A stretch of 64,000 nucleotides of DNA from the NCBI GenBank assembly GCA_021741205.1, contig JAIOYI010000006.1, positions 1 to 64,000 on the forward strand, given 5' to 3'. The translations under genes were made by a program, and so were the position numbers. This DNA is from Emcibacter sp. Lineage in GTDB: Bacteria; Pseudomonadota; Alphaproteobacteria; Sphingomonadales; Emcibacteraceae. Below, piece by piece: positions 1-64,000 of the stretch (the stretch's first letter is position 1; every line of letters starts with the position of its first letter). Under the pieces are notes generated by a model that saw only the letters and a program-made list of their open reading frames with translations, was not told the DNA's origin and made no database searches.

Positions 1-1
1 A

Positions 2-109
2 ATCAGTCGCCTTATTCATGTTAATCTGTTCGCCAGACGCGACTTGCGCGATCTTCTCAAACCGCCGAAAGAACCGGATAGGCCAACCGAACAATGGAGG
101 CTATTATGA
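2..109 (+). pseudogene. C-terminal fragment of a putative transposase (truncated by window start)
   Basis: Frame 2 reads ISRLIHVNLFARRDLRDLLKPPKEPDRPTEQWRLL*, which resembles the C-terminus of IS4-like DDE transposases (..NLFxRRDLxxLLKPP..). Only the last 35 codons are visible. Confidence 0.4.
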
Positions 110-135
110 AAGCGAAAAATAACTGGGACAGCAAT

Positions 136-290
136 GGGTCAGAGTCGATTGATTTTGTTTTTGTGATAGCGGGTTACGTTTTTGCAATGATATGTCCCCT
201 TATTCTTTGTCTTTAATGATGGTAACAGACGATAACGATCAGTGCAAACACCCTTTTTACGGGCATTTGAAAATCAAATGACTCTGACCT
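136..290. repeat. Imperfect inverted-repeat pair, MITE-like or IS-end-like
   Basis: Left arm gggtcagagtcgattgatttt (136-156); right arm aaaatcaaatgactctgacct (270-290), whose reverse complement is aggtcagagtcatttgatttt. Confidence 0.5.
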
Positions 291-415
291 CATTTATCTT
301 TGACTCTTGAAATAGATAGAGACCCCGACGCGATTACCAGACATCGCTATGCTCGTCTGTTGACCTTCGCTTTGCTTGGTCCCGAAAGCCTTCGTTCCCG
401 ATGAAGATATCCATT

Positions 416-442
416 AAAAAAAGCCGACCTAAAGGCCGACTT
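416..442 (-). terminator. Intrinsic terminator downstream of tRNA-Arg
   Basis: Minus strand AGTCGGCCT-TT-AGGTCGGCT followed by TTTTTT. The 9-bp stem uses two G-U pairs. Confidence 0.6.
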
Positions 443-449
443 GTTTTAA

Positions 450-526
450 TGGTGATCCCGACGCGATTCGAACGCGTGGCCCCCAGATTAGGAATCTGGT
501 GCTCTATCCTGCTGAGCTACGGGATC
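450..526 (-). tRNA. tRNA-Arg (anticodon CCT)
   Basis: Minus strand GATCCCG-TA-GCTC...CCAGA-TTCCTAA-TCTGG...GCG-TTCGAAT-CGC...CGGGATC-A-CCA; complete cloverleaf with encoded CCA. Confidence 0.95.
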
Positions 527-598
527 ACAATGGTCGATTGTTTATCACAGGAGTTTGCCTCCTGCAACCAAGCTCTTATGAAATTTTGGGAAAAAAAA

Positions 599-686
599 TG
601 GTGCGGTCGAGAAGACTCGAACTTCCACGGGATATTATCCCACAGCGACCTCAACGCTGCGCGTCTACCAATTCCGCCACGACCGC
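599..686 (-). tRNA. tRNA-Leu (anticodon GAG)
   Basis: Minus strand GCGGTCGTGGCGGAATTGGTAGACGC GCAGCG-TTGAGGT-CGCTG, long variable arm, GTTCGAGTC, CGACCGC-A-CCA; class II tRNA. Confidence 0.95.
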
Positions 687-788
687 ACACTTAAAACATT
701 TGGTAGCATCAAAACTTTAGTTTAAGAGTTGACTGAGGGTGAAGTAACAAAGTGCAACGGATTTAGCAAGAGCAAATCTTTGCAAAGA

Positions 789-1517
789 TCAAATATTTTC
801 GCCAATATGGATACCACATTCTGTTTTATCCTGTCCCGCCCAACGTCCCATGCGTCTGTCCTGTCCAATCTCGACCCTTGCCGTACAGGGCATGCAGCCA
901 ATAGAGGGGTATCCCTGATCAATAAGTGGGTGTCTTGGCAGGTTTTTATCCGCAATGATTTTATCCAATTCCGTCTGATTCCAATCGGCCAAAGGATTAA
1001 TCTTAAATTTTGAACCGTCCTGTTCAATATGAGGGATATTGCCCCTCTCCTTAGTTTGAAATCTTTTGCGGCCCGTAATCCACGCCCCATATCCATTCAT
1101 GGCACGGGCCAGTGGACGTACCTTACGCAGGTCACAGCAAGCATCCGTATCTCTTGTCCAAAGCAGCCCGTTTTTATCTTCATTTGCAATTTCTAAAGGG
1201 TCTGGCTTTACAGTAATTATATTGGAGAGTCCCAAGGCTTTTGCCACATCATTTTGATATCTTACAGTTTCGCCAAATAATTTTTGAGTATTGATAAATA
1301 TAATCGGTGTGGCGGGATTTACTTGTGCCACCATATCAAGCAATACGATTGACTCCGCCCCAAAGGAAGACACGAGAGAAATGTTGCCCTTAAATTCCTT
1401 GTTTATCATGGCATCAAGCAGATCAAGGCTATTCAAATGGCCATAGTGAGACATTAGAAAATTAATATCTCTTGTCGTTTGATCCGATTTCATTTTTGTG
1501 TTTGTGGCGATCATCAT
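789..1517 (-). CDS. cysH: Phosphoadenylyl/adenylyl-sulfate reductase (CysH family)
   Basis: PAPS reductase motifs (VSSFGAESIVLLDMV, CCDLRKVRPL, IGCMPCT, ECGIH). The ORF extends to 1601, but the N-terminal extension looks non-coding; the start is probably the MMIATNT Met. Confidence 0.85.
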   Translation of the reverse strand: MMIATNTKMKSDQTTRDINFLMSHYGHLNSLDLLDAMINKEFKGNISLVSSFGAESIVLLDMVAQVNPATPIIFINTQKLFGETVRYQNDVAKALGLSNIITVKPDPLEIANEDKNGLLWTRDTDACCDLRKVRPLARAMNGYGAWITGRKRFQTKERGNIPHIEQDGSKFKINPLADWNQTELDKIIADKNLPRHPLIDQGYPSIGCMPCTARVEIGQDRRMGRWAGQDKTECGIHIGENI

Positions 1518-1697
1518 AAAACTCAGCAAATTATTTAACTGTAATTTAGTGATAAAATATCGATAAATCAAGATTTCAATGTATATATTTATATTATACA
1601 CTATTTATAATGTTTAATATGCTCGAATAATAGGGTAAGTGAACTTAAAGTTATAAATCCACAAACATCTATATCCTATTAATTTTAAAGGGGTATA

Positions 1698-1940
1698 TTA
1701 ATTTCTCTGATAGTTCTTAACACTTTGAAGTATATTGACCGCTACATTTTCACCAACGACCATAATCTCACCTTTGGCGATCAATTCGCCATTTGCGTAT
1801 ATTTTAACGGGTTGATCTTGTCTTCCCTCAAGTTCGATAACCGCACCGCGACCCAATTTCAACAATTGTTTAATGGGCAACATAGTTTGACCAAGTACAA
1901 CGGTTAATTCCACATTTACATCGTCAATGGCCTGTGACAT
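1698..1940 (-). CDS. fliN: Flagellar motor switch protein FliN (SpoA domain)
   Basis: VNVELTVVLGQTMLPIKQLLKLGRGAVIELEG...VKIYANGELIAKGEIMVVGENVAVNI is a classic FliN SpoA domain. Confidence 0.88.
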   Translation of the reverse strand: MSQAIDDVNVELTVVLGQTMLPIKQLLKLGRGAVIELEGRQDQPVKIYANGELIAKGEIMVVGENVAVNILQSVKNYQRN

Positions 1941-2041
1941 TTATCATTTTATCCTTAAGTAATATGGTAATATTGGCTATAAGTCATAGTATGAAATAGC
2001 ATAGTTACGATTCAATTAACAGGTCAATTAACAGGAAAAGC

Positions 2042-2695
2042 ATGCAAAAGACCAAAAATAAAAAATTTCCCATAGAATGGAAAATAAGTGACGGTTTGAC
2101 GCCATACGAGGACGCTCTAGCCATTATGGAACATCGGGTTTGTGCCATTCATGAAGGCCATGCCCCTGAGCTTATCTGGTTTTTAGAGCACCCGCCCCTC
2201 TATACGGCGGGAACATCGGCAAAGGGTGAAGATCTTTTGTGGCCTGATCAATTTCCTGTTTATGATGTTGGCCGTGGCGGACAATATACCTATCATGGCC
2301 CAGGCCAACGGGTCGTTTACGTTATGCTTGATTTGACAAAACGGGGACGAGATGTCCGAAAATATGTACAAAATCTGGAGCAATGGATTATTGACAGCCT
2401 TGCGGTATTCAACGTCATTGCCGAAAGACGTGAGGGGCGCATTGGTGTTTGGGTCACACATGATAATGGGGTTGAGGAAAAGATCGCCGCTATTGGGGTT
2501 CGGGTTCGAAAATGGGTGAGCTTTCATGGAATTTGTATCAATGTTGACCCCGATCTTGAGCATTACAAGGGTATTGTCCCTTGCGGTATTGCCGAACATG
2601 GGGTGACGTCTCTCAGAGATCTTGGGCTATCTGTTACCATGAAGGAGCTTGACCATATCCTCAAACTAAAATGGGATGAAATTTTCCAATCATAA
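2042..2695 (+). CDS. lipB: Octanoyltransferase (lipoyl synthesis)
   Basis: [59 protein letters not shown]; LipB motifs. Confidence 0.95.
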
Positions 2696-2699
2696 AACT

Positions 2700-3014
2700 T
2701 TAGTTTCTTCTGGCGTCCACATCAACGGTAGGTTTTTGAACAAAGCCTTTTGGTGTGATCCCTATCGCTTCAAAAATTTCAATATTGCTCACAATTGCCC
2801 TTTCCGGCCCCTTTGAACAAAGCTCAACCATCTGATCTACAAGATTTTCTGGTCCAACAATCAAGGTTTCAACCGTACCATCAGCACGATTTCTGACCCA
2901 GCCATCAAGATCAAGTTTCTGTGCATTTTCCACCGTCCATGCCCTGAAAAATACACCCTGAACACGTCCTGAAATGATGAGCCGAGCGGCTTTGTAACCG
3001 TCTTCTAACATCAT
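2700..3014 (-). CDS. Acylphosphatase
   Basis: ARLIISGRVQGVFFRAWTVENAQKLDLDGWVRNRADGTVE; acylphosphatase signature. Confidence 0.93.
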   Translation of the reverse strand: MMLEDGYKAARLIISGRVQGVFFRAWTVENAQKLDLDGWVRNRADGTVETLIVGPENLVDQMVELCSKGPERAIVSNIEIFEAIGITPKGFVQKPTVDVDARRN

Positions 3015-4996
3015 TCAAATTCTATGATAACCTGATCAACCGCAAGACTGTCCCCTGCTTTGGCTGATACTTTCTTTACGACGGCATCTTTTTCCGCCCG
3101 CAGAATATTTTCCATTTTCATGGCTTCCACCACACATAAAATTTGCCCAGCCTTTATCTCATCTCCTTCATTCACATTAATGGCAATAATAAGTCCAGGC
3201 ATGGGACAAAGCAGAAAATTAGACATATCAGGTGGCATTTTAACAGGCATAAGAGCCGCAAGCTCCGCCTCCCGAGTTGTTCGAACATGGACTTTTTCCG
3301 TGGCACCATTATAGGATAATAGATATCCATCAAGAAGTTTATCAACTTCGACACATACTGGAATGTCATTAACTGTACCTTCGAACATAGGCATGCCAGG
3401 CAACCATTCACTTTGAATATCTAAGGTCTTGTCCATACATTGAACCGCACAGCCATCATCCGTTATAAAGAAAGAGGCGGGAATATTTCCGCCACCGATG
3501 GATATCATCCAATTATCAGAAAAATTTGGGGCATCTTCGTTTGTTTTTCCTGAAATTTGGGACTGGCGACCAATTTCAAAGGAATGAACGGTTTGGGCGA
3601 CGGCAATCATGGCAAGCTTTGTTTCGCTTGTTAATGTACCGCCCGAAAAGCCATCTGGATATTCTTCTGCAATGTAATTTGTTGTGATGTTGCCTGATTG
3701 AAAACGCTTACTGTTTAGAACATCGGCAAGAAAAGCAATATTATGACCAACTCCCCGAATATAATAACGGTCCAACGCCGTTTTCATGTGAGCAATGGCC
3801 TGATCCCTATTTTCACCATAAGTGACAAGTTTGGCAATCATGGGGTCATAATACATGCTGATTTCAGAGCCTTCGTAGATGCCTGTATCCACACGAACAT
3901 TTTCTGTCTCATCGGGCGGTGAGTATTTGACCACCCGTCCAATGGAGGGCAGAAAGCCACGAATAGGATCTTCGGCATAAATTCGGCTTTCCATTGCCCA
4001 GCCCGTCAGAGTAACGTCATCTTGGCAAAAGGATAATTTTTCTCCATTGGCCACACGGATCATCTGTTCGACCAGATCAATACCCGTAATGAGCTCGGTT
4101 ACGGGATGTTCGACCTGAAGTCTTGTATTCATTTCCAGGAAATAAAAATTACGGTTTTTGTCAACTATAAATTCAACTGTTCCTGCGGATTGATATTCAA
4201 CTTCCTTCGACAGCGCAACGGCCTGTTCGCCCATGCTTTTTCTGGTGGCCGCATCAATAAAGGGGCTTGGTGCTTCCTCAATGACCTTTTGGTGGCGGCG
4301 CTGAATAGAGCACTCCCGTTCCCCCAGATAGACCACATTGCCATGGCCATCCCCCAAGACTTGAATTTCAATATGACGAGGTTCTTCGATATATTTCTCG
4401 ATAAAGACACGATCATCACCAAAGCTTGAAATGGCTTCACCAGTGGCCGATGTAAAGCCTTCTGCGGCTTGCTTGTCATTATAAGCAACCCGCATTCCCT
4501 TGCCTCCGCCCCCTGCAGATGCTTTTATCATGACGGGATAGCCAATATCGCTTGCAATTTTTACGGCATGAGCCGTATCTTTGATAATATCCGTACTGCC
4601 CGGAACTGTATTGACCCCAGCCTTTGCAGCAAATTTTTTGGATTCAATTTTATCGCCCATAACACCGATGGCTTTTACCTCTGGCCCGATAAAAACAATA
4701 TTATTTTCTTTGAGTTTTTTGCAAAATTCCGCATTTTCTGAAAGAAATCCGTAACCGGGATGAATGGCCTCGGCACCAGTTTTCTGAGCAGCGGCTATAA
4801 TTTTATCCGCAATAAGATAGCTTTCAGAAGCAGGAGACGCACCAATATAAACCTTTTCATCGGCCATCAAAACATGTAATGCCTCCGCATCGGCATCGGA
4901 ATAAACCGCAACCGTTTTAATACCCATTTTGCGGGCTGTCTTAATGACACGGCAGGCGATTTCACCGCGGTTTGCAATTAGTATTTTTGAAAACAT
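3011..4996 (-). CDS. pccA: Propionyl-CoA carboxylase alpha subunit (biotin carboxylase + BCCP)
   Basis: Biotin carboxylase start (MFSKILIANRGEIACRVIKTARKMG) and C-terminal biotinyl site VVEAMKMEN; adjacent to the carboxyltransferase gene. Confidence 0.92.
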   Translation of the reverse strand: MFSKILIANRGEIACRVIKTARKMGIKTVAVYSDADAEALHVLMADEKVYIGASPASESYLIADKIIAAAQKTGAEAIHPGYGFLSENAEFCKKLKENNIVFIGPEVKAIGVMGDKIESKKFAAKAGVNTVPGSTDIIKDTAHAVKIASDIGYPVMIKASAGGGGKGMRVAYNDKQAAEGFTSATGEAISSFGDDRVFIEKYIEEPRHIEIQVLGDGHGNVVYLGERECSIQRRHQKVIEEAPSPFIDAATRKSMGEQAVALSKEVEYQSAGTVEFIVDKNRNFYFLEMNTRLQVEHPVTELITGIDLVEQMIRVANGEKLSFCQDDVTLTGWAMESRIYAEDPIRGFLPSIGRVVKYSPPDETENVRVDTGIYEGSEISMYYDPMIAKLVTYGENRDQAIAHMKTALDRYYIRGVGHNIAFLADVLNSKRFQSGNITTNYIAEEYPDGFSGGTLTSETKLAMIAVAQTVHSFEIGRQSQISGKTNEDAPNFSDNWMISIGGGNIPASFFITDDGCAVQCMDKTLDIQSEWLPGMPMFEGTVNDIPVCVEVDKLLDGYLLSYNGATEKVHVRTTREAELAALMPVKMPPDMSNFLLCPMPGLIIAINVNEGDEIKAGQILCVVEAMKMENILRAEKDAVVKKVSAKAGDSLAVDQVIIEFE

Positions 4997-5017
4997 AGTT
5001 TTTACTCACTTCAATGC

Positions 5018-6550
5018 TTAGAGCGGAATATTATCGTGTTTTTTCCACGGATTACTGAGTTCTTTATTCTTCAGCATACGCAGCCCCCGTGCAATCCTGC
5101 GCCGTGAGGCATGGGGCATAATAATATCATCGACATATCCCCTCCCCGCTGCAACAAAAGGATTTGCAAATTTATCTGAATATTCCTTGGTTCTGGCCTC
5201 GATCTTTGCCGCATCACCTATGTCCGCTCTAAATATGATTTCCACGGCGCCCTTGGCACCCATCACGGCAATCTCAGCCGTGGGCCAAGTAAAATTCAAA
5301 TCCCCCCGAAGATGTTTTGAGGCCATAACATCATAGGCCCCGCCGTATGCCTTACGGGTGATAATGGTAATTTTTGGCACCGTTGCCTCCCCGTAAGCAA
5401 AGAGCAATTTAGCACCTTGTTTAATAATACCATTAAATTCCTGCTGCGTACCTGGCAAAAAGCCCGGCACGTCAACAAATGTTACGATGGGAATGTTAAA
5501 ACAATCACAAAAACGGACAAAACGTGCTGCCTTTCGAGAGGCATTAATATCCAGACATCCTGCAAGAACCATGGGTTGATTGGCAACAAAGCCTACTGTC
5601 TGTCCTTCTATACGTCCAAATCCTGTTATAATATTTTTGGCATAATCTGGTTGTATTTCAAAAAAATCGCCCTCATCAATCACTTTTTTGATCAATTCAT
5701 GCATATCATAGGGTTTATTAGGATTATCAGGAATAAGCGTATCTAATGATTTTTCTTCCCGATTTGGAAGATCAAAAGTAGTGAATTTAGGTGATTTTTC
5801 ACGGTTATTAGCTGGCAAGAAATCCACGAGACGCCTCACCTGTTTTAAGGTTACTACATCATTGTCAAAGGCTGCATCTGCGACACTTGATTTGGTGGTG
5901 TGGGTTATTGCTCCGCCAAGTTCTTCTTGGGTTACGGTTTCATTGGTTACGGTTTTGACCACATCGGGGCCTGTAACAAACATATAGGAGCTGTCCTTGA
6001 CCATAAAAATGAAATCAGTCATGGCAGGAGAATATACCGCACCACCAGCACATGGCCCCATAATCACTGATATTTGCGGAACAACGCCTGATGCCATAAT
6101 ATTTTTCTGAAAAACCTCCGCATATCCGGCTAAGGCTGCAACGCCCTCTTGAATGCGGGCACCGCCAGAATCATTTAAGCCTATAACGGGGGCGCCAACC
6201 GTCATGGCCATATCCATTATTTTGCAAATTTTTTCCGCATGGGTCTCGGAAAGTGATCCACCAAAAACAGTAAAATCCTGACTGAATATAAAAACAAGGC
6301 GGCCATTAACGGTACCAGACCCAATGACAACACCGTCACCAGAGATTTTTTGTTTATCCATACCAAAATCTACGGAACGATGTTCCATAAACATATCATA
6401 TTCTTCAAAACTGTTTGGATCGACTAATATTTCAATGCGTTCTCGCGCCGTGAGCTTGCCTTTTTTATGTTGAGCCTCAATACGGGCATCACCGCCACCC
6501 AATCGGGCTTGATTACGTTTTTCTTCTAATTTTGCTAGGATTTCCTGCAT
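5018..6550 (-). CDS. pccB: Propionyl-CoA carboxylase beta subunit
   Basis: Acyl-CoA carboxyltransferase sequence ([35 protein letters not shown]...ends [12 protein letters not shown]). Confidence 0.93.
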
Positions 6551-6656
6551 GTCATCCTCTAATATTTAACAGTTTATAATTACAGAAATGATATTTCTTT
6601 ACTCATGAGTAACATTATTTATTTTAGAAAGTCAATTCAATATTATGGTGTAAATT

Positions 6657-7634
6657 TCATGGTATTGTAACAATAACTTTTCCTAATGACGTACGATTAC
6701 GCAAGGCTCGGATGGCATCAGCTGTTTTTTCTAGGGGAAATGTCTCACCGATATGAGGGCAAATTTTCCCTTCCTCATACCATTGAAATAATTTATGGGC
6801 TGAGTTTTTTAGAATTTCGGGTTTAAATTGTTTATAGGCCCCCCAATAAAATCCAATTAGTTCTATATTTTTCACCAAAAGATGATTGGCTGGAATTTGC
6901 GGAACTTCACCACTCGCAAAACCAATAATAATCATACGTCCTTCGGGTGCCATAGCCCGAAAGGATTGTTTAAAAACATCACCACCCACAGGATCATATA
7001 CGACATTTGCGCCTTTGCCGTTTGTAAATTCCTTAATTTTATCCCTCACATTTTCATGGGTGTAATTGATGGTGAATTCGGCACCTTTTTCTCGTGCAAG
7101 AGCAAGCTTTTCCTCAGAACCCGCTGTTGCAATGACGCGTGCGCCCATAAGAGCGCCAATTTCCACAGCCGTAAGACCCACCCCGCCTCCTGCTCCGTTA
7201 ACCACAAGCCATTCACCTTTTTTAAGGTGCGCCCGATAATCGAGCGCTACATGACTGGTTCCGTAAGCGACAACAAAAGCTGCTGCATCTGCGAAAGATA
7301 TTTTATCGGACAAGGCGATAAGAGCGCTTTCTGCGACGGCTACTTTTTCTGCAAAACCCCCCCAATTTGTTATGGCTTGTACCCGATCTCCAACTTTCCA
7401 TTCGGTCACTTTTTCACCTACTTCGGAAATGATTCCCGCAACTTCTAGGCCCGGACTAAAGGGTAAGGGCGGTTTTACCTGATAGGTTCCTTCGATCATT
7501 AGAATATCGCCAAAATTAACGGCACAGGCCTTAATATCTATCACTACACTATGTTCATTTGCCTTAGGGTCTTGAACTGTCTCGAGTTTTAAGTTCTCTA
7601 ACGGGCCGTATTCTTGTACGATCATTGCCTTCAT
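6657..7634 (-). CDS. NADPH:quinone oxidoreductase / zinc-type alcohol dehydrogenase-like (MDR family)
   Basis: MDR fold sequence: VNFGDILMIEGTYQVKPPLPFSPGLEVAG, VNGAGGGVGLTAVEIG, NYTHENVRDKIKEFTNGKGANVVYDPVGGD. Confidence 0.88.
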   Translation of the reverse strand: MKAMIVQEYGPLENLKLETVQDPKANEHSVVIDIKACAVNFGDILMIEGTYQVKPPLPFSPGLEVAGIISEVGEKVTEWKVGDRVQAITNWGGFAEKVAVAESALIALSDKISFADAAAFVVAYGTSHVALDYRAHLKKGEWLVVNGAGGGVGLTAVEIGALMGARVIATAGSEEKLALAREKGAEFTINYTHENVRDKIKEFTNGKGANVVYDPVGGDVFKQSFRAMAPEGRMIIIGFASGEVPQIPANHLLVKNIELIGFYWGAYKQFKPEILKNSAHKLFQWYEEGKICPHIGETFPLEKTADAIRALRNRTSLGKVIVTIP

Positions 7635-7808
7635 TTTTATATCCTCATGATTTAATTCCGTGGAATTATTCTAAATATTAATTACACATAGACATTATAT
7701 TCAATCCCAGTATACTGCGCCGAATTTTCATCCTGATGATAGAATATTTTGCATTGCGTCATAAATAGTTTTTTGCATCAGGTTAATCAACTATTTTAGG
7801 TAAAACAA

Positions 7809-9638
7809 ATGTCTCTACGTAATATTGCTATTATCGCCCACGTTGACCACGGAAAAACAACATTGGTTGACACCATGTTCCGTCAAGCAGGTACTTTTCG
7901 TGAAAATCAACGCGTTGATGAACGTGCTATGGATAGCGGTGATCTTGAAAAAGAACGTGGCATCACCATTCTAGCAAAATGTACTTCCATCGAATGGAGA
8001 GAACATCGCATTAATATCGTCGACACACCGGGCCATGCGGATTTTGGCGGAGAAGTGGAACGTATATTAAGTATGGTTGACGGGGTTGTTTTGCTTGTTG
8101 ATGCCGCAGAAGGCCCAATGCCTCAAACAAAATTTGTGACCTCAAAGGCTTTGGCACTTGGTCTGCGTCCGATTGTGGTTATCAATAAGGTGGATAAGGC
8201 AGACAGTCGATCAGATGCGGTACATGACGAAGTATTTGACTTGTTCGCGAGCCTTGATGCCAGTGAAGAACAATTGGATTTTCCAACTCTTTTTGCCTCT
8301 GGCCGTGATGGCTGGGCGGACCGTGAACTTGACGGCCCCCGTGAGAATCTTGATCCTCTTTTGGAAACAATTTTAAGCTATTATGACAAGCCCTCTGTCA
8401 TGACGAAGGAAAATATTGATAAGCCGTTCACGATGCTAGCCACTCTACTTGACCGAGATAATTTCTTGGGTCGTGTGGTTACGGGCCGTGTTCAGAGCGG
8501 TAAAATCACCGTTAATGACCCTATAAAGGTTTTGAATCGACAAGGAAAAGTTGTTGAATCGGGTCGTGCAAGTAAGCTGATGTCTTTCCGTGGCCTTGAC
8601 CGTGTTCCCGTTAATGAGGCTATTGCAGGTGATATTATTTCTATTGCGGGACTTGCGGTTGGTACGGTTGCTAATACATTCTGTGCCCCAGAAGTCACAG
8701 AACCTCTTCAGGCACAACCCATTGATCCACCAACTTTGTCCATGCGTTTCTCTGTTAACGACAGCCCCTTTGCGGGCCGTGAAGGTACAAAAGTAACAAG
8801 CCGTATGATCCGTGATAGACTAGAGCGTGAATCTGAAGGTAATGTGGCAATTCGTATTACGGAAAGTGACTCTAAGGATGGTTTTGAAGTGGCTGGTCGT
8901 GGAGAGCTGCAACTTGGTGTTCTCATTGAGACTATGCGACGTGAGGGTTATGAACTTTCTATTTCGCGCCCTCGGGTTCTTTATAAGAATGACCCCGTAA
9001 CCAATGAGCGTTTAGAACCTTATGAAGATACCGTTATTGATGTTGATGAAGAATATTCCGGCGTTGTGGTGGAAAAAATGAGTTTGCGCAAAGCAGAACT
9101 CACCGATATGCGTTCCAGTGGTGCAGGAAAAACCCGTATTACATTCCTTGCCCCATCACGGGGATTGATCGGTTATCATGGTGAATTTTTAACAGACACC
9201 AAAGGAACTGGCGTTATGAACCGTGTTTATAATAGCTATGGCCCCTATAAAGGACCAATTACTGGACGTAGACTTGGTGTTTTAATAGCCATGGGTACTG
9301 GTAAGGCGGTTGCCTATGCGCTGTGGAATTTGGAAGACCGCGGGGTAATCATGATAAATCCTGGTGAAGACGTGTACGAAGGGATGATTATTGGTGAACA
9401 TAGCCGTGACAATGATCTGGATGTGAATGTCCTTAAAGGAAAACAGCTGACCAATATGCGGGCATCTGGTAAAGATGAAGCTGTTAAGCTTGTTACACCA
9501 CGAAAATTAACATTGGAACAGGCCATTGCCTATATCAATGATGATGAACTGGTAGAGGTAACACCGACAAGCATTCGGTTGCGTAAACGCTTTCTTATTC
9601 CGCATGAACGTAAAAAAGCGGCAAAATCAGTACAATAA
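7809..9638 (+). CDS. typA: Translational GTPase TypA/BipA
   Basis: [47 protein letters not shown]; full-length 609 aa. Confidence 0.97.
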
Positions 9639-9715
9639 AATTTGAATTTTTTACCTATCTTTAATCTGTCCTATTTTATAGTGTAATAATAACTATAACG
9701 ACAAGAAGGTATAAA

Positions 9716-9976
9716 ATGACACATTTCTTAGTTACTGATGATAAACCCGATGGTTATAGGCTTGAAGATATCTTAAAAATTATTCGCAAAGATATCTTCC
9801 TGCGCACCACAAAAATCATGGAAGATGACCGCCCAGAGGCTCAGGTTGTTATGGACAATAACGTGAAAATACTTGGTTTATTAAGTGAATCCATTGCCTT
9901 AGCAGAAAATAGTACAACCGTTTTACAAAAAAGTTTTGGGCCATCACGGGACGGCAAACCACGTATAGGGAAATGA
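9716..9976 (+). CDS. Conserved hypothetical small protein (86 aa)
   Basis: Uninterrupted ORF in an otherwise unoccupied interval between typA and hisN; charged, no signal peptide. Family not recognised. Confidence 0.65.
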   Translation: MTHFLVTDDKPDGYRLEDILKIIRKDIFLRTTKIMEDDRPEAQVVMDNNVKILGLLSESIALAENSTTVLQKSFGPSRDGKPRIGK

Positions 9977-10068
9977 TTTTATATATCATTTGATTATCCT
10001 TTGTTCCTTGACAAATGTTCTGTACTATTTGAAATAGATGTACCATTTGATTAAAGGAATATTAAGTT

Positions 10069-10884
10069 ATGGGCATGTTGCTCACCCCTCAACTCAAAGA
10101 ATATGCAGACTTTCTTGATAAGCTGGCGGAGGCTGCTGCCCAGATTACTTTATCTATGTTTAAAAAACCCCTTAATGCCATCAACAAAGGTAAAAAGCTG
10201 CAACTTGATTTTGACCCCGTTACAAAAGCAGATCAACAGACTGAGAGTGTAATACGCACTCTCATTAATCAAACCTATCCTTCTCATAATATATTAGGGG
10301 AAGAACATGGGAAAGAACATAATCATAAAAACGATACTGACACGTCATGGACTTGGGTTATTGATCCTATTGATGGTACCCGTGCTTATATTTGTGGTAT
10401 TCCCACATGGGGAACTTTAATTGCCTTAAATGATGGTATATATCCTATCATTGGCATGATGGATCAGCCCTATCTTAAGGAACGTTATTTGGGAACGACC
10501 ACAGGTTCATATCTCAATGGTGTTAAAATAAATTGCCGTCCCTGTTATAAATTAACAGATGCAACGGTTTCCACAACTGACCCCACCCAATTTTTTGCAA
10601 CAGATGACGATCTTCGTGCCTATAATCGGGTGGCATCAAAGGCTCGTCTTGTCCGCAATGGTTTAGATTGTTATGGCTATGCCATGATTGCCGCAGGATT
10701 TGTTGACGTTGTCATAGAAAGCGGACTTGAAGCCTATGATATTCAGGCTCTCATTCCTATTATTGAAGGGGCTGGTGGTGTTGTGACAAGCTGGACAGGA
10801 AAGTCAGCCGCACAAGGTGGTCAGGTCGTGGCCTGTGCTTCGGCGGAATTACATAAAGAAGTTCTAACTTTGCTCAACGGTTAA
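10069..10884 (+). CDS. hisN: Inositol monophosphatase family protein, likely histidinol-phosphatase
   Basis: DPVTKADQQTE, GEEHG, WVIDPIDGTRAYICGIPTWGTLIAL; IMPase motifs of HisN type. Confidence 0.85.
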   Translation: MGMLLTPQLKEYADFLDKLAEAAAQITLSMFKKPLNAINKGKKLQLDFDPVTKADQQTESVIRTLINQTYPSHNILGEEHGKEHNHKNDTDTSWTWVIDPIDGTRAYICGIPTWGTLIALNDGIYPIIGMMDQPYLKERYLGTTTGSYLNGVKINCRPCYKLTDATVSTTDPTQFFATDDDLRAYNRVASKARLVRNGLDCYGYAMIAAGFVDVVIESGLEAYDIQALIPIIEGAGGVVTSWTGKSAAQGGQVVACASAELHKEVLTLLNG

Positions 10885-11817
10885 AAAATCATCAATTTCA
10901 CGCCAAAGCTCATCACGATAGAGGTTGCTTTCTCGGTATATTTCATGACGTGCCCCCTTAATGGTGACAAGCTTTATAGAATCGTGTTTTGAAAATAACT
11001 TTTGAATGGCATCATTGCTAATCACTTGATCGTCGCCAGCCATGACGACAAGAATTGGCGTGGAAATTTTATCCAAATAATGAGGCGTATTTATTTTATG
11101 AATACTATGTAAGGCAGATTTAAGCCAACCGAATGTTGCACCCCCCACATATAATTCAGGGTTGGATTTAATAATGTTCTCTTCTGCAGCATATCTTTTA
11201 TCATCATGGGTAAGCAGTTTTTGTTTGATGAGACGTTTTTCTTTGGAAAGATAATTTGTCTGACCAAATGCAAAGGACTTTTTAAAACCAAGCCAATTTG
11301 CACAATAAATGACGGATTTAATAATAATATCCGTCAATCCTTTGCCAAAATTGAAACCAATGAGAGGTGCCATTAAAATAACCTTATCAATCTTTTCTGA
11401 GCAATCATGAAGATAGCGCAAACAAATATGTCCCCCCATAGAATGACCGATCAGATAAATTGGTAATTCATTGGCCCGTGGGTCCGTCATAACCAAATTT
11501 GACATAATTTCCTTGAGATCATTTGAAAAAAAATCAAAATTTTCCGCATAACTTTTTGATCTATCTTCCAATATTCTATCCGACAATCCCTGCCCCCGAT
11601 TATCAAATGCATAAAGGGCATAGCCTTTTTCCAAAAAATCAGAAATAAATTCTGACTGTTTTTCCATATATTCTCTATGCCCATTAACAAGAACAACAAT
11701 GGCATGGCTATGGCTGTTTGATACCCAACTTGAGGTTCGTAATTTGGTGCCATCTTGCATTGTCAGGTATTTGATTTGTCCTGTGCGATTTAGATTGGGG
11801 AAATTATTCCACATCAT
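10864..11817 (-). CDS. Alpha/beta hydrolase (lysophospholipase / monoacylglycerol lipase-like)
   Basis: GHREYMEKQSEF, YAFDNRGQGLSDR, LIGHSMGGHICLRY nucleophile elbow; C-terminal D and H (VVMAGDDQVI, KGARHEIYRE). Confidence 0.88.
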   Translation of the reverse strand: MMWNNFPNLNRTGQIKYLTMQDGTKLRTSSWVSNSHSHAIVVLVNGHREYMEKQSEFISDFLEKGYALYAFDNRGQGLSDRILEDRSKSYAENFDFFSNDLKEIMSNLVMTDPRANELPIYLIGHSMGGHICLRYLHDCSEKIDKVILMAPLIGFNFGKGLTDIIIKSVIYCANWLGFKKSFAFGQTNYLSKEKRLIKQKLLTHDDKRYAAEENIIKSNPELYVGGATFGWLKSALHSIHKINTPHYLDKISTPILVVMAGDDQVISNDAIQKLFSKHDSIKLVTIKGARHEIYRESNLYRDELWREIDDFLTVEQS

Positions 11818-11968
11818 TTTATTTCAAACCTTTTGATTTATATCCTAACTCTAAGCAAAAAATAGATTTTCTCAAATAAAATATTTATATCAAAGTTATG
11901 TTGCTTGTTTTCTGAACAAACTTTCCTTATGTCTTAGAATATAAAATCTCTAAAAATGGAAATAAGTC

Positions 11969-12916
11969 ATGACAAAAACCCATCATACAAAAGTTTTGAT
12001 TATTGGTTCTGGGCCAGCGGGCTATACGGCCGCCATATATGCCGCACGAGCAAACCTTAACCCTATTGTTGTCCAGGGAATGCAACCAGGTGGGCAGTTA
12101 ACCATTACGACTGAGGTTGAGAACTATCCAGGCTTTGCAGAGCCCATACAGGGACCATGGCTTATGGAACAGATGGAGGCACAAGCCCGCAATGTTAATG
12201 CGGAGATCATAACCGATATGATCACCGATGTTAATTTTGATGAACGCCCCTTTGTTTGCACAGGCGAATCTGGTGATATTTATACTGGGGATACGGTTAT
12301 TATCTCAACGGGTGCTCAGGCCATGTGGCTTGGGATTCCCTCAGAACAGAAATTTCAGGGATTTGGTGTATCCGCCTGTGCTACCTGTGACGGTTTTTTT
12401 TACCGCAATAAAGAAGTCGTTGTGGTCGGTGGCGGCAATACAGCCGTTGAAGAAGCTCTTTTCCTGACTAATTTTGCTTCAAAGGTAACCCTCATTCATA
12501 GAAGAGATAAGCTCAGATCGGAAAAAATTCTGCAAGATCGTCTTTTTGCTAATGATAAAATACATGTTATCTGGGATAGTGTGATAGAAGAAATAGTTGG
12601 GGATGAACCCCCTATGGGCGGTGTTACAGGCGTTAAAGTGAAAAATGTAAAAACAAACGCCATTGATACGATCTCAACTTACGGCGTCTTTATCGCCATT
12701 GGACATAAACCCTCAACGTCAATATTTACGGGAAAAGTGAATATGGATCCAGAAGGTTACATTCTTAAGGCACCCGACAGCACAGCAACAAATATAGCGG
12801 GTGTTTTTGCGGCAGGTGATGTGACTGATAAAATATACAGACAAGCCGTAACCGCGGCTGGTATGGGCTGTATGGCGGCTCTGGAGGCAGAGGCTTTCCT
12901 TGCAGAACATCTTTAA
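11969..12916 (+). CDS. trxB: Thioredoxin-disulfide reductase
   Basis: GSGPAGYTAAIYAARANLNP, CATCDGFF redox motif, VVGGGNTAVEEALFLTNFASKVTLIHRRD. Confidence 0.96.
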   Translation: MTKTHHTKVLIIGSGPAGYTAAIYAARANLNPIVVQGMQPGGQLTITTEVENYPGFAEPIQGPWLMEQMEAQARNVNAEIITDMITDVNFDERPFVCTGESGDIYTGDTVIISTGAQAMWLGIPSEQKFQGFGVSACATCDGFFYRNKEVVVVGGGNTAVEEALFLTNFASKVTLIHRRDKLRSEKILQDRLFANDKIHVIWDSVIEEIVGDEPPMGGVTGVKVKNVKTNAIDTISTYGVFIAIGHKPSTSIFTGKVNMDPEGYILKAPDSTATNIAGVFAAGDVTDKIYRQAVTAAGMGCMAALEAEAFLAEHL

Positions 12917-13009
12917 ATTTAAGCATTGTTCTTTTTTTCTAAAAAGATATCAATAATAGATATATAAGAAATACTGACATCATATATTAATTTTTGAGGT
13001 TATAATATT

Positions 13010-13894
13010 ATGGATTGGGATAAGTTAAGAATTTTTCATGTGGTTGCCTCTTCTGGCAGCTTTACCCGTGCGGGTGAAAAATTATTTCTTAGCCAATCTG
13101 CGGTAAGCCGTCAGATTAAAACTTTGGAAGAAAGCCTCAATACAACTCTTTTTAATCGCCATGCACGGGGTTTAAGTTTAACCGAAGAGGGCGAAACGCT
13201 TTTTAAAACAGCGGAAGAAGTTATTTCAAAAATTCATATCACTGAACAGCTTCTTATAGAAGGTACGGATATTCCTCGCGGTGAATTAAAAATTTCTACC
13301 ACGCTAAGCTTTGGTTCTACTTGGATGATCAATAATATCCGAGGCTTTATTGAACGATATCCGGAAATCAATGTTCAGTTATTAGTTGCAGACAGTGATC
13401 TTGATTTAAATACCCGTGAGGCGGATGTGGCTATTCGGTTTCATCCAGCACATCAACTTGATCTTATTCAAAGGCAGGTGGCCGTATTCCATCATCATCT
13501 TTACGCCTCTCCTGAATATCTAAGCCGTAAAGGCCGCCCTGAAACATTGGAAGATTTGGATAATCATAATCTTATAACTTACGGCGATGGTGTCCAGTCG
13601 CCCACCAGAAATATTGATTGGATATTAGACCGAGAAAATGGCGAAAAAAGAACATCATTGCTTCGCATCAATAGTGTGGTTGGTGTTCTTCAGGCTATTA
13701 AATCAGGTTTAGGAATTGCTGCCATTCCTGACTATCTGGTACATGGTTCCGCTAATGTCGTCAGGATTTTAAATGATCTCGAGGGCCCAGCATTTCCCGC
13801 TTATTTGATTTATACGCAAGAAGGTCGTAAATCGCGCCGAATTATGGCCTTTAAAGATTTTATCATTGAACAATTCAAAAATGCGCGTTTCTAA
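13010..13894 (+). CDS. LysR-family transcriptional regulator, LsrB/VtlR-like
   Basis: MDWDKLRIFHVVASSGSFTRAGEKLFLSQSAVSRQIKTLEESLNTTLFNRHARGLSLTEEGE; located directly downstream of trxB, as lsrB is in rhizobia. Confidence 0.88.
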   Translation: MDWDKLRIFHVVASSGSFTRAGEKLFLSQSAVSRQIKTLEESLNTTLFNRHARGLSLTEEGETLFKTAEEVISKIHITEQLLIEGTDIPRGELKISTTLSFGSTWMINNIRGFIERYPEINVQLLVADSDLDLNTREADVAIRFHPAHQLDLIQRQVAVFHHHLYASPEYLSRKGRPETLEDLDNHNLITYGDGVQSPTRNIDWILDRENGEKRTSLLRINSVVGVLQAIKSGLGIAAIPDYLVHGSANVVRILNDLEGPAFPAYLIYTQEGRKSRRIMAFKDFIIEQFKNARF

Positions 13895-13932
13895 TATTTA
13901 AACAATCTAATTTTTATTAGACATGCATAAAA

Positions 13933-13949
13933 TGCAATGCTGCATTGCA
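13933..13949. promoter_or_regulatory. Perfect inverted repeat TGCAATGC-T-GCATTGCA, candidate LysR-type regulator binding site
   Basis: 8-bp perfect dyad with a 1-nt spacer, centred about 53 bp upstream of the predicted sRNA start. Confidence 0.6.
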
Positions 13950-13959
13950 ATAAGATACA

Positions 13960-13987
13960 TTGAAATTCTAAATAAAATCTCTATATT
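13960..13987 (+). promoter_or_regulatory. Predicted sigma70-like promoter of the sRNA
   Basis: TTGAAA (13960-13965), 16-bp spacer, TATATT (13982-13987). Confidence 0.5.
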
Positions 13988-13993
13988 AAACTA

Positions 13994-14161
13994 CAGATGT
14001 TGCGATGCAATATCACACTGAGATTTCTTCCCTAAATTATTTCAGTGATGCTATACTTATCTTTCTCCCTAAAAATAAGTATGGCTGTTTCATAGTCTCC
14101 CTAGACATGAAATCCTCCCTATATTTTGACTTGCCGGGTTTTTTAACCCGGCATTTTTTTT
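13994..14161 (+). ncRNA. Candidate trans-acting small RNA (AbcR-like, anti-Shine-Dalgarno loops)
   Basis: Hairpin 1 ATACTTAT/ATAAGTAT (14053-14082) with loop CTTTCTCCCTAAAA; hairpin 2 TTTCAT/ATGAAA (14088-14112) enclosing GTCTCCCTAGAC; single-stranded CCTCCCT (14114-14120); terminator 14133-14161. No plausible protein. 5' end estimated from the promoter. Confidence 0.75.
14133..14161 (+). terminator. Rho-independent terminator of the sRNA
   Basis: GCCGGGTT-TTTT-AACCCGGC followed by ATTTTTTTT. Confidence 0.92.
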
Positions 14162-14240
14162 GTTTTCCATTGTATTATAATGCACTGCAAAATTCTATGT
14201 ATTTGTGGACTTTATCATACAAAGGATGCATAGCTGTGGG

Positions 14241-14885
14241 TTAATCGGTATGATCCAGAATATCTTTCATATTCGAAAAAACTATCCCCCCAGCGATTGC
14301 AAGCTTTTTACCCTGTCCTCTCGTTGCATAGGCTAAAACCTCCATACCTGCGGCAACGGCACCTTGTACACCAGGAAGGCTATCTTCGATAACAAGACAT
14401 TGGGAAGGATCAACATTCATTTGATTAGCGACATATAAAAATAAATCGGGATAGGGTTTACCTCGCTTAACTTGGCTCGCGCTAAAAATATTGCCGTTAA
14501 AATAATGCTTAAGATGAGTCAGGCCAAGGGTGAAATCCATTTTTTCAGGAGAACCGCTTGAGGCCACACATATTTTTCTCTGCTGCCTAGACAATGCATC
14601 CAAAACATCTGTAACACCTTGCACAGGTCTTAAAGTATGTTCAAAGGCCGCAAAAGTTTTAACCTGCAATTTCTCTAGAAAATCGTAAGGCAGTTTATGA
14701 CCTAGCATGTCTTCTGCAATTTTAACAACAGAGGACATGGAAAGACCAACAAATTTTTCAACCACTTGGTTAATCGTGAGATTAAGGCCGCATTCGACAA
14801 GCGCTTGTCGTAATTCTTCATTAGCGATGGATTCGCTGTCAACCAGCACACCATCACAATCAAAAATAATTAATTCAATGGTCAT
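14241..14885 (-). CDS. HAD-family hydrolase (beta-phosphoglucomutase/phosphatase-like)
   Basis: LIIFDCDGVLVDSESIA, VASSGSPEKM, GKPYPDLFLYVA, VIEDSLPGVQGAVAAGM. Confidence 0.9.
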   Translation of the reverse strand: MTIELIIFDCDGVLVDSESIANEELRQALVECGLNLTINQVVEKFVGLSMSSVVKIAEDMLGHKLPYDFLEKLQVKTFAAFEHTLRPVQGVTDVLDALSRQQRKICVASSGSPEKMDFTLGLTHLKHYFNGNIFSASQVKRGKPYPDLFLYVANQMNVDPSQCLVIEDSLPGVQGAVAAGMEVLAYATRGQGKKLAIAGGIVFSNMKDILDHTD

Positions 14886-14903
14886 CAGCTGCCCAAATAT
14901 ACA

Positions 14904-16229
<1,326 letters not shown>

Positions 16230-16274
16230 TTATATTACTAAGATTATGCAATGTAATGGGTCGAGATTATTACC

Positions 16275-17756
16275 ATGGGGCAAAATATTGAAATAAAGCA
16301 TTTTACCGAGAGTGACTATAAAAAGTTTTCTAAAAAATTATATGATAATTTAAATGCGTTGGAACAATGTCTTTCAAGACCTGAATTTGGTGAAGGATCT
16401 ATCACCCTTGGTGCCGAACTTGAAACGTATATTGTTAATAAAAATCACAAAATTTCCCCTATCAATGATGCTATTTTAAATGATCTCAAAGACCCCCTAT
16501 TTCAGCATGAGCTCAATAAATTTAATCTTGAATATAATCTGTTACCTGTTCCCGCTAAGGGAAAACCATTTTCTAAAATGAAAGCGGATATTGATAATGC
16601 CATGCTTAAGGCATCGCATGTGGCACATAAACATAACTCTGCCATCGTTCCTATAGGAATTTTACCAACATTGGATATTGATAATTTTAACGCAGATTAT
16701 ATGACTGATATTGGCCGCTACCACATGCTTAGTGATGGGCTACATAAAATGCGGGGTGAGGCCTTTAAGATTAACATCAATGGTGATGACCCAATACAAT
16801 TGGAATGCGATCATGTAACCTTAGAGGGGGCGAATACATCATTGCAGATTCATTTGCGCATTGAACCCCATAAATTCGCTGATAGCTATAATACAACCCA
16901 AGTTGTAACATCCCTTGCTGTTGCTTTATCTGGCAACTCACCAACCCTTATGGGTCATAAGTTATGGCACGAAACTAGAATTGCGCTTTTCAAGCAATCC
17001 ATTGATAGCCGACTAAGAAATGAGGTAAATTGGCGTCAACCCTCTAGAGTTTCTTTTGGGCATGGCTGGGTACGTAAAAATGCTCTGGAGCTATTCAAAG
17101 AAACTGTTGCTCTATATCCACCGATTATACCCTATCTATTTGAGAAAAATAACCAAAATGAGAATGAATTACCAAAATTAGCGGAATTAAATTTACATAT
17201 GGGAACAATATGGCCATGGAACCGTGCGGTATATTCTTCTCAAGATGAGGGACATCTTCGCATTGAGATGAGAGCATTACCCTCTGGTCCAACCAGTATA
17301 GATATGATGGCAGGGGCTGCGTTTTTTATCGGCCTTGTCATCGGACTTCGGGATAAGATCAATGATATATTACCTGCACTTCCTTTTAGATTTGCGGAAT
17401 ATAATTTTTATCGTGCCGCACAAATGGGTCTTGAGGCAAATATATTATGGCCTATGAAAAATCAGAACTGTCCTACAGGACAGCCAATATGCGAGGTCAT
17501 AAAGTCACTTTTACCCTATATGGAAAAAGGATTATCCATACTCGAGGTTGATCCACAAGAAATTCAAATATTTAAAAACAATATTAATGACCGTCTATTG
17601 GCCAAGCGCACGGGCTCAATTTGGCAATTAGGCATGATTGATCGATATGAAACGGCAGGGTTTAATCGTAATGAGGCCTGTCATGCTATGATCAAAAAAT
17701 ATATTGAATTACAAAAAACTTTTAAGCCCGTGGTGGAGTGGGACTTAAATTTATGA
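16275..17756 (+). CDS. GCS2-family glutamate-cysteine ligase-like carboxylate-amine ligase
   Basis: LGAELETYIVN, HVTLEGANTSLQIHLRI, LSGNSPTLMGHKLWHETRIALFKQSID, HLRIEMRALPSGPTSIDMMAGAAFF; substrate not determinable from sequence. Confidence 0.75.
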   Translation: MGQNIEIKHFTESDYKKFSKKLYDNLNALEQCLSRPEFGEGSITLGAELETYIVNKNHKISPINDAILNDLKDPLFQHELNKFNLEYNLLPVPAKGKPFSKMKADIDNAMLKASHVAHKHNSAIVPIGILPTLDIDNFNADYMTDIGRYHMLSDGLHKMRGEAFKININGDDPIQLECDHVTLEGANTSLQIHLRIEPHKFADSYNTTQVVTSLAVALSGNSPTLMGHKLWHETRIALFKQSIDSRLRNEVNWRQPSRVSFGHGWVRKNALELFKETVALYPPIIPYLFEKNNQNENELPKLAELNLHMGTIWPWNRAVYSSQDEGHLRIEMRALPSGPTSIDMMAGAAFFIGLVIGLRDKINDILPALPFRFAEYNFYRAAQMGLEANILWPMKNQNCPTGQPICEVIKSLLPYMEKGLSILEVDPQEIQIFKNNINDRLLAKRTGSIWQLGMIDRYETAGFNRNEACHAMIKKYIELQKTFKPVVEWDLNL

Positions 17757-18778
17757 CCCGTAATTTTTTTAAAATCTGGCAAGACCCCTCGCCCGAAAAA
17801 ATTGGTCATAGCGTAAAAGAATTTCTTCTAAATATGAATGAACCTACATGGATTAATATGTCAGGAAAAGATAAGAGCCGACGACGTATCCTAGTTACTC
17901 TTCTCCATGGCAATGAACCGTCTGGCTTAAAGGCTGTTTTTAATTGGCTCTCAAGGCCAAATCGACCTGTCCCAGTAACGGATATTTCCTTTTTTATATG
18001 CTCTGTAAAGGCGGCCTTGTTGGAACCTGCCTTTACCCACCGTTATATGCCGAACATGCCTGATATGAATCGCTGTTTTTATCCCCCTTTCTTGGGCCAT
18101 AGTGGGCTTTTGGCTGAAAAAATACTAAACCATATCAATGTATTAAAGCCAGAAGCCGTGATTGATATGCATAATACTTCGGGTTCTGGGCCAAATTTTT
18201 GTGTAACGACGTCACTAGAAGATAAATATATCCAATTATCCAATAATTTTTCCGACCATTTAATTTTGACGGAGTTATCTTTAGGTGCCTTGATGGAGGC
18301 CGATATAGAATGTCCTATCATAACGTTGGAATGCGGGGGAAGCATTGATTTTTCCGCCGATAAAGTTGCCATGGATAGTTTAGCTATTTTAACCTCCTAT
18401 CAGGATATTTTCCAAAATACGCCTCATGCATTACCCCGTAAAATTTATAAACATCCCCTAAGATTTGAACTTAAGGAAGACACAACCCTATGTTATGGCA
18501 ACGCCCCTGTTCAGAATATGAATGTTACTCTAATCGCAGATATTGAGCGGCATAATTTTGGTGTAACAGCCAAAAATGAATTTCTAGGTTGGGTTGGAGA
18601 AAGAGGTTTGGATTATTTCACAGCCATTAATGATAAGGGCATTGATATTAAAGATAAACTTTTTCACATTGATGATAATAAAATTTATACCGCCCTTCCC
18701 TTACAGCTTTTTATGATTACGCCAAGGCCCGAAATAGCGAAAAAGGATTGTCTGTTTTATTTGGTGAAGGCCGATTAA
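17738..18778 (+). CDS. Succinylglutamate desuccinylase/aspartoacylase-family (AstE/AspA, M14-like) zinc hydrolase
   Basis: LVTLLHGNEPSGLKAVFNWL (HxxE zinc motif) and AVIDMHNTSGSGPNF (zinc His); overlaps the upstream ligase ORF by 19 nt. Confidence 0.8.
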   Translation: MGLKFMTRNFFKIWQDPSPEKIGHSVKEFLLNMNEPTWINMSGKDKSRRRILVTLLHGNEPSGLKAVFNWLSRPNRPVPVTDISFFICSVKAALLEPAFTHRYMPNMPDMNRCFYPPFLGHSGLLAEKILNHINVLKPEAVIDMHNTSGSGPNFCVTTSLEDKYIQLSNNFSDHLILTELSLGALMEADIECPIITLECGGSIDFSADKVAMDSLAILTSYQDIFQNTPHALPRKIYKHPLRFELKEDTTLCYGNAPVQNMNVTLIADIERHNFGVTAKNEFLGWVGERGLDYFTAINDKGIDIKDKLFHIDDNKIYTALPLQLFMITPRPEIAKKDCLFYLVKAD

Positions 18779-18791
18779 ATAGCCTTAAATG

Positions 18792-19214
18792 TTAATCAAA
18801 AGAAATGTGTTTTTGTCGTTGTTCTTTTTGAATGCCCCGCTTTTTCTTTGTTTCAATTCTTCTGATTTGAGAATTTTTAGTGGGTTTGGTGGCGCGACGT
18901 CTGTGCGGCGCTATGGCCGCATCCCGAATTAAGGTCATTAAGCGATTTTGAGCATCTTCACGGTTTTTAAGCTGGCTACGAAACCGTCTAGCCGTGATCA
19001 CAATCACTCCCGATGAGGTCATTCTATAGCCACTAATTTTTTTTAATCGCAAAAATACTTCTTCTGTAAGGGCAGGCGAATTCTTGGCATCAAAACGAAT
19101 TTGCACCGCCGTTTCGACCTTATTGACATTCTGACCACCAGGACCAGAAGAGCGGATGAAGCTTTCTTCTATTTCATTTTCATCAATTGATATGGTGTTG
19201 GTAATTTCTAACAT
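18792..19214 (-). CDS. arfB: Alternative ribosome-rescue peptidyl-tRNA hydrolase ArfB
   Basis: SFIRSSGPGGQNVNKVETAVQIRFD (GGQ) and basic C-terminal tail (TKPTKNSQIRRIETKKKRGIQKEQRQK). Confidence 0.93.
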   Translation of the reverse strand: MLEITNTISIDENEIEESFIRSSGPGGQNVNKVETAVQIRFDAKNSPALTEEVFLRLKKISGYRMTSSGVIVITARRFRSQLKNREDAQNRLMTLIRDAAIAPHRRRATKPTKNSQIRRIETKKKRGIQKEQRQKHISFD

Positions 19215-19300
19215 GGCTCAGTTTCAATAAAAAACCCCAATTTACAATGTATCATAACATAGCAAGATTGGGGTATTATTATATTAAGTTATAGGGTTTC

Positions 19301-19765
19301 TTAGAACGGAATATCATCATCAAGATCAGCAGAAGATCCGCCGAAAGACCCGCCAGAGGAATTATTATCGGATGTATCACCGTAAGTGTCACCAGAATAC
19401 CCACTACCTTCATTTTTGCCACCAAGCATTGTCAATTCCCCGCGGAATCTTTGTAACACAACCTCGGTCGTGTATTTTTCAACACCCGCTTGATCGGTCC
19501 ATTTGCGGGTTTGTAAAGCCCCTTCCACATAAATAGTTGATCCTTTGCGGAGATATTTTTCCGCAACGCTACAAAGATTTTCATTAAAAATAACCACACG
19601 GTGCCATTCCGTACGCTCTTTTCTTTCCCCTGAATTACGGTCTTTCCAATTTTCAGAAGTCGCAAGATTAAGTGTCACCACAGGTTTACCGTCCGCCGTG
19701 TGGCGCACCTCTGGATCACGACCTAAATTCCCGACTAATATTACTTTATTGACACTTCCCGCCAT
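19301..19765 (-). CDS. ssb: Single-stranded DNA-binding protein
   Basis: [38 protein letters not shown]... and acidic tip DLDDDIPF; the ORF extends to 19831. Confidence 0.96.
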
Positions 19766-19855
19766 ATTTTTTTCCTTATAGAGTAAATGAATGATTTGTC
19801 CCAACCATAGCCTTTGTAATATGATCTGCAAAGTAAAATATCACAAATTTAATGA

Positions 19856-19870
19856 GAACAAAATAAGAAC
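19856..19870. promoter_or_regulatory. Alphaproteobacterial LexA (SOS) box
   Basis: GAAC-AAAATAA-GAAC, an exact GAAC-N7-GAAC direct repeat in the ssb/uvrA divergent intergenic region. Confidence 0.75.
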
Positions 19871-19935
19871 TTGACTTATTGCCAAAAAACTTCAAATTGT
19901 TCGTATTATTTTTAAATTAAGAGCCATAAATTATC

Positions 19936-22779
19936 ATGCTGACCAAAATTTCTGTGCAGAGGGCACGCGAGCATAACTTAAAAAATATCAACGTGGATAT
20001 TCCCCGTGATAAACTTGTTGTTATTACAGGACTTAGCGGGTCTGGGAAATCTTCCCTTGCCTTTGATACAATCTATGCCGAAGGTCAGCGGCGCTACGTT
20101 GAAAGCCTGTCCGCCTATGCCAGACAATTTTTGGAAATGATGCAAAAACCAGACTGCGACCATATTGATGGCCTGTCCCCCGCTATTTCCATTGAACAAA
20201 AAACCACCTCCCGCAATCCCCGTTCAACGGTTGGAACTGTAACAGAAATATATGACTATATGCGTCTGCTTTATGCCCGCATTGGCATACCCTACTCGCC
20301 TGCTACGGGACTTCCGATTGAAAGCCAAACCATAAGCCAGATGGTTGATAAAATTATGATGCTTGAGGACGGCGCTAGGCTATATCTTTTGGCGCCCATT
20401 ATACGGGGACGAAAGGGCGAATATCGCAAAGAATTCTCAGAATTACAAAGACAGGGTTTTCAACGAGTTAAGGTTGATGGCGCCTTTTATGAGATTGGTG
20501 ATGTTCCAGCTCTTGATAAAAAGATCAAGCATGATATTGAGGTTGTTGTGGATCGACTTGTCATAAGACCTGATCTTGAAACCCGCCTTGCTGATAGTCT
20601 TGAAACGTCGCTTAATCTGGCCGATGGTTTGGCCGTTGTGGAATATGCGGGTGGGGAGCATGAGGGCGAGAGAATTCTTTTTTCATCGAAATTTGCCTGC
20701 CCTGTTTCGGGTTTTACCATTGAGGAAATTGAACCAAGATTATTTTCCTTTAACAATCCCTTTGGGGCCTGCCCTGCCTGTGATGGTCTTGGTTTAAAGC
20801 TATATTTTAATCCTGATCTTGTGGTGCCTGATTGCAAATTGAGCCTTGATGAGGGCGCCCTCGCCCCTTGGTCGAAATCCAATGCACCCTATTATGCTCA
20901 GACCCTTGCGAGCCTTGCAAAACATTATAAATTTAAAACCAATTACCCTTGGGAAAAACTGGATAGGGAAATTCAACAGATTATTCTGCATGGCAGTGGC
21001 GATGATATTATTCAGATGATCTATCGGGATGATCGCAAGGAATATAAGGTTGATAAGCCCTTTGAAGGTGTGATCGGTAATATAGAAAGACGTTGGCGGG
21101 AAACCGACAGCAATATGATAAGAGAAGATCTTGGAAAATACCAAAGTTCTTCTGACTGTGAGGTATGTGCGGGGTACCGTCTTCGCCCCGAAGCCCTATG
21201 CATTAAAATCAATGATAAGCATATTGGACAAATCACCGAATTTTCAGTTGCTGAATCCTATAAATGGTTTTTGGACCTACCCAAAATGTTGAACGATAAA
21301 CATCAGGAAATAGCGGGACGTGTGTTAAAGGAAATCACAGAACGTCTTGGTTTTTTAAATAATGTTGGTCTGAATTATCTTAATCTTTCCCGAAAATCAG
21401 GCAGCCTTTCTGGTGGTGAGTCTCAAAGAATTCGCCTTGCTTCTCAAATTGGTTCTGGCCTTACGGGGGTTTTGTATGTTCTTGACGAACCGTCAATCGG
21501 GCTGCATCAACGGGACAATGATCGCCTTATGGAAACGTTGTTTAACTTACGCAATATGGGCAATACGGTTTTGGTGGTGGAACATGATGAAGATGCCATT
21601 CGTCATGCGGATCATATTATTGATATGGGGCCTGGGGCCGGGGAACATGGCGGCGAAATCGTTGCAGAGGGTACATTACAAGATATTTTAAACAATGAAA
21701 AAAGCCTAACGGGTCAATATTTATCGGGCAAAAAATCCATACCACTTCCTGCAGAACGGCGTAAAGGCCACATGGCGGGAAAAAAACGCAAGGAAATCAT
21801 TATTCAAGGCGCAACTGGCAATAATCTCAATAATATTGATGCGGCCATTCCCCTTGGCACCATGACCTGTATCACGGGCGTGTCAGGCAGTGGAAAATCC
21901 ACATTAACCGTTGATACGCTTTACCGTGGTGTTGCCCGAAAGCTTAATAATAATCGCAATATTCCAGCCCCTCATACTGCAATTTTGGGGTTAGAATATA
22001 TTGATAAAATCGTTGATATTGATCAGTCCCCCATTGGTCGCACCCCACGGTCAAACCCTGCCACCTATACAGGTGCCTTCACCCCCATTCGGGATTGGTA
22101 TGCAGCCTTGCCCGAATCCAAAGCCCGAGGATATAAGGCGGGGCGTTTTTCCTTTAATGTGAAGGGTGGACGATGTGAAGCCTGCCAAGGTGATGGTTTG
22201 ATCAAAATTGAAATGCATTTTCTTCCCGATATCTATGTTCAATGTGATGTGTGCAAGGGCAAAAGATATAATCGTGAAACGCTTGACATTAAGTATAAGG
22301 GAAAATCCATAACAGACATCCTTGATATGACCGTGGAAGATGCATCAAATTTTTTTACAGCCGTTCCAAGTATTCGTGATAAAATGATAACACTGCAACA
22401 GGTGGGATTAAGCTATATAAAGGTTGGACAGGCCGCGACAACCTTATCGGGCGGCGAGGCCCAACGGGTGAAGCTCAGCAAAGAATTATCTAAAAGATCA
22501 ACGGGGCGCACGCTTTATATTTTGGATGAACCCACAACGGGGCTACATTTTGAGGATATTAAAAAATTATTGGAAGTTCTGCATGCGCTTGTGGAACAGG
22601 GTAATACGGTCATCATTATCGAACATAATTTGGAGGTTATCAAAACCTGCGACTGGATTATTGACCTTGGACCTGAGGGCGGCGACGGTGGTGGTCATAT
22701 TGTGGCATCTGGAACGCCCGAGGACATTGCTCAGTGCAAAGAAAGCTATACAGGACATTATCTCAAGAAATATTTATAA
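19936..22779 (+). CDS. uvrA: Excinuclease ABC subunit A
   Basis: [66 protein letters not shown]; two ABC modules; 947 aa. Confidence 0.98.
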
Positions 22780-22892
22780 AATAAGGACAGTTTGATTGTA
22801 TAAATATGCTTGTTTTTTGCATTCAAGTCAGAATTTTTATAGCTCCCCCATGCCTAAAATGATATGACCCACCTCTTAAAGGAAAAATCATT

Positions 22893-24245
22893 ATGATTAC
22901 AAAAGAAATTCATATCATCGGTGGCGGCATGGCGGGAACAGAGGCCGCTTGGCAAATATTACAACAAAATATCCCTGTTATTCTCCATGAAATGCGCCCC
23001 GTTCGTAAAACCGATGTTCACCAAACGGACGGCCTTGCCGAAATGGTATGTTCGAACAGTTTTAGGTCAGATGATTATGAAAATAATGCAGTAGGTTTAT
23101 TGCATGAGGAAATGCGCCGTTGTAATTCCTTGATTATGGAGGCGGCTCATGAAAATAGCGTACCAGCGGGAAGTGCGCTTGCCGTTGATCGTATTGCCTT
23201 TAGCCAATATATTCAGAATAAGTTAGAGGCTCACCCGCTTTTCACCATGATTCGCGAGGAAATCACCCATATTCCCGAAAAAGACTGGAACAATGTTATT
23301 ATTGCGACAGGCCCCTTGACATCAGATGCCCTAGCACGGTCCATTTTAAACCATACTGGGGAAGACGAGCTTGCCTTTTTTGACGCCATAGCGCCAATTG
23401 TTTATAAGGATTCTATTGATTTTTCAAAGGCTTGGTATCAATCCCGTTATGATAAAGGCGATACGGCGGATTATATCAATCTGCCGCTTAATGAGGCTCA
23501 ATATAATATCCTTATAGATGATCTGATTGATACGGAGAAATATGATTATAAAGATTGGGAGAAAAATACCCCCTATTTTGATGGTTGTATGCCTATAGAG
23601 GTGATGGCGGAAAGAGGTCATGAAACGCTCCGATATGGCCCCATGAAACCTGTTGGTCTCACCAATCCCCATACCAATGAAGATTGTTATGCCATTGTAC
23701 AGCTTAGACAAGATAACAAACTTGATACACTTTATAATATGGTTGGCTTTCAGACAAAAATGAAATATGCAGCGCAAGTGGAAGCCTTCAAAAAAATTCC
23801 GGGTCTTGAAAATGCCCGCTTTGCAAGGCTTGGTGGCTTGCACCGCAATACCTTTATCAATAGTCCAAATCTTTTAGACAGCAATTTGCGCTTTAAAGCT
23901 ATGCCTCATGTGCGATTTGCGGGACAAATAAGTGGGGTAGAAGGCTATGTGGAAAGTGCCGCCATGGGACTTATGGCAGGACGTTTTGCCGCCGCAGAGC
24001 ACAAGGGAAGCCCTATTTCAGCACCACCCATGACAACGGCTTTTGGCGCTCTCATTCATTATATCACGGGGGGACAAATCCCCGGTGTTGGAGATAGGAA
24101 GACCTTTCAACCCATGAATATCAATTTTGGTATTATGCCACCCCTTGAGGGTAAGAAATTAAAAAGAAAAGATCGCAAACCTGAAAAATCCATGCGGGCT
24201 TTAAAGGACCTTACAGAGTGGCTTCTGGCCATTAAAAACGATTAA
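22893..24245 (+). CDS. trmFO: Methylenetetrahydrofolate--tRNA-(uracil-5-)-methyltransferase TrmFO
   Basis: [49 protein letters not shown]. Confidence 0.97.
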
Positions 24246-25065
24246 AGAGTGCCGCCATCAATACAGCCCATTGCTTGGAAAGAAGATATTTTTTTTCATT
24301 CATACAAAAGATGTTGAAATCCGTTCTTTTAATGATTCTCATATAATGGCGTGTTAAGGCACAAAGAAGAAAAGCCGACCGTGTCTCAGGCGTTATAGTA
24401 TCTTTATGTTTTCGAATATAATTCAGATGTTCCTCGGCCTTTTGATAGAGTTTTAAAATAATTGGCTTTAAGGTTTCAGAATTCTCTGAGGATAAATCAA
24501 TATTGGGATAAATATTATTTCTTATCATTAATTCTAATGGGATATATTTCTTTCCTAATGTAAAATTATAAGATATAGAGCGCATAATACCCACATATCC
24601 CCAAGCAAGACCAAGCTTATTTGCCAAAACATCCAAATCATCATTTCCTAAAATTCGCATCATGAGACAATATAAATTACCAGCCGTGAGTGATAAATAA
24701 TCTTCTAATATCACTATATTATCAGGGTTTTCAGGATAAAGTTCCTGTGATCTGCCGTCGATCATGGCCATAATTAAATCTTTCGGCAATGCATAACGCT
24801 CTATGGTTTCTGCTAATGATGGTACAATATCATGTTGCCGTAATTTATCCTGATATATATCATTAATGACTTCTCGCCACCATTGCAGGCGAATTTCACC
24901 AAGCATGGGTTGTGAAACCGTATAGGATATTTTGGAAACTTCATAATTAAAGGCAAATAGAGCATAAAGTGCATTGCGTTTGTCTTGTGGTGCATAAAGA
25001 CTAATTAAATAATGATCCGGATCAACATTTTGGATTAAGTCTCGGCAATATTTGTGCTTTTCCAT
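24232..25065 (-). CDS. Squalene/phytoene synthase family protein
   Basis: [57 protein letters not shown]. Confidence 0.8.
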
Positions 25066-25279
25066 TTTATTCCTAATATTTTTTCATCTATTTGTGCCTT
25101 AAAAACAATAATAATCCTTTTAAACCATATTCTTTCTAATAATGAGTAGCATTATTTTGACGCATGGTGAAGAAACTGTTAATATTAAAACTGTCTGAGG
25201 GACAGAGTTGTTTTTAAATGAATTTATGAATTTAAAAGGCAACTTCTTAATAGGGTATTCATTAAAATAGGAAAGAACA

Positions 25280-25429
25280 ATGAGCAAAATTCTCCAATCA
25301 TTACCGCTGACAATTGTTGCCGGTATAGTGTTGACTATCATTATGGTGATCGCAACACATCAATTAGAAAATATGAACCAATCAGGTGTTGAAAAAACAA
25401 TGTCCGATTTACAGAAAAAAATGAATTAA
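25280..25429 (+). CDS. 49-aa predicted single-pass membrane protein (below ORF-track cutoff)
   Basis: MSKILQSLPLTIVAGIVLTIIMVIATHQLENMNQSGVEKTMSDLQKKMN*; GGAAAG upstream; ends 15 bp before the next gene. Confidence 0.65.
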   Translation: MSKILQSLPLTIVAGIVLTIIMVIATHQLENMNQSGVEKTMSDLQKKMN

Positions 25430-25444
25430 GGGTGGAGATATAAA

Positions 25445-25927
25445 ATGGAAGATTTCTTATTATTTTTTGTGCGTTACTTACATGTTCTGTGTGGTGTTAT
25501 GTGGATTGGAATATTATGGTATTTTAACTTTGTCCAAATTCCAAGTATGTCAAAAATTCCAGACGATCAAAAGCCCGCTATAAGCAAGGTCATCGCTCCA
25601 GAAGCCTTATTCTGGTTCCGTTGGGGTGCAGCGGGAACGGTGTTGTTTGGCTTAATCCTCGCCTATATGAATGGATATATTCATGAGGCATTTACACTGC
25701 AAAGACCCGACATTGGTTTTGGTATGTGGATGGGTTTGATTATGGCCTTTAATGTATGGTTTATTATCTGGCCTGCTCAGAAAATTGCCTTGGGACTTGT
25801 TGAGGCTGATGCGAGTGCAAAACCCGCTGCAGGACGTCGGGCAATGCTCTTCTCTCGCACCAATACACTGCTTTCGATTCCAATGCTTTTCTCAATGATC
25901 TCAGCACAAAATGCGACAGGGTTTTAA
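25445..25927 (+). CDS. Urate hydroxylase PuuD-like integral membrane domain protein
   Basis: RYLHVLCGVMWIGILWYFNFVQIPSM, EALFWFRWGAAGTVLFG, GFGMWMGLIMAFNVWFIIWPAQKIAL; hydrophobic, lacks a C-terminal cytochrome domain. Confidence 0.75.
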   Translation: MEDFLLFFVRYLHVLCGVMWIGILWYFNFVQIPSMSKIPDDQKPAISKVIAPEALFWFRWGAAGTVLFGLILAYMNGYIHEAFTLQRPDIGFGMWMGLIMAFNVWFIIWPAQKIALGLVEADASAKPAAGRRAMLFSRTNTLLSIPMLFSMISAQNATGF

Positions 25928-25946
25928 AGATCATCAAATAAATTTT

Positions 25947-25972
25947 AAGGCCGGATTTATCCGGCCTTTTTT
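25947..25972. terminator. Intrinsic terminator between convergent genes
   Basis: AAGGCCGGA-TTTA-TCCGGCCTT followed by TTTT. Confidence 0.85.
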
Positions 25973-26348
25973 ATGCTATTGCAATGATGGCAGCAGCGAC
26001 TTTTCGACCCTCTGCAAGCAGAACATTATAAGTCCTTGCCGCAGCACCCGTCCCCATTACATCAACAGAAATATGAGCAGATAGCAGTGCACTGCGAAGT
26101 TCTTTACTCAAAAACACCATTTTTTCACCGGTACCAACCAAAAGAATATCAATATTCTCAGCCTGATTTGTGATGTTTCCAAGGCTTTCCAATGTAATAG
26201 AGGATACATCCGTGACGTCCCATGGATAATAGCCCTTGGGCGTAATAAGAATAGAACCTAAACAGCGTATTTCCCCAAGCCGAAAACCGCCATCACCATA
26301 AGAGGTTATGGCTGTGCCAGATTGTGACGTTACTTCTTTAAAATCCAA
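25971..26348 (-). CDS. Mth938-like domain-containing protein
   Basis: YGDGGFRLGEIRCLGSILITPKGYYPWDV...DILLVGTGEKMVFLSKELRSAL...GTGAAARTYNVLLAEGRKVAAAIIAI; located next to secF as is common in alphaproteobacteria. Confidence 0.85.
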   Translation of the reverse strand: MDFKEVTSQSGTAITSYGDGGFRLGEIRCLGSILITPKGYYPWDVTDVSSITLESLGNITNQAENIDILLVGTGEKMVFLSKELRSALLSAHISVDVMGTGAAARTYNVLLAEGRKVAAAIIAIA

Positions 26349-26353
26349 ATGCT

Positions 26354-27301
26354 TTAGCTCTTTTTGGGTGGCAATATTTCAACACCCTGCTCTACTGTCG
26401 AATCCTGCTCTCGTCTCAGTTCAACCAAAAGTAAAATGGGGGATGCGATAAAAATCGAAGAATAAGTTCCCACAAAAATACCCCATATCATGGCCGCGGA
26501 AAATCCATGTATTGCCTCTCCTCCAAGGAAGAATAAGGCGAACAAAGCGATCATCGTTGTGAAGGATGTCATGGTTGTACGAGAAAGGGTATCATTGATA
26601 CTAAGATCCAATAATTCCGCCAAGGGCATTTTGCGGAATTTACGCAGATTTTCCCTTATTCTGTCATATACAACTACCGTATCATTCAAGGAATAGCCCA
26701 CAATTGTCAAAATGGCCGCAATCGTTGATAAATTAAATTCCATTTCCGTAAAGGAAAACATGCCAATTGTCAGAATAACATCATGGAAAAGGGCCGCCAC
26801 GGCGCCAATACCAAATTGCCATTCAAACCGGAACCAAATATAAATAAGAACGGCGCCAATAGCGAGAAATACAGACATAATGCCATTCGCAATGAGTTCC
26901 TTAGAAACCGTGGAGCCCACAGTTTCCGTTCGCCTGTAACTAATGTCTCCCTCAATAACAGTTGGTAGTATGGCGCGGACTTTTTCAACAACCTGATCTA
27001 CGGTTAATCCATTCTGTTGTTCCAAACGGATAAGAACGTCATTATGGGCGCCGAATTCCTGTACCTTAACATCCCCCATATTAAGGTTATTCATAGCAGA
27101 ACGAATAGCGCTAATATCTGCGGCATTTTCCGTTCCAATTTCGATCATAATTCCGCCTTCAAAATCAATGCCGTAATTTAAACCTTTATTAAAATACAAT
27201 CCAAAGGAAAAAACAATCATCGCCAACGAGAAAATATAAGCAATTTTACGAAAATGAATAAATTTAATATGGGTATTATCGGGAATAAGTTTTAACAACA
27301 T
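26354..27301 (-). CDS. secF: Protein translocase subunit SecF
   Basis: NYGIDFEGGIMIEI, ATVDGDISYRRTETVG-like region, GYSLNDTVVVYDRIREN. Start uncertain; the ORF extends to 27355. Confidence 0.95.
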   Translation of the reverse strand: MLLKLIPDNTHIKFIHFRKIAYIFSLAMIVFSFGLYFNKGLNYGIDFEGGIMIEIGTENAADISAIRSAMNNLNMGDVKVQEFGAHNDVLIRLEQQNGLTVDQVVEKVRAILPTVIEGDISYRRTETVGSTVSKELIANGIMSVFLAIGAVLIYIWFRFEWQFGIGAVAALFHDVILTIGMFSFTEMEFNLSTIAAILTIVGYSLNDTVVVYDRIRENLRKFRKMPLAELLDLSINDTLSRTTMTSFTTMIALFALFFLGGEAIHGFSAAMIWGIFVGTYSSIFIASPILLLVELRREQDSTVEQGVEILPPKKS

Positions 27302-27315
27302 CCTTCTAACTTTCT

Positions 27316-28917
27316 TTATATTTTCAATGTTGTTGGGCGGCGTTTGCGAGCCCAAGTGGCAATTATCATGCGGGATAAACTGACGGCTGTAAACATAGAT
27401 GTGGCAACCCCAATGGACAGTGTCACAGCAAATCCCTTAATTGGGCCAGAACCAAATTGAAACAAAATAAGGGTTGCAATAAAGGTCGTAACATTGGCAT
27501 CAATAATGGTGCCAAATGCTTTGTCATATCCTGTTTCAAGTGCTGATAATACGGTCTTTCCCGATTTAAATTCTTCTCGAATTCGTTCAAATATCAACAC
27601 ATTGGCATCAACCGCCATCCCGACGGTAAGAACAATCCCTGCAACACCCGGCATGGTTAATGTTGCACCAAGGGCGGATAATAATCCTAAAATCAAACCA
27701 ATATTAACAATCAAGGCAAAATTTGCCACAAGCCCAAAAGCACCGTAAGTCAGGACAATAAAAACCATAACAGCAAAAAGACCAATGATGGCGGCAATTT
27801 TCCCTGCCTCAATATTATCAGAACCAAGATCTGGTCCTACGGTTCTTTCTTCTACGACCGTTAAGCGAGCAGGAAGCGCCCCTGCTTTCAGAAGTAATCC
27901 AAGTTCACTGGCACTTTCAACCGTAAAGTTTCCCATTATTATGCCGGATCCGCCCAAAATAGCAGACTGAATATTTGGCGCACTTATGATGGTACCGTCC
28001 AATATAATAGCAAATTTATGATTTACATTTTTGCGGGTTACATCTGCAAATTTTTTGCCGCCAATACGATCAAAACGAAAACTAACAACAGGGTTATTAT
28101 CTTGGCCATAACTTAAGCCCGCATCGACAAGATTTTCACCCGTAAGAATTTTACGTTTGCTAACCACAAGAGTTGCTGGCAAACCAGAACTGCGTTCACT
28201 TTCTGCCATGGGAAAGCGTTCATAACCTGGTGGCACCCTATCTTGTTCCCCTATGCCTTCATTCACCAACTGAAAAGATAATTTAGCCGTTTTACCGATA
28301 ATTTCTTTTAATTTTTGTGGATCATCGAAGCCTGGTACTTGAATTAAAATACGTCCAACACCTTGTTTTTGGATATTCGGTTCTGTTGTCCCCATTCCAT
28401 CAATTCGGCGTCTGATAACCTCTATGGATTGCGTGATTACGTCATCACTGCGCATGACAAGACCTTTATTTGTCATTTTAACTACTATAATGCCGTCTTC
28501 AGTAACGCTATATTCGATGTCAGCCACTCTGGAGCCACTTAATGCAGATCCAAGTAATTCAATATTATCCTCGATGATGGATAAGGCTTTTTCAGTTTGG
28601 GACTTATCGGTCAGGTTTATATAAATGGCATCGTTGTTAATTGAACTGCGCAAAACAATTTTTTCTTTACGAAGCGCATCACGAATATCGCCCCTTTTAC
28701 TTTCCAATTTTTCTTTTTTAACTTCTGTGAGGTCAACTTCCATTAAAAGATGAACGCCACCCTGAAGATCAAGTCCAAGTGTTATCTGGTTCCTTGGTAA
28801 AAAATCAGGATAATTCACTAATTGATCATTGGATAAAAAATTTGGAACAGCAGTAAAAATACCTATCAAGGAAAGCAGGCAGATTAAAGTGACTTTCCAG
28901 CGGGGATAATGAAGCAT
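27316..28917 (-). CDS. secD: Protein translocase subunit SecD
   Basis: LGLDLQGGVHLLMEV, GMAVDANVLIFERIREE. Confidence 0.97.
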   Translation of the reverse strand: MLHYPRWKVTLICLLSLIGIFTAVPNFLSNDQLVNYPDFLPRNQITLGLDLQGGVHLLMEVDLTEVKKEKLESKRGDIRDALRKEKIVLRSSINNDAIYINLTDKSQTEKALSIIEDNIELLGSALSGSRVADIEYSVTEDGIIVVKMTNKGLVMRSDDVITQSIEVIRRRIDGMGTTEPNIQKQGVGRILIQVPGFDDPQKLKEIIGKTAKLSFQLVNEGIGEQDRVPPGYERFPMAESERSSGLPATLVVSKRKILTGENLVDAGLSYGQDNNPVVSFRFDRIGGKKFADVTRKNVNHKFAIILDGTIISAPNIQSAILGGSGIIMGNFTVESASELGLLLKAGALPARLTVVEERTVGPDLGSDNIEAGKIAAIIGLFAVMVFIVLTYGAFGLVANFALIVNIGLILGLLSALGATLTMPGVAGIVLTVGMAVDANVLIFERIREEFKSGKTVLSALETGYDKAFGTIIDANVTTFIATLILFQFGSGPIKGFAVTLSIGVATSMFTAVSLSRMIIATWARKRRPTTLKI

Positions 28918-28929
28918 ATTATTTTCCGG

Positions 28930-29274
28930 TTATTTTTTTTCAACAGTATCATTAGCAGGCGCCGGTTTTCCCATTACCGTTGAAATGGTTGATCGAATAA
29001 CTTTGATTTTAACACCAGTTGCTATTTCAAGTTCGATTTCATTATCATCAATAATTTTTGATACCTTGGCCACAATGCCGCCCGATGTAATAACATTATC
29101 ACCACGACGCAATGCATTGATCATAGCTTTATGTTCTTTAACACGTTTTTGTTGGGGTCTAATCATAAGAAAATAAAAAACCCCGATAATAAGAATAAAC
29201 GGGAGAAATTGCATAATTACATTTTCTGAACCCGCTGTCCCTGCTGCTTGTGCGTATGCGTCTGTTATAAACAT
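28930..29274 (-). CDS. yajC: Preprotein translocase subunit YajC
   Basis: FYFLMIRPQQKRVKEHKAMINALRRGDNVITSGGIVAKV. Confidence 0.96.
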   Translation of the reverse strand: MFITDAYAQAAGTAGSENVIMQFLPFILIIGVFYFLMIRPQQKRVKEHKAMINALRRGDNVITSGGIVAKVSKIIDDNEIELEIATGVKIKVIRSTISTVMGKPAPANDTVEKK

Positions 29275-29429
29275 TTAATTTTTCCTTTTATCTGTTTGAA
29301 AGCCACTATACAGGGCGCATTTTTTTTTTCAACTTCAATGGCATATAGGAGTGAAATAACATGAAAACAAGACATAAAACAAAATATTACCTGTTTATTA
29401 TCTGTTGTTCATCTGCTAATGAATTATGA

Positions 29430-30299
29430 ATGATGAGAAATAACCAAGACCTTATATTAATCCGCATAGCAGAAGCCCTTGAAAGATTGGCCCCTGCCCA
29501 ACAAATGTCTCTTAATCTTACAGAGGCAAGCGCCTTTGTATGGAATGTGAATCCAGATCGATTAAACCCAATTCATCGGGTTAACTTTCTCAATCTTGAT
29601 TTGCTCAAAGGCATTGATCATGTCCTTAATATTTTAGACAATAACACACGACAATTTGCCAATGGATTTCCTGCAAATAATGCTTTGCTGTGGGGTGCAC
29701 GCGGCATGGGAAAAAGCTCGTTGATCAAGGCTCTGCATGCAAAAATAAGCTCAGAACAAAAAGAAAAATCTGAAATATCTGCTTTAATTCTCATTGAAAT
29801 TCATCGGGAAGATATTTCTACATTGCCACGACTACTGAACCTCATTAGGGAAACAAACCATAAAATAATCATTTTCTGTGATGATTTATCCTTTGACAAC
29901 GATGATAATAATTATAAATCATTAAAAGCCGTGCTAGAAGGCGGTATCGAAGGACGGCCGGATAATGTTATTTTTTATGCGACCTCTAACCGTCGTCACC
30001 TTATGCCCCGTGAAATGATTGAAAATGAGCAGTCTACGGCCATTAATCCCAGAGAATCTGTTGATGAGAAAGTCTCTCTTTCTGATAGATTTGGTCTCTG
30101 GCTTGGATTTCACGCCTGTAATCAGGAGGATTATTTATCGATGATTTACGCCTATATGGATCATTATAAAATAACAATACCAAAAGATGATGTGCGTCCA
30201 CAGGCATTGGAATGGTCACGCACGCGCGGCGCAAGATCAGGGCGGGTCGCCTGGCAATTTATGCAAGATTTAGCAGGACGCCATAAATTCAAACTATAA
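29430..30299 (+). CDS. DUF815-type AAA ATPase
   Basis: NALLWGARGMGKSSLIKALHAK (Walker A), IIIFCDDLSFD (Walker B), RPDNVIFYATSNRRHLMPREM, SDRFGLWLGF. Confidence 0.88.
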   Translation: MMRNNQDLILIRIAEALERLAPAQQMSLNLTEASAFVWNVNPDRLNPIHRVNFLNLDLLKGIDHVLNILDNNTRQFANGFPANNALLWGARGMGKSSLIKALHAKISSEQKEKSEISALILIEIHREDISTLPRLLNLIRETNHKIIIFCDDLSFDNDDNNYKSLKAVLEGGIEGRPDNVIFYATSNRRHLMPREMIENEQSTAINPRESVDEKVSLSDRFGLWLGFHACNQEDYLSMIYAYMDHYKITIPKDDVRPQALEWSRTRGARSGRVAWQFMQDLAGRHKFKL

Positions 30300-30307
30300 T
30301 ATTTGAT

Positions 30308-31219
30308 TTATCCTTTGAGAAATAATTTAGGATCAACGGCGCGGGATGCTTTACGCATTTCAAAATGCAACTGAGGCCGGTTCACATCACCGCTTTGACC
30401 CACTCTTGCTATCACCTGCCCCCGTTTTACGGTTTGCCCCTTATTCACAAGAATGTCAGCATTATGGGCGTAAGCCGTGATCCAACCATTAGAATGCTTG
30501 ATCAGAATAAGATTGCCAAAACCCTTAATCTTGTTGCCTGTATGTACAACAATTCCACTCTCAGAGGCCATAACATAACTTCCCAATTTTGCCGCAATGT
30601 TAATGCCATCATTGTGGTATCCCTTATCCTTTGGTCCAAATGAGGATAGTAATGGCCCCTTTATAGGCCACATAAAGCCCAGACCGCTTTGTGGTGGTGG
30701 TGGCGAAATAAAAGCTTTCTTTGGTGATGTTATTTTATTTTTCTGATCCGTTCTTGGTACTTTTAACGTCTGACCAATGGTTAAGACATAGGGGTGTTTT
30801 ATATTGTTAAGGCGGGTGAAATTCGTCATATCAATATTATATATTCGGGACAAACTATAAACAGTATCTCCTTTTTTGACGACATAAACAGCGGCACTTG
30901 GGTAGTGTAATTTTTGTCCAGGATATAAAAGATAGGGTGGTTTTAAATTATTATGTTCAATGATCGCACGGACGGAAACATCATGACGTCTTGATAAAGA
31001 ATAGAGCGTGTCCCCCTTAACCACGACTATATTTCCCTCCGTCTTATGTGATTGCTTTGGCATTTTTTTTGGTTTGATATTGTTATTTTTTGCATACTTT
31101 GAAGCGGGTATGCCATTTTGATAACGGGTGCTATAGGAATGGCCTTCCTGACAAGCCGATAAGACCTGAGAAATACACATCACCAAAATAAGCGTAAAAT
31201 ACAACCTGAATCTATTCAT
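30308..31219 (-). CDS. LysM + M23-family peptidase lipoprotein (NlpD-like)
   Basis: Lipobox VLSAC, two LysM repeats (VVKGDTLYSLSRRHDVSVRAI; VVKKGDTVYSLSRIYNIDM), LytM-like domain GQSGDVNRPQLHFEMRKASRAVDP. Confidence 0.92.
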   Translation of the reverse strand: MNRFRLYFTLILVMCISQVLSACQEGHSYSTRYQNGIPASKYAKNNNIKPKKMPKQSHKTEGNIVVVKGDTLYSLSRRHDVSVRAIIEHNNLKPPYLLYPGQKLHYPSAAVYVVKKGDTVYSLSRIYNIDMTNFTRLNNIKHPYVLTIGQTLKVPRTDQKNKITSPKKAFISPPPPQSGLGFMWPIKGPLLSSFGPKDKGYHNDGINIAAKLGSYVMASESGIVVHTGNKIKGFGNLILIKHSNGWITAYAHNADILVNKGQTVKRGQVIARVGQSGDVNRPQLHFEMRKASRAVDPKLFLKG

Positions 31220-31259
31220 GGTTATAGTGTAAATAACTAATTTTTAAGATCAACTCAAA

Positions 31260-31907
31260 TTATGATTCATGAACAATACCCGATAAAAGCGGTACAAATT
31301 TTACGGGCAGCAGGATTTCTTTATGATAATCATTTCCTTGTCGTCTAATGCGCAGAATATGTTGAGTTTCACCCTGAGCACCAACAGGAATGACCATAAT
31401 GCCACCATCTTTTAATTGTTCTAATAATTTTTCTGGAATTTCTTCTGTAGCAGCAGTTACCATAATGCGGTCAAAAGGTGCCTGCTCGGGCCATCCCTTC
31501 ATACCATTACCAAATAAGGTGGTAATGTTAAAAATACCCATTTTTTTAAATATTTTTTCCGCCGCATTTAACAAGGGTAAATGTCGTTCGATTGTAAAGA
31601 GCCGACGGCATAATTTTGCCAGAACAACCGCCTGATAACCTGACCCTGTACCAACTTCTAGAATTTTATGTTGTTTTGTTATTTCCAAGGCCTGAGTCAT
31701 ATAAGCAACGATATAGGGTTGGCTTATTGTTTGACCGCTGCTGATAGGAAGTGCTGCATTTTTATAAGCCTGACTACGAAGTGCTTTTGGAATAAAATCT
31801 TCCCGAGGAATATCCAAGAGAACCTTTAGAATATTTTCATCATGAATTCCTTCACGGTGCAATTCTTCAATAAGTAAGGCTTTTTTATCGGATAAATTTT
31901 GTTTCAT
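31260..31907 (-). CDS. pcm: Protein-L-isoaspartate O-methyltransferase
   Basis: SSGQTISQPYIVAYMTQAL, ILEVGTGSGYQAVVLAKL; next to surE. Confidence 0.95.
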   Translation of the reverse strand: MKQNLSDKKALLIEELHREGIHDENILKVLLDIPREDFIPKALRSQAYKNAALPISSGQTISQPYIVAYMTQALEITKQHKILEVGTGSGYQAVVLAKLCRRLFTIERHLPLLNAAEKIFKKMGIFNITTLFGNGMKGWPEQAPFDRIMVTAATEEIPEKLLEQLKDGGIMVIPVGAQGETQHILRIRRQGNDYHKEILLPVKFVPLLSGIVHES

Positions 31908-32695
31908 ATAAAATCTTTATTTATTTCTTTTTCAATAGTTAGAAGGGATTCTTTATGTGTCATATCAAGATGTAAAGGCGTAACCGAGATAAAACCATTT
32001 TCTATAGCGGCAAGGTCAGTATCTTGGCTTGGTTTACCATATTGACGCCTAAACCCTAGCCAACAATATTTAATACCTCTTAAATCCATACGTTCTTCAA
32101 TATATAATTCTTCCTCATCTCGAAACCCCTGACAAGTTGTTTTGATTCCCTTCACCCGCTCTGGATCAAGGGGGAAGTTTACATTCATAAACACACCCTC
32201 TTTCCAAGGAATAGAAACTAGTTTTTTAAGAATCGAAATGCCGTGATCTCGAGAAACCTGAAATAAATCATAAGTGTAATTTTTCACGACTTCCTGACTA
32301 AAAGCTATGGAGGGTATACCGCAGATTGTCCCCTCCATAGCGGCGGAAATTGTACCAGAATAGGTCATATCCTCGGCTAGATTACAGCCCCTATTGATAC
32401 CAGAAAGAAGCAAAGTCGGGCGATATGGCATGATTTTATGAATAGCAATCATCACGCAATCCGTCGGTGTGCCTCTTACGGCAAAATATTTTTCATCAAT
32501 TTGACGGTAACGTACAGGATCATGCAAACTTAGGGCATGTCCCTTACCGCTTTGCTCCTCTTCTGGCGCTACGATCCATACGTCATGGCTTAGTGATTTT
32601 GCCATGGCTTCTAAAACCTTAAGACCTGGCGCATTATAACCATCGTCATTTGTAATAAGTATACGAAATTCTTGAGAAATACTATTTTCCGTCAT
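31904..32695 (-). CDS. surE: 5'/3'-nucleotidase SurE
   Basis: [55 protein letters not shown]. Confidence 0.97.
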
Positions 32696-33969
32696 GATCG
32701 TTTAATAATATTAAGGCCGCCCATATAAGGCTGTAAAACGTTTGGAATATTGATCGATCCATCTTCATTTTGATAATTTTCTAAAATGGCGACTAACGTC
32801 CGCCCCACAGCAAGTCCAGAACCATTGAGGGTATGAACAAAACGGGTATTCTTATCATTTAGGGGTCTATAACGGCTATTCATCCGTCTTGATTGAAAGT
32901 CACCCGTGTTGGAACAGCTTGAAATTTCCCTATAAGCACCCTGTCCTGGAAGCCATACTTCAAGATCATAAGTTTTCCGAGCAGAAGCACCCATATCCCC
33001 TGTGCATAGCATCATAACACGATACGCAAGATCAAGACGCTTTAAAATTTCCTCAGCGGCACCTGTCATGCGTTCATGTTCAATAGCACTTTGCTCTGGT
33101 GTTGTAATGCTGACCAGTTCCACTTTATTAAATTGATGCAAACGGATCATGCCTCTGGTATCTCGTCCTGCTGATCCCGCTTCTGATCTAAAACATTGGC
33201 TTAAGGTGGTAAAACGTAAAGGTAATTTATCTTCCTCTATAATCTGTTCACGAACGATATTGGTGAGCGGTACCTCACCCGTTGGAATGAGATAATGACC
33301 TGTTGTCGTTTTAAAAAGGTCATCTTCAAATTTTGGTAATTGGCTTGTTCCGAAAAGTGCATTATCCCGAACCAATAAGGGCACACTCGCCTCTTCATAG
33401 CCAAATTCATTTGTATGAATATCAATCATAAAAGCTGCTAGCGCCCGTTCTAATTTTGCTAATGCACCTCTCAACAGGACAAAACGTGCTCCCGATATTC
33501 GTGCAGCGCCTTCAAAATCCATTAAATTCAAATCTTCTCCCAAATCAAAATGTTGCTTTGGTGAAAAATGGAAAGCAGGGATATTACCCCATTTTCTGAT
33601 CTCTATATTACCTTCTTCATTGTCGCCGTCTGGGACATCATCAAAGGGGATATTATCTAGGCGGCATAATTTATAGTTTAAAGTTTCGGAAAGTACCTTT
33701 ACATTCTCATCCAAAAAAATCATATGTTCTTTAAGGGTTGCCACCTCATTCATGAGGTCCGTCGCATCAAGACCAGAGGCCTTTGCTTGCCCGATGGTTT
33801 TAGAGGCAATATTTCTGCGAGACTGACACTCTTGTAATTCAGTTTTTTTCTCCCGCAAGCGGCTATCAATATCTATTAATTCAGCTGACTGTGGCTCTAA
33901 CCCACGCCGTTTCCAGCCAGAATCAAAGAGTTCCGGGTTTTCCCGAATAGCTTTGATATCAAACATCAA
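32692..33969 (-). CDS. serS: Serine--tRNA ligase
   Basis: [56 protein letters not shown]. Confidence 0.97.
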
Positions 33970-34783
33970 TTTTGTCCTTAATCGTTAATCGTATGAGTAT
34001 TATTGAAATTTCATAAAGAATAAGTATAGGGATGCCAAGCCCAATCTGACTTATGGGATCAGGAGGCGTCATGACGGCGGCAAAGGCAAAGGCCGCAACG
34101 ATCATGAATTTTCTTTTTTCGGCAAGTCCTTTCGCCGTAACAAATCCCACCCTAGCTAACAGTAAAAGCAAAATTGGTAATTGAAAAGTTATACCAAAAG
34201 CTAAGATAAGCAACATGACAAGGGACCAATATTCTTTTACCGTTGGCAGTAATTCAATTGACAAGACCCCAGCAAGGTCTTCTTTGTTTATTCCAGCAAT
34301 ATGGGTGTTTGTATTTTGCAGTCCAACTTGAAAGGACATAAAGAAATTCCAAGCATTGGGAATAACAATATAATAAGCCAATGCCGCCCCTAAAATAAAA
34401 AGCAATGGTGTTCCAATTAAAAAGGGCAGAAACGCACGTTTTTCATTGCCATAAAGCCCAGGTGCCACAAATTTCCATATTTGAATAGCTATAAGTGGAA
34501 AAGATACACAGAATGCCGCAAAAAAAGATATCTTCAAATAAACAAAGAAAGCTTCATGCATGCCTGTATAGATCATTTTGGGATCTTGACCATATTTATG
34601 AGACACATCGACAAAGGGTTGTGCCAAGAAACGATAAATTTCTTCATTAAAGTAAAAACATATAACAAAAGCCACCGTGATATAGATTGATACCCAAATG
34701 AGCCGTTGTCTTAGTTCGATCAAATGATCCATGAGCGGTGCTGAGCTTTGCTCTATTGTGTCTTCTTCTTCTTCTTTACTCAT
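33959..34783 (-). CDS. tatC: Sec-independent protein translocase TatC
   Basis: [24 protein letters not shown]; start taken at MSKEEEEDT, overlapping the tatB end. The ORF extends to 34852. Confidence 0.95.
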
Positions 34784-35075
34784 GCTTATCCGGCTCATTT
34801 TTATCAATTTGGTCGGAGGATGGTCTAATATCAGGAGCGACATCCAAATCATCCAAAGGAATATTACCAGCCTTATTGAGCTTCTGAGTAACTTCCTCTA
34901 ATTCAACCTCATCAGCGATTTTCTTGATGCTGCTTTGAAATTCATGCCCCATGGAGCGAATTTTGGAAATAATTTGTCCAATACTACGCAGTAACTTGGG
35001 CAAATCTTTTGGCCCAACGACAATGATTGCCAAAACGACAATCACAAACATTTCCATCATGCCTATATCGAACAT
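34776..35075 (-). CDS. tatB: Sec-independent protein translocase TatB
   Basis: MFDIGMMEMFVIVVLAIIVVGPKDLPKLLRSIGQ. Confidence 0.95.
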   Translation of the reverse strand: MFDIGMMEMFVIVVLAIIVVGPKDLPKLLRSIGQIISKIRSMGHEFQSSIKKIADEVELEEVTQKLNKAGNIPLDDLDVAPDIRPSSDQIDKNEPDKHE

Positions 35076-35095
35076 GTTATTTCCCGAATGTGAAA

Positions 35096-35326
35096 TTAAC
35101 TCTTGGTTTTCTTGGTTTTTTTCTTTTTCACTGCAGTTTCTGATTTCTGCTCAATAACCTTAGGTTCTGTTGGTTTTTCAACCTCAATATTTTCATCGGC
35201 CATTCCTTTTTTGAAGCTTTTGATACCCTTGGCCACATCCCCCATAAGATCAGAAATTTTTCCACGTCCAAACAAAAGGACAAACAATATGACAACGATA
35301 GCAATTTGCCAAAAACTTAAACCCAT
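35096..35326 (-). CDS. tatA: Sec-independent protein translocase TatA
   Basis: [42 protein letters not shown]. Confidence 0.95.
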
Positions 35327-35464
35327 TATAATCTCCTAATGCAGCATATCTGTTTGTTAAAAATGAATTGCATCATATGCATAAATGGTGCGAATTATAT
35401 GACGAAAATCAACGAAATTGATTGTTAAATCAACATAAATATATTTTATTATAATAGTTGGCTT

Positions 35465-36073
35465 TTATTTTTCTTGAGAAATTGGCAACTCATGTTGTTC
35501 TTCTGTTGGTATTACATCATCCAACAGATTTAATCGTGACATATTTACATTATCAAGAAATCCTGCCGCCTTTAATTCTGAAAGTCCTGGCAAATCCTTA
35601 ATACTGTTTAAACCAAAATGAATTAAAAAATGATCCGACGTCCCATATGTCATTGGTCTTCCTGGTGTTCTTCGACGCCCAACCGGCCTCACCCACTCTG
35701 CTTCCATCAAGACATCAAGAATACCCCTGCTTAAGGATACTCCTCTAATTTCCTCTATTTCTGCCCGTGTTACAGGCTGATGATAGGCAATGATAGTCAA
35801 TGTTTCTACGGCAGCACGGGATAGTCTTCTTTCTTCATCCATCTCTTTACGTAATAAGAAGGCAAGGTCTGGAGCGGTTTGAAACATCCATTTTCCAGCA
35901 ACCTTTATAAGGTTTACGCCCCTATGCTGGTAGTGATTTTGTAAATCATTCAACAATTGATCAATGGGGGCACCTTCTGGTAAACAATCAGCAAGGGCAA
36001 CAGATGACAAGGGTTTGTCACTGGCAAATAATAATGCCTCTATAATACGGGTTTGTTCAATGATTTCCATCAA
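35465..36073 (-). CDS. scpB: Segregation and condensation protein B
   Basis: IIEALLFASDKPLS, LSRAAVETLTIIAYHQPVTRAEIEEIRGVS, GRRRTPGRPMTYGTSDHFLIHFGL. Confidence 0.95.
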   Translation of the reverse strand: MMEIIEQTRIIEALLFASDKPLSSVALADCLPEGAPIDQLLNDLQNHYQHRGVNLIKVAGKWMFQTAPDLAFLLRKEMDEERRLSRAAVETLTIIAYHQPVTRAEIEEIRGVSLSRGILDVLMEAEWVRPVGRRRTPGRPMTYGTSDHFLIHFGLNSIKDLPGLSELKAAGFLDNVNMSRLNLLDDVIPTEEQHELPISQEK

Positions 36074-36906
36074 TCTGACCTATCTCTTTTGCGAATATAC
36101 AAAGGTCCAAAAATTTGTTTTTGGATAATTTCCGCTTTTCCCTGTCTTGCCATTTCAAGTGATGCGGTAAACATACTGGCTTTAACGGAACGTGTCATTT
36201 CCTCATTCATGATAGAATCAGGCAAAAATTGGAATAGGTCTGTCCAATCCAAAGCCATGCCAATGAGACCTTGAAGTCTTTCTAAGGCCTGATCAAGGGT
36301 ATAAATTTCACGCTTATGAATACGAATATCGGCTATGGATTTTCGGCATTTATGGTCAGCATAGGCACGAATCAATTCATAGTAACTTAATTCAAAAGTT
36401 GCATTGCGTGAAATAATAACAGACTCTGGTCTACCTCTGGCGAAAACATCCCGTTTTAATTGATTGCGAGACATAAGCGTCGCAGCACTATCTCGAATTG
36501 CGCTTAACCGTTGGAGTTGTAATGTAAGGCGTGCGGCCATTTCTTCGGCGGATAATTCTTCTTCTGAGTTTTCATCAGGCAAAAGCAATCTGGATTTAAG
36601 GTAAGCAAGCCAAGCCGCCATAACAAGATAATCGGCGGCTTTTTCTAATTTTTGTATTTTGATCTCTTCAACAAATTTCAAAAATTGCTGTACAAGTTCC
36701 AAAATAGAAATTTGTTTTAAATCCACCTTTTGCGTGCGTGCTAAACTTAGCAAAACATCGAGAGGGCCTTCAAAACCTTGAATATCTAGAATGAATTTCT
36801 CGTCGTTATGGGGTGAAGGTATAACAGACGAAAAATCATAAAAACTATTATATTGATCTTGTTTGTTATTTGTCATCTTGCACTTATTCTCATAAATTTG
36901 GCGCAA
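36070..36906 (-). CDS. scpA: Segregation and condensation protein A
   Basis: IQGFEGPLDVLLSLARTQKVDL, AADYLVMAAWLAYLKSRLLLP. Confidence 0.95.
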   Translation of the reverse strand: MRQIYENKCKMTNNKQDQYNSFYDFSSVIPSPHNDEKFILDIQGFEGPLDVLLSLARTQKVDLKQISILELVQQFLKFVEEIKIQKLEKAADYLVMAAWLAYLKSRLLLPDENSEEELSAEEMAARLTLQLQRLSAIRDSAATLMSRNQLKRDVFARGRPESVIISRNATFELSYYELIRAYADHKCRKSIADIRIHKREIYTLDQALERLQGLIGMALDWTDLFQFLPDSIMNEEMTRSVKASMFTASLEMARQGKAEIIQKQIFGPLYIRKRDRSD

Positions 36907-37564
36907 TTAATACGGCTAATTTTTCAATAACATCAATGATTGGGCCAAGGACTGCCCAAAGAATATTCAGGTCAAGACCTATTTCTCTGCCAAGAATTGG
37001 CAATAGAAAAAGACCAATGATAATCATCATACCATAAGGTTCAAGTCTTGATAAGGGTTTAGCAATGATATCTGGCAAAAGCCCAACGGCAACACGACCG
37101 CCATCAAGCGGCGGAATGGGCAGCATATTAAAGGCCGCAAGTATGGCATTGATTTTAATGGCAAAAATAATATTTCCCACAAGCCATTGTCCCGCCATAT
37201 CGGGTAAAAAAGACACCAGATGAAGCAAAGTAGCGGCAAAAATCACCAAAATAATATTGGCAGCAGGCCCCGCTAGCGCTACAAGAACCATGTCTCTACG
37301 GGGGTTATTCAGATTATTGAAATTAATCGGTACGGGCTTGGCATATCCAAATAAAAAGGGTGTCCCACTGGCCAGCAACATAAGAGGCAGCAGAACAGTA
37401 CCAAACATATCAATATGGACAAAGGGATTAAAGTTCACCCGTCCAAGTAATTTTGCGGTATTATCCCCGAGTTTATGAGCGACCCAAGCATGAGCGGCTT
37501 CATGTAATGTAATTGCTAAAAGAAGTGGTATCACAATAACAGGCAGGATTTGTAAATAATCCAT
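36890..37564 (-). CDS. Site-2 protease family (M50) membrane protein
   Basis: ITLHEAAHAWVAHKLGD (HExxH) and NMLPIPPLDGGRV (NxxPxPPLDG). Confidence 0.92.
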   Translation of the reverse strand: MDYLQILPVIVIPLLLAITLHEAAHAWVAHKLGDNTAKLLGRVNFNPFVHIDMFGTVLLPLMLLASGTPFLFGYAKPVPINFNNLNNPRRDMVLVALAGPAANIILVIFAATLLHLVSFLPDMAGQWLVGNIIFAIKINAILAAFNMLPIPPLDGGRVAVGLLPDIIAKPLSRLEPYGMMIIIGLFLLPILGREIGLDLNILWAVLGPIIDVIEKLAVLIAPNL

Positions 37565-37585
37565 ATTTTAAAAAATCCTTTAACT

Positions 37586-38593
37586 TTAAATTGTCAATGC
37601 CTCGTTCAACCATTTAGTCATTTCAAGTTTATTAATATCATTAATTTTTTGACGTCTTGAAAACATTGTTTCCGTCCATTTTTCACTGACTTTATTAATG
37701 TCATATAGAGCTTCCAGAACTTCTCTGCGTTCTTTTAATGACCCATTACAATGAAGCACAAGATCACAACCCGCCCGAAGAGCTCGTTTCACATTTTCAG
37801 ACACTTTGCCGCTCAATGCTTTCATGTTCATATCATCTGATATCAAAACCCCTTTAAAGCCAATCTGCTCTCTTATAACCTGTCTGATGACGGTTTCTGA
37901 TAAGGTGGCGGGATTATGAGGGTCTACGGCGGAATAAATAATATGTGCCGTCATGGCAAGGGGCATATTATTTAAAGCTTTAAAGGGGGCAAAGTCGGTT
38001 TCCTGTAATATATCTAACGAAGTATCCACAACAGGTAATGCCTTATGACTATCCGCAGTGGCTCTGCCGTGACCTGGAATATGTTTAATGACGGGCAAAA
38101 CACCCCCTGAAAACAAACCTTCACAGGCCGCCTCGGCAAGAAGAGTAATATCTTTGACATCATCCCCAAAGGAACGGTCGCCAATCACCTGATCGGCACC
38201 AGAAATTCTAAGATCAAGCAACGGATAACAATTAACCGATATGCCTAAGTGCCGCAAATCTTCGGCAATAAGGCGCGCATTAATTTTTGTCGCAATCAGA
38301 CCTTTTTCATGATCATGCTTGTAAAGATTTGATAAGGCTTGACTGGTTGGAGGTGTGCGCCAATATTCAGCATTAAGACGACATACACGGCCCCCTTCTT
38401 GATCTATTAAAATCGGGATATCTTCTCGATCAACCGTTTCCTTCATTTCATCGGTAAGTTTTTTGATTTGGTCTGGAGATTGGCAATTGCGGGCAAATAA
38501 TATAAAACCAAAAGGTTTGAGTTCCTTGAACATAGCCTTTTCTTCAGCATTTAGAGATAGACCATCACAATCTTGGATAACAGGTTTTGCCAT
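37586..38593 (-). CDS. nagZ: Beta-N-acetylhexosaminidase
   Basis: PILIDQEGGRVCRL, VIKHIPGHGRATADSHKALP, GVLISDDMNMKAL. Confidence 0.95.
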   Translation of the reverse strand: MAKPVIQDCDGLSLNAEEKAMFKELKPFGFILFARNCQSPDQIKKLTDEMKETVDREDIPILIDQEGGRVCRLNAEYWRTPPTSQALSNLYKHDHEKGLIATKINARLIAEDLRHLGISVNCYPLLDLRISGADQVIGDRSFGDDVKDITLLAEAACEGLFSGGVLPVIKHIPGHGRATADSHKALPVVDTSLDILQETDFAPFKALNNMPLAMTAHIIYSAVDPHNPATLSETVIRQVIREQIGFKGVLISDDMNMKALSGKVSENVKRALRAGCDLVLHCNGSLKERREVLEALYDINKVSEKWTETMFSRRQKINDINKLEMTKWLNEALTI

Positions 38594-39364
38594 TTATTTC
38601 GCCACCACAATACAGGCCTGTTTTTTAGCCTTTAAATCATTACATATTTTATCTGCCGATGAGCGATCCTCTAATATACCAGCTCTTAAGCGATAAACGG
38701 TACCCTTCTTACCAAGATCAATCATCATAATATCAGGCGTCAACTGACGAAGAAGCATATTATTCTCTGTCTGAAGTTTAGCCCAAAGACTATCCGCAGT
38801 ATCTTTTTTTCCAAAAGCCCCTAGTTGTATAAGAAAATTTCCCTGCGTTTTTGCCACAGCAAGTACCTCTGGCTCTGTTTGATCAATTTTTTCTACTTCC
38901 TGAGCATTATTATTAACGTCTGAACTTATAGTCTCTTCTGTCTGAGGTTCCACCGTAACGGAGGGTTCATCCAATGTAAGAGGAATTTCTTCGCTAGGTG
39001 CCAATTTATCACCCGTTTCAACATTCTCTGAATTCATGCGATTAAAAACAGCCTTATCCTGATCTGGCACTTCCAATCCACCGGGAGACTCTGGTTTCTC
39101 TTTTACAACCGCATTATCAGCACGGATCAAAGGAACTGGTCCATTGCTATCACGACCCTCAAGATAGCTATACCAAATTAATCCGCCAAAAATCGTCAAT
39201 AAAACAACTGTAAAGGCCGCAATTAAAAGTCTGCGTGTTGTCATATCCCCAGCTGTGACAAATTCCTCTGGCAATGGTTCGAGCCATGATGATTTATTTT
39301 TTTCATCTGACATAAATTTCTCCCCTACTCTAAAAATGCTACATTTCCGTAACGGGTTCCACAC
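38594..39364 (-). CDS. SPOR-domain membrane protein
   Basis: Single TM near the N-terminus; C-terminal SPOR-like domain [22 protein letters not shown]...[31 protein letters not shown]. Confidence 0.88.
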
Positions 39365-41090
39365 CTAATATATCCAAGCCCGTAGCAATGATATTAGCAA
39401 CCGCCCTAATTAATGCCAACCGAGATATGGTTTTTTCTTTATCATTATCTATAATGAAGCGAAGATCAAGATTATCATTGCCCTTATTCCATAAAGCATG
39501 AAATTCGGATGCTAATTCATAAAGATAATAAGCAATCCGATGAGGTTCACGGGCAAAAGCGGCACTTTCTGTAAAGCGGGGCCAATTCATCATATTTTTG
39601 ATTAGGGACAATTCACTGCTGTCTGTGAAGTAACTCATATCGGCATTTGCAAGAGATGATAAGGATATATCAATATCTGGAAACGTATTTTGAGCCTTGC
39701 GTAATACCGAAAAAACACGGGCATGAGCATATTGTACATAAAAAACAGGATTATCTTTTGACTGTTCGGTCACACGCGCAAAATCAAAATCAAGGGAGGC
39801 ATCATTCTTGCGGGTTAACATAATAAAACGCACCACATCCTTGCCCACCTCTTCCACGATATCCCGCATAGTGATAAAGCTTCCGGATCTTTTTGACATG
39901 ATCACAGGCGCACCGTCCCGAAGCAATTTGACCATTTGACAAAGTTTTATATCAATATTGACTTCTCCGTCTGATAAGGCCTTTACCACCGATTCAATGC
40001 GCTTAACATAACCGCCGTGATCGGCACCCCATACATCAATAAGATCGGTAAAACCCCTCCCTATCTTGTCATAATGATAGGCAACGTCAGCAGCAAAATA
40101 AGTCCAACTGCCATCGGATTTCTTAAAGGCACGATCCACATCATCTCCAAAATCAGTAGATTTGAACAGTGTCTGGGGACGGCTTTCCCAATCATCTGCT
40201 TTTGTGCCTTTTGGCGCTTCTAATACACCTGTATAAATAAGACCCTTGGCATCAAGTTTATTTAACGTCGCCTCAATTTGTCCATTATGATGAAGGGTAA
40301 GTTCAGAGAAAAATACATCATGTTTAATAGATAATGTCGACAGGTCTTCTCTTATCATATCCATCATGGCATCAGTGGCAAAGGGTCTAATGCTCTCAAT
40401 CCATTCGCTTTCATCGGCATTAAGCCAACGATCACCATATTTTTTGGCGAGATTTTGACCTACTGGAATTAAATAGTCACCAGGATAAAGCCCTTCGGAA
40501 ATTTCGCCAATATCTTCGCCCAAGGCCTCCTTGTAACGCAAATATGCGGAACGGGCCAGCGTATCAATCTGACCACCTGCATCATTGATATAATATTCAC
40601 GGGTCACATCATAGCCACAGAAAGAAAGCAATGACGCCAAAGCATCCCCAAATATAGCCCCCCTGCAATGCCCCACATGAAGAGGACCTGTGGGATTAAC
40701 CGAAACATATTCAATGTTAACTTTACTATTTTGACCAATATCAGACCGCCCATAATTTTTCCCTGATTTTAAAATTTTGGAAACTTCGGACTGGATGATA
40801 TTCTGCTGTAATGTGATATTAATGAACCCAGGTCCTGCCACATCGACCTTTTTTACATCAGTCATTGACCTAATCTCTGTCGCCACCATTTCGGCTATAT
40901 CCCGCGGTTTCAGACGAGCCTGTTTGGTCAAAACCATAGCAATATTGGTCGAGATATCTCCATGGGTATTATCCCTTGGGGGCTCAATGGTGACATTTTT
41001 AAGGTCAAGCCCTTTTGGTAGTTGGTCTCGCTCGCCAAGATTAGCAATGATGGTCTCTAAAATCTTATAATAAGTATTAAATATATTCAT
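39339..41090 (-). CDS. argS: Arginine--tRNA ligase
   Basis: [42 protein letters not shown]. Confidence 0.97.
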
Positions 41091-42325
41091 AATTCAAACA
41101 ACGATGTATCAAATAATCTTTTATGTTCTAGTATGGCATATCGGTCTGTCATACCTGCGATAAAGTCTGCAACATGTCTTGCTCTTTTCTGTTTATCTTC
41201 CATAATTTCTGGACTTTGCCATTCCGTGGGAAGACATTCAGGTTCATTTTGAAAAAGCTCAAACATATCTGTTATCACTCTTTTTGCTTTACTTGACATG
41301 CGGTTTACTTTGTAATGACGATACATATTCTGCATCAGGAAAGATTTCAATCTTTTATCGAATTCTTTCATCTCATCCGAAAATGCAATCACGCTGCGAT
41401 CGGCCGCCCGAATATCATCAACAGTCTCTGGCTTAAGGGCTAATATCCGTTTTTTGCTTTCCATCAATATATCATTGACCATAATATTAATGAGGCGACG
41501 GACAACCTCATGAATTTCTCGTCCACTTTCCAAGGCATCATAAGTCTTTCTGACATCTTTAATAATATCATTTAATAGAGGCAGTTTCTCCAACTGTTCC
41601 ATGGTTAAGATACCAGCTCTGATCCCATCTGCTATATCATGATTATTATAGGCAATATCATCAGACACGGCTGCCACTTGTGCTTCTGCACTGGAAAATG
41701 TGTGAAGTTCCAGATCATGAAGATCATTATAGCTTCGCAAATTAATATTTAAATCAGCAAATTGTCCCTTTTTGCATAAGGGGCCATTATGTTTGGCAAG
41801 TCCCTCTAGGGTTTCCCATGTGAGATTTAATCCATTAAAACCTGCATAACGCTGTTCCAGTTTTGTGACCACACGCAAGGACTGTGCATTATGATCAAAC
41901 CCATTAAAAGGCGCCATGACGTCGCGCATCGCCTCTTCGCCCGCATGGCCAAAGGGGGTATGACCAAAATCATGAACAAGTGCTAGAGATTCCGCAATAT
42001 CACAATTAAGCCCAAGTACCGTTGAAATGCTTCGGGCAATTTGAGCAACCTCAATAGAATGGGTGAGACGGGTGCGGTAATAATCACCTTCATGATAGAC
42101 AAAAACCTGTGTTTTGTGGATTAAACGACGAAAAGCTCCGGAATGAATTATACGGTCTCTATCTCTTTGAAAAGGAGAACGGGTTTTTGTTTCACTTTCT
42201 GGATAAAGTCGCCCTCTGCTTTTTTCCGTAAGGCAGGCATAGGGAGCATATACGGGGCAAGGTTCAAATATTTTAAAGGCTGAAACCATGAAGTATTTAT
42301 TCCTTATTGATCGATTCATTGACAA
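41087..42325 (-). CDS. dgt: Deoxyguanosinetriphosphate triphosphohydrolase (dGTPase-like)
   Basis: [58 protein letters not shown]. Confidence 0.94.
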
Positions 42326-42403
42326 TATTTATATAGTACCTACATATATTGTGTAATATATAAATAAAAATTCAGGGTATATAATTTAAAGGTAAACAAT
42401 ATT

Positions 42404-42745
42404 ATGACCGAAATGGCATCACCAGTAACCTTATCACAGAGTGCAGCAAAGCGCATAGCGGCTCTTTGCACGAAAGAAAATGACCCAAATCTTAAATTTC
42501 GAGTATCGGTTAATGGTGGCGGCTGTTCTGGCTTTCAATATGACTTTAACCTTGTTAAGGATCAAAAAGAAGATGATCTTGTTATCAAAAGAGACGGGGC
42601 AACCTTACTTGTTGATGGTCTGTCGTTGCTTTACTTAACAGGATCAGAAGTGGATTTTGTTGAAGAATTAGCAGGTTCCATGTTTGTGGTCAAAAACCCC
42701 AATGCGACCGCATCCTGCGGCTGTGGTTCATCATTCGCCGTTTAA
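42404..42745 (+). CDS. erpA: Iron-sulfur cluster insertion protein
   Basis: FRVSVNGGGCSGFQYDF and C-terminal SCGCGSSF. Confidence 0.93.
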   Translation: MTEMASPVTLSQSAAKRIAALCTKENDPNLKFRVSVNGGGCSGFQYDFNLVKDQKEDDLVIKRDGATLLVDGLSLLYLTGSEVDFVEELAGSMFVVKNPNATASCGCGSSFAV

Positions 42746-42763
42746 ATATTAAAGGTCATTCTT

Positions 42764-43534
42764 ATGAAGATTGTGTCTTGGAACGTTAATTCAATCAAAG
42801 CACGGCTTCCAAGGGTGGTTGATTGGCTAAAAAGCTTTTCTCCAGATGTTGTGATGTTACAAGAACTGAAATGTACCGATGAAAATTTTCCTTTTATGGA
42901 AATAGAAGATCTCGGCTTTAATATTGCTGTTCACGGCCAAAAAACCTATAATGGCGTTGCGATTTTATCTAAATATCCCATAGAGGATGTGATGATTGGA
43001 TTGCCTGGTGACCCATCCGACGAACAAGCTCGCTATATTGAAGCAACGGTCAATACTGTTCGTGTTGGTGGATTATATCTTCCCAATGGAAACCCATGTC
43101 CAGGTCCAAAATTTGATTACAAACTCCAATGGATGGATAGATTAATTCATCGCACAAAAACATTGTTAAAGCAGGAAGAATTATTCATTCTTGGAGGTGA
43201 TTATAATTGCTGCCCAAAGAATGAGGATTGCTATGACCCCATCAGAATGTCTGGCGATGCCCTCACCCAGCCTGAAACAAGGGATCGTTATTTTAGCCTT
43301 CTAAACCTTGGTTTGGTTGATGCTCTTAGACATTATTACCCGTCAGGTCATAACTATACCTATTGGGATTATCAGGCAGGGGCATGGCCAAAAGATAATG
43401 GTTTACGGATTGACCATCTTTTATTATCACCGCAAGCGGCTGATAAACTGGTGAAATGTGACATTGACAGGGTGCCAAGAGGCAAAGAAAAAGCCTCTGA
43501 TCACACACCAATCTGGTGTGAACTCACTGTTTAA
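42764..43534 (+). CDS. xth: Exodeoxyribonuclease III
   Basis: MKIVSWNVNSIKARLPRVVDWL, DVVMLQELKC, GGDYNCCP, SDHTPIWCEL. Confidence 0.95.
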   Translation: MKIVSWNVNSIKARLPRVVDWLKSFSPDVVMLQELKCTDENFPFMEIEDLGFNIAVHGQKTYNGVAILSKYPIEDVMIGLPGDPSDEQARYIEATVNTVRVGGLYLPNGNPCPGPKFDYKLQWMDRLIHRTKTLLKQEELFILGGDYNCCPKNEDCYDPIRMSGDALTQPETRDRYFSLLNLGLVDALRHYYPSGHNYTYWDYQAGAWPKDNGLRIDHLLLSPQAADKLVKCDIDRVPRGKEKASDHTPIWCELTV

Positions 43535-43543
43535 ATTTGGCGA

Positions 43544-43975
43544 TTATATATTTTTTAAATTCTTTTTGACTATGACAAGTCTGTCTCGAATTTTTCTCAG
43601 ATCCTCTATAGATTGGATATTACCATCAAGATGTGAGGATTTTAAGGGTGCCGTTACCTTTAATATCTGAGCTTCATATTGATCAGGGCTATGGGTATCA
43701 TTATCCTTTAACACATGATCAACACCAAATTCCTTCAAATATTTTTGCGCCCCTTTGATGGTATAACCATCTTCATGGAGTAATTTTCGGATTACTTCAA
43801 TGATTTGTACATCTTCGGGGCGGTAATAACGTCGCCCGCCACCCCTTTTCATGGGATTTATTTGACTGAATTTACTTTCCCAAAAACGCAAAACATGTTG
43901 TGGGACACCCATTGAATTTGCAACCTCGCTAATGGTGCGAAAGGCTTTTTGTGATTTTTCAACATTGGATGTCAT
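43544..43975 (-). CDS. MerR-family transcriptional regulator
   Basis: [45 protein letters not shown]; next to ihfA. Confidence 0.93.
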
Positions 43976-44101
43976 ATAATATTCATCATATCTTTACGAA
44001 AAAAGTCTCAAATGAACGAAACAACACAATCACTCTTGGAAAATCTACTTCGTCTGTATGGTACAAACTGAGATTTTCTTAAATTGATTATAAAAAAATA
44101 T

Positions 44102-44404
44102 TTAAGCCTTGCTTCTGTTGCTTACCTGTTGTTTTAAAACCTGTGAAGGTCTAAAAACAAGAACTTTGCGGGGTTCAATAGGCACTTCTTCCCCTGTTTT
44201 AGGATTGCGCCCTATGCGTCCATCTTTTGATCGAACAATAAAGCTTCCAAAGGAAGAAATTTTAACATTCACCCCTTCAACGAGTTTTTTAGAAATCTCA
44301 TTCAAAATAGATTCCACCAAATCCGCAGACTCGCTTCTGGATAATCCTACTTCTTGGTAAACGGCCTCGCTTAAATCGGCCCTTGTAACAGTTTTTTCAC
44401 TCAT
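44102..44404 (-). CDS. ihfA: Integration host factor subunit alpha
   Basis: [30 protein letters not shown]...[39 protein letters not shown]. Confidence 0.95.
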
Positions 44405-44545
44405 AATATTTATCCTCTGATGTGTCTTCAGTCTACTTCACAGTAGTTTTCCCGTCAATATCAAAGGGATGTCCTTCATTCTTAACAGACTGGGTAATAT
44501 GTTTTTTACCGAAAATAAGCTTATATAATTTAAAAAAGGTTTATT

Positions 44546-45523
44546 TTACCAGCGGATTAGGCAAGAACCCCACGTAAATCCCCCGCCCATAGCTTCAAGT
44601 AGAACAATATCACCTCGAGCGATTCGGTTTTCTTTGACCATTTCATCCAAGGCAAGAGGAATAGAGGCTGCTGATGTATTGGCATGCTTTTGAACGGTGA
44701 CAGCCACCTTTGAGGGGTCAATCTTAAGCTTACGGATTGTCGCATCCAATATACGTTTATTGGCCTGATGCGGGATGACCATATCAATGTCTTCTACATT
44801 CATTTGATTAAAGCTCAAAGCCTCTTCCACGACATCGGCCAAATTAACAACCGCATGGCGAAAAACTTCTTTCCCTTTCATGCGGATAAATCCTGTTGAT
44901 TTTGTGGATGATACACCACCATCAACATAAAGAAGATCATTATATCTTCCATCGGAATGAAGATGAGAAGACAATATTCCCTGATCCTTGTTTGTGCCTT
45001 CACATTCATGGGCGCTAAGGACAACAGCACCAGCACCATCTCCAAACAAAACGCATGTTGTGCGATCTTCCCAATCTAATATGCGAGAAAATGTTTCTGC
45101 TCCAATAACCAAGACATGCTTTGCCTGTCCTGCCCGTACAAAATTATCCGCCGTTGCAAGGGCATATATAAAACCTGAACATACAGCCTGTACATCAAAG
45201 GCCGCCCCCTTTGTCATGCCAAGTGCCGCCTGAACACGGGTTGCCGTAGCAGGAAATGTTTGATCAGGTGTAGAGGTTGCAAGAATAATAAGATCAATAT
45301 CATCAGCGGTTAGCGAGGCATCCTTTAAGGCTCTTTCGGCTGCCTTTATGGCTAAATCGGATGTTAATTCGTTATCTGCGGCAATATGACGCTGAATAAT
45401 GCCTGTACGTTCGATGATCCACTCATCGGTCGTATCAACCAATTCTTCCATTTTTTTATTGGTTATTATTTTCTCAGGTAGATATGAACCACAGCCAGAA
45501 ACAATAGAACGAAATGTGGTCAT
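44546..45523 (-). CDS. fabH: Beta-ketoacyl-ACP synthase III
   Basis: [49 protein letters not shown]. Confidence 0.97.
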
Positions 45524-46569
45524 ATAACTTTATCCTCGATGTCAACATCACTATTGTTTTCAAAACATTTAAGGTCAATGGCAATTTTTCCAGCGAGATC
45601 ATTAGAGGCCATATCCGCTGCCACACAAATTGCACTTGCAAAACCAGATGCGGATGCACTGCCATGACTTTTAATAACCAGCCCATTCAATCCCATAAAT
45701 ACGGCACCATTATGGTTATTTGGATCTAAATGATTCTTAAGACCAAGCAAGGCCGATTTCGCAAACAAATAACCAATTTTTGACATTAACGAACTTTCAA
45801 GTGCTGCCTTTAACATGCCCGCAACCATACGGGCTGTTCCTTCAGCCGTTTTAAGAGCAATATTTCCTGAAAAACCATCCGTTACCACCACATCGACATC
45901 ACCATTAGCCAGACCGTGACCTTCTGTAAAGCCAACATAATTCATTGGTAAAGAGGCATCTCTAAGCATGCGATCTGCATTTTTAATGACTTCATTACCC
46001 TTTAATTCCTCTACCCCAACATTAAGTAAGGCCACCGTAGGATTAGACAGTCCTAAAACTGTGCGTGCAAAGACCGCACCCATTATAGCAAATTGAACCA
46101 AGTTATTTTCATTGCATTCCACATTCGCCCCAAGATCAAGCATAATGCTTTCGCCACGTGATGTGGGCAACAAAGAAGCCAGAGCTGGTCTGTCTATACC
46201 TGGCATCGTTTTAAGCATAAATTTAGACATCGCCATCAATGCCCCTGTATTGCCCGCAGAAACCGCAGAACGCGCTTTGCCGTCTTTTACAGCCTGAATA
46301 GCAAGTCCCATGCTGGAATCTCGCCCACGTCGCAGAGCTTGGCCTGGCTTTTCTTCTGCTGAAACGACTTTATCTGTATGATGAATTTCGCAGGATTCTT
46401 TGAGAAGCGGATATTTTGTTACCAAAGGTGCAATAAGCGTTTCATCACCGAATATCAAAAATTTGACATCTGGTAACCGTTCACGAGCGATGCTTGCCCC
46501 CTCTATTACGATTTGAGGCGAATAATCACCGCCCATAGCATCCAAAGAAATTATATTTTTACACGTCAA
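45520..46569 (-). CDS. plsX: Phosphate acyltransferase PlsX
   Basis: [52 protein letters not shown]. Confidence 0.97.
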
Positions 46570-46671
46570 TGTCGTTCAACATTCTGATTTAAAGCTTATA
46601 GAGTAGCTGTTTTAAGGCATAATATAATAAATTCAATAATATTCACGACAATACTGAATAAATCGTTATCT

Positions 46672-47301
46672 TCAAGTCTTATGTTTTAAACTTTTTAAAA
46701 CATGAAAGGGGTTTTGCTTTTCTGATTTAATCATCACCTCATCCTCGGTCAAAATTTCTTTCCCAAGTTCTTTTCCTGTGGCATCCGGCTTTCTAGGGTA
46801 GGGATTAATTTCCAAGGATAAATTTTGGGCGATCAATTCTCCTATATCAATAAGATTAGAGGACAGATATTCAATATCATCTTCATCGTGGTCAAAATCT
46901 ATTTCACTGTTTTCACGGCGGGTTTTATTCGGCTCTTGAATGAGAATGGCGGTAAAATTACCCGCAATATTTTCTTCAACCAGTTCTAATGAAATAACAC
47001 AAGATTGTATAATTTCCGCATTAAATGTCACAGCTAAATTATATTTTCCCTTTTTTATGGGGATCAGGTTACATTCTGCGGATAATGCCTTTACGGCAAC
47101 AATATTATAGCGTTCTGCTAGTGATTTATTTTCTTCACCTGTTGTTTGATAATGATAATATTTTCCTTTACTGCCCACATGTAAAACATCAACAATACGA
47201 GAAAATTCTACATTGATTCCTGTGATTCCTGTGATTTCTGTTGTGGTATTATTGCTAGTACTACTCTCAATACTCTCAGATTTCTCTATATTTTTAGGCA
47301 T
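46672..47301 (-). CDS. DUF177 / YceD-family protein
   Basis: Position upstream of plsX; pattern of YceD: VTFNAEIIQSC...EDDIEYLSSNLIDIGELIAQNLSLEINPYPRKPD. Confidence 0.82.
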   Translation of the reverse strand: MPKNIEKSESIESSTSNNTTTEITGITGINVEFSRIVDVLHVGSKGKYYHYQTTGEENKSLAERYNIVAVKALSAECNLIPIKKGKYNLAVTFNAEIIQSCVISLELVEENIAGNFTAILIQEPNKTRRENSEIDFDHDEDDIEYLSSNLIDIGELIAQNLSLEINPYPRKPDATGKELGKEILTEDEVMIKSEKQNPFHVLKSLKHKT

Positions 47302-47847
47302 TTATAACATCTCTTTAAAAAAAATTTCTGCCGTCATGATGTCATTCTCTGACTGACTTTCTAAATATTTCGCCTGATCCTTAATATAGGCTGCAAACTG
47401 ATTTAAAATAATATCATCTGGAGTGTTTTCTCGGTATATATTTCGCACAAGAATTGGTTTTATATTTAACGCAAAATTTTTATCTTCACTTAAAAAGGCT
47501 TTTGTATAGCTCATTTTTCGTCCATAAAAAGCCTCTGCCATTGCTTTAACTTTCTTACCAACACTCATATCACCCACCCCCATTTCTCTTAATGACATAT
47601 CCATATTATCAAAAAGTGCCTCTTGAATATATCTGATGAGTAATGCAATTTTCTTATCTTTATCATGGGCTTCTAGTCTATTAATCAGAAGGGATAAATG
47701 AAGGATAATAAGGTCAAAACGACCATCAACATTGTCTGAGACCATCCAATCTGTATAAAAAAATGGCTTGCGTGCTTGATCAACTATTTTTGTAAATAAA
47801 AGATAAGCTATATTTTTAATTTTTTTATTTTGACTAAAAAAAAACAT
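47302..47847 (-). CDS. Ubiquinol-cytochrome c chaperone (CBP3-like) family protein
   Basis: RKPFFYTDWMVSDNVDGRFDLIILHLSLLINRL, NMDMSLREMGVGDMSVGKKVKAMAEAFYGR; adjacent to DUF177. Confidence 0.9.
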   Translation of the reverse strand: MFFFSQNKKIKNIAYLLFTKIVDQARKPFFYTDWMVSDNVDGRFDLIILHLSLLINRLEAHDKDKKIALLIRYIQEALFDNMDMSLREMGVGDMSVGKKVKAMAEAFYGRKMSYTKAFLSEDKNFALNIKPILVRNIYRENTPDDIILNQFAAYIKDQAKYLESQSENDIMTAEIFFKEML

Positions 47848-47992
47848 ATAAAAACCATATTCCTGTTATAGATATTGACTAGCGTAATAACTGATGCCAT
47901 CTTGTGCTGTATCTTAAGTCTGGTATCATGATGCCAGATAAACTGCAATAAAAAGCAACCATATTTTGTAAAGACGAGCATAAATAATTTCT

Positions 47993-48457
47993 ATGAAAAA
48001 TTCGATAAAAGCCATTATTATAGTATCCATAGCAGCTTTAGTCCTCACAGGCTGTACATCTCGGAAATTTGTAAGGGGATATATGGCCGATGAAGAAGTC
48101 ATCAGTTCCATCAGACCACAGGTTGACACCCATGATTCTGTTAAAGAAATGTTGGGAAGTCCATCGTCCGTTGCAACATTTGATAATGATAGCTGGTATT
48201 ATTATTCCAAAAAATCAGAAAATCTGGCTTTTTTCAAGGAAACCATTACAGAATTAAAAATTGTTGCGGTTCGTTTTGATGCTGAAGGTTATGTTACAGC
48301 CATTGATAATTATACACTGGATGATCTTAATAATGTTGACCCTGAAGGAAAAACCACAAAGACACATGGTCGCGAACTAAGCTTCATTCAAGAGCTATTT
48401 GGCAATATCGGCCGATTTGGGGCTGGTGGTCCATCTAATGTTCAACCGGGTAATTAA
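47993..48457 (+). CDS. bamE: Outer membrane assembly lipoprotein BamE (SmpA/OmlA)
   Basis: Lipobox LVLTGC; RPQVDTHDSVKEMLGSPSSVATFDNDSWYYYSKKSENLAFFKETITEL. Confidence 0.92.
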   Translation: MKNSIKAIIIVSIAALVLTGCTSRKFVRGYMADEEVISSIRPQVDTHDSVKEMLGSPSSVATFDNDSWYYYSKKSENLAFFKETITELKIVAVRFDAEGYVTAIDNYTLDDLNNVDPEGKTTKTHGRELSFIQELFGNIGRFGAGGPSNVQPGN

Positions 48458-48460
48458 CCT

Positions 48461-48964
48461 TTAAAATTGTCTGATTTGAACAACCATAACTTTTAGAACA
48501 ATGGGTTCGTGAAGCACATCATTACTGATATCTAGTAAGGTCTGTTTGAGCTTGTCATAATCTATACTTTTTGGATGATTATCTTTACCAACTGCTGTTA
48601 CGCTGAAATGACGGAGCATATTATCCCTTATTTCAGGCAAATTACGGATTACAATCATTTTATTCTCATCACCGTCCACTTCCATAGAAAAATCGGCTGT
48701 GATATTACCAAGCACTCTGTTGTTATGGGTAATAGGAATTGTTAGCCGTTCCACTTTAACAAATTGTGGATTGGTTTTGGGTTCTTCTTTTATGGGTTCT
48801 TCGACATGTACAGTTTCATGGTTTTCTGATTTTTTCATCATCATAAAGGCTCCAACACCACCGCCACCGCCAATAAGTAATCCAACCAACAGTCCAATAA
48901 TTAAAAGCTTTTTTCCACCCGATTTTGGTTTTTCCAAAACCGTTGTATCTTCTTGCGTTGCCAT
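48461..48964 (-). CDS. fliL: Flagellar basal body-associated protein FliL
   Basis: N-terminal KKLLIIGLLVGLLIGGGGGVGAFMMMKK; C-terminal LKQTLLDISNDVLHEPIVLKVMVVQIRQF. Confidence 0.82.
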   Translation of the reverse strand: MATQEDTTVLEKPKSGGKKLLIIGLLVGLLIGGGGGVGAFMMMKKSENHETVHVEEPIKEEPKTNPQFVKVERLTIPITHNNRVLGNITADFSMEVDGDENKMIVIRNLPEIRDNMLRHFSVTAVGKDNHPKSIDYDKLKQTLLDISNDVLHEPIVLKVMVVQIRQF

Positions 48965-49003
48965 TTAAATCCCTTGTGTTACATTAAAATTGACGAAAGC
49001 CCT

Positions 49004-49975
49004 TTAAAAATGACGAAAGCCTTGGGCATTGCCAATAATATTCATGCCGTTTTTATCTTGTATGACAATGGTTTTATCGTCCGTCATATGGCCAATTTTG
49101 GTTAAAGGTAGTGCTAATTTTCTAGACAATCTTTGAATATCATTTTTCTTGCTGGAGGGTGCTGTAAAAAGCAATTCATAATCATCTCCACCCTGCCATA
49201 TAAGATTTTTATACTGTGGAAATCTTTCCAAAAACTTACCAGCCGCCTCGGATTTAGGAATTAATTCATCCTTTATTTCCGCTCCAAGCCCAGACAAAGC
49301 CGCTATATGCCCAATATCACCCAGCAATCCATCTGAAATATCCATCACAGATGAGGCAATGCCCCATAAATTCTGGCCAAGTTTAATGCGGGGAATAGGC
49401 AAATAATAGCGATCAATCAAGATGTTATTGCTTGGTGAAATTTTATCTGTAAGAGATTTTAGCCCGAGCGCACTGTCACCCAAATTTCCTGACACATAGA
49501 TATCGTCCCCAAGTTCTGCACCGAATCGTCTTAACGCCTGCTCTGATTTTACAAGACCAATGGCGGTTATGGAAATGGTCAGTGGTCCCGTTGTTGATAC
49601 TGTATCACCCCCAAAAAGCGACCATCCAAAAATATCTTGATCCATCTTCAGACCAGAGGCAAAACCCGCAACCCATTCATCAATATTTTTCATGTCTCTT
49701 GGTATGGCAAGGGCAACAAGATAGCCCGCAGGTGTAGCCCCCATTGCTGCAAGATCAGAAAGATTTACTCGCATTGCTTTTTGAGCAATTCTATCTGCAG
49801 GATCAGATGAAAAAAAATGAACATCCGCCACGAGGGCATCCTTGGTAAATATAAGGTCCATGCCCTTGGGGGGAGAATATACAGCCGCATCATCGGTCAG
49901 ACCGTATGCGGGTGCATTTTTATTTGCTAAGGGTGCAAAATATTTTGAAATAATATCAAATTCGCCTGAGGTCAG
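49004..49975 (-). CDS. thiL: Thiamine-phosphate kinase, probable CTG start
   Basis: KDALVADVHF, MRVNLSDLAAMGATP, GDTVSTTGPLTISITAIG. ORF track starts at 49861, but in-frame coding continues upstream as LTSGEFDIISKYFAPLANKNAPAYGLTDDAAVYSPPKGMDLIF, with AGGAG 7 nt before a CTG at 49973-49975. Confidence 0.88.
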   Translation of the reverse strand: MTSGEFDIISKYFAPLANKNAPAYGLTDDAAVYSPPKGMDLIFTKDALVADVHFFSSDPADRIAQKAMRVNLSDLAAMGATPAGYLVALAIPRDMKNIDEWVAGFASGLKMDQDIFGWSLFGGDTVSTTGPLTISITAIGLVKSEQALRRFGAELGDDIYVSGNLGDSALGLKSLTDKISPSNNILIDRYYLPIPRIKLGQNLWGIASSVMDISDGLLGDIGHIAALSGLGAEIKDELIPKSEAAGKFLERFPQYKNLIWQGGDDYELLFTAPSSKKNDIQRLSRKLALPLTKIGHMTDDKTIVIQDKNGMNIIGNAQGFRHF

Positions 49976-49998
49976 TTTGCAGCTCCTAAAAATTGTAC

Positions 49999-50472
49999 TT
50001 ACGCACGAATATTTTTGGAAATCTTATCCAAGACACCATTGATAAAACCGGGTTTGCTGTCATCAAAAAATGCCTTGGCCACATCAACATATTCATTAAT
50101 AATAACGGACGTTGGCACATCTGGTCTTGCCATCAATTCATAAACACCTGCCCGTAATATCCCCCTTGCCACAGGCTCAATCCGATCCAATGTCCAATTT
50201 TCCGACAACGACTCCGCCACAAGCGCATCAATATCCTGCATGCGTTCTTCAACACCCATAACAACATCAGAAAAGAAATCTTTATCTGCGTCCGCATAAT
50301 GGTCATCTTCAATTATTTTGCCAAGACGATGATCTATAAATTCAATAATAATATTGCGGGCCAATTCATCATTTATTTCCATTTGATACAAGGCTTGCAC
50401 GGCTCCAAGTCTTGAGGCACTTCTGGCACCACCCTGATTTGAAAGCGGTGTTGTATTTTTTTCATTCATCAT
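49999..50472 (-). CDS. nusB: Transcription antitermination factor NusB
   Basis: GARSASRLGAVQALYQMEI, RPDVPTSVIINEYVDVAKAFFDDSKPGFINGVLDKI. Confidence 0.95.
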   Translation of the reverse strand: MMNEKNTTPLSNQGGARSASRLGAVQALYQMEINDELARNIIIEFIDHRLGKIIEDDHYADADKDFFSDVVMGVEERMQDIDALVAESLSENWTLDRIEPVARGILRAGVYELMARPDVPTSVIINEYVDVAKAFFDDSKPGFINGVLDKISKNIRA

Positions 50473-50924
50473 GAAATAAGTCCGTATTTTTGTTTAAGCT
50501 CTATCATTCTAAGAGCCGTATCAGCCACATAGCCACCCTTGTTGCCTCCATCCACAGAGGCTCTGGCCCATGCCTGATCATCATTCTCCACGGTCAATAT
50601 ACCATAGCCAATAGCAAGTCTATCTTTGAATGCTAATTGCTGAAGTCCGCGTGCGCTTTCTTCACAAACATAATCATAATGGCTTGTTTCCCCACGAATA
50701 ACACAACCAAGGGCGATATAACCATCGTATGAAACACGTCCTTGTTCAGTTGCATCCGCGGCAAAGCGAATGGCCGCAGGAATTTCAAAAGCACCTGGTA
50801 CGTCAATCTTATCATAAGTTGCACCCGCTTTATCTAATGCCGCAACGGCACCCTTCAGAAGCTCATTCGTAATATCCTCGTAATAAGGAGAAGAAACAAT
50901 CAATAGATGCTTTGGTTTGGACAT
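50469..50924 (-). CDS. ribH: 6,7-dimethyl-8-ribityllumazine synthase
   Basis: IDVPGAFEIPAAIRFA, GCVIRGETSHYDYVC, GYGILTVENDDQAWARA. Confidence 0.96.
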   Translation of the reverse strand: MSKPKHLLIVSSPYYEDITNELLKGAVAALDKAGATYDKIDVPGAFEIPAAIRFAADATEQGRVSYDGYIALGCVIRGETSHYDYVCEESARGLQQLAFKDRLAIGYGILTVENDDQAWARASVDGGNKGGYVADTALRMIELKQKYGLIS

Positions 50925-50955
50925 ATATATTCTCTTAATTTTTAATGCGTTAAGG

Positions 50956-52086
50956 TTATTTTTTTACACCAATTTTTATGGAATGATCGAATTTACGCTG
51001 TTCGACAATATTCAGTCCATAGCCCTCTATACCCACAACATGTTGTTCCGTATCAGAGAGCAGAATGAGATCCGTAACGCCTAAATCCACCAAAATCTGT
51101 GCTCCAATGCCGTAATTTCTTAGGAAAGTTTCTTTGGAAAGATTTTTCTTGCCTGTTTTGCGCGCGATGCTGTCTGAAAGTATGGTTTTTGAGGTTTCTC
51201 TTAAATAGACGAGAACACCACATTTTTCTTTACCAATTTCTACCATTGCACGATGGAATTGGCTTCGACGATCTCCTTTTACGCTGAGCAAATCATCAAA
51301 CATATTAAAGGGATGCATCCGCACGAGAACAGGCTCTCCCTTTTTGGGATGACCTTTGACGAGGACAAAATGCTGAGTATTGTTATCTTTTACCTCATAA
51401 ATGCGGAGTTTAAATTCTCCACCATATTCTGAATCAATGGTCGTTTCCTCAATGCAGCCCACAAGATTATCAACTTTGCGCCTGTAAGCAATTAGGTCGG
51501 CAATGGTGGCTAATTTAAGGTTATGTTTTTTGGCAAATATAACAAGGTCTGGTAACCGTGCCATTGAACCATCATCATTCATAATTTCGCAGATAACTCC
51601 CGCTGGTGTAAGTCCTGCAAGACGGGCTATATCAACAGCCGCCTCCGTATGCCCTGCACGTACCAAAACGCCACCTTCTTGGGCGACGATGGGAAATACG
51701 TGCCCCGGTGATACAATATCATCGGCTCCCTTATCATGATTTATAGCAACCGCAATGGTATGGGCTCTATCTGCGGCTGAAATGCCTGTTGTAATGCCAT
51801 CTTTTGCCTCAATAGACACCGTAAAGGCCGTATTATTTCGGGCTCTGTTATTGGCACTCATAGGAGGAAGACCAAGATCATCGGCTCTTTTTTTGTCAAG
51901 GGTAAGACAAATAAGACCACGACCATTTTTGGCCATAAAGTTTACGGCCTCTGGCGTTGCCATTTGGGCAGGAATAATAAGATCACCTTCATTTTCCCGA
52001 TCCTCATCATCGACCAAAATAAACATTCGTCCATTTCTAGCATCTTCTAAGACATCTTCTATGGGAGATAGGAAGTTTTGCGGCAT
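50956..52086 (-). CDS. ribBA: 3,4-dihydroxy-2-butanone-4-phosphate synthase fused to a GTP cyclohydrolase II-like domain
   Basis: VDDEDRENEGDLIIPAQMAT, RAGHTEAAVDIARLAGL, C-terminal RibA-like domain (LVRMHPFNMFDDLL, NYGIGAQILVDLGVTDLILLS). Confidence 0.94.
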   Translation of the reverse strand: MPQNFLSPIEDVLEDARNGRMFILVDDEDRENEGDLIIPAQMATPEAVNFMAKNGRGLICLTLDKKRADDLGLPPMSANNRARNNTAFTVSIEAKDGITTGISAADRAHTIAVAINHDKGADDIVSPGHVFPIVAQEGGVLVRAGHTEAAVDIARLAGLTPAGVICEIMNDDGSMARLPDLVIFAKKHNLKLATIADLIAYRRKVDNLVGCIEETTIDSEYGGEFKLRIYEVKDNNTQHFVLVKGHPKKGEPVLVRMHPFNMFDDLLSVKGDRRSQFHRAMVEIGKEKCGVLVYLRETSKTILSDSIARKTGKKNLSKETFLRNYGIGAQILVDLGVTDLILLSDTEQHVVGIEGYGLNIVEQRKFDHSIKIGVKK

Positions 52087-52099
52087 AATATAATTCTTC

Positions 52100-52699
52100 T
52101 TAATTAAATTTATTCATTCTGGCAACATATCGGGCCAAAATATCAATTTCGAGATTAACTCTATCTCCAATTTTAAGCTTAGAAAAAGTGGTTTTCTCTT
52201 GGGTATGGGGGATAATATTAACACCAAAACTGGTCTGATCTTTATCATCAATGACCTCATTTATAGTCAATGAAACACCATTAACGGTCGCAGACCCCTT
52301 TTCCGCGATATATTTTGCCAGATCACGAGGAACAGAGAATTGAAATCTCTTGCTATCACCTTCGGAGGTAATGGATAAAACTTTTCCAACGCCGTCCACA
52401 TGACCTGTGACAATATGGCCGCCCAACTCATCCCCGATCTTCAAGGCTCTTTCTAAATTAACGCCCATCCCAACAGTCCAGTCACCAATATTAGTGCAGG
52501 CTAAGGTCTCTGCCGAGGCATCAACGGCAAACCAGTCATCCCCTTTATCAACCACCGTTAAACAGACACCAGAACAGGCAATGGAGGCCCCTATATCTAT
52601 TGTCCCTGTTTCAAAGGCAGTATTGAGCTTGATGTGGGTATCCCCTTTGTTGGAAATGCTCTTTACTGAACCTATATCTGTAATAATTCCGGTAAACAT
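52100..52699 (-). CDS. ribE: Riboflavin synthase alpha subunit
   Basis: MFTGIITDIGSV, IACSGVCLTVV, GHIVTGHVDGVGKV. Confidence 0.96.
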   Translation of the reverse strand: MFTGIITDIGSVKSISNKGDTHIKLNTAFETGTIDIGASIACSGVCLTVVDKGDDWFAVDASAETLACTNIGDWTVGMGVNLERALKIGDELGGHIVTGHVDGVGKVLSITSEGDSKRFQFSVPRDLAKYIAEKGSATVNGVSLTINEVIDDKDQTSFGVNIIPHTQEKTTFSKLKIGDRVNLEIDILARYVARMNKFN

Positions 52700-52700
52700 T

Positions 52701-53801
52701 TTAATGCCCTATTTTAAATTCTTGCCATATATCATTTCCCGTTTGGCCGGATCTTAGCACATGGAAATGCGGCATTTCTTCTAACATATTTAACCCTATT
52801 GAGGGAATAGCTGAAAGGCCATCCCCACCAATAATTTTGGTTGAACGGAACCAATATAATCGGTCTACCAGACTTGCCTTAATCAGGGAAGCATTAACTT
52901 GTGCACCGCCTTCACATAATAGCCGTGTGATGCCATTTGTTCCTAGTAGTTTTAGCATCTCGGCCAAATGAATCTGTTTATTTTCATCGGCAACACAGCC
53001 TATAACCTTTACCCCAAAATTTTCCAGAATTTCCCATTTTTGATCATGCGCAACAGTCGTTATCACCCATGTAGGAATTTCTTTTGCTGTTTGAACCACA
53101 TTGCTATCAATAGAAATTTTTAAGCTGCTGTCTAATATAATACGGATGGGAGAATAAGATTGAAGTCCAGATAGCCTACAATCAAGGGAGGGATTGTCCG
53201 CTATCACCGTTCCGATACCTACAAGAATTGCATCATGATTTGCTCTGAGCAAATGACCCCGATTGCGGGACTCTGCACCCGTAATCCATTTGCTCTGTCC
53301 CGTTACGGTCGCAATTTTGCCGTCCAGAGATGTAGCAAGTTTCATGGTGACCATAGGACGTTTATATGTGCAAAGCGTAAAAAATCCTTTATTAATATCA
53401 TCAGCCTGATCTTGACAAATGCCAATACTCACATCAATTCCAGCAGCTTTTAATATGGCAATACCCTTGCCAGAAACCCGTTCATCCGGGTCACCTGTGG
53501 CCACTACAACCCGTGAAATTTTAGCTTTTATTAAGGTCTCCGCACAGGGGGGCGTTTGTCCATAATGGGCACAGGGTTCCAGTGTAACATAAGCCGTGCC
53601 ACCCTCTGCCTCATATCCTGCCTGCAATAAGGCCATAGTCTCAGCATGAGGTCGTCCACCCCTGCCCGTATATCCTCGTCCCACAATTTGAGATTTTTTA
53701 TTCAGAATAACGCAACCAACAGAAGGATTCGGCGAGCTTTGACCAAGGCCACGGCGGGAAAGCCCAAGGGCAATACTCATATAGTGGCTATCGGTTTTCA
53801 A
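52701..53801 (-). CDS. ribD: Bifunctional diaminohydroxyphosphoribosylaminopyrimidine deaminase / reductase
   Basis: HAETMALLQAG, YVTLEPCAHYGQTPPCAETLIKA, LCEGGAQVNASL. Confidence 0.96.
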   Translation of the reverse strand: MKTDSHYMSIALGLSRRGLGQSSPNPSVGCVILNKKSQIVGRGYTGRGGRPHAETMALLQAGYEAEGGTAYVTLEPCAHYGQTPPCAETLIKAKISRVVVATGDPDERVSGKGIAILKAAGIDVSIGICQDQADDINKGFFTLCTYKRPMVTMKLATSLDGKIATVTGQSKWITGAESRNRGHLLRANHDAILVGIGTVIADNPSLDCRLSGLQSYSPIRIILDSSLKISIDSNVVQTAKEIPTWVITTVAHDQKWEILENFGVKVIGCVADENKQIHLAEMLKLLGTNGITRLLCEGGAQVNASLIKASLVDRLYWFRSTKIIGGDGLSAIPSIGLNMLEEMPHFHVLRSGQTGNDIWQEFKIGH

Positions 53802-53815
53802 GACATTATCCTGAC

Positions 53816-54274
53816 TTATTCTATGGGGTCTGCAATCTGTTCAACAAATTTTTCAAAATCTTTGGCTTCTCTAAAATCCTTATAGACCGAAGCATACCGC
53901 ACATAAGCCACGCTATCCAGATTTTCCAAGCCTTTCATAATTAATCGGCCAATTTGCTCGGTTTTAACTTCCGACTCCCCAAGACTTTCTAATTGCCGCA
54001 CAATACCGTTGATTAATAATTCAATTCTATCTTCATCTATAGGGCGTTTGCGCAGGGCAAGTTTTATGGAACGCTCAAGCTTCTCTCGCTCAAAAGCAAC
54101 TTTTCTACCGCTTTTCTTCGCAACAATTAATTCACGAATTTGGACACGTTCAAAAGTCGTAAATCTTGCCCCACAACCGCTACAAGACCGTCTGCGTCTG
54201 ATAGCCGCATTATCTTCAGTGGAGCGGCTGTCCTTAACTTGCGTTTCATCATTTCCGCAAAATGGGCATCGCAT
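53816..54274 (-). CDS. nrdR: Transcriptional repressor NrdR
   Basis: [45 protein letters not shown]. Confidence 0.97.
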
Positions 54275-54296
54275 TGGGTATTTCCTTTAATCAAAG

Positions 54297-55580
54297 TCAA
54301 TAAATTGGAAAATTCTTACATAAGGCAATAACTTTCTTCCGAACGATATCTTCAGTAACGCTGTTATCATTTGGATTATTTTTCAGACCAATAAGAATTT
54401 CAATGATCATATCACCAACTTGTTCAAATTCCTTCACACCAAACCCGCGTGTTGTCCCAGCCGGCGTTCCAAGACGAATACCAGATGTCACCATAGGTTT
54501 TTCAGGGTCAAAGGGAATGCCATTCTTGTTACAGGTAATATTCGCCCGACCCAAAGAATTATCAGCATCACGCCCCGTTAGTCCTAGTGGGCGAAGATCC
54601 ACAAGCATCAAATGGGTATCTGTACCGCCTGAAACAATATCACATCCGCCCTTTACAAGACGGGCGGCAAGCGCCTGTGCATTTTCAACTACTCTTGCCG
54701 CATAGTTTTTGAATTCAGGTCTAAGTGCTTCCCCAAAAGCAACAGCCTTTGCGGCGATCACATGCATCAAGGGGCCACCTTGCAAACCGGGAAATACCGC
54801 TGAATTAATTTTTTTGCTTATTGCCTCATCATTGGTCAGGATCATACCACCTCTTGGGCCACGCAAAGTTTTATGAGTTGTTGTGGTGACCACATGGGCG
54901 TGCTCCAATGGATTTGGATGAACGCCACCAGCCACAAGTCCTGCAAAATGAGCCATATCAACCCAGAAATAGGCACCAACCTCATCGGCAATTTGGCGGA
55001 AACGCTTAAAATCAATAAAGCGAGGATAAGCAGAACCACCTGCAATAATAATTTTAGGGTTATGTTTTCTTGCCAGTCTTTCCACCTCATCAAAATCCAC
55101 CATGGCATCTGTTCTGCTCACACCATATTGTACGGCATTAAACCATTTTCCAGATTGCGCAGGTGGAGCGCCGTGGGTCAAATGTCCACCCGCCGCCAGC
55201 GACATACCAAGAATCGTATCACCAGGTTGTAATAAGGCAAGATTAACCGCACCATTAGCCTGTGCGCCTGAATGGGGTTGCACATTAACATAGGCGGCAT
55301 TAAATAATTTCTTAGCTCTCTCAATGGCAAGATTTTCTGCAATATCAACAAATTCACACCCCCCATAATAACGGCGTCCAGGGTAACCCTCGGCGTATTT
55401 ATTGGTCATAATAGAACCTTGTGCCTCTAATACGGCACGGCTGACAATATTTTCCGAGGCAATAAGTTCTATATGTTCCTGCTGACGTTCTAATTCCAGT
55501 GTTATGCTACCATATAATTCTGGATCGCTTTGCTTGAGTTCTGCATTAAAAAAATTATTCATATTTGTAGAAGAAACCAT
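54297..55580 (-). CDS. glyA: Serine hydroxymethyltransferase
   Basis: [62 protein letters not shown]. Confidence 0.98.
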
Positions 55581-55621
55581 ATTAAAAAAATCCTAAATTC
55601 TATTTATTAACTTATCAAAAA

Positions 55622-56056
55622 TCACGACATCTTATCTATGCGACGTTGATGTCTTCCCCCCTCAAAATTAGTACTCAAAAAAGCTCTAAGGCAATCCTTA
55701 GCAACATCGACGCCAATAAGACGTCCGCCCATAACAATAACATTGGCATCATTATGTTGACGGCTAAGTTCTGCTGATAGTCTGTCGTGAATGAGAGCGG
55801 CACGAATATGTTGATGTCTATTTGCGGCTATACTTATTCCGATGCCAGATCCACAAACAAGAATACCTCGTTTAGCACGTCCTTCTTTTATGGCAAGGGC
55901 AACAGCGTCAGCAAAATCTGGATAATCCACCGACTCAGTACTGTCGCATCCTAGGTCAAGTACCGCAAAACCATTGTTGGTCAGATAGGATTTTAAAAGG
56001 ACTTTAAGTTCAAACCCCCCATGATCACTTGCTATTACAATGATTTCTTTAGACAT
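55622..56056 (-). CDS. rpiB: Ribose-5-phosphate isomerase B
   Basis: IVIASDHGGFELKVLLKSYL, GILVCGSGIGISIAANRHQHIRAAL. Start taken at MSKEII; the ORF extends to 56086. Confidence 0.94.
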   Translation of the reverse strand: MSKEIIVIASDHGGFELKVLLKSYLTNNGFAVLDLGCDSTESVDYPDFADAVALAIKEGRAKRGILVCGSGIGISIAANRHQHIRAALIHDRLSAELSRQHNDANVIVMGGRLIGVDVAKDCLRAFLSTNFEGGRHQRRIDKMS

Positions 56057-56217
56057 TGTCCATACCTTACCAACTGTTTGCGTCACCTATAATAATATTT
56101 TAGCTTGCGGCCATTTAATATCACAAGGTTATCAATTCTTCTACCATATCTATGGCAAAAACATAACTTTTACATATATATAGAGAAAAATAATATTGAA
56201 AAGCAGAAAAGGAAAAT

Positions 56218-56406
56218 TCAGGTTTTTTCTTTGGTAAGAACATATTCCATTTTTTTGACAGCTACTCGTATCAAATGCTCTCGAGGTGCCGCAGCAGGAC
56301 CTACAATGGAGACTTCCCGACCAGAGACGGGATCAATGACTGATACCTTCATATAGGCACCATTTTGAATGAATTCAATAAGATAGTCACCAGTCTTACT
56401 ACCCAT
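56218..56406 (-). CDS. Conserved small alphaproteobacterial protein (DUF6898-like)
   Basis: 62 aa: YLIEFIQNGAYMKVSVIDPVSGREVSIVGPAAAPREHLIRVAVKKMEYVLTKEK; between rpiB and hemA. Confidence 0.7.
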   Translation of the reverse strand: MGSKTGDYLIEFIQNGAYMKVSVIDPVSGREVSIVGPAAAPREHLIRVAVKKMEYVLTKEKT

Positions 56407-56456
56407 TCTTAAGCTTTCAGATTAGAATGTGTTTTCCATGTATTTCTTATATATTT

Positions 56457-57677
56457 TTAGGCAGCTTTCAAAAATCTTTTAACATCAAGTCTTGCCCATA
56501 CGGATTTTAATGAATCCACCAAATGATCAATCATCTCATCCGTGTGCAGAGGACTTGGTGTAAAACGAAGCCTTTCAGTTCCCCTTGGTACAGTAGGATA
56601 ATTAATGGGTTGAACATAAATATTAAATTCATTCAACAAAATATCAGACGCTTGTTTGCAAACAACGGGATTGCCCACCAAAACAGGAACAATATGGCTG
56701 AGTGAAGGCATAACAGGCAAATCGGCCTCCAACATTTTTTTCTTTAATGTTGCCGCTCTTTCCTGATGCATTTTACGCTCATTCTGGCTTTCTTTGAGAT
56801 GACGTACACTTGCCAAAGCGCCCGCAGCAATAACAGGCGACAATGATGTGGTAAAAATAAAGCCCGGTGCAAAACAACGAATAGCATCAACAATATCATG
56901 GGTGGACGTTATATATCCGCCCATAAGTCCAAAGGCTTTACCAAGTGTTCCCTCAATGATAGTGATGCGATCCATGAGGAGTTCCTGTTCAGCAACACCG
57001 CCGCCTCTTGGGCCATACATGCCAACGGCATGCACCTCATCAAGATAGGTTAAGGCATTATATTTATCGGCCAAATCACAGAATTCTTTGATTGGCGCAA
57101 AATCACCATCCATAGAATATACAGATTCAAAAGCAATTATTTTTGGTAATTTAGGGTCAGTAGCCTTTAAAAGACTTTCCAGATGTTCAACATCATTGTG
57201 ACGGAAAATATGTTTTTTACAGCCGCTATTACGAATGCCTGCAATCATTGATGCATGATTAAGTGAATCAGAAAATATAACACAGTCTGGTAATAATTTA
57301 GCTAAAGTACTCAGTGTAGCCTCATTAGAAATATAACCTGATGTAAACAACAATCCAGCTTCTTTTTGGTGCAAGTCAGCCAATTCCTGTTCCAAAAGCA
57401 CATGAACATGATTAGTGCCACTGATGTTGCGTGTACCGCCAGCACCAGCCCCGCTTTTATTCAGTGTATTTTTCATGGCATCTATGACTTTTGAATTTTG
57501 TCCCATACCAAGGTAATCATTACTACACCAGACAGTAATATTTTTTTCACCTTTCTCGGTATGCCATACGGCCTCTGGGAAATTGCCTCTTTGACGCACT
57601 ATATCTGTAAATATACGATAACGTCCCTCATCTTTAACTGTTTTCAAAGCATCAGAAAATAAACGATCATAATTCAT
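56457..57677 (-). CDS. hemA: 5-aminolevulinate synthase
   Basis: [63 protein letters not shown]. Confidence 0.97.
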
Positions 57678-57900
57678 CGCAAGACCTTATTTAATATTAT
57701 ATTTAACATTTATATTTATATTTATAGCACTCGTAACAAAAATCGAACAATAAAAAGCTACTAATATATTAACATGGCTTTATCATATAAACTGATTAAA
57801 ACACAATATTAAATACATAAATAACCCATCAATATAAGTCCACTGCCTAATATTTTTTTTGTTTTATGAATATAATATACTTACGGAAAAGAACATTAAC

Positions 57901-57914
57901 TTGATACATGTCAA
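57901..57914. promoter_or_regulatory. FNR/FixK-type box
   Basis: TTGATACATGTCAA fits TTGAY-N4-RTCAA; 224 bp upstream of the hemA start. Confidence 0.55.
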
Positions 57915-57930
57915 AGGATTTATTTAATTT

Positions 57931-58449
57931 CTAAAAAGACATAAATCGTAATTGTTCGGTCCAGAAATTTTCTAATTTACGCAAAGCATTACGGAGTTCA
58001 GAGATGTTTTCATCTTCGAAAACATTCTTTTTCTTAATAACCTGAAGATTTGCATCAAATAATTCCCCAACAAGATCACAGACCTCCTTGCCCTTATCAC
58101 TGAGCCAAATTCTGAGCGCACGCTTATCATGTTCTGCCCGCTCCTGATTAATATATCCCTGTTCCACCAATTTTTTTAGGTTGTAAGATACGTTGGATCC
58201 TAAATAATAACCACGGTTACGAAGATCGCCTGCTGTCATTTCATTATTACCAATATTATAAAGTAATAAGGCTTGAACGCTGTTGACATCATTCATGCCG
58301 ACGCTATCAAGCTTATCTTTTACGATATCCAACATTCGTCTATGAAGCCTTTCAATCAAACGTAAGCATTCAAGAAAATTTAATTTTGACCTTGCCTCTG
58401 GTGTTTCATGTCCACCGATTAAATTACTACTATGACCTAATGCTGACAT
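57931..58449 (-). CDS. MarR/winged-helix transcriptional regulator (LdtR-like)
   Basis: VNSVQALLLYNIGNNEMTAGDLRNRGYYLGSNVSYNLKKLVEQGYINQERAEHDKRALRIWLSDKG; located between hemA and hemB. Confidence 0.9.
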   Translation of the reverse strand: MSALGHSSNLIGGHETPEARSKLNFLECLRLIERLHRRMLDIVKDKLDSVGMNDVNSVQALLLYNIGNNEMTAGDLRNRGYYLGSNVSYNLKKLVEQGYINQERAEHDKRALRIWLSDKGKEVCDLVGELFDANLQVIKKKNVFEDENISELRNALRKLENFWTEQLRFMSF

Positions 58450-58640
58450 TTCACATATTCCTGTATATAATTATGCTTTGTTTTTTCTGGTTAAATTGTA
58501 GTATGCAACTCCTAATAAGGTCTTAATTAAGCTAAAAATTCTTATTTTATCCTTAAAAAACATATTTTTTAAGTAAAGTAATAATAATTTAGAGTAAGCT
58601 TTAAATATAATTATTCAAAAAATTTATGAGCGGATTATAA

Positions 58641-59645
<1,005 letters not shown>

Positions 59646-59666
59646 TAATGATCAATCATTAATTTA

Positions 59667-60542
59667 TTATTTTAAAAGATCCGTTGGCAATTCATTGACC
59701 AATTCATCAAGTTCATAAAAACTTGGTTGCAAATGTGTTGGAATTGATTTTCTGCCAATTTCAATTGATATTTGTGGGGCGTTTCCATGAAGATGCGAGA
59801 CAATAACATCCTTTATAACACTAAAAAAATACCCCTCTTCGTCAATGATTTGTTGTAATTTTACCGCTAGAGGACCTGCCATTGTATATGAAATCAGAAT
59901 TCCAAGAAAGGTACCAACCAAGGCTCCCCCAATCATTTCACCTAATATTTCAACAGGTTGATCGATGCTTGCCATTGTTTTAACAACACCCAAAACGGCG
60001 GCCACAATACCAAGTGCTGGAAAAGCTTCTCCAAGGACGCCTAAAGCATGGGCTCCTTCACTTTCTTCATGATGATGTTTTTCCAAATCCTTTATAAGCA
60101 CATCCTCTACCTGATAAGGATCATCAAAATTCATTGTTGTCATTCTGAGATAATCACAAATAAAATCAACAACGTGATGATCTGCTACAACTTTGGGAAA
60201 ATGGCCGAATATTTTACTTTCATGAGGGTTTTCAATATGGGCTTCAAGCGCAATAACCCCCTTGGATTTAATGAGTTTAGTCAGTAAAAACATTAAACAG
60301 AGTAAATCTTTGTAATCCTGAGTTTTCCATTTTGGCCCCTTAACGGCATGACCAAAACCTTTAAGCCCCTTTTTTATAATGTTACCACTATTGCTCACCA
60401 AAAATGAGCCAATTGCTGCACCACCAATGACCATGCCTTCAATAGGCAGGGCATGTAGAACAACGCCCATACTACCGCCACTAATAATGTATCCACCAAA
60501 AACCAACCCTAAGGTGACGATAATTCCAACAATAATAAGCAT
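59667..60542 (-). CDS. motA: Flagellar motor stator protein MotA
   Basis: MLIIVGIIVTLGLVFGGYIISGGSMGVVLHALPIEGMVIGGAAIG, GEAFPALGIVAAVLGVVKTM. Confidence 0.95.
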   Translation of the reverse strand: MLIIVGIIVTLGLVFGGYIISGGSMGVVLHALPIEGMVIGGAAIGSFLVSNSGNIIKKGLKGFGHAVKGPKWKTQDYKDLLCLMFLLTKLIKSKGVIALEAHIENPHESKIFGHFPKVVADHHVVDFICDYLRMTTMNFDDPYQVEDVLIKDLEKHHHEESEGAHALGVLGEAFPALGIVAAVLGVVKTMASIDQPVEILGEMIGGALVGTFLGILISYTMAGPLAVKLQQIIDEEGYFFSVIKDVIVSHLHGNAPQISIEIGRKSIPTHLQPSFYELDELVNELPTDLLK

Positions 60543-60827
60543 ATATTTAAGCCTCTGTTCCCTTTAGTCCTGTGCCGGATTATAAATTTATAATTAAATT
60601 TAATGTGTTTATAGATTACAGGTTATTAAAGAAATCTTATTTTATCATAATATTCCCACAAAAATATTTTTGATATTACTCAACTTTGATCATTTAATCA
60701 TCTATTTAATGTATAAATATGTTTAATGACAATAGTACAAAATAATTTGGACTTTTTTCCATTTAAACCATATATGTTGCAGTAATTATAACAATATTTA
60801 TTATATTATTTTGAAAATGAGAAAACA

Positions 60828-62054
60828 ATGACCTGTCAAACAGTCAAATTTGCGGATATTCAAGCGGCAGAAAAGGCCCTCAAAGGCTCTATTATTGAAA
60901 CGCCATTAAATAAATCTGTCACTCTATCTAAATTAATGGATGCAGAAATTTATCTGAAATTTGAAAATTTACAATTCACGGCATCTTTCAAAGAACGCGG
61001 AGCATTGAATAAACTTATTAATATTAGTGACACACAAAAGAAAAATGGTGTTATTGCTGCCTCTGCTGGTAATCATGCTCAAGGTGTTGCTTATCACGGC
61101 AATCGTCTTGGTATACCTACGACAATAGTGATGCCGGTTAATACCCCTTTCGTCAAGGTTCGTCAAACCGAAGAGCATGGTGCAAATGTTGTGTTATATG
61201 GAGAGCGTTTTGATGAAACAGCCGTCTATGCGGCAAATCTTGCATTAGAACGCAATTTGACATTGGTTCACCCCTTCGATGATTATTCCGTTATTGCAGG
61301 ACAAGGTACCATTGGCCTTGAAATTATGAAAGCCTGTCCTGATCTTGACATTATTGTTGTCCCTGTGGGGGGGGGAGGATTAATCTCTGGCGTTGCCATT
61401 GCCGCCAAACATATCAACCCTAATATTAAAATTATTGGCGTGCAGGCCGAGCGGTTTCCTTCTCTTCATCGAGCTATTCATAACAATGAATATGTTTCAA
61501 AGGGTTCTAGCTTGGCCGAAGGCATTGCGGTAAAAAATATTGGTGAGAAGACTTTCGAAATATGTAAAAACTTTGTCGATGATGTTTTGCTGGTGAGCGA
61601 AACCGCTCTTGAAGAAGCCCTTTGCATGTTAATGACCATAGAAAAAACAGTACCTGAAGGAGCTGGTGCAGCGCCTCTTGCCGCCATTAAAAGCTATCCA
61701 GAAATTTTTAAGGGCAAAAAAGTCGCCCTAATCATTAGCGGCGGTAATATTGATCCACGCCTTTTAGCCTCTTTGTTGATGCGGGGTCTGGTGCGAGAAG
61801 GACGCATTACGCGGTTACGCATTGAGTTGCTTGATGTTCCAGGTGCTCTTGCTCAAATTGCAAAAATAATTGGTGATTTAGGCGGCAATATCATTGATGT
61901 GTCTCATCACAGATTATTTACAGAACTTCCTGCTAAAGAAACTTATTCCAATGTTACATTGGAAACCCGTGACAAAGAAAATCTTCAGGATATTCTTGAT
62001 GGATTGCGTAATGCAGGCTTTATTGTTCATACAAATCGTGCTTCAGACTTGTAA
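60828..62054 (+). CDS. ilvA: Threonine ammonia-lyase with C-terminal ACT domain
   Basis: LKFENLQFTASFKERGALNKL, SAGNHAQGVAYHG, VPVGGGGLISGVAIAAK; C-terminal ACT-like LRIELLDVPGALAQIAKIIGDLGGNIIDVSHHR. Confidence 0.94.
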   Translation: MTCQTVKFADIQAAEKALKGSIIETPLNKSVTLSKLMDAEIYLKFENLQFTASFKERGALNKLINISDTQKKNGVIAASAGNHAQGVAYHGNRLGIPTTIVMPVNTPFVKVRQTEEHGANVVLYGERFDETAVYAANLALERNLTLVHPFDDYSVIAGQGTIGLEIMKACPDLDIIVVPVGGGGLISGVAIAAKHINPNIKIIGVQAERFPSLHRAIHNNEYVSKGSSLAEGIAVKNIGEKTFEICKNFVDDVLLVSETALEEALCMLMTIEKTVPEGAGAAPLAAIKSYPEIFKGKKVALIISGGNIDPRLLASLLMRGLVREGRITRLRIELLDVPGALAQIAKIIGDLGGNIIDVSHHRLFTELPAKETYSNVTLETRDKENLQDILDGLRNAGFIVHTNRASDL

Positions 62055-62171
62055 CTCATTGATAAAATAGGCTAAGATAATCTTGTGTAAGAGGAACTAA
62101 CATAATTTTAAACTTACTGATGCATTATCATTCAAGTAAGATGTTGATATTTTTTAACTGGCGGAATAATT

Positions 62172-63050
62172 ATGGCAGATGAATCGCCCACTATAATTAT
62201 AAAGAGAATTAAGAAGGTTTCTGGCGGCCATCATGGTGGCGCATGGAAGGTTGCTTATGCCGACTTTGTAACGGCGATGATGGCATTCTTTTTATTATTA
62301 TGGCTCTTAAATTCCACATCAAAAGAACAAAAAGAAGGCTTGGCGGAATATTTTACACCGACATCCGCCTCCACCAATACTCAATCTGGCTCGGGTGATA
62401 TATTAGGGGGAGTATCCCTTAATTCCGACGGTGCACAGGATAGCGCAGTAACCGTTTCTATACCTGCAGCAACCACTGAGGAAAAGGCGGAAGATATCGA
62501 AAAAGCAAAACAAAAATCTGATGCAGATTTTGAAGATATGATCGCAAAGAAAGAGCAGGATTATTTTGAAAAAATGGCCGAGGATATGAAAACAGCCATA
62601 CAAGACAGTCCTGAGCTCTCACAGCTGAAGGATCAGGTATTAATTGATATAACAGAAGAAGGCATGCGCATTCAATTGGTTGACAAAGATAATCGATCTT
62701 TATTTAAACCTGGAACCGCCATTTTATACAATTATGCTGAAAAAATGATCCGTAAAATAGCTACGGTAATTGTTAAAATGCCAAACCGTATATCCATTAC
62801 GGGTCATACAGATGCTTTGCCTTTTAAGGGCAGAGATAACTATTCTAACTGGGAATTAAGTTCAGATCGTGCTAATGCAAGTCGGCGAGTTTTGGATAAT
62901 TCTGGTGTCACTACCAATAGAATTGCAGAAGTTCTTGGTAAAGCGGCTACAGAGCCTTTACTGCCTGACCGCCCATTACGGGCTGAAAATAGGCGAGTGA
63001 CAATATTAATGTTAAGAGAATCTCCTACATTGCCTCCTAACTTTATGTAA
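62172..63050 (+). CDS. motB: Flagellar motor protein MotB
   Basis: HHGGAWKVAYADFVTAMMAFFLLLWLLN and OmpA-like ISITGHTDALPFKGRDNYSNWELSSDRANASRRVL. Confidence 0.95.
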   Translation: MADESPTIIIKRIKKVSGGHHGGAWKVAYADFVTAMMAFFLLLWLLNSTSKEQKEGLAEYFTPTSASTNTQSGSGDILGGVSLNSDGAQDSAVTVSIPAATTEEKAEDIEKAKQKSDADFEDMIAKKEQDYFEKMAEDMKTAIQDSPELSQLKDQVLIDITEEGMRIQLVDKDNRSLFKPGTAILYNYAEKMIRKIATVIVKMPNRISITGHTDALPFKGRDNYSNWELSSDRANASRRVLDNSGVTTNRIAEVLGKAATEPLLPDRPLRAENRRVTILMLRESPTLPPNFM

Positions 63051-63171
63051 CCTGTTACTGTTTTGATTTTTTCAAAGACAAGATTATTTTACTCTGATAT
63101 TATGTTAAAAATACTTTAACTACACCTAAATATTGTATTTATTATTAACCTCTCATTTAGGAAAAATATCT

Positions 63172-64000
63172 ATGGAACTTGTGCATTATCCTATCCAGAT
63201 GTGGTTAACTTTTGGAATAATTATGGGGGCAATCATCTTTTATGCCCTAGATAATATTCCTATGGAAATTACTTCTCTTGGTGCTGTTTCCTTACTACTC
63301 ATTTTGTTTCATTTTATTCCGATCATTGATGATACTGGTACTAATATTCTGAACTTTAAAAATTTACTCGCAGGCTTTTCTGACCCTGCCCTTATTACTG
63401 TTTTGGCTTTGCTTGTTATTGGGCAGGGTATGGTTCAAACAGGTGCCCTTGAAAAACCTGTTCAAATTATTGTTAAACATGGGTTGAATTATCCCAGAAG
63501 AGTTATTTTCGCCTGTTTTATATTGGTGATGATCATTAGTGCATTACTCAATAATACGCCCGTGGTTGTAATATTTATCCCAATTTTTATTACGCTTATG
63601 GATAAAATGGATAAATCGGCGGGTCTTGTGCTTATGCCACTTAGTTTTGTGTCTATATTAGGGGGTATGACAACATTGATTGGGTCTAGCACAAATCTTC
63701 TTGTGGCTGGTGCCTATAAAAGGCAAACGGGTTTGGATATTGGATTTTTTGATATTACTATTCCAGGACTTTTTCTCGCAACGCTTGGACTTCTCTATAT
63801 TATCATAATAGCGCCGTTGATTCTTCCCAAAAAACTTTCCCAGAGTGATGGCAATACCGTAAATATTACAGGCAAACAATTTATTGTGCAGTTAAATCTG
63901 GTTGAGGGTAATTCACTCATCGGAAAAAAATCCATAGCTGGTATGTTCCCAGACTTATCTCGGATGACGGTGCGACTTGTTCAAAGAGGCTATAAAGAAT
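63172..64000 (+). CDS. SLC13/CitM-type transporter (partial; runs off window end)
   Basis: Open to window end: MELVHYPIQMWLTFGIIMGAIIFYALDNIPMEITSLGA...FSDPALITVLALLVIGQGMVQTGAL...ALLNNTPVVVIFIPI...GGMTTLIGSSTNLLVAG. Not in the ORF track because it has no stop. Confidence 0.88.
   Translation, partial: MELVHYPIQMWLTFGIIMGAIIFYALDNIPMEITSLGAVSLLLILFHFIPIIDDTGTNILNFKNLLAGFSDPALITVLALLVIGQGMVQTGALEKPVQIIVKHGLNYPRRVIFACFILVMIISALLNNTPVVVIFIPIFITLMDKMDKSAGLVLMPLSFVSILGGMTTLIGSSTNLLVAGAYKRQTGLDIGFFDITIPGLFLATLGLLYIIIIAPLILPKKLSQSDGNTVNITGKQFIVQLNLVEGNSLIGKKSIAGMFPDLSRMTVRLVQRGYKE

Follow-up and report, generated by a model that had tools for sequence, protein, structure and literature searches.

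Does the gap between a LysR-type gene and a convergent hydrolase gene in this Emcibacter genome encode an independent small RNA (sRNA), and is any such RNA related to AbcR1, which rhizobia carry at the corresponding locus? LsrB/VtlR regulators and AbcR sRNAs are important in symbiosis and virulence. The window (the whole stretch of DNA analysed, 64,000 nucleotides) had been read in a first-pass annotation as containing, immediately behind the LysR gene, a candidate AbcR-like sRNA with anti-Shine-Dalgarno (aSD) motifs. The strings quoted in that annotation are all found in the sequence, and the boundaries that it gave, 13994 and 14161, are those of the unit delimited by R1, a covariance model built from genus sequences alone. 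The locus has the following features.

11969-12916, plus strand: trxB (thioredoxin-disulfide reductase), the 5' partner of lsrB; TIGR01292, 410.6 bits, above the cut-off; syntenic in relatives.
13010-13894, plus strand: lsrB/vtlR orthologue, a LysR-type regulator of 294 amino acids; best PDB match 9hh1, in the order trxB-lsrB.
13923-13947, plus strand: predicted LsrB box, an ATGC-N7-GCA half-palindrome overlapping GCAA-N3-TG-N3-T (the latter at 13934-13946).
13960-13965, plus strand: putative -35 hexamer TTGAAA, from the sequence.
13982-13987, plus strand: putative -10 hexamer TATATT, a CTATAT-like element kept in relatives.
13994-14161, plus strand: candidate sRNA gene of about 168 nt, from the predicted +1 (13994-13995) to the end of the U-tract.
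13996-14014, plus strand: hairpin H1 (GATGTTGC-GAT-GCAATATC), without aSD.
14016-14047, plus strand: hairpin H2 (CACTGAGAT...ATTTCAGTG), with an aSD-like loop, CUUCCCU, at 14027-14033.
14050-14085, plus strand: hairpin H3, with the aSD loop UCUCCCU at 14064-14070; the stem sequence is variable, with compensatory changes.
14088-14112, plus strand: hairpin H4, with the aSD UCUCCCU at 14096-14102, partly within the stem.
14113-14127, plus strand: single-stranded UCCUCCCUAUAUUUU, comprising the invariant aSD core and an A/U-rich stretch (candidate Hfq site).
14132-14161, plus strand: intrinsic terminator, with a stem at 14132-14153 followed by U8 (T8 in DNA) at 14154-14161.
14241-14885, minus strand: HAD-family hydrolase, convergent to the sRNA.

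The TTGAAA and TATATT hexamers are separated by 16 nt. The +1 position was deduced from two features, the -10 element and a start sequence, CAGATG, that is conserved, and the offset value of the LsrB box rests on this assignment. As the downstream HAD hydrolase gene is convergent, the sRNA cannot be its leader, and this candidate role was ruled out. The minimum free energy of 13980-14175 was -56.8 kcal/mol, versus -27.2 ± 3.5 kcal/mol for 200 dinucleotide shuffles, none of which was as good (z = -8.52). The two hairpins and three motifs of the first-pass annotation are real, but they belong to a larger set, in which four hairpins precede the terminator and the aSD stretches also number four: CUUCCCU in H2, UCUCCCU in both H3 and H4, and UCCUCCCU, which is single-stranded. 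Its hairpin 1 (ATACTTAT...ATAAGTAT) lies at about 14053-14082, within a longer stem, its hairpin 2 corresponds to 14088-14112 and its CCTCCCT to 14114-14120. The 5' half, with H1, H2 and its aSD-like loop, the -35/-10 pair and the LsrB-type box, had been overlooked.

A nucleotide search of 61 relatives retrieved the sRNA from 29 genomes, all from the same family, the Emcibacter/Kordiimonas group, in agreement with the earlier view that the host is not rhizobial. The trxB-lysR-sRNA order was kept in about 26 family loci, with the HAD gene next in most. Stems were variable and loops constant among the copies, with CUCCC kept in 21 of 24 H2 loops, 22 of 24 H3 loops, 16 of 24 H4 loops and all 24 single-stranded cores of the aligned copies. 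When 12 sequences from the genus were aligned with MAFFT, with no structure fitting, 99.6% of the pair cells were standard, and 8 pairs and 20 cells had changed on both sides; none of 500 shuffles gave a value as high, and slid controls were 34-46% paired. The main source of this covariation was H3 (both-side changes in 7 of 10 pairs). A class-wide alignment of 55 sequences (A4) displayed both-side changes in 43 of 44 pairs, a count biased towards structure, since this alignment was fitted to the model. The first-pass annotation had staked its sRNA reading in part on the conservation of the hairpins and CUCCCU motifs in related species; this conservation was found, and fold, conservation and covariation, all computational, sustain the reading. 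The sRNA gene at 13994-14161 is well supported as real and conserved by all the computational tests available.

The LysR-type protein encoded upstream scored 272 bits against 9HH1, the A. tumefaciens LsrB (PMC11975290), and 128 bits against the next PDB entry. Given this closest match to known LsrB and its position downstream of trxB, the neighbouring LysR is an LsrB/VtlR orthologue, as the first-pass annotation had it. The protein has no cysteines, and most of the orthologues at the fetched loci (L041-L120) have none or one, which distinguishes them from the LsrB proteins of Agrobacterium and Sinorhizobium, which sense redox state; the Agrobacterium protein uses C144 and C273 (PMC11975290), neither of which is present in the cysteine-free window protein. 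The window LsrB therefore probably does not sense thiol oxidation through cysteines of its own.

In the abcR1 promoter of S. meliloti, LsrB has a published site, GCAT-N3-TG-N3-T, at -61 to -49 (PMC8844928). The predicted window site, GCAA-N3-TG-N3-T, starts at -60, with one mismatch to this consensus; at the other ten lsrB-linked loci of the genus tested, the site is perfect and located at -60. The idea that trxB, the LysR gene and the sRNA constitute a single regulatory locus gains support from this box at the published distance, at the level of sequence only. Predicted boxes with no more than one mismatch were present at -66 to -58 in 21 of 26 lsrB-linked loci of the family, 12 of 13 paralogues and 37 of 71 loci elsewhere (shuffled means of 0.3, 0.2 and 0.9, respectively), about half of the distant loci having no box at this stringency. 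A wider palindrome, ATGC-N5-7-GCAT, which resembles the TGCA-N6-GCAT site of nfeR1 (PMC10746234), was found in 23 of 26, 12 of 13 and 51 of 71 loci, respectively. The mismatch in the window box (GCAA), together with the near-consensus -35 element, suggests that the window sRNA may be less dependent on LsrB than its relatives.

The genome contains a second copy of the sRNA, at C17:22145-22306 (L027:2146-2307, minus strand; 101.7 bits), with a perfect LsrB box, behind a yqgE/AlgH-like gene; a neighbour of this type recurs in several relatives (L021-L024, L031). A genome-wide scan for the LsrB box yielded 19 sites with up to two mismatches, versus 2 for a reversed-pattern control, and the sites inspected seem weak, except for those of the two sRNA promoters and one at C9:99656. 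This last site (C9:99656-99680; L190) is a third good LsrB-box-like palindrome, ATGCATAATACGCATTGCTGCATCG, with TATATAT downstream, 5' of an unidentified reading frame.

The R1 model matched 13994-14161 with 166.7 bits, the window sequence itself being in the model. When the search, which was not conditioned on lysR, was extended to 190 sampled alphaproteobacterial genomes, R1 homologues were found in 63. Outside the family, an LsrB-type LysR gene precedes 24 of the 29 best R1 loci; one more follows trxB only, and four lie elsewhere. A wider model, R2, gave positives in 79 of the 190 genomes at E≤1e-7. The gap 3' of lysR in LsrB-type loci often contains two CUCCC motifs 16 nt apart and then a terminator (Rhodospirillales, Sneathiella, Minwuia, Kiloniella, Reyranella and others), often with a GATGTTGC...GCARCATC hairpin. 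R1 recovers loci of this kind, among them those of Oceanibacterium (66.6 bits) and Sneathiella (64 bits, three tandem copies). Sneathiella-type loci (L048:4983-5661, L051, L056) have three tandem sRNA copies behind lsrB. One trxB-sRNA-HAD locus (L134:1480-1900, minus strand) lacks lysR, and in this single case, inspected by eye, no LsrB box was visible upstream. At Rfam gathering thresholds, the window gave tRNAs only, the sRNA being unmatched, and 17 class loci gave a single match, to SorX, in a downstream copy; the ar15, ar14 and suhB models miss lsrB-linked sRNA genes at threshold, leaving a gap in Rfam.

The best reading of these data is a class-wide lineage of aSD sRNAs that LsrB would activate. 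In S. meliloti, LsrB activates both AbcR1 and NfeR1, which silence mRNAs by pairing their aSD sequences with ribosome-binding sites (PMC8844928, PMC10746234). As the regulator, its site and the spacing are the same here and the RNA carries repeated aSD loops, LsrB activation and the repression of multiple mRNAs would be the simplest interpretation. In the mechanism that we propose, and consider likely as a whole, a sigma70-type promoter belonging to 13994-14161 itself would drive the transcription of a trans-acting sRNA. The LsrB/VtlR-type regulator, the gene for which lies immediately 5', would bind the site starting near -60 and activate this transcription. The RNA would expose as many as four C/U-rich aSD stretches (three carried by hairpins, the fourth unpaired ahead of the terminator), which would pair with the Shine-Dalgarno regions of several mRNAs, repressing translation, probably with the assistance of Hfq, the gene for which is present in the genome; the A/U-rich stretch and U8 tail would fit Hfq. 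The window sRNA would be one of two LsrB-box copies in the genome and would belong to the class-wide lsrB-linked lineage, at the locus at which rhizobia carry AbcR1. Structure, conservation, covariation, synteny, regulator identity, box position, the paralogue and the Hfq gene were computed; expression, activation, Hfq use, repression and targets are what we infer from them.

The window sRNA could be a strict AbcR1 (ar15) orthologue by descent that has diverged past recognition by Rfam, a reading compatible with the proposed mechanism and differing from it on ancestry, which we consider plausible, though a little short of probable. It lies behind trxB-lsrB/vtlR, on the same strand, as AbcR1 lies behind trxB-lsrB in A. 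tumefaciens (PMC7486931), and its box position, predicted from sequence alone, is that of PabcR1 (PMC8844928). The trxB-lsrB/vtlR locus, an LsrB site at about -60, a sigma70 CTATAT -10 element, aSD loops, and tandem or dual copies are shared with AbcR1/AbcR2 of Sinorhizobium, Agrobacterium and Brucella, the tandem copies occurring in some of the relatives studied here. R1/R2 matches in Labrenzia/Roseibium (22-32 bits) coincide with sub-threshold ar15 matches, and suhB and ar15 share an Rfam clan (CL00108). Nevertheless, the likeness to AbcR seen in the first-pass annotation did not extend to the ar15 model (RF02345), which gave no match in 13850-14260 up to E 10. No ar15 match was obtained in 115 class genomes either, but the control genomes were equally silent, making this search uninformative as to absence. 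The AbcR M2 motif GUUCCC is absent from 13994-14161, which has three CUCCCU and one UUCCCU instead (motifs: PMC5461406), and the layout of AbcR is unrecognisable in an RNA of about 168 nt with four aSD stretches, as opposed to 114-121 nt and two stretches in AbcR; in the relatives, the aSD motif is often CUCCCA. Moreover, R2 also gives true suhB copies 24-37 bits, and the weak link to ar15 may therefore reflect a common hairpin-plus-CUCCC design. Position, box and weak similarity together suggest homology to AbcR.

The many-hairpin aSD layout of the window RNA resembles NfeR1/ar14 more than AbcR. At least three hairpins with repeated aSD loops, as in NfeR1, are provided by H2, H3 and H4, with the single-stranded core in addition, and the members of the NfeR1 (SmelA075/SmelA099) group likewise have several hairpins, each bearing its aSD loop on a variable stem, and are activated by LsrB through the TGCA-N6-GCAT site (PMC10746234, PMC3927594). 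NfeR1 differs in its locus and in its loops (CCUCCUCCC rather than CUCCCU), and its model (ar14, RF02344) gave no match in the window up to E 10. At a Phaeomarinobacter-like locus (L072:2714-2838), the RNA behind lsrB scored 33.4 bits with ar14, below the cut-off. The window RNA has an AbcR1/NfeR1-like build and placement, and probably an AbcR1/NfeR1-like action, while being a tested member of neither family. The SorX model (RF02784) gave 25.6 bits over the H4-core-terminator module, below its gathering threshold of 46.6, leaving H1-H3 uncovered. One Sneathiella tandem copy, the third of L048, passed this cut-off (50.4), which suggests that SorX and the lsrB-linked sRNAs are members of one wider group.

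The class-wide lineage may include the AbcR1 of rhizobia as a divergent branch. We suggest only tentatively, as a somewhat doubtful extension, that one ancestral lsrB-side sRNA predating most of the alphaproteobacterial order splits was the ancestor of the present lsrB-linked RNAs and, through divergence, the source of AbcR1, perhaps also of SorX and NfeR1. If this were the case, the circuit from LsrB to an aSD sRNA would be an ancient, class-wide form of translation control, and the original LsrB would have been cysteine-free and would have responded to a signal different from thiol oxidation, redox sensing being a rhizobial addition.

The closest Rfam score of the window RNA, obtained over a region comprising H4, the core and the terminator, was that for suhB/MmgR (ar8, RF00519), which at 35.9 bits is below the threshold of 41. 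The RNA might accordingly be an ar8 (suhB/MmgR/Sis) sibling relocated next to lsrB and acting mainly through its single-stranded CCUCCCU; ar8 RNAs, which are frequently multicopy, carry a UUUCCUCCCU core (PMC12559287), and the window RNA shares with suhB/MmgR/SisA-D a weak hairpin, the single-stranded CCUCCCU core, the terminator and the multicopy state. We consider this unlikely: the genome has its own suhB, at C18:137359-137433 (L121:1501-1575; 70.7 bits, above the cut-off), which R1 does not recover, and the suhB model does not extend to the three additional 5' hairpins H1-H3 of this LsrB-linked RNA, two of which carry further aSD loops. The better score of this second locus rules out the window RNA as the canonical ar8 orthologue. 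The true suhB/MmgR sits between methylmalonyl-CoA-epimerase-like and trpS-like genes, and the N-formylglutamate amidohydrolase neighbour reported for most species is not visible there.

It is highly improbable that the sRNA is a 3'-UTR fragment of the lysR mRNA, or its terminator, rather than an independent sRNA: it lies on the lysR strand, 100 nt past the lysR stop codon, but has its own -10/-35 elements and LsrB box, paralogues with the same box and structure occur behind yqgE, away from lysR, and one genome (L134) retains the sRNA with no adjacent lysR. A short coding gene, read as a leaderless ORF from 13997/13998, was rejected and has almost no likelihood. An ATG does lie within a few bases of the predicted +1, and the frame stays open for 42-57 codons in some relatives, but the ORF has 12 codons in the window and anything between 2 and 57 in the relatives, while the stems covary.

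The LsrB/AbcR work found in the literature concerned rhizobia, Agrobacterium and Brucella, and in the papers searched, mostly those available without subscription, the lineage is undescribed outside rhizobial relatives. Our results suggest that the regulatory circuit of rhizobia and Brucella is present across much of Alphaproteobacteria; with an unannotated, widely conserved counterpart in other, mostly free-living members, a lineage-specific circuit would become class-wide, and it would be possible to investigate what a cysteine-free LsrB senses.

In a target search covering 400 genes of 464 kb, aSD pairing was unspecific, and the matches serve as leads only. Among the top predicted pairings, with the same status, are four nuo-like genes (L173) and an SDR gene (L172:2522, minus strand), in which AAAAAUAUAGGGGGAG would pair with the UCCUCCCUAUAUUUU core. 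The L173 region (C18:120001-140000) contains several complex I (nuo)-like genes with a strong Shine-Dalgarno sequence and long complementarity to the aSD motifs.
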